Assembly (NCBI GenBank): GCA_003024175.1
Contig: MDYQ01000061.1
Location: 1-64,000 of the forward strand
Origin: Planoprotostelium fungivorum
Taxonomy: Eukaryota; Evosea; Variosea; Cavosteliida; Cavosteliaceae
DNA: 64,000 bases
Direction: 5' to 3'
Below, piece by piece: positions 1-64,000 of this stretch; the stretch's first letter is position 1; every line of letters starts with the position of its first letter. The translations under genes and the position numbers were made by a program. Below the pieces are notes generated by a model that searched no databases, was not told where the DNA came from, and was given only the letters and a program-made list of their open reading frames with translations.

Positions 1-74
1 TCACATCAAAGTGGCACTTACCTGTCACGCTTACGCGCGTAATAAAACTGTTGAACCCTAAACCCTAAACAAAA
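1..74 (+). repeat. Subterminal-type repeat, copy 1, ending in telomere-like CCCTAAA units
   Basis: This is the first of three copies of a short unit. It runs through ACGCGCGTAATAAAACTG and ends in two CCCTAAA units at 56-70. Bases 1-70 match 2100-2169 almost base for base, and the 3' half matches 1619-1669. CCCTAAA is the complement of the TTTAGGG telomere type. Two units inside longer unique sequence are too few for a true telomere, so this is either a subtelomeric repeat or the end of a mobile element that carries a telomere-like tract. The window starts inside or at the edge of this copy. Confidence 0.8.
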
Positions 75-616
75 CCGGTCTGTAAAGAGTCAGCCACAAG
101 AGAAACCAAGTTTTTTTCCTACCCCCCTAAAACCTCTCCCACTACATTCTCTGGGTCTATCTAGGGCTCATGATGAAGTGGTGGGAGGCAGGTTTCTCCA
201 TCTGGATCAGATCAAATGTTATGACAACATCATCGCACACAAGTGGTATCAGTCTGCTTATCTATCGCTTGCCTTCGCTTGGCATGCTTCTCTGGAATTT
301 TTCCTCAAGAGATCATGTCATATCACCTCCAATCACCAACTCAAGTGCTTTGGACTCGCCTGGCTACGCCAGATTCGGAATCAGCGCTATTTCTTACGCC
401 TGTTTGCTGTTTTTGGGCTCTTCAAGTGGAAGATGGACCATGATTGAGAGATGGGATCTCTTCAATCATCAACAACACTGGACCCTCAGCTATCAACGAC
501 CACGCCTTCGAATTCTACGCTTTTTTCTTCGCCAGAATGTACCCTTTGGACCTCTGAATCACATGATGGAAAGATGTGATGTGGACATATCACCATCATC
601 TGCACAAGACCACTCC

Positions 617-1270
617 AAAACGCCTCGAAATCGACGCCTGGGTCATTCTCTTTGCCTGGATGCTCTCTTTTGGACCTCTTGGAAGTCAAGATCACATCAC
701 ATCACATGATTTGATGTCAATCACCAACAAGACCCCACCAGATCAACTCGAGACCACCAGAATCGCATTCTACGCCACATTTCACGCCAGGAGGTGCCCT
801 CTTGAATTTTTCCCACATCACCATATGGAACATGTGATTCACCAGCATCACATTCAACACCATCTGCATGTCTGGATCAAATCGAGGCTCCCACGATCGA
901 ATTCTAGGCCCATTTTGACCCCTGGACAACCCCTCTTTGGACANAAACGCCTCGAAATCGATGCCTGGGCCATTCTCTTCGCCTGGATGCTCTCTTTTGG
1001 ACCTCTTGGAAGTCAAGATCACATCACATCATATGATCTGATGTCAATCACCAACAAGACACCACCGGATCAACTCGAGACCACCAGAATCGCATTCTAC
1101 GCCATGTTTTACGCCAGGAGGTGCCCTCTTGAATTTTTCCCACATCACCATATGGAACATGTGATTCACCAGCATCACATTCAACACCATCTGCATGTCT
1201 GGATCAAATCGAGGCTCCCACGATCGAATTCTAGACCCATTTTGACCCCTGGAACATCCCTCTTTGGACA
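617..1270. repeat. Tandem duplication, 327-base period, with an ambiguous base at the junction
   Basis: Bases 618-943 recur at 945-1270 with a constant offset of 327 and only scattered substitutions, for example at 712 against 1039. The single N at 944 sits exactly at the junction. Shorter, more degenerate echoes built around ATTCTACGCC and TTTGGACCTCTTGG occur before and after (about 505-560 and 1340-1385), which suggests an older satellite-like array of 100-150 base units. Reading frames exist on both strands through the duplication, but they are low in complexity and match no family I know. The N may mark an assembly gap, so the true copy number is unknown. Confidence 0.85.
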
Positions 1271-1618
1271 ACACATGTGATGGTGTGATTAGGGAGAGAT
1301 CACATCTTCTCATCACCAAGTTGGACCACTCCAGATCAATTCAAGGACCCTAGATTCGAATTCTACGCTCAATTCTACGCCTGAGGATCCATTATTGTCA
1401 CACAAGAGGACAAAGTTGAGTCATGAGGTCAGATCACATCTCACTTCCACTCCAACTTTGGTGCTGCCACGTGCCCACCTCCTCAGTACACACATACGCT
1501 TCACTTTACGTGCAACTTCTGCCCTCTCACTCCTTTTGGACCGAGATTTGGCTCTTCGCATTGCCCGGCCTTTCCTTTTGGTCTATCAGCCCGGGACACT
1601 TAACTGGCCTTAGTGCCA

Positions 1619-1669
1619 GGTCACTACGCGCGTAATAAAACTGTTGAACCCTAAACCCTAAACCCAAAC
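1619..1669 (+). repeat. Subterminal-type repeat, copy 2
   Basis: The core ACGCGCGTAATAAAACTG followed by TTGAA and CCCTAAACCCTAAACCC (1649-1665) matches copies 1 and 3. The upstream part, with the CACTTA and GTCAC words, is diverged or rearranged compared with the other two copies. An open frame begins directly after the telomere-like tract. Confidence 0.75.
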
Positions 1670-1672
1670 CCC

Positions 1673-1912
1673 GTGGCGGCCCATCACGACACCTACGAGA
1701 ACATTCCCAACTCTTACAACGAGATCAATGCTCTTCTCAACGCTCGTGCCTTCTCTGAAGTGGACCGAATATTCACCCACATGGATATTCACCTCTGCCG
1801 CCTCTTCCGAGTGCCTCGTGCTGCTCGTGCCTCCTACATCAACCGTCTTGGACAAGATGCTCCTCCTCTCATGGGTCCTGGCCTCCGTCCTGACGGTGCC
1901 GATGCTCTTTAG
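1673..1912 (+). CDS. Orphan reading frame in the repeat region, possible gene fragment
   Basis: An open frame of about 80 codons with no good ATG at its front (it opens at GTG just after repeat copy 2) reads AAHHDTYENIPNSYNEIN near the start and ends GPGLRPDGADAL before TAG. Its composition looks more protein-like than other frames in this repetitive stretch: balanced charge, few low-complexity runs and GC-rich third positions. I recognise no domain. It could be the 5' part of a broken gene, a piece of a mobile element carried with the repeat, or chance. Nothing downstream clearly continues it. Confidence 0.25.
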   Translation: MAAHHDTYENIPNSYNEINALLNARAFSEVDRIFTHMDIHLCRLFRVPRAARASYINRLGQDAPPLMGPGLRPDGADAL

Positions 1913-2099
1913 GCCCCCCGCACGCGATCGATCACATCATGTGGCCCGATCGATCGATCCATCTCTCTTCACATGAGATGATGTCCTCTCGCTGGTGCTC
2001 CTGCCTATGATGCCACGCTACCTACGCTCTCTCTACGCTATTTTCAGCCTACCGCTGGATATTTTTGACCGGACTTCTTCCCACGTGGATTTCAGCCCG

Positions 2100-2171
2100 T
2101 CACATCGAAGTGGCACTTACCTGTCACGCTTACGCGCGTAATAAATCAGTTGAACCCTAAACCCTAAACCC
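2100..2171 (+). repeat. Subterminal-type repeat, copy 3
   Basis: This copy is nearly identical to bases 1-70, starting with TCACATCGAAGTGGCACTTA and ending with CCCTAAACCCTAAACCC at 2155-2171. It is the last copy before sequence composition changes to ordinary intergenic DNA. An inverted repeat follows at once: GCGTGCG at 2180-2186 and CGCACGC at 2201-2207, separated by an AT-rich 14-base spacer. Confidence 0.8.
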
Positions 2172-3191
2172 AAGACCCCGCGTGCGTTAAATCAAAATAG
2201 CGCACGCATGGTATATTTTACACTTTTCTCTGCTATGTTAGTCCGGACGAAAAAACTGAATACACTACTGCATGGGAACTGAGAACACAAACTTGGTCCT
2301 CTATTGGTATCAAACTATAGGGTGCAACTATTATGATCCACTTGAGAGAAGTGTATATCACACTAAATACAGTGTATGTGTTCATTTCCGAGCCATTACA
2401 ATAACATGCCAATTGGATGATGAAAGGAGAAATTGGAAGCTCTCCCTGCATCAAAAAATTTTATCAAAATACATCAACATTTGTTTGCTCTGTTGTCCAG
2501 TGGCTCTGCATCAGCCTATTCAAATCAGATATCTCTTTTGCTCTGAGAGGACTCATCCAATCAAGGCATATATCTCAACAATGTGAATACATGCATCAAC
2601 ATTAGGCTCACTTGATTCTTGTGAGATAGTGTTGAATTCTTGTTCACTGATCATTGATCTGCACTGAGATCAGAGGTGATCTCCATCTCCATAATCATGG
2701 ACACCAACATGAACATTGGGTTCACCTCTCCCTTCTGTTTTGTCCCAGTGATGTGGCGTTCGAGTCTTGTTGACTGATTATTGATCTGTATTGAGATTAG
2801 AGGCCAACTCCATCTATAATCAACTCCATTTCCATCTTCTCTCTGAGCTCACCATTAGTAACATTTTCGTTGGATCTGTCACGTGCTATGCGGGACTCAC
2901 CCAGAGATTAAGCGCCTGGATCGAGATTAAAATCATCTCATTCAGAATCACTCTCACCTCGACGCATACACAGAGCTTCCTTCTCCTAATCAGTCCTAGA
3001 ATTGTATATCGATACAGATGTGTACACCTGCATCGATTGAAAATTCTGGTTCGATCCGATCTCATCTTCGGACTCATCCGCAGTGAGTCCAAATTGGCGA
3101 ATCAATCTCTCTTTGGGGTTGGTTGGTTGGTGTGTGTCTTGCTTGTTTCTTTCTCTTCGTGTTCTCGTTTTGTTCGAGAGCGAAAAAGAAA

Positions 3192-3279
3192 GGCGCTTCG
3201 CCCGGCATTGAACCCGAGAGCGCAAAGGCCAGACACTCAAACAAGAGGCTGGGCTTTACCACTCCGCCATTGGAGCGCC
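3192..3279 (-). tRNA. tRNA-like Pol III transcription unit (non-canonical or pseudogene)
   Basis: Read on the minus strand, this 88-base unit has a perfect A-box match (TGGCGGAGTGG), a near-consensus B box (GGTTCAATGCC), matching ends (GGCGCT at the start, AGCGCC at the end) and, directly downstream, TTTCTTTTT as a Pol III terminator. A CCAG/CTGG stem in the middle could form an anticodon arm with an enlarged loop. Length would suit a class II (Leu or Ser) tRNA or a tRNA with a small intron. It is not canonical: the A box starts three bases late relative to the acceptor stem, and the T stem has a mismatch. I cannot assign an anticodon. Alternatives are a tRNA pseudogene or the head of a tRNA-derived SINE. 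Confidence 0.45.
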
Positions 3280-3420
3280 CGGATTATACGAACCCACGAA
3301 GGCCAGAAGGATCAGCATTTTGTAAATTTTGACGCCAAAATTCGCGCAAGCCCCGTCTCGACGAACACCTCACCTTTCTTCTGCGTGAAGAAGGATCGAC
3401 TTCTCTGTGTGAATTGACGA

Positions 3421-3445
3421 ATTTGGGTATTATTTATACCCAAAT
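3421..3445. repeat. Perfect 10-bp inverted repeat (hairpin)
   Basis: ATTTGGGTAT and its exact reverse complement ATACCCAAAT are separated by the five-base loop TATTT. It lies in intergenic DNA between the tRNA-like unit and the GAPDH 3' end. No U-run follows that would make it a terminator, and its role is unknown. Confidence 0.6.
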
Positions 3446-4024
3446 ATAAATGGTTTCACAATAAATCATCACACAGCCATTATGCGAAGGAGGAAGTTGT
3501 TTAGCTGTTACCAGTAATTCGAGAACGTATAGATAATACATTCTTGCGTGGCTGGTCTGTTTAAATTGGCAAAAGCGTTTGATTCTTAGTTTTATTCTTA
3601 TTTATTGTTATATATATCAGCGAGAGGTCTAAACCCCAAGCAATTAATTGTATGGAGGTTTCAACAAGGTCACACAACATATCGTCGTACGTGCAGCACT
3701 GATACCTTTATCAATGTGATTCAAACTTGTGATTGACTCATCTGATCTGTCCGTGGGGAGTGCTGACCTTTTATGTCTTACACGAGCCCACTCTTGTCCA
3801 GACCTAGATGACTAGAACAGAAATAGATTCTTTGCCATCGTAGCAATTCATCAGCAACTCTGACGAGTGACAGCTACAGAGCAGAATGCCAAACTCGTGG
3901 AACTTGGGGAGAGGCAAGTTGAAGACAGAAAGAAGCACAGACAGAGTCTTCGGCTGCGCAACCATTCAATTCACATCACTCCCATCAGACACGATCGATG
4001 GTGAGCACATCACATGAGAGATCA

Positions 4025-5683
<1,659 letters not shown>

Positions 5684-8429
5684 CTATCCTTGTCCACCCG
5701 AGAGAATCTCAGCCGCAGCCAGTATCCGATCGATGAGAAGGTCATACTGCCGAGAGAAATGATCCCACTTCCCTTCCATCGAAGTCTCCAACAAGCCTGG
5801 AAATGGAGTCGAGTCGTAACCTTCATAGATGCCTGGTGCCTGTATGACGTGTCGATAGTAGTATCTTCCTGGTAGCCCCAGATCACCTATGAAGGCTCTC
5901 TCTACTGCCATGGCCTGTTTGTGGAGTTGTCTGTTCATCATCACATACACATCACATCGTGATCCTCACCCGACCGAGAACGAAGAGTCGGAGACGTGTT
6001 GGACGTACCTGAAATCATTTCAGCTCGTTCATCGTCAAACATCATCAGATCATCTCACAGATCAGCTGCCGCTCGAAATACCTCTACTGCACTCTTCAAA
6101 GGTTCAAAGTCGATGGTATCGTTCATAGGCTGTACGTACTGTACGGCTACGTCGAGATATTCTCTCAATCGTTCTGCGTAACGAGAAAAGTCGAAGAAGA
6201 GTTCTTCCTCAGACATCTCCATGGCCAACAGACCGAACAATTGGGCCGCAGCTGATCTGTCTTCAGAATCCAAATCGAATCATGGACTTGACTTCACCTC
6301 TGTGATATTCGAACGTTGGATCACCAAAGTGGGACATCCAATAGAAATCATCGTAGACGGAGTGATATACGCCGTAGTCTCCCTCGAAGTAGAAGTCCTG
6401 TTGAATGTCAAGCGATGAAGGAAGGAGGAGTGTACCAGGGAGGGAACACCGTAGAAATTGAGGAAAGAAGTGTAATCACTTCCACCTCCAATGGTCGATA
6501 CGTTTCTCTTCCCAAATACATTCGACAGCCTCTCACCTGTTCCACCTCTCACCTCGTGAACGATAGAACAAACTCACCCGTCTCTGGATCTCTTATCTTC
6601 TCTAACACCTTCGTCTCTCGTGAGAAGAAAGGCAGAATGAACGGATTCACCTTGCGGAAGACTCTCTCCAGCGATGGTGTGGCCGCACAGGCCAAATTCT
6701 TTCCGTAGATGGTAGAATCCGTGTTGATGTAGGCCACGACTGTTCTCTTCAGTCATCTCCATTCATCTCACTCACGTCGATCGTTCTCTCTGTCGTTCTT
6801 CTCTGCCCAAGCCACTGACCCCAAGAGACCGTACTCTTCTGCGTCCCACGAGGCGAAGATGATATTCTGTGGGAGTTGAGTGTCTCTCGTGATGCAGCGG
6901 ACGGACTCGCTTGGGTCGCCAGCCGTTGGTGTAGAGGTGACCGATGCCTCTCGCAGCTTCTAACATGACTGCCGATCCTGAGTTGGGGTCCACGGCTCCG
7001 AGCACCCACGCATCTGTCACCGATGAACATGATGGAGGACGATGGTGATGATGGTGGTACCTCGATGGTTACCCAATAGAACAGACTCGGAGGGGTCTTG
7101 ACCTGGTATCGATGCGATGACATTCCATCTATCCATTTGAGTCATCACCTTCAGAATGAATACAAGATGAACCGAGACCAAGTGTGAATCTATCGAAAGT
7201 TGACTCACATGGGTGTCACGTTGAATTTGATTTCTACGTCTAAATTGACTAATGCTGGTCCAGGCCCGATGAATTCATTTCCAGCGGCGCCTATCGATAT
7301 CAATGACATCACACACTCGAGAATCCACCGATGATTCAAATCGACTCTTCTCACCCATCCAAGTATCATCGGGCAGGGGATTACCATGGAGGTTGTTCAA
7401 CACAGGCAATGCATCTTGATAAGAGATGGGTAAAACTGGAATATTGGCGATACCCTTCTCGTAGCTCCAGTCTGGATCGTCGGGCGCGCATATCTGACGA
7501 ACCGTGAGCTCGTCTTGAGCGTTGTAGATGGACAGTACCTTACGTCTAGGATCACCCGGGCATACATCGGGTTGTACACAACCCCTCTGGACGTGGCTGG
7601 TGGGTCCGAAAGGTCCATTTGGATACGTTTTTCCCGCCAGAAATCTGCCCTCTTCGTGAGATTCTTTTCGACGGAGAGATCATCACCCGTCATCCACTGG
7701 ATCGGAATAGATGAGGAGGCCAACCATGCCGGCTCCTTGGGAGAGCATCACCTTTGCACCACGATACAATTTACCATATCGAGCTAATCCGATCTTTCCT
7801 CTCAGTTCTATACCTTTCATCTGCCGGATGATCAGGAACGTGATTTACATGGAGTTACCCTCAGAAGGTCAAAATCTCCTTTTGATCCGTAGTTGAGGTA
7901 GACCACTTCGGCTGTCACATTACCTGAAGGTGCGTAGCCTGTTCAACATTACATCCTCTCCAATCGATGCACACATACCGCTGAACGTATCCATAATATT
8001 TGGATCGAAAGTGCTGGGATCCTCTCGGTATGTATCTTCCTTTAATTTCGCCTCGTAGCTGAACGATATCAGGATCTGCGACACATTATCGGATTACGTA
8101 CAAGATGGGCTCCAAGAGAGTTAACTTCCTTCGAATGGGAAAGTTCAACAATACTTGTTCCTCCTCTATGCTACTGTTAAATCCGTACTTCTGGAATTCT
8201 TTGTGTGTATACACCGCTGTCTGATAATCTCCAATCGTGCCTGTCATCGTTCAGGATCTATATCACTGTCATGCATGACCTGCAGAGTGAGGTAAAGACG
8301 TGTAGTAATGTAGGTGCTTCCTCGCTTTCGAAGCCCTGGGTATCTTCAAGAATGCATCTTGCCAAACATCGTTACTCGTGTGAGCAGTACTACAGAAAAA
8401 GAAGAGAATGATCGTTGTGATGTGTCTCA
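5684..8429 (-). CDS. Glutamate carboxypeptidase II-like M28 metallopeptidase (FOLH1/NAALADase family)
   Basis: Secreted or type II membrane di-zinc exopeptidase. Exon 1 starts [13 protein letters not shown], a signal peptide or signal anchor, and continues to TSLPHSAG, the family's LTSxPHxAGT motif. A PA-type region follows ([15 protein letters not shown]). The zinc-site blocks appear in order on short exons: [17 protein letters not shown] (first His and bridging Asp), [17 protein letters not shown] (catalytic and metal Glu), [10 protein letters not shown] (metal Asp) and YHSVYDDF (last His). The C-terminal dimerisation domain reads [20 protein letters not shown] and ends EILSGGQG. All active-site residues I can place are present. 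It shares a 154-base divergent promoter region with the LRR receptor kinase. The substrate cannot be told from sequence; folate or peptide glutamate trimming is the family's usual job. Confidence 0.9.
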
Positions 8430-8583
8430 TTGGGCCAATATCAAGATTATCTGCTGAATAAACTTCAGCAATTATCATTTTATTGCTCAATTTCACGAGA
8501 AAACACCGTGGCTCTGCGGAACAACGATCCCATCGTTTAAGAGCGCACATCACGGTTGTGTTGTTCAGCATAGAGGTGGATAG

Positions 8584-11500
8584 ATGAGAGGAATCCTTCT
8601 GTTCCTCTTGGCTATAACATCGATTGCACATGCACAACAAGAAGATCCAGCAGTAAGACACAGCCTGGAGAACTTCTTTAACATCACAGGAGGTAGTACT
8701 AATATCAATGAGGGTGGGGCGAACTGATCGGATATCAAATCTGAAAATGGAAGGATCATCATGGTGGTATAGTACCAACTGGACAACATCCAATAACTAT
8801 TGCACTTGGTTTGGGATCAATTGCACAGAAGGAATACTAAGTGGCATCTCTGTTCCGGACAATGGACTACATATGAGTGGGTTCCAAGCATGAAGTCCCA
8901 GCTGACTCTGGACAAAAGATATCGACGCCCTTCTGGCCATTGCAAATCTGACAACATTAGTCCATCTGGATCTATCGCAGCTCGACGGATTTCCACCTTC
9001 TCTGCCCGATCTCAGCTCTCTCACACAATTGGAATACTTGAACCTCGATTCTACCTCTGGACTCGAGAGCTTGGGTTCCAATCTACCACCAAATCTTCGA
9101 ACCATCATCCTATCCAACACCCAACTGAGTGATATCGACGCTATCTACTCTTTGGAACAACTCAATCATCTCGATCTCAGCTCATCTACACCATCATTCA
9201 CAATCGATAATCAGAGATTGCGTCGATTACCACTCGACACACTTCTTCTATCCCAGATGGGTCTCTCTGGCCACGTGCCACAGACGTGGCTCACCGTCAA
9301 AGAATTGAATCTAGATCGAAACATGATGTCATTGAATTCGCTACTGGTGATCGGAAACAAGCTCAATTGTTCCTTAGAGACCCTCTCCTTCCAATACAAC
9401 AACGATGAAGGTGATCATCACCATCTCGTCATCTCGAATTGTTCTTATGTCTACAGGTCCCCTGCCCGATCTGTCCATCTGCCCCAATCTGAAGACCCTC
9501 TTCCTCTCTAACAACCAATACAACGGTTCTCTCTCTTCTTCTTTCTTCGACTGCAACAGCCTGCAGGTGGATACCTCTCCGTGATGATCTCTGACGTTAG
9601 ACAGTACATGAACGTACAGGGTAACCTCTTGAGTCAATTGGGAGACATGTCGAGTTGTAGAGGGTTGACCACATGGGTGAGTGGATGGTTTTGACATCTC
9701 TGACGTCTCTTCAGAAGATGGAATCGAATCTATTCATCACGGAGCTGCCTGATATCTCTCGCATGACACTTCTCACCGAATTCTCCGCATCAAAAAATCA
9801 ATTTTACGGTACAGATTCATCATCCTCTCCCCTCACCGTCGACAGGAAAGATACCTGACATGTTCCACGACTTATCTCAATTGAACTGGCTGGACCTGTG
9901 AGTCACCATCACCTCTTCACATCACTGACATCATCATCACAGGAGGTCCAACCTTCTCAACGACTCGATACCCCCTTCCATATTTCACATTCCCTCTCTG
10001 CAGTACCTGTATCTATCGAAAAACGCGTGAGATTTCGTGATTGTGAGACTCGCTCACCGTCTCCAGTTTGTACGGAAAGATTCCGAGCTTCAAGAATGCC
10101 ACGGGATTGATTGAGATCGACGTGTCTTACAACGAACTAGAGGGAGAGGTGGATGTGATACCACCTTTTTTGCAGTATCTATGGTTACACTACAACGACC
10201 TCTCTGGAACACTGCCCACGCCCGTGTCGTCATTGATCGGCGTGGACGTCAGTTCGAATTCTTTCACCGGAAATATCCCGGGTGAGTCATGATGATCAAC
10301 CGTCATGATGGTATGATGGCCGTCTGACTCGATCAGATTTCACTTCAGCCGAATACCTTAGTTATTTTATGGCACCTGGGAATCACGTGAGAAGATCCAC
10401 ATCGAATGAATGATGATTCATTCAGTTGAACGGTTCGATCCCTTCCAATTGGCCCAAATTTCTATCCACGCTGAGATTAGACGGTGAAGATCTTTCATCT
10501 CTCATTCATTGATAATGAACAGGGAATCAATTGAGTGGAAACATTACCAGTCTCCCATCGAATTTACTATACATCGTGAGTCAATCGTCGATAGTCACCC
10601 ATCTGATGCGTGAGTAGAACGTAGACGATAACCAACTGACGGGTACTATCTCTGCAATAAGTAAAGCAACACACATTTCGTACATCTCTATGAGAAACAA
10701 CAAATTCTACGGGGACCTGGAGGTGATCTATTGTCCTCCACTCTTCACTCATTCGATTTACAGCCCCTTCGTTCCCTAGTTGGATTCAGAAGCTTACTCG
10801 GTTACGTCGGTGAGTGTGTCTACGTGCAAGTCAAGCGCGTTGAAAATTGTGGCAGATCTGAGCCAAAACGAATTGAAGGGAGACGTCTTCGAAGTGAAAT
10901 CGAAAGGATTCATCTTCAAGTGAGGATTGTCTTTGTGTGTAAGAGATGAACCATCTGCAGCGCTCAGAGGTTCTCGAGTCTGTACTATCTGAACATCTCT
11001 TACAACCAATTCGAAGGTGCCATATTCGGTCACCCTTATCCCATAGACGACAAGTACGTAACTCGAAATTTCACCCCTGACATCATCAGTGACTTCAGTT
11101 TTCCTCAACCGATCCGGGTGGTGGGTGAGCACAGTGACGTCGTCTCGGTCTGGGCTGACTCATTCCTTCAGATCTCTCACATAATCGCTTCTATGGAACA
11201 CCCTCCATCATCGAGAGGTACGAAGGGGGAAGACCTTTCTACGCACAGTGGGAGTCTCTGAATCTGTCTTCCAATCGATTGAGTGGGAGGGCAATCGAGG
11301 CCATCTTGTCTCTGAGCTATCTGAATCTATTGGATCTGAGCGACAACAACATCGGGGGTATCATGTCCCCTGCCATCGCCACCTTGGAGTTCTTGCAGGA
11401 GTTACGTCTCAGGTACGTGTGGTGATGACGTGTACATTGAGATGTCACAGTAACATGAGCCTGATGGGTAGAATCCCTTATTCAGCTCTGCAGAGATTGA

Positions 11501-14500
11501 CCGATCTACAAGTGAGACACCCAAAGTCATCTTGAGCTCGTGTCATGACAGATGAACCAGGTGTTGGATCTACACGATAATCAATTGGAGAGTGCAGATC
11601 TGTCGTGGCTGAATCGAATGGGTTCACTGGAGAGCATCGATCTGAGTGGGAATCAGATCAGATCGAGATTACCCCCCGTCACTCAACTCAGCCAACTCTC
11701 AAAGTTGGATTTGAATCGCAATTTTCTCTCGGGAAACATCTCCGACGACTATTGTAGATTGAGTCGATTATCTTATCTCGGGTGGGTTCTGGTTCGTTGT
11801 AGATGACCAGAATGACTCGTTGTAGACTGTCGCACAACCGGTTATCGGGTTCTGTTTGTACCTTCTCGGGGGATCTGACGCATCTGGGTGATCTGATGAT
11901 ATCATGGCAAACTCTTCCTGATGTCTTGCAGACCTGTCAGATAATTCCTTCAATGGAGATGTATCGTTCATCTCTGTTCTGTCATCCCTTCAATACCTCG
12001 ACCTCTCTTCCAATTCATTCAGCGGACAGGTGAGAGAGATACGATTCATCAATCGATCTATATAGAATCCTCTACGACGCTGATCTCTCACAGTTTCCAC
12101 GGTTAGACAGACTCGCGAGACTCCAATCAGCCAACATGAGGTGAATGAATGATATCTCTCTGTACAGATGAATGAATCGAGAACAGTTATAATTCACTGG
12201 AAGGGACGTTACCACCACTCAATGGACTCATCAACATGGTTTCCCTCGGTGAGTTCATTGATTCAAAATGAAAAAATTCATCCTCTCAGATCTGTCTCAC
12301 AATCGACTGATGAAGTCGATACCCAGTTTAGACAGTGACATCAATCTGAAGTGAGAACTCATTCATTCGACCCGTCTGACTCGTTGTAGTGCCATCAATT
12401 TCAGTTACAACATGTTCTCGGATGCAGAGACATTCATCCTACCCACGAACGATACCTATTGTGACATGACAGGTGAAACTCTTCACGTGTCAACCATTCA
12501 CTGAAGGTGATAGGTAACACCTTCGAGTGTCCCATCAGTGATGATGCGAGAAACAGATGTAAAGCAGTGTGTAGAGCCACCAATCTGATGGAAGAGACGA
12601 TCAGCATCAAGATGGACGGAGACCTATCCGTTTTCGATTCAGAAAAGTGAGTTCGCCTCATGACATCGTGACTAGACGTGTTGATATCATCACGATCTTC
12701 GGTGATGTCACGGATGTGATCTGATGATATCACAGGTTCTTACGTGCTCTGTCCCAGGTCCTGAATTGTGATAGCGATCGATTTCAGATCTTAAATCTGC
12801 GAAGCGGATCTGTCATCGTCGATCTGAACATCCACCCTCCGTCCAACATCAGGTGATCCTCCCTCCCTCTCTGTATCTAAAAATAGAACCACAGCCGAGA
12901 CCCCTCCGCCGTGGTGCTCGGCAGTAAGATGTACACCGATGCCTTTCGATTGGAGATGCAGAGTGAAGGGTACAACATAACTCTGGTCAACGAAGAGATA
13001 CCCTCACCACCCTCCTTGAGTGGACCCAACGTGGCACTCATCGTGGGTTTGACGGTAGGACTGACAGCCCTGTGTGTCATCGTTGCACTCTTTGTCCTAT
13101 CAAGGAGGAGGAAACCCGGGAAGATGTACGATCAGTTGATGTTGGTGGATATGTCCAAGATCAATCTGGACCCCATCAAGGAATCAGTCATTCCATCAAA
13201 GGTGAGAGGGATGTATTCATCGGCGATTGATCATGGTGCAGGAGATCACAGACATGGCACTGGTGAGTCACACGAGAATTTTCTCATCCTCATCTGCCGA
13301 TTTGATCTCATTTGATCTCATTTGATCTCATTTGATCTCATTTGATCTCATTTGATCTCATTTGATCTCATTTGATCTCATTTGATCTCATTTGATCTCA
13401 TTTGATCTCCTACTGATACATCTACAGATCGGATCGGGAGCGTGAGTGACACATGGATGTGATGGAATTCAATTCAAGTTTGACAGGTTCGGATTGGTCT
13501 ATTCTGCCAACTGGAGGAACATCAATGTTGCCGTGAAACAGATCAGAGCTGAGCTGTGTGACAGCCAGCAGGTGACCAACTTCCTGAGAGAGGTGGCCAT
13601 TCTACAACACCTCAGACCTCATCCAAACGTGGTCTTGTGTGAGTCATCGTGGTTCAAATGGATCATTGCGTTGATTTTGTGAACAGTCATGGGAATCACT
13701 CTACCTCCAGAACCTCTGTCTCTCGTCACGTGAGGTTTCGTACGTACGTTACGTAGGTCTGACATGTCCTAGGGAATACTGTGGGGGTGGTTCACTCTTC
13801 CGGTGAGAATGAGAGACAAAGTGGAGACTGAAGATAAATCTACAGATACATTCGTGATGCAACAGAGGTGGATGATGTTCGCAGAAAGAAATTCATCACC
13901 CAGATCGGTACGTACATTCATTTCGTTCGTTATACATCCTATTCATTCTACATTCGATTCATTCTATCACACATCATTCACTTCTCGTGACATCATTCCA
14001 GCCCAAGGAATGCTCCATCTACACTTGGAGAGGATCATACACAGAGACTTGGCCATACGAAACGTGAGACAGAAACAACGATGAATCTCACACTTGTAGA
14101 TCCTCCTCACCCACCACGGTGATGCCAAGGTGGCCGATTTCGGGCTGTCGAGAGAACAAGATGAGTCGGAGGGTCCAGCCCAAGTGACAGCCACTTCGGT
14201 GGGGCCTGTTCGGTGGATGGCACCAGAGGGTGAGATGAATGGATGAGATGCGATGGTTGATGTGTGACAGCCATCAAACTGAGACAGTACTCCACCAAGA
14301 GTGACGGTGAGGTGAAACGTTTCCATGGAGAGTGACTCGTTGTAGTGTGGTCGTTCGGTGTACTCATCTGGGAGATGGTGGCGGTGAAAGATCCATATCC
14401 AGACAAGACCACCATGGAGGTGACTCTCATTCCCATTTCCATTCACAGACGTCACCACCACTCAATGGACTCATCAACTGAACAGGTGGCCATCGGTGTC

Positions 14501-14838
14501 AGCTCAGGATCACTCAGGCTAGATATACCGGAAGACACCGATCCCCTCCTGGCTGAATTGATGACCGGTGATCATCTACAACGCGCCATAACTGACGCCC
14601 CTCAGATTGTTGGCAGACGGATCCTCAGCTGCGTCCCAATTTCCGTCGCATCTGTGAGACATTGGGAGTGGACACGAGGGGAGATGTGTCGAGGGAAGAG
14701 AGGAGCACAGACAGTCCCACAGCACATAATGAACACGTCGGTTCCATCACATCAGAGCAAGCGGGGTACGTGGGGGCCTCTGCGGTCTCTGTCGATTTTG
14801 GAGAGAACTCGTACGAGGCAGAGACGGAGGGATTGTAA
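8584..14838 (+). CDS. LRR receptor kinase, single-pass membrane, with tyrosine-kinase-like signatures
   Basis: Signal peptide MRGILLFLLAITSIAHAQ, then an N-terminal cap like that of plant LRR receptors (CTWFGINC), then many leucine-rich repeats spread over about 20 short exons (LDLSSS, LYLSKN, LTGTIS, IDLSGNQI, LSHNRLSGSV). The transmembrane segment is VALIVGLTVGLTALCVIVAL (about 13040-13100), followed by a basic stop-transfer RRRK. The kinase domain shows GSGAFGLVYSANW, VAVKQI, EYCGGGSLRY, HRDLAIRN, DFGLSRE, PVRWMAPE and DVWSFGVLIWEM, so all catalytic residues are present. The tail ends NSYEAETEGL. HRDLAxRN and PVRWMAPE are typical of tyrosine kinases, whereas amoebozoan LRR kinases usually fall in the TKL group; both remain possible. 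A 10-base minisatellite sits in the intron just before the glycine loop. It converges on the small charged gene 87 bases downstream. Confidence 0.88.
13301..13410 (+). repeat. Minisatellite, eleven copies of TTTGATCTCA, inside a receptor-kinase intron
   Basis: Eleven head-to-tail copies of the 10-base unit TTTGATCTCA, ten perfect and the last ending in C. They lie wholly in the intron between the juxtamembrane exon and the exon encoding the kinase glycine-rich loop. The copies are identical, so the array is probably young or kept uniform by slippage. Confidence 0.97.
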
Positions 14839-14839
14839 A

Positions 14840-14913
14840 ACTGTAAGAAGAGAAAGAGAAGAAAAGAGAAGAACGAAGAAAGAGAAGAGAAGGGAAAGAG
14901 AAGAAGAGAAATA
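14840..14913 (+). repeat. Homopurine tract between two convergent genes
   Basis: About 70 bases of almost pure A and G (repeating AGAGAAGA-like units, with one C) fill most of the 87-base gap between the LRR receptor kinase stop and the stop of the next minus-strand gene. Such tracts can form triplex DNA and slow polymerases. Here it lies where two opposing transcripts end. Confidence 0.7.
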
Positions 14914-14925
14914 CAGTGATTGGGT

Positions 14926-15577
14926 TTACTTGGTTGTCTTCTTCGACTTGCCTTTAGGAAGATATTGGGCCTTCTTTCCCATCTGTGCGATCAATGCCAT
15001 CTTCCTATCCACCAACTTCTGTGCCTTCTCCAGAATCTTATCCTCCGGCGTCATCTCCCTCAGTCGAACGCTCTCTTTACGAGGCAACTGTGGATCTGCT
15101 GGCCCAGGGCTCTGGTACATACTCCTCCTGATGTCTTCCAACTCTTCGTTCATCTGCACCTTCCTCTCAAAGGCTTCCACCTCCTCCGGCGTGGGATTCT
15201 GCTGCTTGAACAATTCAGCTCCGACTCTCTGCATGCTCCGCTCGGCGCTGGCTCTCTGTCCGATGTCCTTGGGGAGGATACCTCTCATTCGAACCTGCTT
15301 CGTGCTCTTCTTCTGTTTTCGATCGTCAGACGATGAATACATCTCGCATTCTCATCCATCTCACCTGATCAAACGTGGGTGTCTTCTTTTCTTTTGTCTC
15401 TTCCTCTTCTTTCTCTCCGACCGCCTCCTCCTGCTTCTCCTCCACCTCTGTTCCCTCCTGCGTCCTCGCGTTTCTCACTCGCACTGCCTCATCCCCAAAG
15501 GGATTCTGACGCGATAACTTGTCGAGGCGGTTCTTCTGTTTCCTACCGATGGGGTCTTCATCCTCCTTGTCCGCCAC
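14926..15577 (-). CDS. Small highly charged protein, unidentified
   Basis: Two exons (15577-15365 and 15312-14926) join at FDQ/KKS to give about 200 residues. The protein starts MADKEDEDPIGRKQKNRLDK, has a Glu/Lys-rich stretch (EEKQEEAVGEKEEEE), a predicted helical middle (AERSMQRVGAELFKQQ, EAFERKVQMNEELEDI) and a basic tail ending KGKSKKTTK. There is no signal peptide or membrane segment. I do not recognise a family. The charge pattern suits a nuclear or nucleolar assembly factor, but that is only a guess from composition. It follows the RbfA-like gene on the same strand after 54 bases. Confidence 0.65.
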
Positions 15578-15631
15578 CAGCTGCGGTTTCGGTCGTCGGT
15601 CGTCTTCGAGGCTCTCGAACAGATTCGGATT

Positions 15632-16668
15632 CTACCACCACGTCAACTGCGGTGCGTTTTCATTCGAGAGGATCACCTCGTAATACTGTGGGCCGTACAG
15701 AAGGAGGTTTCTCTTCAGCTCCATGTCCTTGGCCTCCTGCGTGCTGATGTAAGGTTTGAATCGGATCTTGGCTGATTTCTTGATGGAAGAGAGACGAGAG
15801 GTCACGATGTGTCGCATGTATTTGATGAACGATGGCTTATTGAGAAACTGAAGGTGACTCAGTCCATGTCTCCATTCACTCTCTCTCACCTTCTCGGCGG
15901 CCTCCGTCTCATTTTCATCACGAACGGAGAAGTGGATTGTCGCCAGCGTGAGATCTCTTGATAGAGATACGTTGTCTACAACGATTCCGGCGTTGTGGAT
16001 GTGACCAAAGTTGTTGTCTTCGGGGAGGTCACCGAGAGCTTTCTGAAGAGGTTGAGCGATGAGATGGGATGGACAACATCACCTCGACCGTATCATGGTA
16101 TAACTTGTTGAGGCGCAAGATACGGATGGAATGTCTTCCCGTCTCTTCTATGGCCTGTCTGGCTGTTCTTCGGATCTGTGCGTCGTTCTTCTGCTTCCTG
16201 ATGCTTTCCACCTGGGTGAGGTGAGGGTCGTGTGACCATTCGTATCAAACCTTGTTCAATTGGATGCGATCTCGTTTTGTCAATTGGATCTTACCTTCAA
16301 GGATATCTTCGTAGCCTGCGTTCGGTCAGTAACTCTGTTGTTGATTGCATTGAGTCACCTTCGAGTGGAAGGGTTTTGTACATGTATCTCTTCTGTTCTG
16401 GATTCCAATATTCTTGGATGTCTGAGGGCAACATCAGCCTTCTTCACTGCATTTTCGACTCACCCATCTCCTCCGATTCAAACTGAGCTGCAGCTCTCGC
16501 TTTGAATTCCTTCTCTGTGATCGATTTCTTGCGCAGGTTCAGCGGAGGAGTGAGATGAAAAGATCGGATCATAAAACCATCCATTGAAGTGCCCTTGATC
16601 ATCGTCGGTCTATACATTGGAGACCGACTGGTGGGACATTGACCCTGTCTCAAGAAGCACCTCAACAT
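15632..16668 (-). CDS. RbfA-domain protein, probably mitochondrial ribosome-binding factor A
   Basis: RbfA helps mature the small ribosomal subunit. The start MLRCFLRQGQ plus an Arg/Ser-rich, acid-free stretch ending RSFHLTPPLN is a classic mitochondrial presequence. Exons can be joined through EEYW-like, YEDILEGKIQL and VESIRKQ segments. The RbfA fold is visible in order: RLNKLYHDTVEKAL (helix 1), IVVDNVSLSRDLTLATIHF (the strand after the 'SxDL' turn), FLNKPSFIKYMRHIVTSRL (the long helix), SAKIRFKPY (last strand). Identity with bacterial RbfA is low but the block order and spacing fit. The C-terminus ends NAPQLTWW. The mitochondrial RNA polymerase lies elsewhere in this window, but no physical link is implied. 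Confidence 0.65.
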
Positions 16669-16757
16669 CGTGATGTGATGTGATCGAGAAATGAGGGTTT
16701 TGGTACTGGCCTTCTACAACTCACCACTACTAGTTCCAATAATAACACGACAGGGCC

Positions 16758-17401
16758 ATGATGATGCGACTCTTCTTCCTTCTGATCGTCTGTCATTGTC
16801 TGGTGGACGCCCAGCTTTCAGTCACGGACGCTTTGGAGATGGATCTCGTCCAACAGTGCACCGGCACAGTGGCGAACTACACAGGTGAGGCTCAGAGAGG
16901 TTCATAGGTGACTGAGTACCTCTCAGGTAGTTTCTGTTTCGAAGACGATGGAACTCCCATCGTCAATTACACGTATTGCGATTGCTATCCGCTCCCGGCA
17001 TCGAGTGGTCTACTGAACACGTGGATTCCCACATGTGGTACCAGTAGGTTCCAACCGAATGGTGTATGAATTGCTCACGTCATCTTTCTAGAGTACCTAG
17101 ATATCATCGTCAGTATGCAATACAATCGGTTGTTGTCGATGGACATCGGTCTGGTGAAATCGGTTAAAGGAGATGGATGTAGGAGCAGTTTAAGGCGCTA
17201 TGTCTGTTACGAAGTATTCAAACAAGTGAGTGGCTGATGACGCTGAAGCGGGACTGAACGAATCAGCATTTTCCCTCCACACCACCCATGAATTATGTTG
17301 CCACATGTCGCTCAGCTTGCTCAGACGTAAAGAACAAATGTCAGATCTCCGAAGAGTGCAACAGCCATCCTATATCAGGCTGTACAGGTTCACAAGTGTA
17401 G
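16758..17401 (+). CDS. Secreted Frizzled-CRD-like cysteine-rich protein
   Basis: Signal peptide MMMRLFFLLIVCHCLVDA, then a cysteine-rich domain of about 150 residues on four to five exons. Visible cysteine blocks are QQCTGTV, YTYCDCYPLP, PTCGT, GCRSSLRRYVCYEVF, ATCRSACSDVKNKC and SEECN, ending SGCTGSQV. The LRRYVCYEVF...CRSACSDVKNKC block matches the second half of the Frizzled cysteine-rich domain, where LRxFxCxxxxPxC is followed by PCRxxCxxxxxxC. There are several N-glycosylation sequons and no membrane segment or GPI signal, so it looks freely secreted. The last junction was chosen so that the exon at 17268 keeps the frame open through CRSACSDV. A function as a ligand or lipid-binding module is inferred only from the fold. 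Confidence 0.6.
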
Positions 17402-17493
17402 ATCATCCCTCCTCTATCGATACGATATGGTGGATTCCATCGAGTCATCAAGCGAGAGAGACAACACAGACGATGCATCATCATGTCTCATGT

Positions 17494-18178
17494 TTATTCT
17501 GAATAAAAACTCCAATTCTTGCTGTCTGGAAAATAGGCTTCCAACATCTTTGATTCTTCTGCCATCTCTTGTGAACTCCGTCTCACCCTCGGCTTCTCGA
17601 TCTGTACATGATGCATGAGTGGAAGGTGTTGAGATGATCAGGTCTTACCTCCTGATAGATGTCATCGTTTCTGGCAAAGTCACCGGGGCGTCTGGGCATG
17701 ATGTGAAGGTGAACGTGTTGAACTGTTTGGCCTGAGTCTGGTCCATCCTGATGGCAATGTCATTTTCGCATTATAGGAAGTGGATTTGGGTGGCAAAGAT
17801 GAACTCACCTGTATAGCCATGTTCATAGAAGTGGAAGGCCACTGTGTGAACGTTCAATCACAACCGTTTTGTGCCAATGATATAGATGAAGCAGATCTTA
17901 CCAGAGATGTTACGACTTTGGCTACGATCTGAGAGGAGATCATCATGTCCGACAACTCCTCAGCAGTCATATCGGCGAATCTCTCGACCTTTCTTTTCGG
18001 AATGATCATAACATGACCTATCGTATCGTTACCTCCAGAACAGACACGACACTCTTCTCCCACCAGGGACAGCCGGCATCAGATTGACGATTCCAAGACT
18101 GTACTTTGAACGGAAAAACACCTGAGTGGCATCCAAATTGTATTGTCCAAACGGGATGGGACGATCAGATTCTGTCAT
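17494..18178 (-). CDS. Fhit-like HIT-family dinucleoside triphosphate hydrolase
   Basis: Hydrolyses Ap3A-type dinucleotides. Reading starts [20 protein letters not shown], close to the Fhit beginning (RFGQHLIKPSVVF). It continues with [21 protein letters not shown] and [16 protein letters not shown]. The catalytic histidine triad is in [18 protein letters not shown], followed by ARNDDIYQE as in Fhit. The C-terminal block [17 protein letters not shown] matches the Fhit end (RSEEEMAAEAAALRVYF). Exons are short; one intron splits PG/HVM in the phosphate-binding loop region. The protein is cytosolic by its lack of targeting signals. About 200 bases lie between its start and the MFS transporter end. 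Confidence 0.85.
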
Positions 18179-18373
18179 GTCGTCTTTCAAGCATCACCAA
18201 CCATTGACCTCGTTGTAAATAGAGTTGAATCACGTGACTTCTTTTAATGCAGCTTTTTCCAGAATTGTGATGCATGAAGTCCTGGGCCCTCTGACGTAAA
18301 TAAGGTGCAAGTCTATCGAGTAGCTGTGATTCGTTCGTTAAGCGACGTTCGTCTATAAACTCAACAAACCTCA

Positions 18374-20385
18374 TCATGGTGACGCCTTCTGTAATTGTAC
18401 GTCGATCCTCTCTACGCGTGAAGCGTACTTGGACATCATTCGAATCTTACCACCGTAGAGATAGAATATGATGGGAGCTGGGATGCATACTAATGATAAA
18501 AAGGCGGGAACGGAGGACGCCCAGTGTATACCGAGAGATTTGTACATGTCATTGGTGAACAAGGCTGTATGACATCACTTGCTGTTCACGACGGGGTCGA
18601 TCACTCACGAAATGCCATTCCAAAAAGTGAGCGCAATACCGTATTGGCCGCCAGAACACTGATACAGTTGAATAATTACCTCACTCATATCCCACCTGGC
18701 GGCGTATTCCGTGTACGAATCGATTAAATAGATGAGGACCTGTTCGAAATTTAACCTCGCCATATAAAACCACTCACCGATAGAAAGACAAGCACCATTC
18801 CCATTCCAAAAGGAACACCGGCTGCCACGGGAGACATCCAATGGATCGATCGATCAGTCGTCCAGGCGAACCAAAACAGGCCGATGGGAAGCAAAACCGC
18901 CCCGATGATAGCAGGAGGGAGTCTCTCCTCGGGAGAAACAGTTCCTCCATTCTTCGCCAGCAGCTGAAGTGCGTTGGACGAGAGCATCCCATCTCAATCT
19001 CACCTTCAAATATCTCACGTATTCGTAATAACTGTAGGCGATGGCACCCAGCATCCCCACTAATATTCCTAAGAAGGGAAGACCACCGATACCTGGTGTC
19101 CAACCTCTCTGCTGCTGAAACACGATGGGATAAGCGGCGAACAGCATGTACAAGATACTGGAGACGTTAGAATGATTCTCGCATCGCAAGAATCACCCGT
19201 AAATAACGGCCATGTATACGCTCAGCAAGAAGACCAGAGGCTCTGTGAGCAAGAGAACCCAAGGTCGACTGATGGCGGAGATGAATACTTCCTTGCGGCT
19301 GGTTGGTTTGTCTGCGTCGTACCTAGAGATGTATCTCATGCCAGTCCTCATGGAGAGTAATTTCGCTCTCTCCTGCAGGAGAACTGGTGAATATGTCTCG
19401 GGCAAGAAGACAAGACCCATTATCAGCACTGCTCCAGACAGAATCGTCATGATCCCTGGTCGTTCATCAGATGATATTCGGGAGTGGATGAATGACCTTC
19501 GATCCAGCGGAAACCACAATATTGTCCCACGAATCCTCCAACGATAGGTCCCAGAGCTGGACCCATGAACGGCGCCGTGGCGAACATGCAACTGGCGATG
19601 CCTCTGTCTTTTGCTTCAAAAATGTCAGACAGAGTCCCTCCCCCCTACGACGATCAGCACGTAGTTCATGTGAGCAGCACTCACGTTTGTCAGCGGGGAT
19701 GACCCAGCCGCTCCAGCCAAAAAACGTAGGATTAGAAGTGTCTTCAGATCTTGAGCTCCCACAGCTCCTCCATTGAAGGCGGTCAGCCCAGTGTAGGTGA
19801 TGATGAAGATGATCCTTCGCCCGAAGATCTATAGGTCTCAAATCTTGGACTGACGAGAGAGACTCACCTCCGATAGAGGTGCCCACAGCAAAGGACCGAG
19901 AGCGAAACCAAGAACGAAGAGAGACACGCCCAAGATGAATTGGATCAAAGTTGCTCTGAAGGTGATCATGATCTCCCTCGTACCTCCGCTCTGTTTCTTT
20001 CAACTTTGAATGAAGTCGAAAGGGCTCACATAAGCGGAGGAACAGAAGGCCACCACGAAGGTAGAGATGGCCACGATGAAGGTGATCACCCACTTGTACC
20101 ATTTTGGAAACTTGATCGGATGCTCAGGATCTTCGGGCATCCAATCGACAATGAATGGCTCCTGGAAGGTGCCTAGCCCATCGTAATGATGGCTCCGGAT
20201 CTTATCATAGTTCGTTCTAAGTGGTATCAATCGACGTGCGAGACACAACCTTCTCGTAATTCTACCTGTATAGCCTCCACGGCTTCCACACTAGCGTGTG
20301 GTCCTCTGTGATGGGAGGAACAGATCCTTGTTGGTCTTTCATCTCTACCCAGCCGTTGACTTGTGCATTTGATGACGGCCTCATC
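18374..20385 (-). CDS. Major facilitator superfamily transporter, DHA1/polyamine-drug type
   Basis: A 12-helix proton antiporter of the fungal TPO/DHA1 style. The cytoplasmic N-terminus ends in VDWMPEDPEHPIKFPKWYKW, close to the W..PDDPxNPxNW motif of that family, and runs into helix 1 (VITFIVAISTFVVAFCSSAY). Later pieces show MFGTAPFMGPALGPIVGGF-type glycine-rich motif C (antisense of 19560-19600), SRKEVFISAISRPWVLL, and the last helix SSVPAFLSLVCIPAPIIFYLYGGKIR, ending DVQLQKASP. An in-frame ATG lies further upstream at 20501, but a TATATATA element at about 20505 makes the inner ATG at 20385 more likely. Substrate cannot be predicted; drug, polyamine or organic ion export is the family norm. 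Confidence 0.85.
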
Positions 20386-20504
20386 TCTGCCTGAGCACGT
20401 CCCGATTTGGTTTCTCCGTGCGGAAAATAGGAATCCCGAGCTTTCCATTGAAAGACCGTGTTCGCGGCGTGGGTCAGCCTCACTACCACTGCGAGGCTCA
20501 TTCC

Positions 20505-20513
20505 ATATATATA
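20505..20513. promoter_or_regulatory. TATA-like element in the divergent MFS/ALG8 promoter
   Basis: TATATATAG lies about 105 bases before the ALG8 start and about 120 bases before the inner MFS start. It is symmetric, so it could serve either gene. It is an unusually clear TATA sequence for this window. Confidence 0.4.
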
Positions 20514-20615
20514 GAACTTAAGAGAGAGTGGTGCAGGGAGGTCATCGTCTCAATTTGCTCGAAATCATCGATCTCGTTTACAACCCGATTTCGCGCGTCT
20601 GATCTCAGATCTCAA

Positions 20616-22596
20616 ATGAGCGACAAAGTGGATGGCCTCCCACCGCACTGGAGGACGAATGGAATACTGTTGATCGTCACATTCTCCTTGTGCTTGAAAC
20701 TCTTGTTGGTTCCTTCCTAGTGGGTAGACACATGATTGTCTCGATAGTCACACGATGTAGTGTCTCTACAGATTTCGACGTTCATCGAAACTGGATGGCA
20801 ATAACGAATTCCTTACCTCTCTCGAAATGGTATTATGAGGTACCTTGCCTTTTCAAATCTCTTTCAATCACTGACCACTTCAGTTCAGGACACATCAGAA
20901 TGGACGTTAGATTATCCTCCTTTTTTTGCATACTTCGAGTGGGCCTTATCACAGCTGGCGCCGATCGACATCGATCCTGATCTTTTGGACATCAGACCTG
21001 ATCCGTACAGAAGTTGGACCACCCTGTTGTATCAGAGATTAACCGTCATTGCATCAGACATTGTCCTCGTATTGGCTGCTCTGTATTATACAAGGTGAGT
21101 CCCACCTTTCATCGATCATTAATTCTCGATCAGCACTCTACGCACAGACAAACAGAAGTTGATCGTTTTCGCCGTCATCATTCTGAATGCGGGTCTTCTC
21201 ATGCTAGATCGTGAGCACCACCGCACGTGCCGTCTTAACTTTTCCCAGATATCCATTTCCAATACAACGGAATGCTATTGGGTCTATTACTCTTCAGCAT
21301 CACCTGCCTACAGAAGGTGACATCTCCATCATCCATCTTTCCGTCTCACACATCCAAGGGGAGACACATCACCGGATCCATCCTATTCGCCATCTGCCTC
21401 CATTTCAAACACATCAACTTGTATTGTGCCCCCGCTTATTTCACCTACCTCCTCTCTCATTACTGCCAACCCCATGGACGTTTCTCCTTCTCTCGATTCG
21501 TCGCGCTCGGCCTCTCCGTGGCTTCCATCTTCGTCTTCTCTCTGGGTCCGTTCTTGTTCCATGGAGTCGACCAGCTCGCCCAGATTCTAAAGAGGCTTTT
21601 TCCATTCGGAAGAGGTCTGTGTCACGCCTACTGGGCACCCAACGCCTGGGCCATCTACAACACTGTAGATCGTATCTTGGCGCGAGGTGAATGGATTTTA
21701 TTTTATTTTTATCTTCTGATGGAGAACAGTGTTGAGGGTGAAGAACAGTGAGACGGGAACATCACCGACGAGTGGTCTCGTGCAAGACATCGAACACGTC
21801 GTCTTACCCACCATCACTCCCTCCATCTCTCTCATCCTTGTCCTTCTATCCCTCTCTGTGAGTTCTTCCTGTTGGACTCAACATCATCCAACTCATCTAA
21901 TCATCCAACTCATCTAATCATCCAACTCATCATCACAGCCCATGCTGGTTCTATTATACAGGAGACCCAGCGCCTTGAAGTTCAAATTGAGTGTGGCGTT
22001 GTGCTCTCTCTCTTTTTTCATGTTTGGATGGCACGTGCACGAGAAGGCGATACTGATGTCCATCGTCCCGTTGTAGTGAGTCGATTTTCATTCGAATAAA
22101 ACTGAACCTTCAGCTTGGTCGTGGTGGACGACATCAGTCTGGCCAGAATCACTTTTTTTCTGACTACGGTGGGCCACTACTCCCTCTTCCCTGTTCTTTA
22201 CCAATCAGGAGGTGAGAGCGACATCTATCCGTCTGTCTTCTAAATGGACACAGAGATGATGACGAAGATCTGTCTCTTGTTGCTTCACTCCATCGTGTGC
22301 CTCTTGGGATTCCAACAGCTGCATCCGTCCATGAGGTTATCTTGGCTGGAATGTCTATACCTTTCGGGTCTCGTGCCGTTACAGCTCTTTGTGTCCTGCT
22401 TGCAGCCAGCTTTCCTTCCACAGTATCCATTCCTCCCTCTCATGTTCACATCGATCTACACATCTCTCGGGACGATCTCATCTTATGTCGCCATCTACCT
22501 CAGACTCTTCACTTTGAAGGAATAAACGAACTTGATGAGGAGCGATACGATGATGAAGCTGTGATGGACGAGATGATCGAAAGAATCGAAGCGTAG
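20616..22596 (+). CDS. ALG8: ALG8, dolichyl-P-Glc:Glc1Man9GlcNAc2-PP-dolichol alpha-1,3-glucosyltransferase
   Basis: ER multi-pass enzyme adding the second glucose to the lipid-linked N-glycan precursor. The start is [17 protein letters not shown] followed by the first helix. Family blocks occur in order: [24 protein letters not shown] then [17 protein letters not shown] (the catalytic acidic loop of ALG6/ALG8), [70 protein letters not shown] and [12 protein letters not shown]-like. The [15 protein letters not shown] and SGLVQ blocks match ALG8 better than ALG6. It has at least eight exons with introns as short as 40-50 bases and no sign of damage. It is divergent from the MFS gene and its stop lies three bases from that of the next gene on the other strand. 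Confidence 0.95.
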
Positions 22597-22599
22597 TGT

Positions 22600-23818
22600 T
22601 TATGTGAGGAACAACGCTAGGAGAATTGCAGATGCAAGGGACGATTGGTACTTCCAAGATAGACCAGATGATACTTGATCTCTGGGTGTCTCATCTCCAG
22701 AGGTTGCATTTCCGGAGGTCTGAGTTGCTGATGTCTCACTTCCAGACGTCTCACTGTCTTTGGGCGGTGATATTGTCGATGTGATGGCTGTTGTGATACT
22801 TCCTGCCAGAGTTGCCTGAGGTAAACTGTTCGTGCTCGCGATGGTGGTAACAGGCAGGTTCATTGTGATGATGGCGTTGTTTAAAAGAGGACACTCATAG
22901 TCCATGGCGATGATTCCCACTTTCTGTCGCTGAGAGAGTACATTGGATAGCCACGGGTTGATGATACGAGATACTGATTCGGGGGGGTTGTACATCCAAA
23001 CGAAACTGGCATGATTGAGATACATGTGATCTCCCGTATCGTTGGCCGCAGCATCTAATGTTGAGAGAATGAGTTTTTTCTTTTGAGCGATGGTGACTCC
23101 TTGGTATGTGTCTTGAACGGTGATGTCTGAGTTCGACCAGTTGATGCCGTAGCTGTTGTAACTCGAGGTGTAGTCTTTCAAGATGATGATCTTGCCTCTG
23201 TTCTGTCCCAGGGTCATCGCCTTCCAGCTGGTCGACGTGGAAATGCTGGATCCGTCAGACCCTCGTACTCTGTGGGAAACCACTCACAGAGAACCGACGC
23301 CATAAGAAGATAGAACTTGGTGGACGTTACCATCGAAAGAAGATGAGGCGGTGTTCTCTTGTGATATCCTCATGAAGATGACCTCCGTAGGCTGGCTTTG
23401 CAGAAAGGATTGGATAACCTCCATAACGTCGTTTTGAAAGTTTAATTTGAGATCGGCTGTGCCATGAAAGCATGCTAGTGTTGCATTGAGTCGGACATCT
23501 ACATAGCGGATTCCATCTTCTAATTGAGTTTGGAGCGACTGTGTCTGACAGTTGGCGGTTGCTGCCCAATAGTTTCTAGCCAGTGTATCGTGAGTACCGG
23601 GTATACTCATGTTGCTGACTAAACGAGAGTCTGGTACCTGTGACATCCATTGTGATGCAATGGTGGCGCTGATGTGATATCAGAATACCATTCATTATCA
23701 GAGGATGTCGTGCATACCTTCCAGAGACAATACAGGTCGAAAGTAGTAGTATTAAAGAGAGTAGCATGAGTGTTGCTCTTGAGACGGCTCGCGATGAATG
23801 GTCATGGAATGACGTCAA
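22600..23818 (-). CDS. Secreted PLC-X-domain (phosphatidylinositol-specific phospholipase C-like) protein with a GPI-type tail
   Basis: Signal peptide at the start (ATLMLLSLILLLSTCIVSG), then an exon joining into WMSQVPDSRLVSNMSIPGTHDT; the GTHDT motif carries the first catalytic histidine of bacterial-type PI-PLC. Next come LEDGIRYVDVRL, FHGTADLKLNFQNDVMEVI and EVIFMRIS. The second half has RGKIIILKDYTSSY, then MYLNHASFVW and VGIIAMDYE. A Ser/Thr/Glu-rich stalk with GNATSGDETP-type repeats ends in a hydrophobic tail SSLASAILLALFLT, typical of a GPI-anchor signal. So it is probably a cell-surface protein. Members without the second histidine exist; here the FHGTAD His is placed as in active enzymes. 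It ends three bases from ALG8. Confidence 0.8.
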
Positions 23819-23893
23819 AACCCAGCCCAGTCCGTGAACCCCCGAAGAGATTCCGAGATATTAGTGACAGCAACACATCAATCGATTACCAAC

Positions 23894-24444
23894 ATGCTCA
23901 AGCACCTCCTCCTCGTCCTCCTGATCCAATTCGCCTGTGGGGATTATCTAGTTAGGAAGTCAACCGATGGAACAACATGCAGTGACGGTCAGCTGACCGA
24001 ATTGAGTGTAGCAGCTCTGGGGAAGTGTCGATACCTACCAGAAGGCAATGTCTATGCGGGCATACGGTGCGATAACACGAAGAACCTGGCCGGCATCATC
24101 CTCTTTGGCGATGCATCGTGTGCTGTACCAGTGGGCTACATCGACAAGATCACTTTGGGTTGTCAAGGAACTACCACTTTCACCTGTCAAGTGAGTCATA
24201 CGATTGTAAGCTCTTGCTGATATCATCTTAGAGCTCTCTCCCAACAGAGATTGACTCTGTGGATGGAAGAGATGCAATCTACTTCTACAACACGGGCTCG
24301 CACGCGGCCATGATAACCGTTATGAAGGGAAGCTGGAACTCCATTACCAACGTGACCAGCGACTGTGCACAAGATAATGACCTGTTCTTCGCCAGTGGTG
24401 CAAATTTCAGTTCTGCCAACATCACATCCATCTTCGATCGTTGA
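23894..24444 (+). CDS. Small secreted protein, unidentified
   Basis: Signal peptide MLKHLLLVLLIQFACG, then about 150 residues with six cysteines (TTCSDG, GKCRYL, IRCDNT, ASCAVP, LGCQGT, FTCQ) and, after one 42-base intron, a second part with DGRDAIYFYNTG and several N-glycosylation sites (NVT, NFS, NIT), ending TSIFDR. An in-frame ATG 60 bases upstream would put charged residues before the signal peptide, so the inner ATG is preferred. No family is recognised. The cysteine spacing suggests a compact disulfide-bonded domain. Confidence 0.75.
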
Positions 24445-24500
24445 GCAGAGACAAATGTATAAAGGAGATTCGAAAGAAACGTAGACGTTTTATTCGTTCT

Positions 24501-24940
24501 CTACCTTCTTAAGTTGACGATGAGAGTGCGGGTGTCCATGGGTCTGATGTTGATGATGGTTCCCTTGAGAGGTGTGGACTTGAACTTGGCCGGAGCAGTG
24601 GCCTCCTTCTTCCATTCCATCCTCTTGACCTGTCCACCGCGTCAGCATCACATCATGATCACATCTTCTCACCGTCTTAATGTTCTGGTTGGCAGTCAGC
24701 TGCGTCTCAACGATGCTGGCAATGTTCCAGTTTCCAAAGTGCTTGGCGATGTCCATGGTCACGGGGACAGAGAGCTCTCCCTCGTCACTCGCGTAGACGT
24801 GATGGAGTCTCATCAGGATGACATCATCGCCGATGGTTCTCAGATTCAACAGATGGATCTGAGGGGGTAGAGGAACGGTGAGGAAACTGTAAGTCAGAAC
24901 GGCCTTCGAAGGAACCTGATGAATACATCAGCATCATCAG

Positions 24941-24971
<31 letters not shown>

Positions 24972-27900
24972 TGATGCTCACGTTCGAGAAGGCGAGTGTG
25001 GGAGGGTTGTTTACCGCGAGAGATTTCTCGCGTTGTAGTCTTCCGCTCTCCTTCGTCTGTGGATGTTTCAGGAGAATGATTCAGATCGATCCATCACCTC
25101 AGAGATAGACAAGTAGATGGTACCTGTCACGGTGATGTTCTCGTTCAAAGCCTCGGCGACTCCGAGACCATCGTCTCTGAGTAATCTCCTCTGCAGCATG
25201 ACCTACATCATCCATTCAATTTCACATACTTTCTATCCATTAACATCCACGATTATCAAGATCTTAATTCTTATTCATTCATGTCTATATCACGGAATAT
25301 GTGTTCGATAGATGTGTGATCTTCATTCTCTTCTATTCATCTCTATAGAATATAATCTCATAGATGAATCTTACCTCGAAAGAACCATCGAATAAACTAG
25401 CACAGCCTCTGCTTCGATCTGTGATGATACTACAACGATCAATCACAAGAGTTCACACGTTCTCCTCACGTGATGTCTGTCTTTCCATCAGAGAGTCTGG
25501 CGGCTTCGTTGATGGGAACGTAGTTGAAGGACTCTGGCTCGCCTCCGTTGTCGTAGTTCAATCCTTGAGGCCATTCGGGTCTCTTGTCTCTCACTCTTCT
25601 CATCATCTCTAGTCCTTGGGAATCGGTGTACCACATTCCATCTACAACGCGTCAGAACCTCATCCGTCCCAATGGATCGAGATGGAGATAGATGAAATTG
25701 GGACGTGGAGAGATGAAGGAGATCGAATGGAGATGACGCACTGGTGCTGAGAGAAGAGTTGAAGCGGAAGATGAGCTCCTTCCCAGCATCTCCAAGATCT
25801 TGCATCGGTGCTACGGTAGAGGTGAACTACATGACGTCACCACTACATCTCTCGTGACATCACACCTCGATGAAGGGGCTGTCTTCGTGCAGACGGATGG
25901 TGTGGGTCAACCAGGGTCCCCACACTTGATGAGCCTCTTGTACCTGTCAGATGTCAGCGATGTTCCCACGGATTCTCCATCGAATCTCACCTGAGCACTC
26001 GTCTGGATCTTCAGATCGGGATTGGGGAAGTTTGTGGCGGGCCCGGTGGGTCTGCCCGTGGGTCAATGTCCGATCTACAACCAGCCAAATATCTCACCGG
26101 AAGATGTAAGCTCCGGACGATTGTGCGGCATAAGTCAGATAACTCTGAGTCAGATCCATCTGCGTTGTGCTCGATTTGATGGAAGAGATGCGATTGTCAT
26201 CTCCAAATGTGATGGTGTAATACTTGTTCTGCAGCACCTGTACACGTCAGACGTGTCATCAGATGGTTGACTACCTTCTGATCGGCGAGGGGTTCGTCAC
26301 GCTTGACTTGAGGTTTCATAGAAATGAAATAGGTAGTGTAACCCAGCGCAGGGATATCTGCTGTGAAGAAGAGGTGGAATTTTCCGTCATGCTCCATGTC
26401 CGGAAGAACGGAAGAATCGACGGCGTTACCCTGGGCATCCTTGACTGAAATTTCGATGAGTTTTCTCTCCCATCCACACCCTCACCCTCCGCAGTGTTGG
26501 TGGTGATGGATAAGACGGCCCTGTGCTGTACCTCCTGTCCCAGCGGGTTGTAGAACACCGCTCCCATGGTTAGATCTGTTCCCATATTGTCCAGAGCGGG
26601 ACAGCTGGACTCGTTCATCAGAGGACAAAATTGAAAGGTGGCATCCGTCTGGTTCAACATGGCCTTGGCTGTTTTCCGTCAATTTTCGAGACGTCGTAAC
26701 GGACTCACAGAGGGTGCGAGATAAGACGTCGTAGGCGATGTTCTGTCCTTCTCCGAGTCTCTTGGCGTAATCGAAGGCGACGACTTGTTTCTCGGTTCCG
26801 GCGATGGCGTCGTGGTGTTGGATGACTCCGTAGGCATCGTCAAGGACTTCTAAGGACGTCTTCGCTTCGCTCTTCTCTTTTCCTGAGGTCACGTCAATCT
26901 GATGTGATCGTGATGTGATCGATGATCGTGAAGATGTGATCGACGATCGTGATGAGATGAGCGATGATCGTGAGATGCGATGACACACCTGTGAGGGAAG
27001 AAGTGGAGATAGCCTTGTCCACAGTGTGGGCGAGATTGTTCATCTCCCTGGCGTATCCCTTCAAGTTCGCGCGAGACGTGTAGTATCCAGTCCAGCAAGA
27101 GTGTGGGTCGCTGCAGTAAGGAAAGAAATCACCGTTCTACACTCCATCAGTCGATCTCTCGACTCATCATCTCTACCTTGATCGACCAAGTCAGATTGAG
27201 AGCGTTGACAGTATCCATGTACACACTGGGGGTGCTCCACACAAAGTTCAACTTGAACTCTGGATGGGCGTCAAAGTACTTGATCATCTTCTCTGTGCTC
27301 TGTGCTGCGTCAGTCGTCTCTACCAGGTCACGTGATCACCTGGTAGATCAATTGGTTCATGAAAGTAAAATCACAACCCAAGAACATGATGACATTGTTG
27401 TGGCGAAGAGAGGTTGCTCTCTTTCTGAACTGGCTCGATAGATCGAGTGCCTGTGTCCTTTGATCAGTCGATGGAGATGATGATGGTGATGGTGATGACG
27501 ATGACAGTGATGATGATGGTGATGGTGATGATGGTGACGATGATGGTCATGGTGTGGATGTGAATAGTGTACCTTCTGTTCGATGTTGTAAGTAGAGAGT
27601 CTCTTGTCATCTACGAGTGGGTCGTTCTGTCCGTTGGGGTCGTTCCACTCCCAGAAGTATCCGTCAAAGAAGCAGTAGTGAGCTGTCAGCTTCATCAGCA
27701 TGCGATCATCATCATGGACGTGACTCACCGTACAGCTCGTGTGTCCAAATGTCAGTCTCTTCACCGAACTCGTTCGAGCTCCTCCACACGAACTCGAGTT
27801 CTTTGTTATCACTCCTCCAGCTCTGCTCCCTTCCATCGATTCGGTTGGTGTAGAATGCATCGTAGCCCATCTGTGCGAACAGGGTGGCCTGGGCTGCAGA

Positions 27901-28757
27901 ATGGCCGAATGGGTCTGAGTCAAAGTGTGAGACGGAGGGGGTGAAGATGATGAGACGGACGCAGATGATGAGATGGGATGGAGGATTGAGATGATGGTGG
28001 CTCACCGATCTGCCAGCCGATGCGGGGGCGGACTCCAAACTCTTTGAGGAGGAATTGATGTCCGAAGGTCATCTGATCGATGGAGGCACTGTAATGGGTG
28101 GTGGCTTCGTCTGAGAAGGATGAGGATGGTGAGGAGATGATGACGTGAAGAGGCCTCACCGTTCATGCACCAACCACCGTTGATGAATTCGAGCTGTCCG
28201 CTCTTAACCATGTTTCTCACCAACTCCTTCCTTTCATCGTTCTGCTCTCTCCACCATCTGTTTGATCCATCAAAATGGAAGGTGTCTAATGCAAGGTCAC
28301 CTCTCGAAGAAGGCGATCTCGACGTAGATGAATTTTCTCTCGGGGTGGTCCTTCAGAGAGGCGATGATATTCTCTATGATGAGATAGACTCCAGCCACTT
28401 GGACGTTGTCCTTGAAACCAGAGAAGTATTCATCGACGTTCTTCAGCCATCCCACGTCCTGAATGTGTCAGAGAAGATCGATTCGATCTTGTGAATCACA
28501 TCGTGAGTGTGAGCCATCATATGAATGGTCAGGGGGGGTAAATCATCGGCTGTCAGCTCTTCAAGGCTGGCCTGAAGAGACGTGAGAACGATTCACGTGA
28601 TGGGAAGAGCTCACCGTGGCTGGGGGTAGAGGTGAGTACATAGCCTTCATCTTCTCTGCAATGTATGAGCCAACACCTACGCACACAAACGAGTCCCACC
28701 ACTGAGAGAAGCATTTGCTATGGCACATACTAACAAGAATAGTAAGAGGGCTCTCAT
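24501..28757 (-). CDS. Lysosomal-type alpha-mannosidase, glycoside hydrolase family 38
   Basis: Exo-mannosidase for N-glycan breakdown. Exon 1 gives a signal peptide MRALLLFLLVCAIANASL. The catalytic domain shows IHMMAHTHDV (zinc His and Asp), WWREQNDERKELV, LEFINGGWCMND, GWQIDPFGHSAAQA (nucleophile Asp and zinc Asp in context), GYDAFYTNRID, VIMFLGCDFTF, PYCSDPHSCWTGYYTSR, and AYGVIQHHDAIAGTEKQVV (zinc His). The C-terminal beta-rich region has PWLTHTIRLHEDSPFIEVHF and ends IRPMDTRTLIVNLRR, as in lysosomal members. More than 15 short exons can be followed in frame, and all metal-binding blocks I can place are intact. Several introns are filled with GATCGTGATG or CAT repeats. About 480 bases separate its start from the next gene. 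Confidence 0.95.
24927..24971 (+). repeat. CAT trinucleotide repeat in a mannosidase intron
   Basis: A run of CAT units with two CAG interruptions fills most of an intron of the alpha-mannosidase gene. It is non-coding on the minus strand gene model. Confidence 0.9.
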
Positions 28758-29240
28758 GTTGAACCCTGTGGTCGTCACACGTGAGCGTTTGTGTCTGTGT
28801 CTGGACAACCTTTGTAAAATATTCTCGCAGATTTGAGATTCGTGGTTCACCACGTCACAACCTCGCGGTATGGCATTTTCATCCTGAAGCCCCCCAACCT
28901 CTCATGTGCTCTCATAGATAGAGGATAGAGGTGCAAGGGCATTAGAATCTTCACTGAAGAATGACCGGAGAATGGCCAGGTTGGGTGTCATCCGCTCGTG
29001 TTTTGTCCACCTCCACGGAGGACAGCCTGGATGTCGCTCGTGTCACTTTGCCTTGAAGATTTCCTTCCTCACCATCCTCCGAGGTTCAAAGCCCAAAACT
29101 CTTCAGGCTCATGGGTCCTCCGTGTGCAGTGCGGAGGATGAGTGAAAGAAGACGATACTCTCATATTTAACCACAAACCACAAAACTTAGGTGTGACGAT
29201 GAATCTCATATACATCTGACATCATCCAGAAGCCAAAAAC
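28758..29240. other. Divergent intergenic region
   Basis: About 480 bases lie between the alpha-mannosidase start and the plus-strand unidentified gene. It should hold both promoters. I see no clear TATA box, repeat or RNA gene. Confidence 0.5.
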
Positions 29241-29821
29241 ATGAACCACACCGGTTTAATTGAGAGACCTGAAGAAGATGCGTTCAACTATGCTCCTCAA
29301 AGAGTCTGCATTCACGATGATCAGCTGTTCTACGGACCCCTCGACCAAGACAACAGAAAGACAAAATGGGAAGATGGCACCTTGTCCATCCCTGATCGTC
29401 GCGCGGGAGGCTGTCTGTGCAGATCAGCCGTCGGTGGGGGCCAAAAATCGAGGATCCTCTTCAATCCAACCAGCCGGTGAGATCATCTCCCTCTCACCAT
29501 CATCTCATCCTCGTCAGATATGCGCTGTGGTCTCGTCTCGATGGAGATTCTTTCACCAATCAATTGGTTGCCGTCACCTTCGATTTAGTCTCTATAGACC
29601 CCTCTGAATACACCAATGAGAGCGAGAGACTCTTTGTGGACTATCGGAGAGGTGGTGCCGGCGTTGGTCTCTACTGTTGCAAACACATCAACTGCAGGAG
29701 GCTTGTGCCAACTGTTGGACCTAAATTACTCGTGGAATCCAATTCGGACGATACAGTCTGTGCTTACGCCTTTGATGTTCAACCTGGAGGAAGGAGATCT
29801 ATAGAATCAACAACAACATAA
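29241..29821 (+). CDS. Unidentified protein, two possible endings
   Basis: Starts MNHTGLIERPEEDAFNYAP and continues VCIHDDQLFYGPLDQDNRK. A clean intron at 29477-29518 joins TSR to YALWSRLDGDSFTNQ, then LVAVTFDLVSIDPSEY and NESERLFVDYRRG. From there two models work. Reading through gives a Cys-rich stretch (LYCCKHINCRRLV) and a stop at 29821. Splicing a 42-base intron at about 29653-29695 gives GGLCQLLDLNYSWNPIRT and a stop at 29804. Neither end resembles a known family. No signal peptide or membrane segment is seen. It converges on the TEN1-like gene, with about 100 bases between the stops. Confidence 0.55.
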
Positions 29822-29919
29822 AAGTTTTATTTGGAAATAGATCATCTTTCTTTGTGAATGATGAACAGATCACCGTGGTTCGTTGTGTCTTCTCAAGAGA
29901 GAAGGAGCTCTCGAGTTGA

Positions 29920-30402
29920 TCAGAGATTCAAGAGGAATTTTCTCCTATATGAATGAGTCGAACAGGGAGAAATAAGAAATCCCCACCTATGAGCCAGAGC
30001 TCTCTCGTACAGAACTGTGTCTAAACCATCTGCGTTGACGATGATCCTAGCGTTGAGGATGAAAGCACCATTCTGATTCCATCAGTCGATTCCAGATGAG
30101 ACATCCAAACTTACGTCTCTCTTGTCCGCCTCACCCACGAACCAATATGTGGACCCGATCTCGCACTGAAAGTCGGGTGTTAGTGATGTGTTGACTGTCA
30201 ATCTGCTCTTGTTATAATCGATGACCAGGTCCCCGTTGGATGCATCCAACTCTTTCACTCTGCAATTGGTCGATTATGGTGATTGTTTCGTCAGAACTCA
30301 CCTCCCAAGAGTTCGAATAGGATCGCCAGTTTGGACGTTGAATTCTTGAAACTCATGTATGAACAAAATCGTCGCTGGCCTTATCGTCTCTGTTTCCTCC
30401 AT
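29920..30402 (-). CDS. TEN1-like OB-fold protein (CST complex candidate)
   Basis: About 125 residues from four exons. It reads ATILFIHEFQEFNVQTGD, then PIRTLGRVKELDASNGDL, VIDYNKSRLTVNTS, FQCEIGSTYWFVGEADKR, GAFILNARIIVNADGLD and TVLYERALAHRRKF, ending LLNL. This matches TEN1 in block order and length: human TEN1 has STLRTFGRL, a central strand, HAQVGSLYIVLGEL, VVKARVLTCVEGMN and LLEQAI at the same spacing. TEN1 works with STN1 and CTC1 at telomeres and in fill-in synthesis. Family identity is low between distant eukaryotes, so another small OB-fold protein cannot be excluded. The frame is clean and the junctions (LGR/VKE, KRD/NGA, AHR/RKF) are consensus. Confidence 0.6.
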
Positions 30403-30491
30403 TGTGTGATGTGATGTGTGCGGTTTTTTTTGAATTCAAAAACCAACACATACATCTCATCTCCAATAATCATCGATCACAGCAGAAAGAC

Positions 30492-31925
30492 ATGGTGAGG
30501 AAGCATCACGAGGCGGACCATCGACTCATCGTGAAAGGTTGGAGTCACAAAGAAGAGGAAGACGACTGAGACCCCAAAACCACAAACACAACCACAACAA
30601 CCAAGACGTCAATTGGATCTTAGTGCGTTCTTCACCGGCGTGAAACCTCTCCCACCTCCATCTCTTCTGGACGATAATCTCCCATACAATTATATCAAGG
30701 TGGGAACGAGTGTATCTTCGATCTGATCGACCTTATAGGTACCGACACCCCTCCCTGCCTCTTGGGCTACCGTCATCCAACCGTTCTCTCTCAGCAGTGT
30801 CACGGGTTCCATCTACATGGAACTGGAGAAATTACCGTCGGCGAACGATTTCGAAGGGTCCTTCGATGCCATCTTGATGGTGTGCCTTCCTCTGACCTCT
30901 GCATCCTGATTCATTTTCCTCAGGACATTCCTTGGGAGGAGCCTGGCGTCGTCCCCGCTGTCGTACGTCCATGATCTCTTCGACTCCATCTCATCGATCG
31001 CAGGGAAAATGGAGGATCGAAAAAGATCTCCTCTGTGATGGCATGTTGTTCATCTGGGCCGAGAAGGAACACACTCTGCAGACCATCAAGCTCGCGTCTC
31101 TGTGGGGTTTCTCTTACGTGGAGAATCTCATCTGGGTGAAGAAGGAGACCAACAACAAGATGATCTTGAGAGATTACGAATACGTCAAGAAGAACAAACA
31201 CACGTTACTCATGTTCAAGAGGGTGAGATGATGATGACACTGTGAAGAGGAGTCGATGACATCATCATCAGGGAGACAAGATCGAGTTGAGACACCAAAG
31301 GAGTCCAGATGTCATCATTGATTTTCAACGGATAGAGAGAGGTCAGTGAAATAGAACCGTTCACATCTCATCATCTTCACAGGTGGGAGAGAGCAGAAGC
31401 CAGCGTCCATTTATGAAGTTATTGAAACCATGTTGCCATTAGCAGCGTGAGATGATTGATCATCGATCGTCACTCCGATCACGATCACCATCACCATCGT
31501 GTCTTTACAACTACTGATGATCTCTCAGTTATGATGAGAAGACACAGAGAGGGAGATTTTTAGAATTGTGGTCACAGAAGGGTCAACAGAGAATCGGCTG
31601 GACCAGTGTCTATTTCGAACCAGAATCGATGCAATCAGAAGAACAGAGCGATGACATCAATTTGAAGGTGTGTGTCTCTTTTCATCATCACTCCATCACG
31701 GCAATACATATGATGACACATCTCATCCACCTCATCATCGCACTCGATCATCATCACATCACGACACTACATATCATGACACATCATCATCCATCGAATC
31801 ACCATCACGACACTCGATCACATCACCATGCGGAAACGAAGTCACTCTCACAGTTGATACAACAACCCATCCTGACCATCAACTTGGACTCTGAAGAAGA
31901 AGTTGAAGACACCTTCACCGAATGA
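30492..31925 (+). CDS. MT-A70 family adenine methyltransferase-like protein with DIPW motif
   Basis: The first coding exon is just the ATG, followed at once by GTGAGG. Splicing to 30537 gives VGVTKKRKTTETPK (a nuclear-localisation-like basic run), then LDLSAFFTGVKPLPPPSLL, YNYIKVPTPLPASWATVI and FEGSFDAILM. A 48-base intron joins this to DIPWEEPG, which sits where the family has DPPW. The rest follows MT-A70: LLCDGMLFIWAEKEHTLQTI, WGFSYVENLIWVKKETNNKM, HTLLMFKRGD, QKPASIYEVIETMLP and FLELWSQKGQQRIGWTSVYF, ending EEEVEDTFTE. It most resembles the MTA1/METTL4-type branch, but I cannot place it. Whether DIPW is active is unknown. It converges on mitochondrial RNA polymerase after 8 bases. Confidence 0.75.
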
Positions 31926-31933
31926 CTCTTTAT

Positions 31934-34900
31934 CTAATGGAAAAAGTACTTGCTCTTCTGCACTTCTCTCAAGTCCAAATCTCCCTTCTCTGGCAGCGGT
32001 GGAAACTCGACCTCAGGATAAGCCTTGTGGAACTCTTGTAATAGATTTTCGAGCAGCGGTGACGAGTGTAGATCGATAAACTTTTCTCTCAATATCTCGT
32101 TCATGCGAGGGACGGTAGAGGCGTGCGTCCAGTACGAATCGTGAACGGATGCAAAGGTGAGGTCCTGCTTCTTCATCTCCAAGGCAGTCATGAGCATGTG
32201 GCTCGAGTCGAGAGAGTGGATGTAGTTGGGAGGGAAGGCTGACTTCTGTCGGGCGACGTTCACCGACCTCTGCTCCATCTTCTTTAAATCGACCACCTGC
32301 ACCGTCGTGACCACTTGTTCCTTCGCCGTGATCTTCTTGTACGGTTGGATGACAAACAGTCCGGTCGGTGTCGTCCACGTGACGTCCTTCCCTGCCACGG
32401 CGATCTTCTTCGCAGCGACGGCGAGCCAGTCCATCAGCGTCTGTGCTCCCAAGAAGATCTCGCCGAGAGAGGCGAAGACGTGTCGCGTGAGGTAGGCGGC
32501 GCAGGGGAAGATCAACTTTTCGTCTTGGAGGAATTTGAGGTCCTCGAGTTGGCCGGCGATCTGGCGGATGGCACCAGTGAAGGTGACACCGTAGACGCTG
32601 GTCATGACCGTCTGCTTGACGACCTTACGGGTGATGTGACCGCGGACGAGGGTGGCGTACTTGTCGCCGGAGGCGTAGTCCTCTTCGACGCGTTGCTTGA
32701 CGAGATCCATGACTCCGGAGTAGACGTCCTGGTGGGGTCAGGGTGGGTGTCTCATGAGAGGGAAGACATGATCGTGATGATGATGACGATGTCCAAAAAA
32801 AGATGATGACTTTCATCACGATCATGATGTCAACGATCATGATGGCGGAGTGATGATCACCTGTGGACGATCTGATGGAAGAAGGTTGACGTGTTTCGCT
32901 CCCAAAACATCTCCTCCGAGTGCGGCGTAATGCTGCAGACCGTTACACGTTCCGTCCTGGTGAACGGGCAGATGTGACACGTAGCTGCTCGGATCTCCAC
33001 TGTCTATGGCATCGAACATCTCCTTCGATGCCGCCAAAAACTGCCAGGGTGAATCTGCCTTCAGCCACCACCTACTGCCGTCAGCCACAGAATATCTCCC
33101 CTGCAGCTCGAACGTCTCACCGATCGCCATCGAGCGGATTTTCAACCGAGGCACGGATCTTGTCCATGTTCTTGTCTACAAATTGGATTCTCTCCGAGAA
33201 GGGAATCTTGTCCATGCCGTAGAGATTAGCGAGGTGGATCTTGATCCAGTCGAGGCCTTCTTCACCCAGTGGTTTACCCTCTGCGAAGAGCATGAGAGAA
33301 CGACACATGTCATTGCCGAGGTGGTTCAAGTGTGGTGGAATGGGATAAGCTCTTCCTCTGAAATCGAGATTGTGCGGGAAGTAAATGACATCGTCGGCAA
33401 ACTTGTTGGCCACCTTCTTCTCGTCAGCCCATGTGATCACGATCATCATCATGATCATCACCCCCAATTTGTAATTGACGTCAGCTCTTCTCCCCATGAG
33501 ATCGTGATTGTCACTCAGAGCCTTCCTGTACTCTCTCTTCCACTCGCTCAGCTGCATTGGCGTTCCCTTCTGTGGCTTCGTCGGCAGCGGCAGATCCACC
33601 ATGGTCGGCAGCTCTCCGATGCTGCCCCCCCTGTCGATGGCATCTTGGATGATGTCCCTCATTCGATTGTTGATCCTCCACGGTGTCTCGGACAGAGCGT
33701 TGAGTGATTCGAAGAGAGTCTGCAGTTGGTAAGGATCTCTCGCATTGATGAGCTGCAGCTCGTTGATCTGCTTGTAGTAGCCGCGGCTGCGAACGAGATC
33801 GGTGGATATGGTGAGATAGCCTCCTCTGCGTGGGCTAGTCCAGGGACGTGGTGGAACCACCATCGGAAAATGTCTCGCCTGAACAAATCCCATCAAGCTC
33901 TTGTGACTGGTGATGCCGTCGCGGATCTAGATGAGTGAGCTGTCTGTACACCTGTGACACTCCACCTCAGGTGACAGTCTGACGACCGTGTGTTGTTTAC
34001 CACCACCGACGGCGATCTTGACTCTTTCGAATGCGGGTGAGATGCCATCGGCTGCCGTGGCGTTGTTGAGAACGGCATCGAGCAGAACAGATCCGTAGAG
34101 TTGCTTCAGTTTCGTGTTGAGGGGGGCCATCTTGAGATCGAGGACGACACGATTGAGACCGCCGAGATGGATGGCATTGAGAATGCGCTTGTGATGATCG
34201 GGGTCGTTGACTCGGAGAGTTTGGATGCTGAGTTCGGCTCTGCACGTCTCTTGGAGGTAATGTGTGATGCTGTGAGAGGTGACATCTTCACCGGCGAGGG
34301 TTCTAGAGAGGACGACGTGCATGGCGATGACGGACAGTTTTTCCACGGAGAGGATGACTCCCAGATCGGCGAGCTCTTCTCCATCCAGATTCATCTTCTT
34401 CTGTTCCTCCAAGATGCCCTGTTTGATGGAGGAGTACCAGCGACTGAGGAGGGTCTTTCCGTATGCCAAGTGACTTCCTCTCCCCAGACGAGCCATCTCT
34501 TCTGATAATGTCTGATACTCTTTGGCAGAGTCTTCCACCGCTTCTTCTTCAAATTTTCTCTGTCTCTCAAAGTTGTGTGGGTCGATGTTGGCGTATATGC
34601 CATCCGTTGGATAATCAGGGACAGTGTGAGTTGTCTTTGCAATCTCCGTGAAGGACAACGGGTTCTCTTGTCCTTCATAGTCATCGACTGGGGAATCGAT
34701 GGAGGTACGCAGTTGGTCGATGTCGACTCGTGGAGGTAATGATCGATCAGGGCCCACTCTGATCCTCTTGTGTTCTGCAGGACTCCAGAATTCAAACTCG
34801 GCTAGCGCATCGTGGTCCACCTGCTGGAGAGGCTTGATGCTGTGTGAAAATCCTCTGCTCAAAGACGGCTGTGGACGAGGAATTCTTATGTTATGTGGCT

Positions 34901-34934
34901 TAGTTACCAAGAGACGTCTGGCTGAGAGTAACAT
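31934..34934 (-). CDS. POLRMT: Mitochondrial DNA-directed RNA polymerase (T7-like, POLRMT/RPO41)
   Basis: Single-subunit polymerase that transcribes mitochondrial DNA. The N-terminus [20 protein letters not shown] is a typical presequence; ATGs 24 bases further up are also in frame. The N-terminal extension is followed by the T7-like core: [40 protein letters not shown] (template-binding), [33 protein letters not shown] (catalytic Asp, motif A), [19 protein letters not shown] (motif B, finger Lys and Tyr), [20 protein letters not shown] and [14 protein letters not shown] (catalytic Asp, motif C), ending VQKSKYFFH. Both metal-binding aspartates are present. Introns are few compared with neighbours, and the main exons are unusually long. 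Confidence 0.96.
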
Positions 34935-35180
34935 GGTTCTGTCAGACATCAGCATCATGATTGTGATTAACTCTTATCATGTTTCATCTGCATGAAGAGC
35001 CACTCACAACTCTATACAGTTGAACCAATATGATACTCTGCAGGATAATGACGACTGTGGTCAATGTGATGGTTCTCAGCCTTTTCATTTTTTTTCTTTA
35101 CCTGAGGTTGATTGTAGATGATCATTCCGAGATCCTGTGAAGATTGTCAGAAATCAAAACCTTCGGGTCCATCAGCAACC

Positions 35181-37670
35181 ATGCCAGCGGGACATGTCAA
35201 GACGAATTCTAGCTCGAACCCTGACCGTAAAGGTGGATGATTACCCTCTAAAGATAGAGTTCCGAACATATGATTCTGATGTTATCAAGGTGCCAAAGAG
35301 CACCAGCGTAGCAAAGCTACCATCAACCGTCTGGCTATGTACAATGAGAAGACGGTTCGTGATCGAGAGGGAAAGATCGTCAAGACTGCATTCAACTCGA
35401 GAGAGGTGAGCTCGATCGATTCCACCACCTGATCTCACGATGTCAGATTCCAAAAGCTCGCATTGCACCCAACAAGAAGTGGTTCAACTTCACTCGAGCT
35501 TCGACTCAAGACAACTTGGAGCATTTCAGAGAAGAATTGCAGAAGGCAGAGAAGAACCCGTACAGTGTCATCCTCAAGCAGCACACCGTCCCTGTCAGTC
35601 TAATCACAGACAATTCGAAGACGCAACGCATGAACCTGTTGACAGCCGAGACCTTCGAGAGCACCTTTGGCCCCAAGAAACAGAGAAAAAAGCCCAAAGT
35701 AGAGCTCGAAGATTATGAGTCCATCATGAGTCACGTGGACAAGCAGGCCGAGAAATACGACGAAGACAAGGACAGTAACATGTTTGGTTTCGGAGAGACC
35801 GACATGAAGGGAGAGAGGAGAGCCGATGTCTTCGAGAAGGGTACATCTAAGCGTATCTGGGGTGAGCTATACAAGGTGGTCGATTCCAGTGATGTCATCA
35901 TCCAAGTTCTCGATGCCAGAGACCCCATGGGCACGAGGTGAAAGAGATCTCATCTCGATCGTTCGAATGCTGATCCAGAATCAGATGCCGACACATTGAA
36001 AAGTTGTTGACCACCGAGAAGAAGCACAAGCACCTCATCTTCGTCCTCAACAAGTGTGACCTCGTCCCCACCTGGGCCACGGTGAGTCCCAAAACCTCAG
36101 AATAAAATGAAATCATCTGATTTATTCTCCAGGCTCGCTGGGTCAGAGTCCTCTCTGAAGAGTTTCCCACTTTGGCCTTCCATGCGTCCATCACCAACCC
36201 CTTTGGAAAAGGATCTCTCATCCAACTTCTCAGACAGATGGCCTCCCTCCACAAGGACAAGAAGCAGATCTCAGTCGGCTTCATCGGTTACCCCAACGTT
36301 GGAAAGTCTTCGGTCATCAACACTCTGAAGAACAAGAGAGTCTGTAAGGTTGCACCTATACCTGGAGAGACCAAAGTGTGGCAGTACATCACACTCATCC
36401 GCAACATCTTCTTGGTCGATTGTCCCGGTATTGTCTATCCCACAGGAGAGACCGAGACTCAGTTGGTTCTGAAGGGTGTCGTTCGTATCGAGAACATCGG
36501 TGACGCCATCGATCACATCTCCGAGATCACCCGGTTGGTGAAGAGAGAGTATCTCGACAAGTCTTATCAAGTGTCTGGATGGACCGACTACATCGACTTC
36601 CTCACCATGTTCGCCAGAAGGTGACACATCATCACCTCCATCACGATGATGAAGATCTCATCTGACGCGTTGTAGATCGGGAAAATTATTAAAGGGAGGA
36701 GAGCCCGATTTAAACACGGTGGCCAAGATGGTGCTCATGGACTGGCAGAGAGGAAGGATTCCCTTCTTCACTTGTCCTCCCATGGACGAGCGCCCCTCCG
36801 ATGTCCAAGACGAGAACAGCAAGTTCCAAGTCGCCCAACAGTTTAAGAAGATTGCCGTGTCTTCAGAGTACACGGAGGACGACAAGCAAGGAAAAGAGGT
36901 CGAGATGCAGGACGCAGAGGAAGAGGAAGACGTTGTAGATTGGGACGAAGTGTACGAGAACAACAGTGAAATCGAAGAAGAAGGAGAAGAGGCAGAAGAA
37001 GAAGGAGAAGAGGCAGAAGAAGAAGGAGAAGAGGCAGAAGAAGTAGAGGAAGAAGAAGTGGAGGAAGAAGAGGGAAGCTCCTCAGAGGACGAAGACAACA
37101 AGAAGAGAGGCAGATACGTCAGAGCACCACAACCGGAGGAAGAGGAGGAAGCAGAGGAAGTGGAGGAGGAAGAAGTTAAGAAGCCAAAGACTTTCTTGAG
37201 CGCAGACGCTCTACCCAGCACACCCAGCCAAGTCAAGATCAACCCAAAGAAGAGTGAGTCTCATCATCCATCAGATCATCATCACCTGCATCATCTGATC
37301 TTCACATCAGACAAGCGCGCCAGAGAGGCTTATTCTGATGACGAAGAGCCGAGAAGAGCAAAGAAGAGTGAGTTATAAACAAAATACATATATACATGCA
37401 TCTACATTCTAGACCAACACACAGAGGATAGAAGGTACGTGAATGCTGACGAACGATTCAGCCAAACGCCCCAGAGAGGAGGCTGCCTCCGACGATGAAG
37501 AAGATGACTCGAAGCCAAAGAAGGAGAAGAGAATGACAACCAACAAGAAGAAGGCCAAGAACTATTACGACGATGCCAACGTCAAGAACAAACCACACAG
37601 GAGAGAGAGAGTCGCACCTAATGCAAGAGAGAAGAAGATCAGACATCAGACCATCGTCTCCAACTTTTAA
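35181..37670 (+). CDS. GNL2: Nucleolar GTPase NOG2/GNL2 (60S subunit assembly)
   Basis: Circularly permuted GTPase that acts in pre-60S maturation. It starts [18 protein letters not shown] and, after the first intron, [23 protein letters not shown]1-domain blocks follow ([40 protein letters not shown]). GTPase motifs come in permuted order: LNKCDLVP (G4), SIT (G5), [14 protein letters not shown] (G1), [12 protein letters not shown] (G2), VDCPGIV (G3). The C-terminal part has [10 protein letters not shown], then a long acidic repeat region of EEEGEEAE units, and a basic tail ending RHQTIVSNF. Eight or so exons join cleanly. The acidic block is repeat-expanded compared with human GNL2. Confidence 0.96.
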
Positions 37671-37818
37671 TACAACTTGTTCTCTGAGAACTTTGGACGT
37701 TGGTTCATCTTCTATACAGCCCATCAATCATGGTGTCAGTCAGCCAGACGCGAGTGATTTTGTTAGATTTGTGATTCTACACTGCTCACATCGATCAAAC
37801 AAACCCACACGATACATC

Positions 37819-39573
37819 ATGCTCTCACGAGGTATCCTCTCAAGCAGAGGATTATTCGCGTCTTCGCTGTCAAAGAGTACAGCGACAACGCCAAAGAGTT
37901 TATATCTTCCCATCAATGGCTGGCGATTCAGAATAGACAGATTCTTCTTCTCCGATCAGGAACCACGCGAGGTGCAGTACCTTCAGTTCGACTCTTCGTG
38001 ACGTTTGTTAGGTCCCTTGGATGGAAAAACGACCCTATCATCCCATTGCTCAGCAGGCTAGGCGAAATCTGCGCTCCCAGAGCAGGCTATACAAGTACCT
38101 TTTGGCCGGTGTAGCTGCTGTCGCTGCCATCGAGGTTGGCCTCGATCAATTTACAGAATGGGGAGACAAGTGTATCACCTCTCTGTCAGATCCAAGACCA
38201 GAAGTGAGAATGATCGATATCTTTGAGATCCAATCTCAATCGTATGATCGTATGTTTCGATCCTGATCTGAAACAAGGACATGTCTTTGGACGTCATCTA
38301 TGGGTACATAAGCTTTTCGAAGAGCTGTGGCCTGCTCTCTTATCGTCTCGATCTATTGGACAAGACCATCGCCATCTTGCAACACCCCGATCTCTCGAAT
38401 AGAGGTGATGTCATCCGACGTCTCATCGACTCACGGTCAGCAGCCTACATCATGGCCCTCTATAACATCATCCTATTCACTGAAGGCGAGTGCTTCACCA
38501 ACTATGCCGTCGAGATGATACCCTGGGACATCGTCCTCAATCCAAAGTACTGCCTTCACGACGAAGAGTCCATGGCGAACCTCTATCTCCTCCTCAACCA
38601 AGTGAATCACCTCTATCATCATCACTCCTCCATCTTGATCATCGTTTCCATCTGATGTTCTACTTCTCATCAAAGATCTCAATCTCTCTACAGGTCTTTC
38701 GTGATAACGAGACACTGGTCGACATCACAAAACGACCAGAATTCAAACAAGCATTTCTGAAGGGTTTAGAGACCAAAGACACGACAGTGTGGGAGGAGGT
38801 AAAGACACGAGTCACCATCGCATTGCTAACCTCGAAACAGTTCTCAGCGATGTATCTACGTATGAAAGAGAAGAATTCAGAGTTCCTCAGTGTGGACATG
38901 AGAAATTGGAGGTCACCCGAGTTGAGGATCGACAAGAGATATTCAGAGATATCACAAACTACACCTGCAACTGAGATCCAAATTCCCATCGTGAGTCCAT
39001 CATCTCATCATCGATCCATCACATCGCTCTCCCTCATTTCAAGGATACGGGGGCCATATTGGCTCTGAATACTCTCATCTCACCACCGATGCATCACATC
39101 ACGAAATAAATCATAAATGATTCATTTATCCTTCAGGTTCTCTACGCTAGCACCCTCCAGCTTGGCTATCTGTGGGCGCTCACACGCTGGAACGCTCACT
39201 CTTTTATCAACGGATACTGGGCCAACCAGTTCTTCCGCAATATGCTCATCAGAGCACCACTCAGTATAGCCACCGCTTCCCTCCTCAGTGCAGTCTTAGA
39301 ATTAGCATTCAAAGACACCATGAGAAGGAGAAATGCGGGGGAGACGGTGAGTGGCGGGTTGTAGAGCGTCAGTGACACAAGCAGAGGGAAGAGTATGAGA
39401 AGGTAGTAAAGAGAACCACGAGGCACAGGAAGGCCGTGGAGATGATGGCAGTGCTCCCCATCATGTGGTTGGTGTTTGGTCTAGTGCCTTACTCTGCGGC
39501 ACCGTATGCAGTGATGACAGCAGTGGAAGTGATAGATGGGGTGGAGACTCTGGTGGAAGACGATAAAGAATAA
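37819..39573 (+). CDS. Unidentified protein, probably mitochondrial membrane
   Basis: The N-terminus MLSRGILSSRGLFASSLSKS is rich in Arg and Ser without acids, so a mitochondrial presequence is likely. A hydrophobic segment (YLLAGVAAVAAIEVGL) follows at about residue 100. The middle exons read YRLDLLDKTIAILQHPDL, RRLIDSRSAAYIMALYNII, RPEFKQAFLKGLETKD and VTIALLTSKQFSAMYLRMKE. The end has WALTRWNAHSFINGYW and a second hydrophobic stretch (MMAVLPIMWLVFGLVP), ending VETLVEDDKE. Splice points at REVPW and GET/REE keep the frame open. HEAT/ARM-like helix pairs may be present in the middle, but I cannot name the family. The gene is bounded on the right by the AT-rich repeat region. Confidence 0.65.
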
Positions 39574-39749
39574 ATGTTGCATCGATTGACTCTGGGTTGT
39601 TGATGGATTGCAGTTGAATAGCACAGAGACATACAGAGTCAATGCAGCTTGTCCCATTGTGAATCAAGAACAGAAGATACAATTCCTATGTCTAAATTGA
39701 TTATCAGTGAATGTGGAGCCATTTGTCTGTCAAATTATCATTGGCTGCA

Positions 39750-39985
39750 GAGTTGTTGTGCCCAACATTTGACATCACTGATGAATTGGAAAACTCGGAG
39801 AAATCTCAGAGAAAACTCAGCAACCAAGAAACACATTCAATGCACATTCATTGAAAGGGAACTCCTTGGTTTTCTTTGGTATGAAATCATTCTTTATAAA
39901 CAGAGACTCATTGAACTGTTTGGTTCTTATGTGGTGACCATACACCACAAGAGTCATCACCCTCCTGACCCTTTGATCACTCAAA
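39750..39985 (-). repeat. Left arm of an imperfect inverted repeat
   Basis: Read on the minus strand this arm matches the plus strand at about 40620-40830, with clear but incomplete identity over at least 200 bases. Both copies can be read as the same short peptide around VVYGHHIRT and FIKNDF.PKK. The arms are about 630 bases apart. Confidence 0.75.
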
Positions 39986-40619
39986 AGAATCACAAATACA
40001 AATAGAGAGTTTAAGTCATGATATCCAATGATGATACAATCTAATAGCGCCTTCTGTCCCAAACACAAGTAGTAAATATATGTGAGAGATGAGACGGTAG
40101 ACGTTTCAGGATGGCCCTTTATTATGTAACATTATACATCCATCTCAACTTGCATCATTCTGACTCTCTGAGACGCGCTGATTCCAATGGTATATCACAC
40201 TGGTCACAAAAAAGATGCCCAACTTGAGCAAAGTCCATATTACGCTAAATTTTAGTGTACGTACGCTATTATTTAGCGCAATTCTCACTTTACTCTGATA
40301 CTGCACATCATCCATCAGTCACTTAGTCATTGCATGTCTGACTTTTCTCCTATTTTGGCGGATGTGCTATTATGAAGTACTTGCTATATATGCCATCTAT
40401 AATATGTTTTATCGAATGTTGGTTTTTTACATCTTGTTAATTCCTTTCCATCCTCTATATTGTGAGTGTATCCTTATGGTATCTCTTATGGTCACACAAA
40501 TGGTCCTTAATTCAAAGTGCATTTTATGGCATCATTCAGCAACAATTGCAAAAACAATTGGCCAGAACAAAAAATGCTTTACCATTGTGTATGACATGTT
40601 TTTTCTTGGTTGGGGACAG

Positions 40620-40850
40620 CAAAAGGAGTCAGAGTGGTGTATGGTCATCACATAAGAACTGAACAGTTAAATGAGTTTATGTTTATAAAGAATGATTTCA
40701 AACCAAAGAAAGCCAAGGAGTTCCTTTTCAATGAATGCATTGAATGTGTTCTTTGGTTGCTGAGTTTTCTCTGAGATTCTTCCAAGTTTTATAATTTGTC
40801 AGTAATATCAAATGTGGAGCACAACACAGAGCCAAACAATCTCACAACAT
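40620..40850 (+). repeat. Right arm of an imperfect inverted repeat
   Basis: This is the partner of the minus-strand arm at 39750-39985. It shares GTGGTGTATGGTCA and ACATAAGAAC at its inner end and AGTTTTCTCTGAGATT further out. Similarity fades near 40850 after the word CAAATGT(T)GG.GCACAAC. Confidence 0.75.
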
Positions 40851-42389
40851 AGTAGTACTATGAGCGCTATTTGATGACATGTCCTAGAAGAAACCCTGTA
40901 CCTGCAACAAAAACAGAAATGCTAACAAGGAGATAGGATCTCTCTTTGGAAATCAAAATTTGAAGTGACCAGGGTCAAGACAGAATGCTGTGTGTGAGTG
41001 CAAATGCAAACGACTCACAAACACTGAATACCTGTTAACACAATTACAGGTGCAATCTCTTTGATGTACCTGGCTCTTGGCCCAGCTGTGCGGACTGGCG
41101 CATGTCAGACAGGCTACATATGATATAATCCCTCTCATTACACCTACCATATTGATCATTATGACAGACATAATCATCTATATGTCACATGAATTTTCTC
41201 ATGCAACAATGTATGCATCATTTCTTGTGCTTATTAATGGTTTGGTGAGTTCATCTTGTGCAGACAATGAAGGCATGATCGACCAATACATGTCCATTAC
41301 ACTGCTAGGAACAACTGCACTTCTCTCATCTATCTTGTGTGACCACAACATGATGGCTTGCATTGATGCAAAAAATAAGCACCTTTGTTGCCACCACTGC
41401 TGTCTTCTTTTGATACTCTAGCAATCTTGCGTTTCACAGTGCCATATTCTGTTTTAATTTAAATATGTTATGAAGTGGTGTAATATCTTATGATCAACTT
41501 TTATTTCAGTGGCAATGCAAATGAATCACAAGATTTTTCTGGATATATCAAGAGCTAGTTTACAGAAACAATAGACTGCACATGTGCGGTATTGTTAAAG
41601 CTTGATCATAATAAGAAAGGTTGATGTGATATAAAAAATATACAGGAAATTGGGGGAAATAACTCACCGCGCATGCGCGGACAGCTCAATGATAGGGTAT
41701 TTTTCTGTATTTTTTGCATGTGTCATTGAGAATTTATGTCAATTTTATCCTATTTTCTGCACCAAAAAAGTTCAAACATGTAGAGCGTTGTTGGGCACAT
41801 GGGAGGAAAGCTGTTGGCCAACCCTCTTTGCAGTACTCTCAACGAGCCACTCATCTTTGATTGCACTCCTGCCAAGGGGGAGATCATTGATGCCAGATAA
41901 GTATCTCACCAGAGCGATCATGCCTGCAACTGACTCAAGCAAGCAGATGGGCTCTTACATCAGGGTGCAAAACTGGTGGATCTTCTGAACACCCTTCTTC
42001 TGTACAGCCTGTTGATCAGCATAATACATATTCTATATGAGAGTATTCTTTACATACATTGTACTTTAGAACTCATGAACGTCTGACTGAATGTCTTTCA
42101 TGTGGTGACTTCAACTGAGTACTGGAATAGAATTGATTGTGATAATTGATGTGGACAAATCTCTTTCACTTTCATCTGTGCGTCTGAACAGTGTAGTAAG
42201 AGGTTGATGATCTCGTGTGATACATGTCAAACAATTGATGATGGACACCCAAATTCTGCCACAAGGTTCAGTACTTTCAGAAAACAGATGACCTCCAGAA
42301 TCAACACATTGTTCTGATGATCATCCCGTCATCTTTGCAAGCAACACGAGAGAAGAAGGATTGCAATTACGAAACTTTAACGACTAGAT

Positions 42390-43527
42390 TCACTGCGGAC
42401 CTGCAGGGGGGTAAGGGTGATCCATTGGAGGGGGATAGTCTGCCCTCCTCTCCTCCGGGTAGTGTCCTTCTCTTGGACCCCTGTCGTCTCTGTCTTCTCT
42501 ATCTCTTCTCCTGTCCCTGTCGTTATAACGATCTCTGTCTCCGCCTCGGTCTCCTCCTCTGTCTCCTCTGTCGTATCTGTCCCTGTCGTTATATCTGTCC
42601 CCCCCGTACCTGTCTCCTCCCCTATCTCCTCCTCGGTCATAATTGTCTCTTCCTCTTCTGTCGTCTCTTCTGTCGTCTCTTCTGTCATCTCTTCTGTCGT
42701 AGCCTCTGTCTCCCCCTCTGTCTCCTCCTCTGTCTCCTCCCCTCCCTCCGTAAGGTGTGTAGCGGTCTCTCCTGGGCGAGCGGTCCCTTCTGAAGCCACC
42801 TCCGGTACCTCCAGTGGCGGGGCCGAGGTTGAGAACCTTTCCAAAGAGCTTCTTCTGCAGCTCGCGGTTGATCTCTTTGAGATGCATAAAGTTGCATTGG
42901 CCTCCGCGAGTGCACTCGTGCATCTCGTACTGGCGACAACTGGAAGAGTGAGTGATGGAGGGAGAGATGAGACGCACCTGGCCTCTCTGAAGTCGGTTAC
43001 GGGGGAGAATTCTCCTACGATGGGTCTGCCTCCGTAAAATCTGCCGGTTAAGCCATTGAGAGCCTTCTCTGCGTGTTCTTCCTTCTCATACTTGACATAG
43101 ACGTTACCTGAGATTTCGATTCAGTATCATTTAAATGAGAGGGATGAAAGTAAGAGACTTGTCTCACCTACGAGGTGGTCGCAAATGTTATCGCACACGT
43201 TCAACTCCTCTATCTTTCCAAAGTTGGTCAATTCGTCAAAAATGTCCTCGTAGAACTCTTCAAATTCAGCGTGGGTCTTCTGCTCGTCTTGTCCGGGGTT
43301 AGTTAGAGCTGGGTTCTTGTACATTCCAACGAGAAGCAGAGTTTGACTCATTGTGGGCTTGTTATGTCTTCTCTCGCACTTGTCTCCGTGTCTGCAAGCT
43401 CCAATCTTGAAGTAGAAGGGGCAGTTCACTCTGTAATTGGATCAGATATACGATACCGTTATGGAACGAAATCTCACCTGTCCTTCTCTGTTCCAAAGAT
43501 AGACTGAAGGTATTCGGCTCCAGCCAT
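42390..43527 (-). CDS. U2AF1: U2AF35, small subunit of the U2 snRNP auxiliary factor
   Basis: Binds the AG of 3' splice sites. It starts [17 protein letters not shown], then [20 protein letters not shown] (first CCCH zinc finger), [14 protein letters not shown], the UHM domain ([55 protein letters not shown]) and [19 protein letters not shown] (second zinc finger). The tail is not an SR domain: it is a low-complexity run of [16 protein letters not shown] and YNDRDR units, ending PYPPAGPQ. Such RGG/RD tails replace SR tails in some protists. Four exons join in frame. The antisense strand has a long Ser-rich open frame that is a shadow of this tail. Confidence 0.96.
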
Positions 43528-43786
43528 GCTGGTGCCATCAGCGGTTCTGTTTTGATGATACATCCCTTGATGTTATCTGTTGTGTCTGTTTTTTCAAGAA
43601 GCCAAGTCATCATCTACAATTCAAATGGTTCCTTTCTTTTCTTTTCGAATTCATTTTACTCTTTTTCAATGTGATTGTGACCAGCATCACACACTCGCCT
43701 CTCTAAGAGTTCCGTCCCTTTTATGAACCACGAACAGTCTTCATTCAACTTTCAACATCCATCATCATCTCTATCCTCACTCCTTT

Positions 43787-46535
43787 TTATTTCGAATTTT
43801 TTCCCTTTGATGACTTGAAAAACGAGCTCTTACTCCTCTTCGGTTCTTCTTCTTCATCCCACTGCATCTCCGGTGTCGGTCTGAAGACATTCGTCAGTCA
43901 TGCAGACGTCGTTCATCTCTTCTCACGGGTTCAGGTCGATGTTTATATCCTCCTCAGATGGGTTGTTAGAGGTTCTCATGTTCTCTCCCGTCAATAGATC
44001 TTTTGCGGAGGGGCTTCTCGTGACTAAGAGGGGGTGGCGGGTGGAATCTTTGAACTTTCTCCTCAGATTCAATTCGGATTCCAACTGTGAATGGATGAGC
44101 GTGTGATCGTGATGATGATATCGATGATGTTGGTGATGACATCATGTGGATGATGTGATGATGTTGAAGATCGTCATCATGGCTTGACGATCGATGATGT
44201 TTGATGATCTCGATGATGATCTTGTACACTCACTTTCGATCTCTTCTCTTTCAGATTGTCCGAATCGATCTACATCCATCAGAAACAAACTCCCCTAACC
44301 CTTCACCTTCATCCTCGCCTCCCTCTCCGCAGCCAACTGCTTCTGCAACTTTTTCACTTCGACAACCAAGTCCCTGTTCTCCTTCTTCAACGCTGCCATC
44401 GATTCCATCATCGCTCTTTGGTCCTTGTCTATTCAGTCCATTCCATCACACTCCACTCCACGTCAATCTTCACCTCCAGCCACAGACTCTGCGAGATCGA
44501 CGTGAACTGTCCCTCAGATGACATCTGAGACCTCCTCTTCTCCAATTGCAGCTCTTGTATGACATCTTCCTTCTCTTGCAGCTTCTGCACCAACTACCTC
44601 CCTCTCAGTCCTCTCCATATCTCCATCCTTCACCTCCTCTGCCGCCTGCGTCACTTGCAACAGAAAGTTTGCCTTTGGATCTTGCACTGGACTGATGTCG
44701 ATCGATCGGTTGCTATCGAGTAAACTGTTGAAATCTATGGAAGAGGACAAGCTGAATGGATCGAGTCTGTTCTCGTAGGAGGAAGGTGTGGCACCTCTCG
44801 ATGAAGCTTCAGAGTAGTTTGAGATGTCTGGGCTGGCCGATCGCAGGCTGCCCTTTCGGCTGTGGGGGATGAGATGAGGAGGGGAGGGGGCTCACCTCTG
44901 CTTCCTCTCTCTCTTGTCTTCTTCGTTGTCTTGGAAGAAGATCTACGTGGATCGTGAGACACCACCGATGATGATGATCGTGATCGCATCATGATTACAT
45001 TGCGATGATGATGGTGATTGTGATGATGATCGTTATTACGATGATGTGTCACCTTCGTGACTGATTTACGGAACGAAGTCTTCTCTTTTTTGGAACCCAT
45101 CTTGTTCTTCTCCGAGGCGGCGATGTACTCCAAAGTTCGACTCATGATCTCCTCCAACTTCAAGGGAAGAGCCTTCACATCACCTGGTAACAGAGACTCC
45201 ATCGCCTCCTTCCTCACCTTCAAAGTGTCATCTTCCATCATCATTGTGATCATCACGATCATCATCACGATCATCATCATGATCAAGAAGTGATCGTGAT
45301 CACTATCAACTCACATCAACCAGACTGCGAGCGATCACGAGGAGGTAATAGTCCAAATTCGGCGCCACGGCAGGCTCGATCTGTATGGAAACCGTCTCCA
45401 TACTCCCCGCAGAGAGCAACCTCAGCAGTCTCCTCACTGTCTCTATGTTCTCTTGAATGAACTTCTCAGTGGTAGCGTCCATCCCTTCTCTCGATGTATC
45501 TGCCCACGTCACGAGTTTTCATCGAGTTCTCTCACCGTTCGACAAGAGTTGTAAGATCTTGGAAATCTGAACGAGATTTCGCCTCGCGTTGATGTCCGGT
45601 CTATCTGTGGTGATCTCGTAATTGTCCGGGCTGACTAGGGCGGAGCAGATGTATCGCAGAAAGAAGAAACCACCTGTGACGGACTCTGCAGACATGTCTG
45701 GAAGGTTTCTCGTCACCTGATGCTGATGAGATCGGATCGATGAGGTGAGATGATGATGGGAACGAGAGATCACCTCCATGTTGATGTGATAGAAGATCCT
45801 CCGGAAAGGTCTGTTCTGCATCATGATGGGGGATCGAGTGAGGGACTCACCTTGGGCAGATATCAACATCATCGAGGATCCGATGCAAAAGAGATCGGAT
45901 GAGAGGAAACAAGTGGACGTTCGAAGAAGGCGCTTGACTGGCACTGTCCACGAAAGTATTTTCAATACTATTCGGTGTCTGCAATCGAATCAGATCGGAT
46001 GGTGTGCAGGGTTTAGACGTACGAAAGGAAGGGAAGAGACTTCGGATATGGTGGGGCCGATGATGGTCTTTAGATAATCCGTTCCCTTCGTACGAAAATA
46101 GACACTCAAAATCTTAGTTAGCGGTGTGGCGCCTCGAAAGAGGGTTGAAGAGCTGTGTGCGTCTGTGATCCTCGTGAGCTGATTAGTCGCGAATGTCTGC
46201 ACCTGTCTCTCCGATTTCTTTCGAGATGAGATAAAGGAGGAGATCGGTTAGCTGTCCGCCAGCGTCGAACACTTCGATGATGGCATTGCAGAAATCGATC
46301 GGTGCCTCAGCGGTAAGAACATGTTTGCATATGACTTCCATCACCTCCCGATTGGGTGAGAACAACACCTGACCACGTCAGAGGACTTTGAGATATTCCG
46401 ACGCCTCTAGAGACGTTCTATATCCATCACCTCTAAGAACATTTGTTGGAGTAATGGAGTCAGGAACGGATCGCCGAAGCTCCCCCTCCGTGGCCTCAGG
46501 GGAGAGGGCGGTAGAGAACCCTGCAATGAGGCCAT
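43787..46535 (-). CDS. RasGAP-domain protein with C-terminal coiled coil
   Basis: Speeds GTP hydrolysis on Ras-type GTPases. The N-terminal exon MASLQGSLPPSPLRPRRG leads into helical LFSPNREVMEVICKHVL and DLLLYLISKEIGE. The GAP domain has STLFRGATPLTKIL (arginine finger region), YFRTKGTDYLKTIIG, the FLRYICSALVSPDNYEI block (FLR motif) and ARRNLVQISKILQLLSNG. Downstream are a regulatory helical part (EKFIQENIETVRRLL), a low-complexity Ser-rich region, a coiled coil (MMESMAALKKENRDLVVEVK, KLQKQLAAEREARMK, LESELNLRRKF) and the end SKSSFFKSSKGKNSK. The arginine finger and FLR are both present, so catalysis is expected. Introns carry GATCGTGATG-type repeats. Confidence 0.88.
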
Positions 46536-46638
46536 CCTCCCAATGTGCTCCGCAGTGTATAGTTTAAGTCTGACAGGCCCTGGGCCGTCTACAATTTCAT
46601 CCTCTTTGATTGAATAACGACCAATTCACATCGTCCTC

Positions 46639-46646
46639 TATATATA
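46639..46646. promoter_or_regulatory. TATA-like element, RPL11/RasGAP divergent region
   Basis: TATATATA lies about 200 bases upstream of the RPL11 start codon and about 100 bases before the RasGAP start. This 308-base region is otherwise without features; either gene could use it. Confidence 0.35.
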
Positions 46647-46842
46647 CAGCACACAGTCGTCATGAAGAGGAGTTATAAAGACATCAAGAGTAGGTGACTA
46701 CTTCCAACCTTTCGCCCTCGATTTGACTTTGATTCAGAAAAAAAGTGTTCTGAACGGAGGGGGGAGGGAGGGAAGTCGAACGAAGAGATTGAGCCTTTGT
46801 TGAAGAGCTGCACCGTTCTCACTTAACCATCCATCCAACATC

Positions 46843-47772
46843 ATGGTAAGTCTTTCATCCTCTATATCAGATGCATCTCTATCCAATCCACGAGTTCGTT
46901 TTCGCTCGACGATGACGACATGAATCATCGAATCAATCGATGTGAGATGGCGATGTGAAGAGAGTTTATGTTTGTACAATATGATGGTATAGACGCGAGA
47001 GGTCTATATTGTATATAGAGATATAGATAACGAGAGAGATTCGATTTGGAATCGAATGGGATGATGATTGGAATAATGAAATTGTCTTCAGGCCGCCCAG
47101 AACGCTGAGGGTACAACCCAAAATGTCATGAGAAAGCTTCAGATCGAGAAGCTCGTCATCAACATCTCCGTCGGACAGTCTGGAGATAAGCTCACCAGAG
47201 CCTCCAAGGTGCTCGAGCAGCTCACCGGTCAGACCCCCGTTACCTCCAAGGGTGAGTCCTTTCCGATATCATTATCCATATCCTGATCCATCCCAGCCCG
47301 TTACACCGTTCGTACCTTTGGAATCCGTAGAAACGAGAAGATCGCTGTCCACGCTACCGTCCGTGGTGACAAGGCCGCCGAGATCCTCGAGCGTGGCCTC
47401 AAGGTCAAGGAGTACGAGCTCAAGTACGGAAACTTCTCCGCCACCGGAAACTTTGGCTTCGGTATCGACGAGCACATTGATCTCGGTCTGAAGTACGACC
47501 CCTCTGTCGGTATCTACGGTATGGACTTTTACGTCGTCCTCACCAGACCCGGAAAGCGTGTCTCCGTTAGAAGGAAGCAGAAGAGCGCCGTTGGCATCCA
47601 CCACAAGGTGCAGAGAGAGGACTCCGTCAAGTGGTTCGAGGAGACATACAACGTGAGTTGTTCTATCCCATCATCATGGGTCTTTGGATGAGATGACATT
47701 GCGACGGATGAGATGGATGGATCGCTGATGTGACGACAGGGTATCGTTTTGTCCAAGCCCGCTTCAGCCTAA
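46843..47772 (+). CDS. RPL11: 60S ribosomal protein L11 (uL5)
   Basis: Binds 5S rRNA in the large subunit. The first coding exon is only the ATG (46843-46845), followed by GTAAGT and an intron of 246 bases, long for this genome. Exon 2 opens [20 protein letters not shown], then [31 protein letters not shown]. After a short intron it reads [39 protein letters not shown] and [12 protein letters not shown], ending IVLSKPASA. Length and all conserved blocks are normal. Codon use is strongly biased towards C-ending codons, as expected for a highly expressed gene. Confidence 0.98.
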
Positions 47773-48023
47773 ATAGTTGGTTTCTCAAATAAAGAAGAGT
47801 GGATGGTTCGAAGCTTTCTATTGTCCCCGCTGTACTACTCATCTTCTCTTTTATTCTATTTTACTGCTCATCGTTAGACCCTTCCGCATGAGTTCAAACT
47901 CTCGTTCTTGCCCGTGGTACTTCCTCTATCGTCTTGTCATGTGCATCTGTCCGTGTGTGGTCGTACAGAAAATGTAGATACAGAAGAGCATGAGGTTTAT
48001 TCTTTTTTTCGCACCGATAGGTG

Positions 48024-51000
48024 ATGTCACAACCCGATGCGGGCTCACGCCACGGACAACATCTGGCCCACTCTGCCGTGGATTTTTGGGATCAGACGAG
48101 GATTGTCGCCCTTCGATTTGGGGATGAACAATTGAAGAGAGTTGTCGTCGATTGCATGCGAAATGGAGGGCAGACGGTCCTCCAATTGAGAACTAAATTG
48201 CAAGGTGAAGAGGGGGACATTTGACCATGCAACTGACATCGGATTCAGAGTACTCGGTGGACACCAACAAGATGAGGGAGGTTGTTCAATTAATGGGAAG
48301 TCTGAGTCAGACGGTTCTATCCGCTGCGAAACAGTTAGAAGACGCCATCACATCATCGGGTCAATTGAGCAGGAACGGAGACCTCGCGAGAGAAATGCAA
48401 TCCATGCTCGATAAGAAACAGGCGTTTGTCTATACGATGTCACAACTCGGAGAATGGCTCAAGTTCCATAGAGATAGTCTCAACAGGGTGATCATTCTCC
48501 TTCTCTTATAACATTCCTCATCGTTCGTAGACGAACGGTAACCCACCGATAGCATCTCCACCTCAAGACAGACCCGTTTCCCTGTCATACGGTCGACCTC
48601 CATTAGATCGTTCACCATCTGATCCTGCCAACAACTACGATCCATACAATCGTTACAACTCCCCAGACATAACTCGCGGGATGCAATCTCCGTCCGATTA
48701 TGGAAGGACCCTCTCCTCCGATTACAGAAGGGCATCACTGGCCATGGACTCTTCACCTCGTAATCCCCCCGATTACTCGTGCGTCACCATCGCATCATCT
48801 CGATCTCATCGCTGATTCGAATCAGTAATCCTTATGCATCACCCAACATGGAAATGAGAGCAACATCTGAGGACAGCATTCGAATCAAATACCAAGAAGA
48901 ACAACAGAGGAGACTGCAGCAACAACGAGACGAAGCCTTCCGAACCCAACAGGCCGAAATCCAGAGAGTCAAGGCGGTGAGTGGAGAGGCAAAACAATAA
49001 AATGAAATAAAACAGCTGGACGCCCAGAGACAGAGAGAGATGGAGCAGAGGAGGATGGAACAACAGAGACAAGCGGAAGAACAGAAGGAAGCAAAAAAGA
49101 GGGAAGAACAACTGAGGCTCGATCTGGAGAGGAAATTGGAAGAAGAGAGGAGACACCAAATCGAAGAAGAAGAGAGGAGGAGAAGAGAAGAAGAAGAGAA
49201 GAAGTACAAGATGATCATGGAAGAAGAGAGGGAGAGGCTGAGGAAGGTAGAGGACAGACAGAAGAGACTCATGCAAGAGCCACCTGCTCTCTCTTACTCG
49301 CAAGAGGTGATTGTCTCACGATCGCATCGTGATCATCTGATCGTGATGATGACGATCATGTCGATCAGTCCGTGGTTGTGATCATCACTATCATCCATCA
49401 TCATCCATCATCATCCATCATCTCACGATGATCACGATCACGATGATGATCCTGATCACAGAATCTGGCCGACGATCTACTGAGAGAGCTGGGCGTTCTA
49501 GATGTTCCCGCGAGAGAGCAGAGACTACCCCCACAAGAGAAGCCACAAATTCAACCCGAGCCCGCTTCCCCTCGCGGATATGCGAACGCGAACACGACCG
49601 CGAATGCGAATGCGAGGCTCCAAGCTTCTGCTTGGCCAGATAGAGAGAGATTATCACCGAGAGAAGAGAAACCAGCGACCACCATCAGCTCGTGGGATCG
49701 ATCACCGAGGAACGAACAGATGTCACCCAGGGGACAAGACAGCAGAATAGCAAAGACTATCTCCGCTCCGACAGGTGATGATCGTCTACATGTGCACGTG
49801 TGATGATGATCGTGATGACGATCATGTCGATCACGTGTGCATCACGATGACAATCGTGTTGTGATGACTGATGATGAACAGCGGCTGACATGAGAGTTGC
49901 ACCCCTCGAACCAGAGACACCACCACTCCCTCGCAAGAGTGAGTATTCACTAAACCCTAAATCCAGCTCACCCCCGCAGATTTCTCCGTCGACAACTTGG
50001 AACCACCTCGAGCAGGTGAGATCGAGTCACGTGACTGATGATGACGTCATCACAGCTCCCACGAGGTCCCAGCCGTTAACTCCCGAGGTCGATCTGGAGG
50101 ATCCCTGGGAATCTCTAGAGAAACTCGCGGAATCCATCGCAAAGAACAAGCCCGCACCTTCTGGTGAGTCGAGTCGATCTACAACGCGCCAGAATTGTTG
50201 ATGGTGAAATAGAATCGAATCACAGTTCCTACGGGGCATCTAGACCCGTCAGCGATGCTCCTGGATTGACCGTTGCGTCACGTTTACCACCGGTGAGATA
50301 TCCCATCATATCGTGGAGATGTCGTATCTTTCGTTGTGACATCTCACTATTTCTGACGACATCATACTCTATGACATCTCATCTTCTCCGTCTACGATAT
50401 CATACCTATTGTAACGACATCATATCTCTTGTAAAGACATCATACAAGTTCTAACGACATCATAGGTCAACGCTACCATCACGCGTGACCCATCAGATAC
50501 CATGCCTTCCTCACCAGCAGATCTGAGAAGTACACTGGACAGCATCTTGTTAGAGATGGAAGCTGAGATCTACCCCGGAACTACTTCAAAGAGGATGTCT
50601 AGTCGTGTCACTTCTCCTCCCTCCAACAGTGAGCCCCTTCGTCTGAATCTGGCGGGAAAATAACCGCCTCAGGTCCATCCAGCCGACTACAACCAGCCAT
50701 CAACACGCCACCGCACCAACCTTCACCGAGTGAGTGCTACATCATCGACACCCTCTAAGTCATGCAGACGCACCCAGAGTCAGAGCTTCTCTCATCAATC
50801 CATCATCTTCCATCGATGACATCATCGATGAGTTGGGAGGTAAGAACACACTCCGCCCCGGTGGTAAAGCCCCCTCCCGACGTCCCAGGTAAGATTCCCA
50901 GAAATTTCCGGGTCACGTGACTCACTCCCCCAGTCTCTCGCCCGCCACTTCTCGCCTCAGCACCGAGAAGAAGACAGAAACGGAAGACAAAGAGTCACTC

Positions 51001-51237
51001 ATGCGGCAGATCACCACCTTAGAACAGAAGAAGGCTGAAGCCGTGGCGAGAGAAGACTACGGCACGGCCAGTCGACTCAAATCAGAGATCGAACAGCTGC
51101 GAGCCATCGTGGATCTACAGAGCTTCGACACGTCACCTGTGATGCCGAGCCACAATCCGGCGAGGTCGGCGAGATTGACGTTGAACGTTTCGAAGAGCGA
51201 GATCGATGATCTCATCATGGAGTTGGAGAATAAATGA
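48024..51237 (+). CDS. Large coiled-coil, proline/serine-rich protein with C-terminal UVR-like motif, unidentified
   Basis: The start MSQPDAGSRHGQHLAH leads to a helical N-terminal region (RIVALRFGDEQLKRVVVDCM, KMREVVQLMGSLSQTVLSA, KKQAFVYTMSQLGEWLKFH). It is followed by a Pro/Ser-rich linker and a long Glu/Arg/Gln coiled coil (QRQREMEQRRMEQQRQAEEQ, RRHQIEEEERRRREEEEK). After it come acidic, proline-rich linkers (VAPLEPETPPLPRK), then near the end LEQKKAEAVAREDYGTASRL, which resembles a UVR motif, then SEIDDLIMELENK at the stop. At least twelve exons can be joined; introns are short and some consist of GATCGTGATG repeats. There is no signal peptide. The layout suggests a cytoskeletal or scaffold protein. 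I cannot name a family. Confidence 0.75.
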
Positions 51238-51430
51238 TCACCGTGATGGATGTGTGTGACGTTTTTTAAAAGAGACCATCATGATGGGAGACGTAAGAGG
51301 GGAGACGATGTGAGGTGATGATGAATGGAGAACACACGACAGTCGTGAACGGTTCGAAAGACGATCTCTCTTCGAGACGTGGAGAGTTTCACAGACCCAC
51401 TTTGCATCTTCCTCTCTTGTCTAAAGGACA

Positions 51431-51743
51431 ATGGAGGTGTTGACGTTTGTTTCCACCTCGGGCGGCACGGAGTGTGGAAGCCTCACAGAAAATTCAAGGG
51501 ACGTGTCACGGTACCGTGGTGTCACATGTACAAGTGGTCCATATTTCCATCATTTGACCGCCTGTGGATCGGACCACATTTTGTTTGGAGGAGATAGCAG
51601 GGGTGAACACATTTACACACACGATCCATCGTCAACACCTACACGGTGAGGATCAACTCCATCACTCGCACGACCTACGTCCTTCTCGTCTGATGTTATC
51701 ATGATAGTTTTATATGCTTTCGTTTTGCAGACCCAATGTCTAA
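51431..51743 (+). CDS. Possible small two-exon gene
   Basis: A 72-codon frame starts MEVLTFVSTSGGTECGSL, continues RDVSRYRGVTCTSGPYF and ILFGGDSRGEHIYTHDP, and meets a GTGAGG donor after TPTR. Joining the TTTTGCAG acceptor at 51730 adds PNV and a stop. Composition looks coding, but there is no family match and the model is very short. It lies in the otherwise empty 51238-51803 stretch between the coiled-coil gene and the FAD/Rieske gene. It could instead be part of a 5' leader or chance. Confidence 0.3.
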
Positions 51744-51803
51744 ATCCTCTCCAGAACACAACTTCTCTCCACTCCCCTTCAGAAGAAGACTACTTACATT
51801 AGA

Positions 51804-53788
51804 ATGGCATCCACCGCGACATCAGACGGAGAACTCGGCTTCGTTTCATCAGGAAAATCTCTCCCCTATTGGTACGAACCCAAGGGCAAGCCCATGATCC
51901 ACGACAAGTGAGGCACCCGCCAAACACCCTCCATCTCATTCGCACATTAGATTTCCCACCCTGGAGGCCGATACCACTGCCGACGTCACCATCATCGGTG
52001 GAGGTATCGCAGGTGTCACCGCCGCTTATCTCCTTGCATCCGCCGGCAAGTCCGTCATCCTCTTAGAAGATGGCCTCCTTGCATCCGGTGAATCAGGTAG
52101 AACGACCGGCCACGTCTTCAACGGTCTCGACGACCGTTACTCCGCCATCGAAAAGTCCTTCAAGAAGGAAGGATCCAAATTGGTCGCTCGATCTCTGACC
52201 GAGGCGATCCAAACGATGGAAGACATCATCAAGAAGGAGAACATCGATTGTGACTGGGTCAGACTTCCCGGCTACCTCTTCATCGGCGGCGATTGGACAG
52301 AGAAAGATCTGAAGCAGGAGTACCAAGGTGGAATTTCGAGCGGGAGAATTGAATTTTAAACTTTCAATAGCGGCACTGGACGCGGGAATCGACGTGACCA
52401 TGTTGGACACTGCCCCAGATTTCAACAGCGGACCTGCCATCTTGTTCCCCAAACAAGGTCAAATCCACATCACAAAGGTGATCATCCCCTCACGTTCATC
52501 ATCCCCACGATGATGCTCACTTTAGACAGTACATTCAAGGTCTCGCCGACGCCGCCGTCAACAAGGGAGCCAAGATCTACACCCGCACCCACGTCAAGCA
52601 GATCGTAGGCAAGGAGGGACAAGTCGTCACTCTCAACGACAAGAAGGTCACATCCAAGCACATCATCCAAGCCACCAACGTACCCATCAACGACGTCGTC
52701 ACGATGTGGACAAAGATGAAGGGCTACCGCACCTACGCACTCTCTGCCAAAGTACCGAAGGGCTCTGTCAGTCTGTCACTGTGGTGGGACACCATGGACC
52801 CTTACAACTAGTGAGTTCGAATTTGCACGTTCAACGTTCACTGATATGGATAGCGTTCGCATCAACAAGGGAACAGACGACAGTCATGATGTCATCATTG
52901 TGGGAGGGCAAGATCATCCAGTTGGAACTCAGTTCAACACGGAAGAGAGATACGATAATCTGTACAAGTGGTTGAAGGAGAGATTTCCACAGACGGGAGA
53001 GATCATCAACAAGTGGAGCGGACAAGTGACTGAGGTGAGGTAGAGGAAGAGAAGAGGGGACTGAAGGGAGACAGCCGTTCGATGGATTACCCTTCATCGG
53101 TCAGAACCCCGGCGATGCCGAAGGAGTCCTCATCATCACCGGAGGTGCGACATCACATCACATGAATCACATCCATCATCATCATCACATAACTCTCAAC
53201 TTCTCACACATGTTCTGACTCCTCTAGACAGTGGAATGGGTATGACCAACGCCACTCTCGGCGCCATGATCAACACCGACATCATCTTGGGAAAGTCTAA
53301 CCCTTACGCCGACATCTACTCTCCATCGAGACAGACCATCACCCACAGCTTCAAAGAAACTGTAATGGAGAACATCGAGACTCAGTCCCAATATTTAGAC
53401 TGGGTCAGACCCGGACAAGTGTCAGGTGGGTCACGTGATCGTTTCAATCGATTGAATCGTTGTAGATATCGAGGACATCCAACCAGGATGTGGCGCCATC
53501 ATCAGGAAGGGACTGAAGCCTGTTGCGGTTTACCGTGACGAGGCTGGACAAGTCCACACCCGTACGGCCGTATGCCCCCACTTGGGTGCCATCGTTCAAT
53601 GGTGATCATCATCATCATCGTCTTCTCGATCGTCATCATCATCATCGTCTGTCGATTGGATGCTGAATGAAATTAGGAACGACGCAGAGAAGTCATGGGA
53701 CTGCCCCGCCCACGGCTCTCGCTTCAACGCCAAGGGAGCTCCCATCTGCGGACCCGCCATCAACCCCCTCGCCGAAGTCAAAGTATAA
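51804..53788 (+). CDS. FAD-dependent oxidoreductase fused to a Rieske [2Fe-2S] domain
   Basis: The start is [20 protein letters not shown]. The Rossmann FAD site is [20 protein letters not shown] (glycines at GGGIAG), followed by the DAO-fold blocks [20 protein letters not shown] and [20 protein letters not shown] second half has [20 protein letters not shown] and [13 protein letters not shown]. The C-terminal Rieske cluster motifs are CPHLGAIV and [12 protein letters not shown], giving CxH and CxxH, and the protein ends INPLAEVKV. This domain order matches bacterial YhfW-type proteins and fungal relatives. No targeting sequence is visible. The substrate is unknown; an amine or amino acid is typical of the DAO fold. 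Eight or so short introns show it is a settled nuclear gene, even if its origin may be bacterial. Confidence 0.92.
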
Positions 53789-53815
53789 ACACTTGATTGC
53801 ACGTGTATTCATCCT

Positions 53816-56800
53816 TCATTGCATGTAGACGGAGTCCAGTTGTGTCTGCTCGAAGGTCATGAGCGATTTCTCGCGTGATTCGATGGTGGAGTGTAGCTCG
53901 CTCAGACTCGGCCTCTTGTCCCTTGTGTCGGTGCATCTCGTGATGGCTTGTGCCAACTTAGAGTCCGTTCCTTCTTTGACGGTGAAGATGATGTTCTCTT
54001 GGTTCGTGTGTGTAGTGTATAAGTGGTGATTGCCCGTGACCATTGTCCACAGCAACACGCCGACGCTATACACGTGTCCGCTATCGTTGTATCGTCTCTC
54101 TTTCAATATCTCTGGCGCCTGGAATTCTCTTCAGATACACAATCACCCATTGGCTCACCGTGGAAAGTTCATTACTCTGACTTTCGTAAGGTGAATCTTG
54201 TTGGACGATGGAAGAGAGACATTGGAGCTTCACATCTAATGTCTTTTCTCCCGTGATGAAGATCTACTGCTATTCAGTCTCTCGTAACATGCTGTTGGGA
54301 TCACCTTATGTGGAACGACATTGTTGTGGTACATTCCCATCGATGCGATGTAAGATAGTGCTCCAGTCACACCCCTGCCTCTGTTCTCTCGTCATTTTCT
54401 CTGATTCTTCCGATCTACTCACATGACCAACATCGTATCCACGCTCAGATCAGAATACACAGACAGATAATTGTCTAAACTAAGGCCCGTCATCCATTCC
54501 ATCACGATGTAATTCTCTACATCATTTCAGTTTAGCCATCTAGTGTACTCTTCACCTCTCGCATCACAGCCTAGATATTGTACGATATTTGGATGATGTA
54601 ATCTCTGTATGTACTCAGAAGTTACCACACACTCTCTATATCACCTTGAGGATTTCCATCTCTCTTGTAACATCTATGCTAGATGTGAATTTCTTCACTG
54701 CCACACTTGTCATTCCCTTGTACGTGCCCTTCCAAACTTCTCCCCGTTTTCTTTGTGCAATCTTCTCATCGAAAGTGATTCCCTCGATATCCAGCACGAT
54801 CAATCTCACATCTTCCCCTACCTCATCGGCAAGATCAGCCACATGATGACTCATCACAACAACATCTCACCATCCTTTGTCTGTGGGTTCGAGAGTAGAT
54901 GACCAGCGATAAGATGACAACGAGGACAAGGCCGCCACCGACACAGCAGACCACGATGATGATCAGGATCGTGTGGCTCGTCGATTTCGGTGCTTCGGCT
55001 ATTGGTTGCATGGCGATGGAGAAATTGGTCAAGTGATTACTCTGACAGACGGTCACGTTGGCGTCTACAACGAGGCTGATACCATCCCTCGACCAGGAAA
55101 GTGAAGATTCGTTCCAGTATTGACATACGGCTTCTGTTTCATAATTATTCTTCTCTATAGACAATCATCGCGGATGATGTGATGATGAGATCACGACGGA
55201 TGACGACGATGAGATCGAGACGGATGATCATGAGATCATGAAGTGGGGATTCTCACCATAACCCGGAAGAGTTTCGATGAAACCCATCGAAATGTTGATC
55301 AGCTCTTTCGTCCCCTTCAGCTCGATCTCACGTCTATCTGCAAACAGACTCACACCGATCACATCACTATATCTGTCTCACTGTTATCATCATCTCTCGA
55401 ACATTCTCTCACATCGTCTCGTTCGTGATCGATGAGAACGGATTAAACGCAAGAGAAGATAGTGCCACCGATACTATGATCGCGTCATTTTTAAAGTGTG
55501 GAATGCACTTGCACTCACTTGTCTTTGCGTTCAAACCGAGAATTGACACTGGAATCACTACACTCACGCTGCGATTTACGATGTCACTCGTGACACTCTG
55601 TCCAACGAGTGAGTTTGTGTCGAAAGTCTCCAGCTTGACGGATGCGATGGGTGAATTGTAGTCGTAGGTGGACGTGTTGCGCAGTAGAGCGAGGATGACA
55701 GCCGATATGGTTTTGGCCGTCTACAACGATCATTCAGCGACTATTCTTCGTCTTCACCTCACCACATCACGGTTGTTCAATGCATCATTGATGATGATCT
55801 GTCTCTCCTTCAATCTCCTCTCTCTTCTCTTCCTCTCACCTTCGCTTCGTCCGCTGATATCTTCGTCTCGTTGTCGTACAGTGGTGCGATATCACAGGGC
55901 TGATAATCCAAAATGCAGGTGGGTGTAACATTCAGCAGAGGAAAACAGGGGAAGAGGTTGTGGCTTAAATCGCAGTATCTTTCCACGTTGATGTATCCCA
56001 CTGATGTGAAGTTGTTATCGTTCAGATAGAGCTCTTGTAGAGGAGTGCCTGCACTCCTTCCCGAGACGCTTCCGTTCAATTGATTGTTGTTCAACTGTAA
56101 GACGCTCAACTTCGGTAGATTGACGAGCCCATCCATGAAGTTGACCGCACAATTCGTTCCTACATGAGTCGTCATTCAAATCACACATCGAATGAAAGAG
56201 AGACTGACCTGTCACCAATTGATTGTTCTGGAGTTTAATCTGCACGAGAGACGTAAGGTTGACCATAGCGCAGGGTATAGCTCCAGACAATCGATTATCG
56301 TACAGATGGAGGAGTTGAAGTGATGTGAGACTCGTGATGCTGGGAGGAATGGGACCGTACAGCAGGTTGCGTTGAAGTGCCAGAGTGGAGAGTGACTTGA
56401 GCTGACCGATGGTAGAAGGTATGCTTCCTCCGAATCTGTTGTTCGAGAGATCAAGATTCACAAGAGACATGAGGTCCCTGGTGAAAGACATAGTCCCGTT
56501 CAGGCTGTTTTTGTTGAGCAAGAGGCTTTTGAGCGTACTGGGCAGAGCAGGGACATCACCCGCCAGGTTGTTGCTATAGAGGCTGAGGGTCTGGAGAGGC
56601 AGCTGACCGATAGAGGAGGGTATAGTTCCGTTGAGTGAATTCTCGGCGAGGAAGAGGCGAACGAGACTGCTCATGTTTCCCATCAGGATGGGAATGCTAC
56701 CGGTCAATTGATTAGCAGAGATGGTGAGATTCACGAGGGACGTGAGGTTACAGATGGTAGCGGGGATGGAGCCTGAGAGGAAATTGTGGCGGAGAATCAG

Positions 56801-57402
56801 ATATTGGAGTCGTTTGAGACCACCGATGGAAGAGGGTAAGGATCCGTTCAAGTTATTGTAAGAGAGATCGAGGTGTTGAAGGGAGGTGAGATTACCGATC
56901 GAATCAGGGATGGATCCAGTCAGGTTGTTGTGAGAGAGATCCAAGCGCGTCAGGTTGATGAGGTTTCCGATGGAAGGAGATAGGGTGCCTTTGTAGCTCC
57001 ATTTGGGAAGACAGATGCTGGTTGGCCAAGATCCGGAAGGATTACAGTTTGAGATAGAACCACAGGGGGCTACTGACTTCAATGTTTCGCAGAACTGAAA
57101 GAGAATCAGCCGTCTGATTTCATTGTGCAGATGGATGTATTGGAGGTCAGTGGAGATCTTTGTGCTCAAATGGATCGAATATCGCAATCTATGCAACAAA
57201 ACTCTGTATGTTTGGAATGACTCACATTGCCTGATGTTGCCACTATTCACACTCAGAATGATCTCTCTTTCCAGCTCTTCTCACCTCCTAGATTTTTCCA
57301 GAAGTCATTCAAAGAATCGGTGATCACATCACCCGCACAGTTGTGTGATACTAAGAGAAGCAGAGAAAGGATGATTTGGATGGACGTGCGTGGACTTGGC
57401 AT
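53816..57402 (-). CDS. LRR receptor with GPS motif, transmembrane segment and cytoplasmic pseudokinase
   Basis: Signal peptide TSIQIILSLLLLVSHNCAG, then plant-style LRRs on one long exon (GTLSPSIGNLINLTRLDLS, NLTGSIPDSIGNL, NNLNGSLPSSIGGL and so on). Near the membrane CQYWNESSLSWSRDG and CQSNHLTNFSI form a GPS motif with the HLT cleavage triplet. The membrane segment is IVVCCVGGGLVLVVILSLVI, followed by RTHRQR. The kinase-like domain keeps the beta-3 lysine (VAVKKF), an EME-containing helix C, and APEILKERRYN. The HRD loop reads HNNVVPHKIFI and the DFG site reads NFP, only about four residues before the APE. So catalytic Asp, metal Asp and nearly the whole activation segment are missing, and it should be inactive. 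It ends FEQTQLDSVYMQ. It converges on the FAD/Rieske gene with 27 bases between stops. Confidence 0.82.
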
Positions 57403-57570
57403 ACTTCCTGGTTCTCTGCTTCGGTGAAACCCGACCGCTCATGAAATGTGCAAAGGACAACGAATTCAGTCACATCGAAGGGTGTTGTGGATCGCAGTCA
57501 CTCAACTTCACCGTTATGCATATTAGTAACAATGTACAAAATAAGAGAAAGTTACATCGATGCCTATCTA

Positions 57571-58374
57571 TTACCAAGGCAGTTCAGTTCCATCGTAGTT
57601 GAGATACTTTCCGTTGTACTCCTTCTTTGCCTTATCGGTCACAGCCAACAGTGCCTTTGCACTATCATCCGGCTTGATGGCGTAGCTCCTCCACGACGCA
57701 CCCTCCGGTCTGTCTAAGAAATCCTGGGCCATGTCTGTCTCGACTAAACCGGGGTGAACGGTGAAGGCGATGAGGCTCTCTTCTGCATGCTCTACAGAGA
57801 TCCTGCGGACGAGATAATTGAGAGCGGCCTTGGATAAGCTGTACGATCCGTTGTTGAAGGGAACAAAGAGTGCGGCGTTCGTGTTGCTGGCGACGGCTGA
57901 GCTGATGGCCTCGAAGACACGTGTCTGTCTCTTGAGGAGGAGGGGAAGGACGGCCTGGAATAATACCAGCACTCCGACCACGTTGACTTGAAAGTGGTCG
58001 TTGACATCCTCTAGCGTGACGTCCTTCAGTCTCGAATTGGATAAGCGATGCCGGCGTTGGCGATGACGTAATCGAGGCCTCCCGATTGCTGGTAGAGAGT
58101 GAGATGAGGGAAGAGGATCGAATGGGTGTATTACCTTCTCGATGGCGGCTGCGGCGTTCTTGGCATCTTCAATGGATCCCGACGTGATCTTAATGATGTG
58201 GAGGTTCTTGTTCGCTGTTGCAAGCTTCTGCAGCTCTGTAGCCTTCTGAGGATCTCTGGCTGCGGCATAGACGATGGTGTCGGCACGTGAAATGAGGTTC
58301 TTCACCAAGTTGAATCCGATACCTCGGTTGGCTCCGGTGACGAGCCAGATCTTGTTGTTGTCTGTAGTGGTCAT
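57571..58374 (-). CDS. Short-chain dehydrogenase/reductase with an apparent frameshift
   Basis: NAD(P)-dependent oxidoreductase. The start is MTTTDNNKIWLVTGANRGIG; TGANRGIG is the cofactor-binding motif. Then come VYAAARDPQKATELQKLA and, after a 48-base intron, QSGGLDYVIANAGIAYPIRD (NAG motif), LKDVTLEDVNDHFQVNVVGV, AISSAVAS (catalytic Ser region), YSLSKAALNYLVRRIS (YxxxK) and VHPGLVETDMAQDF, ending YDGTELPW. It most resembles the fungal and protist carbonyl-reductase-like C-factor group. Between NAGIAYPIRD and LKDV the frame slips by one base near 58030: one more C would give RDLKDV. This may be a sequencing error in a short C run or a real lesion. ATGs up to 90 bases upstream are in frame (MAFLFRHLFASK), so an organelle-targeted form is possible. 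Confidence 0.85.
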   Translation of the reverse strand: MTTTDNNKIWLVTGANRGIGFNLVKNLISRADTIVYAAARDPQKATELQKLATANKNLHIIKITSGSIEDAKNAAAAIEKVIHPFDPLPSSHSLPAIGRPRLRHRQRRHRLSNSRLKDVTLEDVNDHFQVNVVGVLVLFQAVLPLLLKRQTRVFEAISSAVASNTNAALFVPFNNGSYSLSKAALNYLVRRISVEHAEESLIAFTVHPGLVETDMAQDFLDRPEGASWRSYAIKPDDSAKALLAVTDKAKKEYNGKYLNYDGTELPW

Positions 58375-58740
58375 GCTGCTGGTGTTGATTTGTGTAGGTT
58401 GAATAATATGGTGAAGAGGATGGCGGAATAATTTAGAAGCGAACAGATGACGGAATAGAAACGCCATTGCCGGGGGTACCTCCGAAGGTAAAATTGATCT
58501 TACTCTCGTTTTCCCAGACATACTATCATCCAGGAGAAGACTGCTCAAGATTCACACGGTGAAAGGGGTATCAAGGTGGACCCGACTGCAAGAGTCTCCC
58601 TCCAATGAAGCTGTTAGGATTAGCTTCTGCTCGACTGTGACTTCAGCGCTTTTATGATTTATTATATCCGTCAAAAAACAATCGACACACATCATCCACA
58701 TATTTCCATCGAGTAACACAAGCACGATCATCACCATCAT

Positions 58741-61700
58741 CTATTGCGTTCTTCTCGTCTTCTTGAAGTCCCTGTTCAACTGTGTCGTTCCTTCCAACTT
58801 GTACAGTCTCTTCTTCGTGTTCTTGACCTTCTCTGCCTCCAGCGCGTCCTCCTTTGCCTTCTTCTTCTTGTACTCTTCCTTCTCCTTCTTCTCCTTCTCT
58901 TGCACCTTCGCATGCTGCATGACGTCAGCACCATCATCACCATCATGTGTCGCATCATGGTGCTTGTCCTCACCCTCTCTCTCGCCAAGAAGTTAAGAGT
59001 CTTCAGAGCTTCCTTCACTTTCTTTTCTTCTGGCTCGAGGACGACCTTCCTCTTGATGTCGAGCTTCTTCTTCCTCTGGTCTAATCTCTGGATCTTATTC
59101 TCCATCAAGGTGGCACGGATGGCCCAGGGTGTCTTATCTCTCAATTTGGAAGGGACTTGTAATGGTTTCACCACCATGCTCTATTGTAAATCGTTAATTG
59201 TTATTTCAATGGAGAATCAACTCTTGTATCGATTTACATGTAGTGAAGAGAGAGAGGATGTCGTTGTAGATGGATGAGATACTCACGGGTCTCTCTTCTA
59301 CGGGGGCGTAATTCGAATCTGGCTTCTGAGGGATGGCTATGTCTCTCTCGATTCGGAGGAGTCTCACTGTCTTCATTCCTGTTGTATTCCATCAGTCATC
59401 ATGTCAAAGACGTGCATGATGATGATCATCATCATGATGGTGATGGTGTATAGACATACCCTTCCAGTTCTCGTCTAGTAGAGATGTCACGGGATTGTAC
59501 AGTCTCTTTGCTTCCACTGGATACCAAGTGCGAAGGAAGACGATGTCACTCATGAGAACTCTGTCCTCAAAGGTGGCACGGAAAGACCCGGCGGGTTTCT
59601 ACAACGAGTCATTTCTCCATCTACAACGATCGGATCTATTTTTAGCTCACCGCCAATGCCCTCTTGATGATACCTCTGATACCCGATACCGTTCGAATAC
59701 CGGCACCCTCGAACTTGGCCACCTATTTAAAGATCAGATGTCAATCTACAACGAGCCATTACGATTCACCTCGAGGGCGGAGGTGAACATGTTCTGAACG
59801 TAAACTGTCTTCTTGAAAGAGGCGGCAGGTGTTCCCACCAATTTCAATTTCTTTACCACCTTGAACGATTGATTCTGCTCCAAAATAACACCAGTGGCGC
59901 TGACTCTGAATCCAGTCTGTGCACAATGAGTTTCACCGCGTGAGAAAAAAAGATGAAAAATCTTCGCGTTCTACAACGATGTAGATGGATGACTCACGGA
60001 TAGATCGTCTAACGACTGGAAGGCTGCGAAACCAGAATTGGAAGGTGTGATGGGAGCAAATATCGTTGCGATACAATGCATGTGCTCGGGTGTATACTTC
60101 AACATCCTACCCCTACCGTTACTGTCCTCCATGGAGTACAAGGGCATCGTCTGAAATCTGCGACGCGTCACGATGACGTCACGTGACGTCACTCACCTCC
60201 TCCAACCCAGAGAGAAGATGAGAGGGTCGTTACTCTTGAGAATCTTTCTCGCCCAACGGTGCTTCTTGATTCTACACTGAAGGAAACCGATTGCATCTTC
60301 TCCCATCAATAGACCTCCCAGCAGCATCGGTCGGTGTGGTGAAAAGTTCTTGATGAATTCCATAGGGAGCTGAGTCGGTGAGATTTCTGAGAAATTTTCG
60401 AGAATATTCTCGGAAAGTTTCTTCACCTTTTCGATGAGAATCCTGACGTAGTAGCCGGGTCTGAATCCCTCGTACATGGCTCTTGTTTCTGCGTCTTCTC
60501 CTGCGAATTCGAGCGCGGCCTCTTTCGCTTTCGTTTCCATGTTGCTCTTCATACTCGAAAAGAAATCTCCCTCTTCTTCCTCTTCTTCTTCATCGTACTT
60601 GTTGTCGAACCTGTGAAGAATGAGGAAGGTGATCGAAGAGAGGATGTCACTTGTTCTTCTGGTCGATCTTCTTTTGTTTGAAAGATTCGTCTTCTTCTTT
60701 CTTCATCGTTTCAGAGGACTTGTGTTTCTCTCCACTCTCTAGATCCTCAAAGTCACCGTAGACCTAAAGAAGAGTGAGAAATAGAATGAAATAGAATGAA
60801 ATAGAATGAAACGAAATAGAATGAAATATAATGAATGGAATAGAATGAAATCGTTTGTCTCTCTTTACCTCGTCGTCCTTCAATCTGGGTCGGTTGACAT
60901 TGTCTGCTGATGGATCCATGGAAACGAAACGGTGTGCCAAGCTGTTGATCACCTGCTTCCTCATCAGCATTCACTCCACATCACAATCAGATGATCATCG
61001 TTACAACGTTATATCATCTTCACCTCTTCATCGAACCAATCTGTGCCCTGTTTCCCATCTTCGTGGCTGAAAAACTTTGAAGAATCGATCGAGTCGAGGC
61101 CTTCTTCTCCATCCCTCCTCTTCTTCAGCTGGAACAACTCGTCGTCATCGTCCTCCTTGTCTGTTGGATTTTCAGCTGAAGTCTCGGCCCGAGCTGTCAC
61201 CTTCTTCCTTCTTGGTCGACTCGTTGTAGACGAGCTCCATCAGCGTAGTCTGCTTTTCGAACGCGCTGGCGGCTCTCTCCACCATACCTTCCTTCCATCT
61301 TGCGATGTCTCTCTTTCCTTCCTCTTCTTCTTCCTCCTCTTCTTCCTCCATGTCATCGGCTCCATCATCATCATCATCGAGTCCGAGCTCTTTCCTCTGC
61401 TTCAGTTGCTTCTCGAGGAGTTTGACTTCGTCTGTCTCTTCTTCTTCATCGTACACCACGTCTCCGTTCGTGCTCTTGTCCTCCTCATCATCCTTGAACT
61501 TCATTGGATTGGGTGCCTTTCTCCTGCTCCTTCCATCTGCAGTCACGACGATATCTTCTCCCTCTTCTTCCTCATCATCATCATCATCTTGTCCATCATC
61601 ATCATCATCGTCTTCATCGTCCATGTCTTCTCCCTCCTCTTCTTCTTCTTCTTCCATGAACTTGTTCGATAGGGGTGCACTTCCTTTGAACAGCCTGAGT

Positions 61701-63222
61701 GTACTCTCTTCCATCATCTGATCGATGGTGTTCTGTGTCTGCTGTAGATCTTTCATCATGCCCTCCGCCTCTCCCTGGTTCTTCTGAACCACCGGCATCT
61801 CCACGTAAGTGGCGTCCTTGTCTAAAAATAGATTTCCCAGGTTGCTCATGGGAGCGTAAGTCAGCCTCTGCTTCTCGTTGAGTGTCTTCCTGGGAACTTT
61901 GTCGGGCAGAGGACAAGGATCGGGGAGTAAGTCGATGGATGCCATGTCAAAGTCTCCGACTCCAGCGACGTGGAGTTTGCTCTTCGGTTTCATGTTCGCG
62001 CCGCGGATGTAACCATAGAAGGTGACGCTGATGATGATGTCAGGTGATGATGGAGGTGATGATCGATGGATACGACACGTGATGATCGATGATGAGCAGA
62101 TGTGGACGTGATGATGATGTACCTCCTGTCCATGCCTGGATTCTTGTGAACGAGATGTGGTGGTGTGATGTCTTCCATTCGATCGGCTATGACGTATGGA
62201 TGGCTCGACCTCCACTGCAGGGGTCTGAATTTGACGATGGAAATGAAACGAGCCAAGTTGTGTATCTCTCTCTTCAGATACTTTCCGTTGATCATTCCTG
62301 AGAGGTAGAACAATTTGGCGCCCTGCGGTGGTGTCACTCTAGGTCACGATTCACGAGGTAGAATGTCTTCACCTGGTAGATCTCTTGCCAGAACCTGTGC
62401 TTCAGCTTCTTCTTTGTGACTTTCAGCTTGTTGGGGTCTCGGAATAGATCGAGGTGAGTCAATACGCCCATGACCTTTGGGAAACCGTGGACTTGCAGAA
62501 TGTTTAAGAACTCGAATGTCTCCTGTAGAGGCGTCAGAGATGTGATGGAACATGATGAGATCGATCATGTTCACCATCTCGAAACCGAAACTGGCGTCGA
62601 TGACCAACAAGATGAGATCGGCCGTCTTTCCGATGTCGATCATGGAATTCAAATCGTTGGGGCATTCGAAGAAAGTGATTCTCCTCTGTTTGCCTGTACA
62701 CAGGGTTCACATGATGATACGACCATCCTCTATAACTTCACCTGTGACGACTGTGATGGGTCCATTGATCTCATCGATTCTCTCGGGTGTATAGTTTCTC
62801 AATAGAGAACGAATGAGACTCGTCTTTCCGACCTGATAATGAGAATGAGAACGAGATGTATAGAGGAGATCGCATGAGAGGTGACACCTTTGGAGGACCA
62901 ACGACAGCGACGAGATAAGGAGGGAGCTCGGCGGCGGACAGGATGGATGTCGTATTGAGAATGGGAACGTGATGCTTCTTCACCTCACGGTCTGAGTTTC
63001 TCTGCGTTGCCTTTGCGGCTGCAGTGGCACTCTTAAATGTGAAAGCCTGAGATGAGAATCAGACATTTCTACATCGGACGTGATGAGGGGTGAGCTCGTT
63101 CTTACCTTTGGGTTTCTCTCCTTGACATTCTTCTGATGCTCAGGTACCTTCTTCTCCTTCTTCCTCTCTGCTTTCGGTCCCGCCTTCGGGACGCGATGCT
63201 TCTTGTTCTCCTTGTCCTCCAT
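58741..63222 (-). CDS. BMS1: BMS1, GTPase of 40S ribosomal subunit assembly
   Basis: Core member of the small-subunit processome. The start is [20 protein letters not shown], then [19 protein letters not shown], the P-loop [48 protein letters not shown] (G3 region) and [20 protein letters not shown]. The AARP2CN domain follows ([49 protein letters not shown]). A very long acidic region ([23 protein letters not shown]) is next. The C-terminal domain has [72 protein letters not shown] and [16 protein letters not shown], ending [10 protein letters not shown]. Over ten short exons were followed; several introns end in the CGTTGTAG motif. An intron at about 60770-60855 contains AATAGAATGA repeats. 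Confidence 0.95.
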
Positions 63223-63428
63223 TCTGTCGATGATCCGATCAGAGTGTGGCAGAGGTCTCCTTTTTGTGATGTGATGTTGTGATGAAGGAAATGGAACGGA
63301 AAAGAAACCTTTTTCGGCTAGTTGTAGTCCATCGGCAGGAAGAGCTCATGCCGATCGTCATCACCAACATCATCTTCCATCAATAAAGAGGAGAACAAGA
63401 GATGCTTCGAAATGTGTTGTCTATTATT

Positions 63429-64000
63429 CTACTTCTTTTTCTTCTTTGGCTTCTCCTCTTCCTCGTCAGAAGAATCTTCCTTCTTGGCCTTCTTCTTTGG
63501 CTTCTCTTCCTTCTTCTTCTTTGGCTTCTCCTCCTCTGATTCTGACTCCTCCTTCTTGCTCTTCTTCTTCTTTGGCTTCTCCTCTTCATCATCGGACTCT
63601 GCCTTCTTTGCCTTCTTCTTCTCCTCCTTCTTCTTTGGCTTCTCCTCTTCCTCCTCCGACTCGTCCTTCTTTGCCTTCTTCTTCTCCTTCTTCTTTGGCT
63701 TCTCCTCTTCATCATCATCAGAGTCGTCCTTCTTTGCCTTCTTGGGTGTCTCGCTCCTGCTTCTCTTCTTTCCCTTCTCTTCTTCATCATAGAAGCCTTC
63801 CTTCTTCAGCTCCTTGTGGACTTCGGCCATGACATCGACGTTCTTGGCGGGGGCGACTCCTGTGTCAAAGAACTTGAGGCGGTCCTCCACTTGTTGTTTC
63901 AGTCTCTCTCCAAACTTCTCCGTGTTCTTGTCTAAAGAGGATGAGTCGGTGTCGGTGATGATGATGTAGATGATGATGATCACCGGAGAAGGCGTCGATT
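63429..64000 (-). CDS. NOP56: NOP56, box C/D snoRNP protein, 3' part (cut by the window end)
   Basis: Core protein of box C/D snoRNPs. At the window edge the frame reads IDAFS followed by an intron of about 60 bases, then EKFGERLKQQVEDRLKFFDT and GVAPAKNVDVMAEVHKEL, matching the NOP56 end of the Nop domain (FGEKLREQVEERLSFYETG) rather than NOP58. The tail is the expected lysine/acid repeat, here built of regular EEEKPKKKEKKKAKK-type units of about 20 residues, ending KPKKKKK. The start and most of the Nop domain lie beyond base 64000. Long open frames antisense to the tail are shadows. It lies upstream of BMS1 on the same strand, with about 200 bases between them. Confidence 0.9.
   Translation of the reverse strand, partial: STPSPVIIIIYIIITDTDSSSLDKNTEKFGERLKQQVEDRLKFFDTGVAPAKNVDVMAEVHKELKKEGFYDEEEKGKKRSRSETPKKAKKDDSDDDEEEKPKKKEKKKAKKDESEEEEEKPKKKEEKKKAKKAESDDEEEKPKKKKSKKEESESEEEKPKKKKEEKPKKKAKKEDSSDEEEEKPKKKKK

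Follow-up and report, generated by a model that had tools for sequence, protein, structure and literature searches.

The question raised by this locus is whether a receptor with leucine-rich repeats (LRRs) and a kinase-like domain carries a genuine GPS motif just outside the membrane and, if so, whether the protein would cut itself there and to what end. The window, i.e., the whole stretch of DNA that was analysed, comprises 64,000 nucleotides of Planoprotostelium fungivorum contig MDYQ01000061.1. A sequence-only reading of this DNA had proposed a GPS motif with the cleavage triplet HL/T immediately before the membrane segment, in a protein with the order LRR, GPS, single membrane helix and pseudokinase.

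The receptor gene lies on the minus strand (57402-53816) and was assembled by hand from the three-frame translation. The spliced model comprises 13 exons encoding a 901-residue protein, has a single open frame of 902 codons with the TGA stop counted in, and contains 12 introns of 39-181 nt, all with GT-AG ends. The encoded protein starts with a signal-peptide-like sequence, followed by LRRs, the GPS motif, one membrane helix, and a kinase-like domain. The features of the gene, in plain terms, are the following.

57285..57402, minus strand: exon 1, start codon and signal-peptide-like N-terminus, aa 1-39
57226..57242, minus strand: exon 2, a 17-nt mini exon, chosen because it links exon 1 in frame to the LRR exon
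56209..57094, minus strand: exon 3, main LRR exon, aa 46-340
55840..56159, minus strand: exon 4, the final LRRs with the cysteine-containing stretch that closes the LRR part, aa 341-447
55519..55720, minus strand: exon 5, candidate upstream GAIN-like part, assigned by position and strand-like pattern only, aa 448-514
55257..55337, minus strand: exon 6, candidate upstream GAIN-like part, aa 515-541
54871..55154, minus strand: exon 7, GPS motif and membrane helix, aa 542-636
55065..55073, minus strand: acceptor-like motif, a copy of TCGTTGTAG inside the GPS exon 7
55027..55035, minus strand: predicted cleavage triplet H582-L583/T584, of the H-X-S/T form
54895..54969, minus strand: single membrane helix, aa 604-628, hydropathy maximum 3.3
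53816..54821, minus strand: exons 8-13, introns included, juxtamembrane stretch and kinase-like domain, aa 637-901
54305..54328, minus strand: degenerate catalytic loop HNNVVPHK in place of HRDxxxxN, from alignments with ABL1 and with a second receptor of the window
54210..54230, minus strand: degenerate DFG region KLQCLSS, with DFG aligned to LQC in the same alignments

Splice sites were picked by their GT-AG ends and an unbroken frame, and since these were the selection criteria themselves, their occurrence in the model is a consistency check and not independent proof of it. The model is least certain at exons 1 and 2, i.e., at the N-terminus with its hydrophobic stretch IQIILSLLLLV, judged signal-peptide-like by eye, and at the mini exon. 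Among the splice sites of exons 8-13, the purine-rich acceptor of exon 8 (GATGAG) appeared by eye to be the weakest. Pfam analysis of the whole spliced protein detected the LRR families LRR_8 (E 4.9e-24) and LRR_1 (E 1e-22) together with GPS and PK_Tyr_Ser-Thr, all in one protein and in the order LRR, GPS, kinase. It was considered whether the LRR exons and the GPS-kinase exons could belong to two neighbouring genes, or whether exon 7 could have been mis-joined. The manual choice of sites, the uncertain N-terminal mini exon and the acceptor-like TCGTTGTAG inside exon 7 leave room for such an artefact, but no intron between the LRR, GPS and kinase exons exceeds 181 nt, and their phases match, which makes two separate genes unlikely. 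Moreover, a second region on the plus strand also has LRRs followed by a membrane helix and a kinase, its LRR and kinase parts having been read separately. An artefact of splicing is therefore judged quite improbable.

Other genes in the window include a single-subunit phage-type RNA polymerase, probably mitochondrial (31937-34973, minus strand; PF00940 E 4.6e-97, with RPOL_N upstream), a glyceraldehyde-3-phosphate dehydrogenase with its N- and C-terminal domains in separate ORFs (4025-5362, minus strand), and an FAD-dependent oxidoreductase (51898-53788, plus strand; DAO E 2.5e-20), the last exons of which appear by eye to encode a Rieske-type-like domain (CPHLG ... CPAHGSRF).

In exon 7 the motif is laid out as C552-Q-Y-W555 ... 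W562 ... G566-I ... C578-Q-S-N-H582-L583-T584-N-F-S-I, after which the membrane helix follows. The HMM search of the spliced protein that had been proposed as a check of the motif returned the Pfam GPS family (PF01825) at aa 551-588, covering profile positions 2-44 of 45 with an E-value of 5.7e-10 and a score of 40 bits against a curated cut-off of 22.5, and the contiguous exon 7 alone was matched with an E-value of 6.6e-11. The top sequence relative of the GPS region in the PDB was the adhesion GPCR ADGRF1 (7wu3; phmmer E 6.7e-05), with 18 identities over 47 query residues in an alignment that extends across the cleavage triplet into the following strand (SNHLTNFSIAMQPI against CTHLTSFSILMSPF). 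All 11 matches listed in this search up to E 1 were adhesion GPCRs, two of them with E < 0.001. A scan of the six frames of the window for the pattern CxxW...W...C...HLT, which is blind to a GPS split by an intron, gave a single match, the exon 7 site, and the pattern was encountered in one out of 100 block-shuffled windows. When the last part of the motif was used alone, this looser pattern had one further match (55504-55524, plus strand), which is preceded by three stop codons within 40 residues. A chance motif was rejected on basis of the Pfam match and the scan of shuffled windows. The GPS motif in the exon at 55154-54871 is real, and its position directly before the membrane segment and its HL/T triplet, as originally read, are confirmed by the PF01825 match, the ADGRF1 alignment and the location of the site in exon 7.

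The consensus positions that are kept include C552, Y554, W555, W562, G566, C578, H582, L583, T584, F586, and I588. Two of the four consensus cysteines are absent, a departure that the sequence-only reading had not mentioned; they are replaced by I567 after G566 (GC to GI) and by S580 in the CxC element (CQS). The GPS of adhesion GPCRs has four cysteines that form two bridges, the first pairing with the third and the second with the fourth. Only C552 and C578 are present here, and the two-disulfide arrangement of adhesion GPCRs is thus lacking; on the pairing given above, one whole bridge would be lost and the other one kept, as expected of a folded domain. In human polycystin-1, which we take to be cut at HL/T3049, C3043 presumably lies six residues before the threonine, the same spacing as for C578 in this receptor. 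Cleavage of polycystin-1 is reported to occur with only one disulfide, C3015-C3043 (PMC4810088, where the triplet is numbered by mouse PC1), so two disulfides are not required of every GPS protein. Nevertheless, the cysteine that is lost after the conserved glycine is the one at position S12.50, the bridge of which is described as present in all human adhesion GPCR GAIN domains (PMC13062082), and its loss counts against cleavage. In LAT-1, a GPS cysteine change equivalent to GPR56 C497S is reported to have blocked surface expression (PMC3776922).

The H-X-S/T triplet is reported to be insufficient for cleavage, for which an aromatic residue at S10.49, orienting the histidine, and a glycine before S12.50 also matter (PMC13062082). 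According to the same source, ADGRL1 with the change F803Y was fully competent for cleavage in the full-length receptor, whereas the purified ectodomain with this change was cleaved slowly, with a half-life of several days (PMC13062082). By alignment, Y554 corresponds to the S10.49 aromatic and G566 to the glycine before S12.50, both of which favour cleavage. Position S10.49 was placed at the third residue of C-x-F-W, here Y554, by means of the F803-H836 spacing given in PMC13062082 together with the ADGRL1 sequence.

These features bear on the alternative that the receptor stays uncleaved, in which case the GPS would be a structural joint between the LRRs and the membrane, with cleavage lost or very slow, and the pseudokinase would act as an intact co-receptor. 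The missing disulfide would fit such a protein, as would the report that ADGRB2, which bears HLS, is cleaved so inefficiently that its half-life is about 100 days (PMC13062082), from which it follows that the triplet alone proves nothing; some adhesion GPCRs are moreover described as signalling without cleavage (PMC13062082). On the other hand, the alignment shows the histidine and threonine retained together with the aromatic Y554 and with G566, cleavage of PC1 occurs although it has a single disulfide (PMC4810088), and loss of cleavage would presumably relax the selection that maintains the triplet. An uncleaved receptor is considered rather unlikely, and self-cleavage at L583/T584 is judged somewhat more likely than not.

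A second alternative concerns the acceptor-like TCGTTGTAG in exon 7. The window contains 16 copies of TCGTTGTAG against 0.41 expected, corresponding to an over-representation of about 40 times, and in the two spliced models a copy serves as acceptor, at 55721-55729 (minus strand) in intron 4 of the receptor and at 14337-14345 (plus strand) in the second receptor. If exon 6 were joined to the acceptor at 55065, aa 542-571 would be removed in frame, i.e., 30 residues forming the first half of the GPS and including C552, W555, W562, and G566, and the frame would stay open to the end, giving a protein of 871 residues. Part of the transcripts could in this way encode an uncleavable isoform. Judged by eye from their context, further copies often mark intron ends, in some cases with two in one intron. 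However, others fall within introns, within exons, or on the opposite strand from a gene, so the motif is not a marker of acceptors alone; furthermore, its coincidence with the GPS exon was spotted after the fact. Such a splice switch is thus regarded as very improbable. The motif itself may represent either a 3' splice site in extended form or the end of a mobile intron; further places at which it occurs are, for example, 53457-53465 (plus strand) and 59599-59607 (minus strand).

GAIN domains consist of a helical subdomain A and a subdomain B, a beta-sandwich of 12-14 strands that ends in the GPS. In the receptor, the interval between the LRRs and the GPS measures about 120 residues (roughly aa 430-550). 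For this part, Pfam analysis of aa 403-551 up to E 10 detected no family, GAIN helical subdomain A included, and a phmmer search of aa 434-551 against the PDB up to E 10 gave no match. Structure prediction by AlphaFold for exon 7 alone, run with no alignment, had a mean pLDDT of 65.7 with the membrane helix as its sole confident part, and for this low-confidence model Foldseek found no PDB matches at E 0.001 or better, an outcome that was given no weight in either direction. As GAIN domains are reported to share low sequence identity and to have a variable helical part of 2 to 6 helices (PMC11697300), the lack of a match upstream does not decide the fold, and a GAIN-like beta domain around the GPS is proposed.

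On the cytoplasmic side, the spliced protein matches PK_Tyr_Ser-Thr at aa 651-879 (E 5.9e-26). The alignments with ABL1 and the second receptor reveal that GxGxxG is reduced to AQRKRG and that HNN and LQC stand at the places of HRD and DFG; the VAVK lysine (K679) and the helix C glutamate (E690) are kept. Because the HRD and DFG aspartates are lost, the domain is, as judged by these residues, a TKL/TK-like pseudokinase that is predicted to be catalytically dead, and a reading as active receptor kinase was rejected on the same alignments. The order of LRRs, one membrane helix and kinase domain that characterizes LRR receptor kinases is present, and the layout originally proposed, with the GPS between LRRs and helix and with a pseudokinase, is borne out by the spliced model, the Pfam families and the lost catalytic residues.

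The probable second LRR receptor kinase gene, located on the plus strand at about 8584-14840 (limits approximate), contains many short introns. It has an LRR exon followed by the membrane helix and kinase exons, of which the model was spliced by hand from 12737 on. The kinase of this partial model is intact (GSGAFG, HRDLAIRN, DFG; PK_Tyr_Ser-Thr E 9.4e-60), and the 84-residue stretch before its membrane helix, which contains GSVIVDLNI, matched no Pfam family up to E 1. Tandem ATTTGATCTC repeats occur inside an intron of this partial model (13300-13409, plus strand). Purely by inference, this apparently active receptor illustrates the kind of partner that the pseudokinase might have.

Taken as a whole, we slightly favour a single gene encoding a type-I receptor with an LRR ectodomain, a GPS within a GAIN-like beta domain, one helix, and a pseudokinase, which cuts itself and signals through a partner. 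In this mechanism, the domain would most likely cut itself once, between L583 and T584, early in the secretory pathway, leaving a fragment of about 60 kDa, consisting of the LRRs and most of the GAIN-like domain, that would be held non-covalently to a fragment of about 36 kDa, consisting of the last strand, the membrane helix, and the pseudokinase. Glycans apart, the larger predicted fragment has 559 residues (60 kDa, if the signal peptide is 24 residues long) and the smaller one 318 (36 kDa). The two associated fragments would travel to the surface, where the chances that the receptor indeed resides as two fragments appear evenly balanced. Ligand binding to the LRR part, or pulling on it, could then release or rearrange that part, and this in turn could alter the pairing of the pseudokinase with an active partner kinase and thereby generate a signal; signalling through a partner kinase is put forward tentatively. 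TNFSIAM, the strand that follows the cut, is similar to the tethered agonist of adhesion GPCRs, which reads TSFSILM in ADGRF1. Because the receptor has neither a seven-helix bundle nor a 7TM pocket in which the peptide could bind, it is less likely than a GPCR to work by a tethered agonist, and TNFSIAM is read as the structural last strand of the domain.

With adhesion GPCRs such as ADGRF1 and ADGRL1 the receptor shares HL/T, the aromatic and glycine determinants, the hydrophobic strand after the cut and the position of the GPS just outside the membrane, as well as the LRRs, which are listed among the extra domains of adhesion GPCRs (PMC12716839). In contrast to these receptors, it crosses the membrane with a single helix where they have seven, carries a pseudokinase in place of their G-protein-coupling bundle, and has one disulfide where they have two; no GAIN subdomain A is detectable by sequence. 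Downstream of the GPS comes the strongest hydrophobic segment and then the kinase-like domain, and no 7tm family was found in the Pfam scan up to E 1, the seven-helix hallmark of adhesion GPCRs thus being absent. Polycystin-1 has extracellular LRRs, as has this receptor, and, by PC1 numbering, presumably keeps the same GPS cysteine pair. The cleaved GPS with a single disulfide in polycystin-1 (PMC4810088) likewise has its counterpart in the single-disulfide GPS found here; however, polycystin-1 and PKD1-like proteins do not share the kinase-like tail, and the Pfam scan up to E 1 contained no REJ, PLAT, or multi-pass channel-like family that would mark a PKD1-like protein.

The signal-peptide-like start, LRRs, one membrane helix, and a TKL/TK-like kinase domain are also the elements of plant and protist LRR receptor(-like) kinases, which are reported to occur outside land plants as well (PMC3268121, PMC13091385). 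Unlike these, the present protein has a GPS between LRRs and membrane and a catalytically dead kinase, and the word 'GPS' is absent from the main text of both surveys (PMC3268121, PMC13091385). A cytoplasmic kinase domain on a receptor is also known from the GPCR-TKL/K and GPCR-TK fusions of choanoflagellates and relatives, but those have seven membrane helices, and no GAIN on a single-pass kinase was met in the account of GPCR-kinase fusions in PMC12716839. Apart from adhesion GPCRs, a 2025 paper knows GAIN from PKD1-like proteins only (PMC11697300). Among the literature matches listed, no title or abstract start mentioned GPS or GAIN on a single-pass kinase, and unpublished cases may exist among the architectures in protein databases. 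GPS and LRR receptor kinases are both known, and their joining on a single-pass pseudokinase is undescribed in the literature listed. Searches with exon 7 (94 aa) gave 18 pattern stretches in viral_contigs and 105 in genome_contigs (bacteria and archaea), with zero confirmed relatives in either, which is weak evidence of rarity since viral and prokaryotic collections are poor places to look for a eukaryotic receptor.

It is possible, though doubtful, that the protein represents a third class of GAIN-type receptors next to adhesion GPCRs and PKD1-like proteins, namely a self-cleaved, two-fragment, single-pass receptor pseudokinase of a protist in which the GPS is a release joint, maybe with splice-switched cleavability. 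If true, the GPS would be a fuse at which the LRR part detaches, and would not supply a tethered agonist to a seven-helix bundle. GAIN/GPS self-cleavage has mostly been studied in proteins whose freed strand has a seven-helix bundle or a polycystin to act on (PMC11697300, PMC13062082, PMC4810088), and a GPS on a single-pass pseudokinase would separate cleavage itself, as a breakable joint, in shedding or in quality control, from tethered agonism. Finally, it would show that the GPS module has been reused beyond adhesion GPCRs and PKD1-like proteins (cf. PMC11697300).
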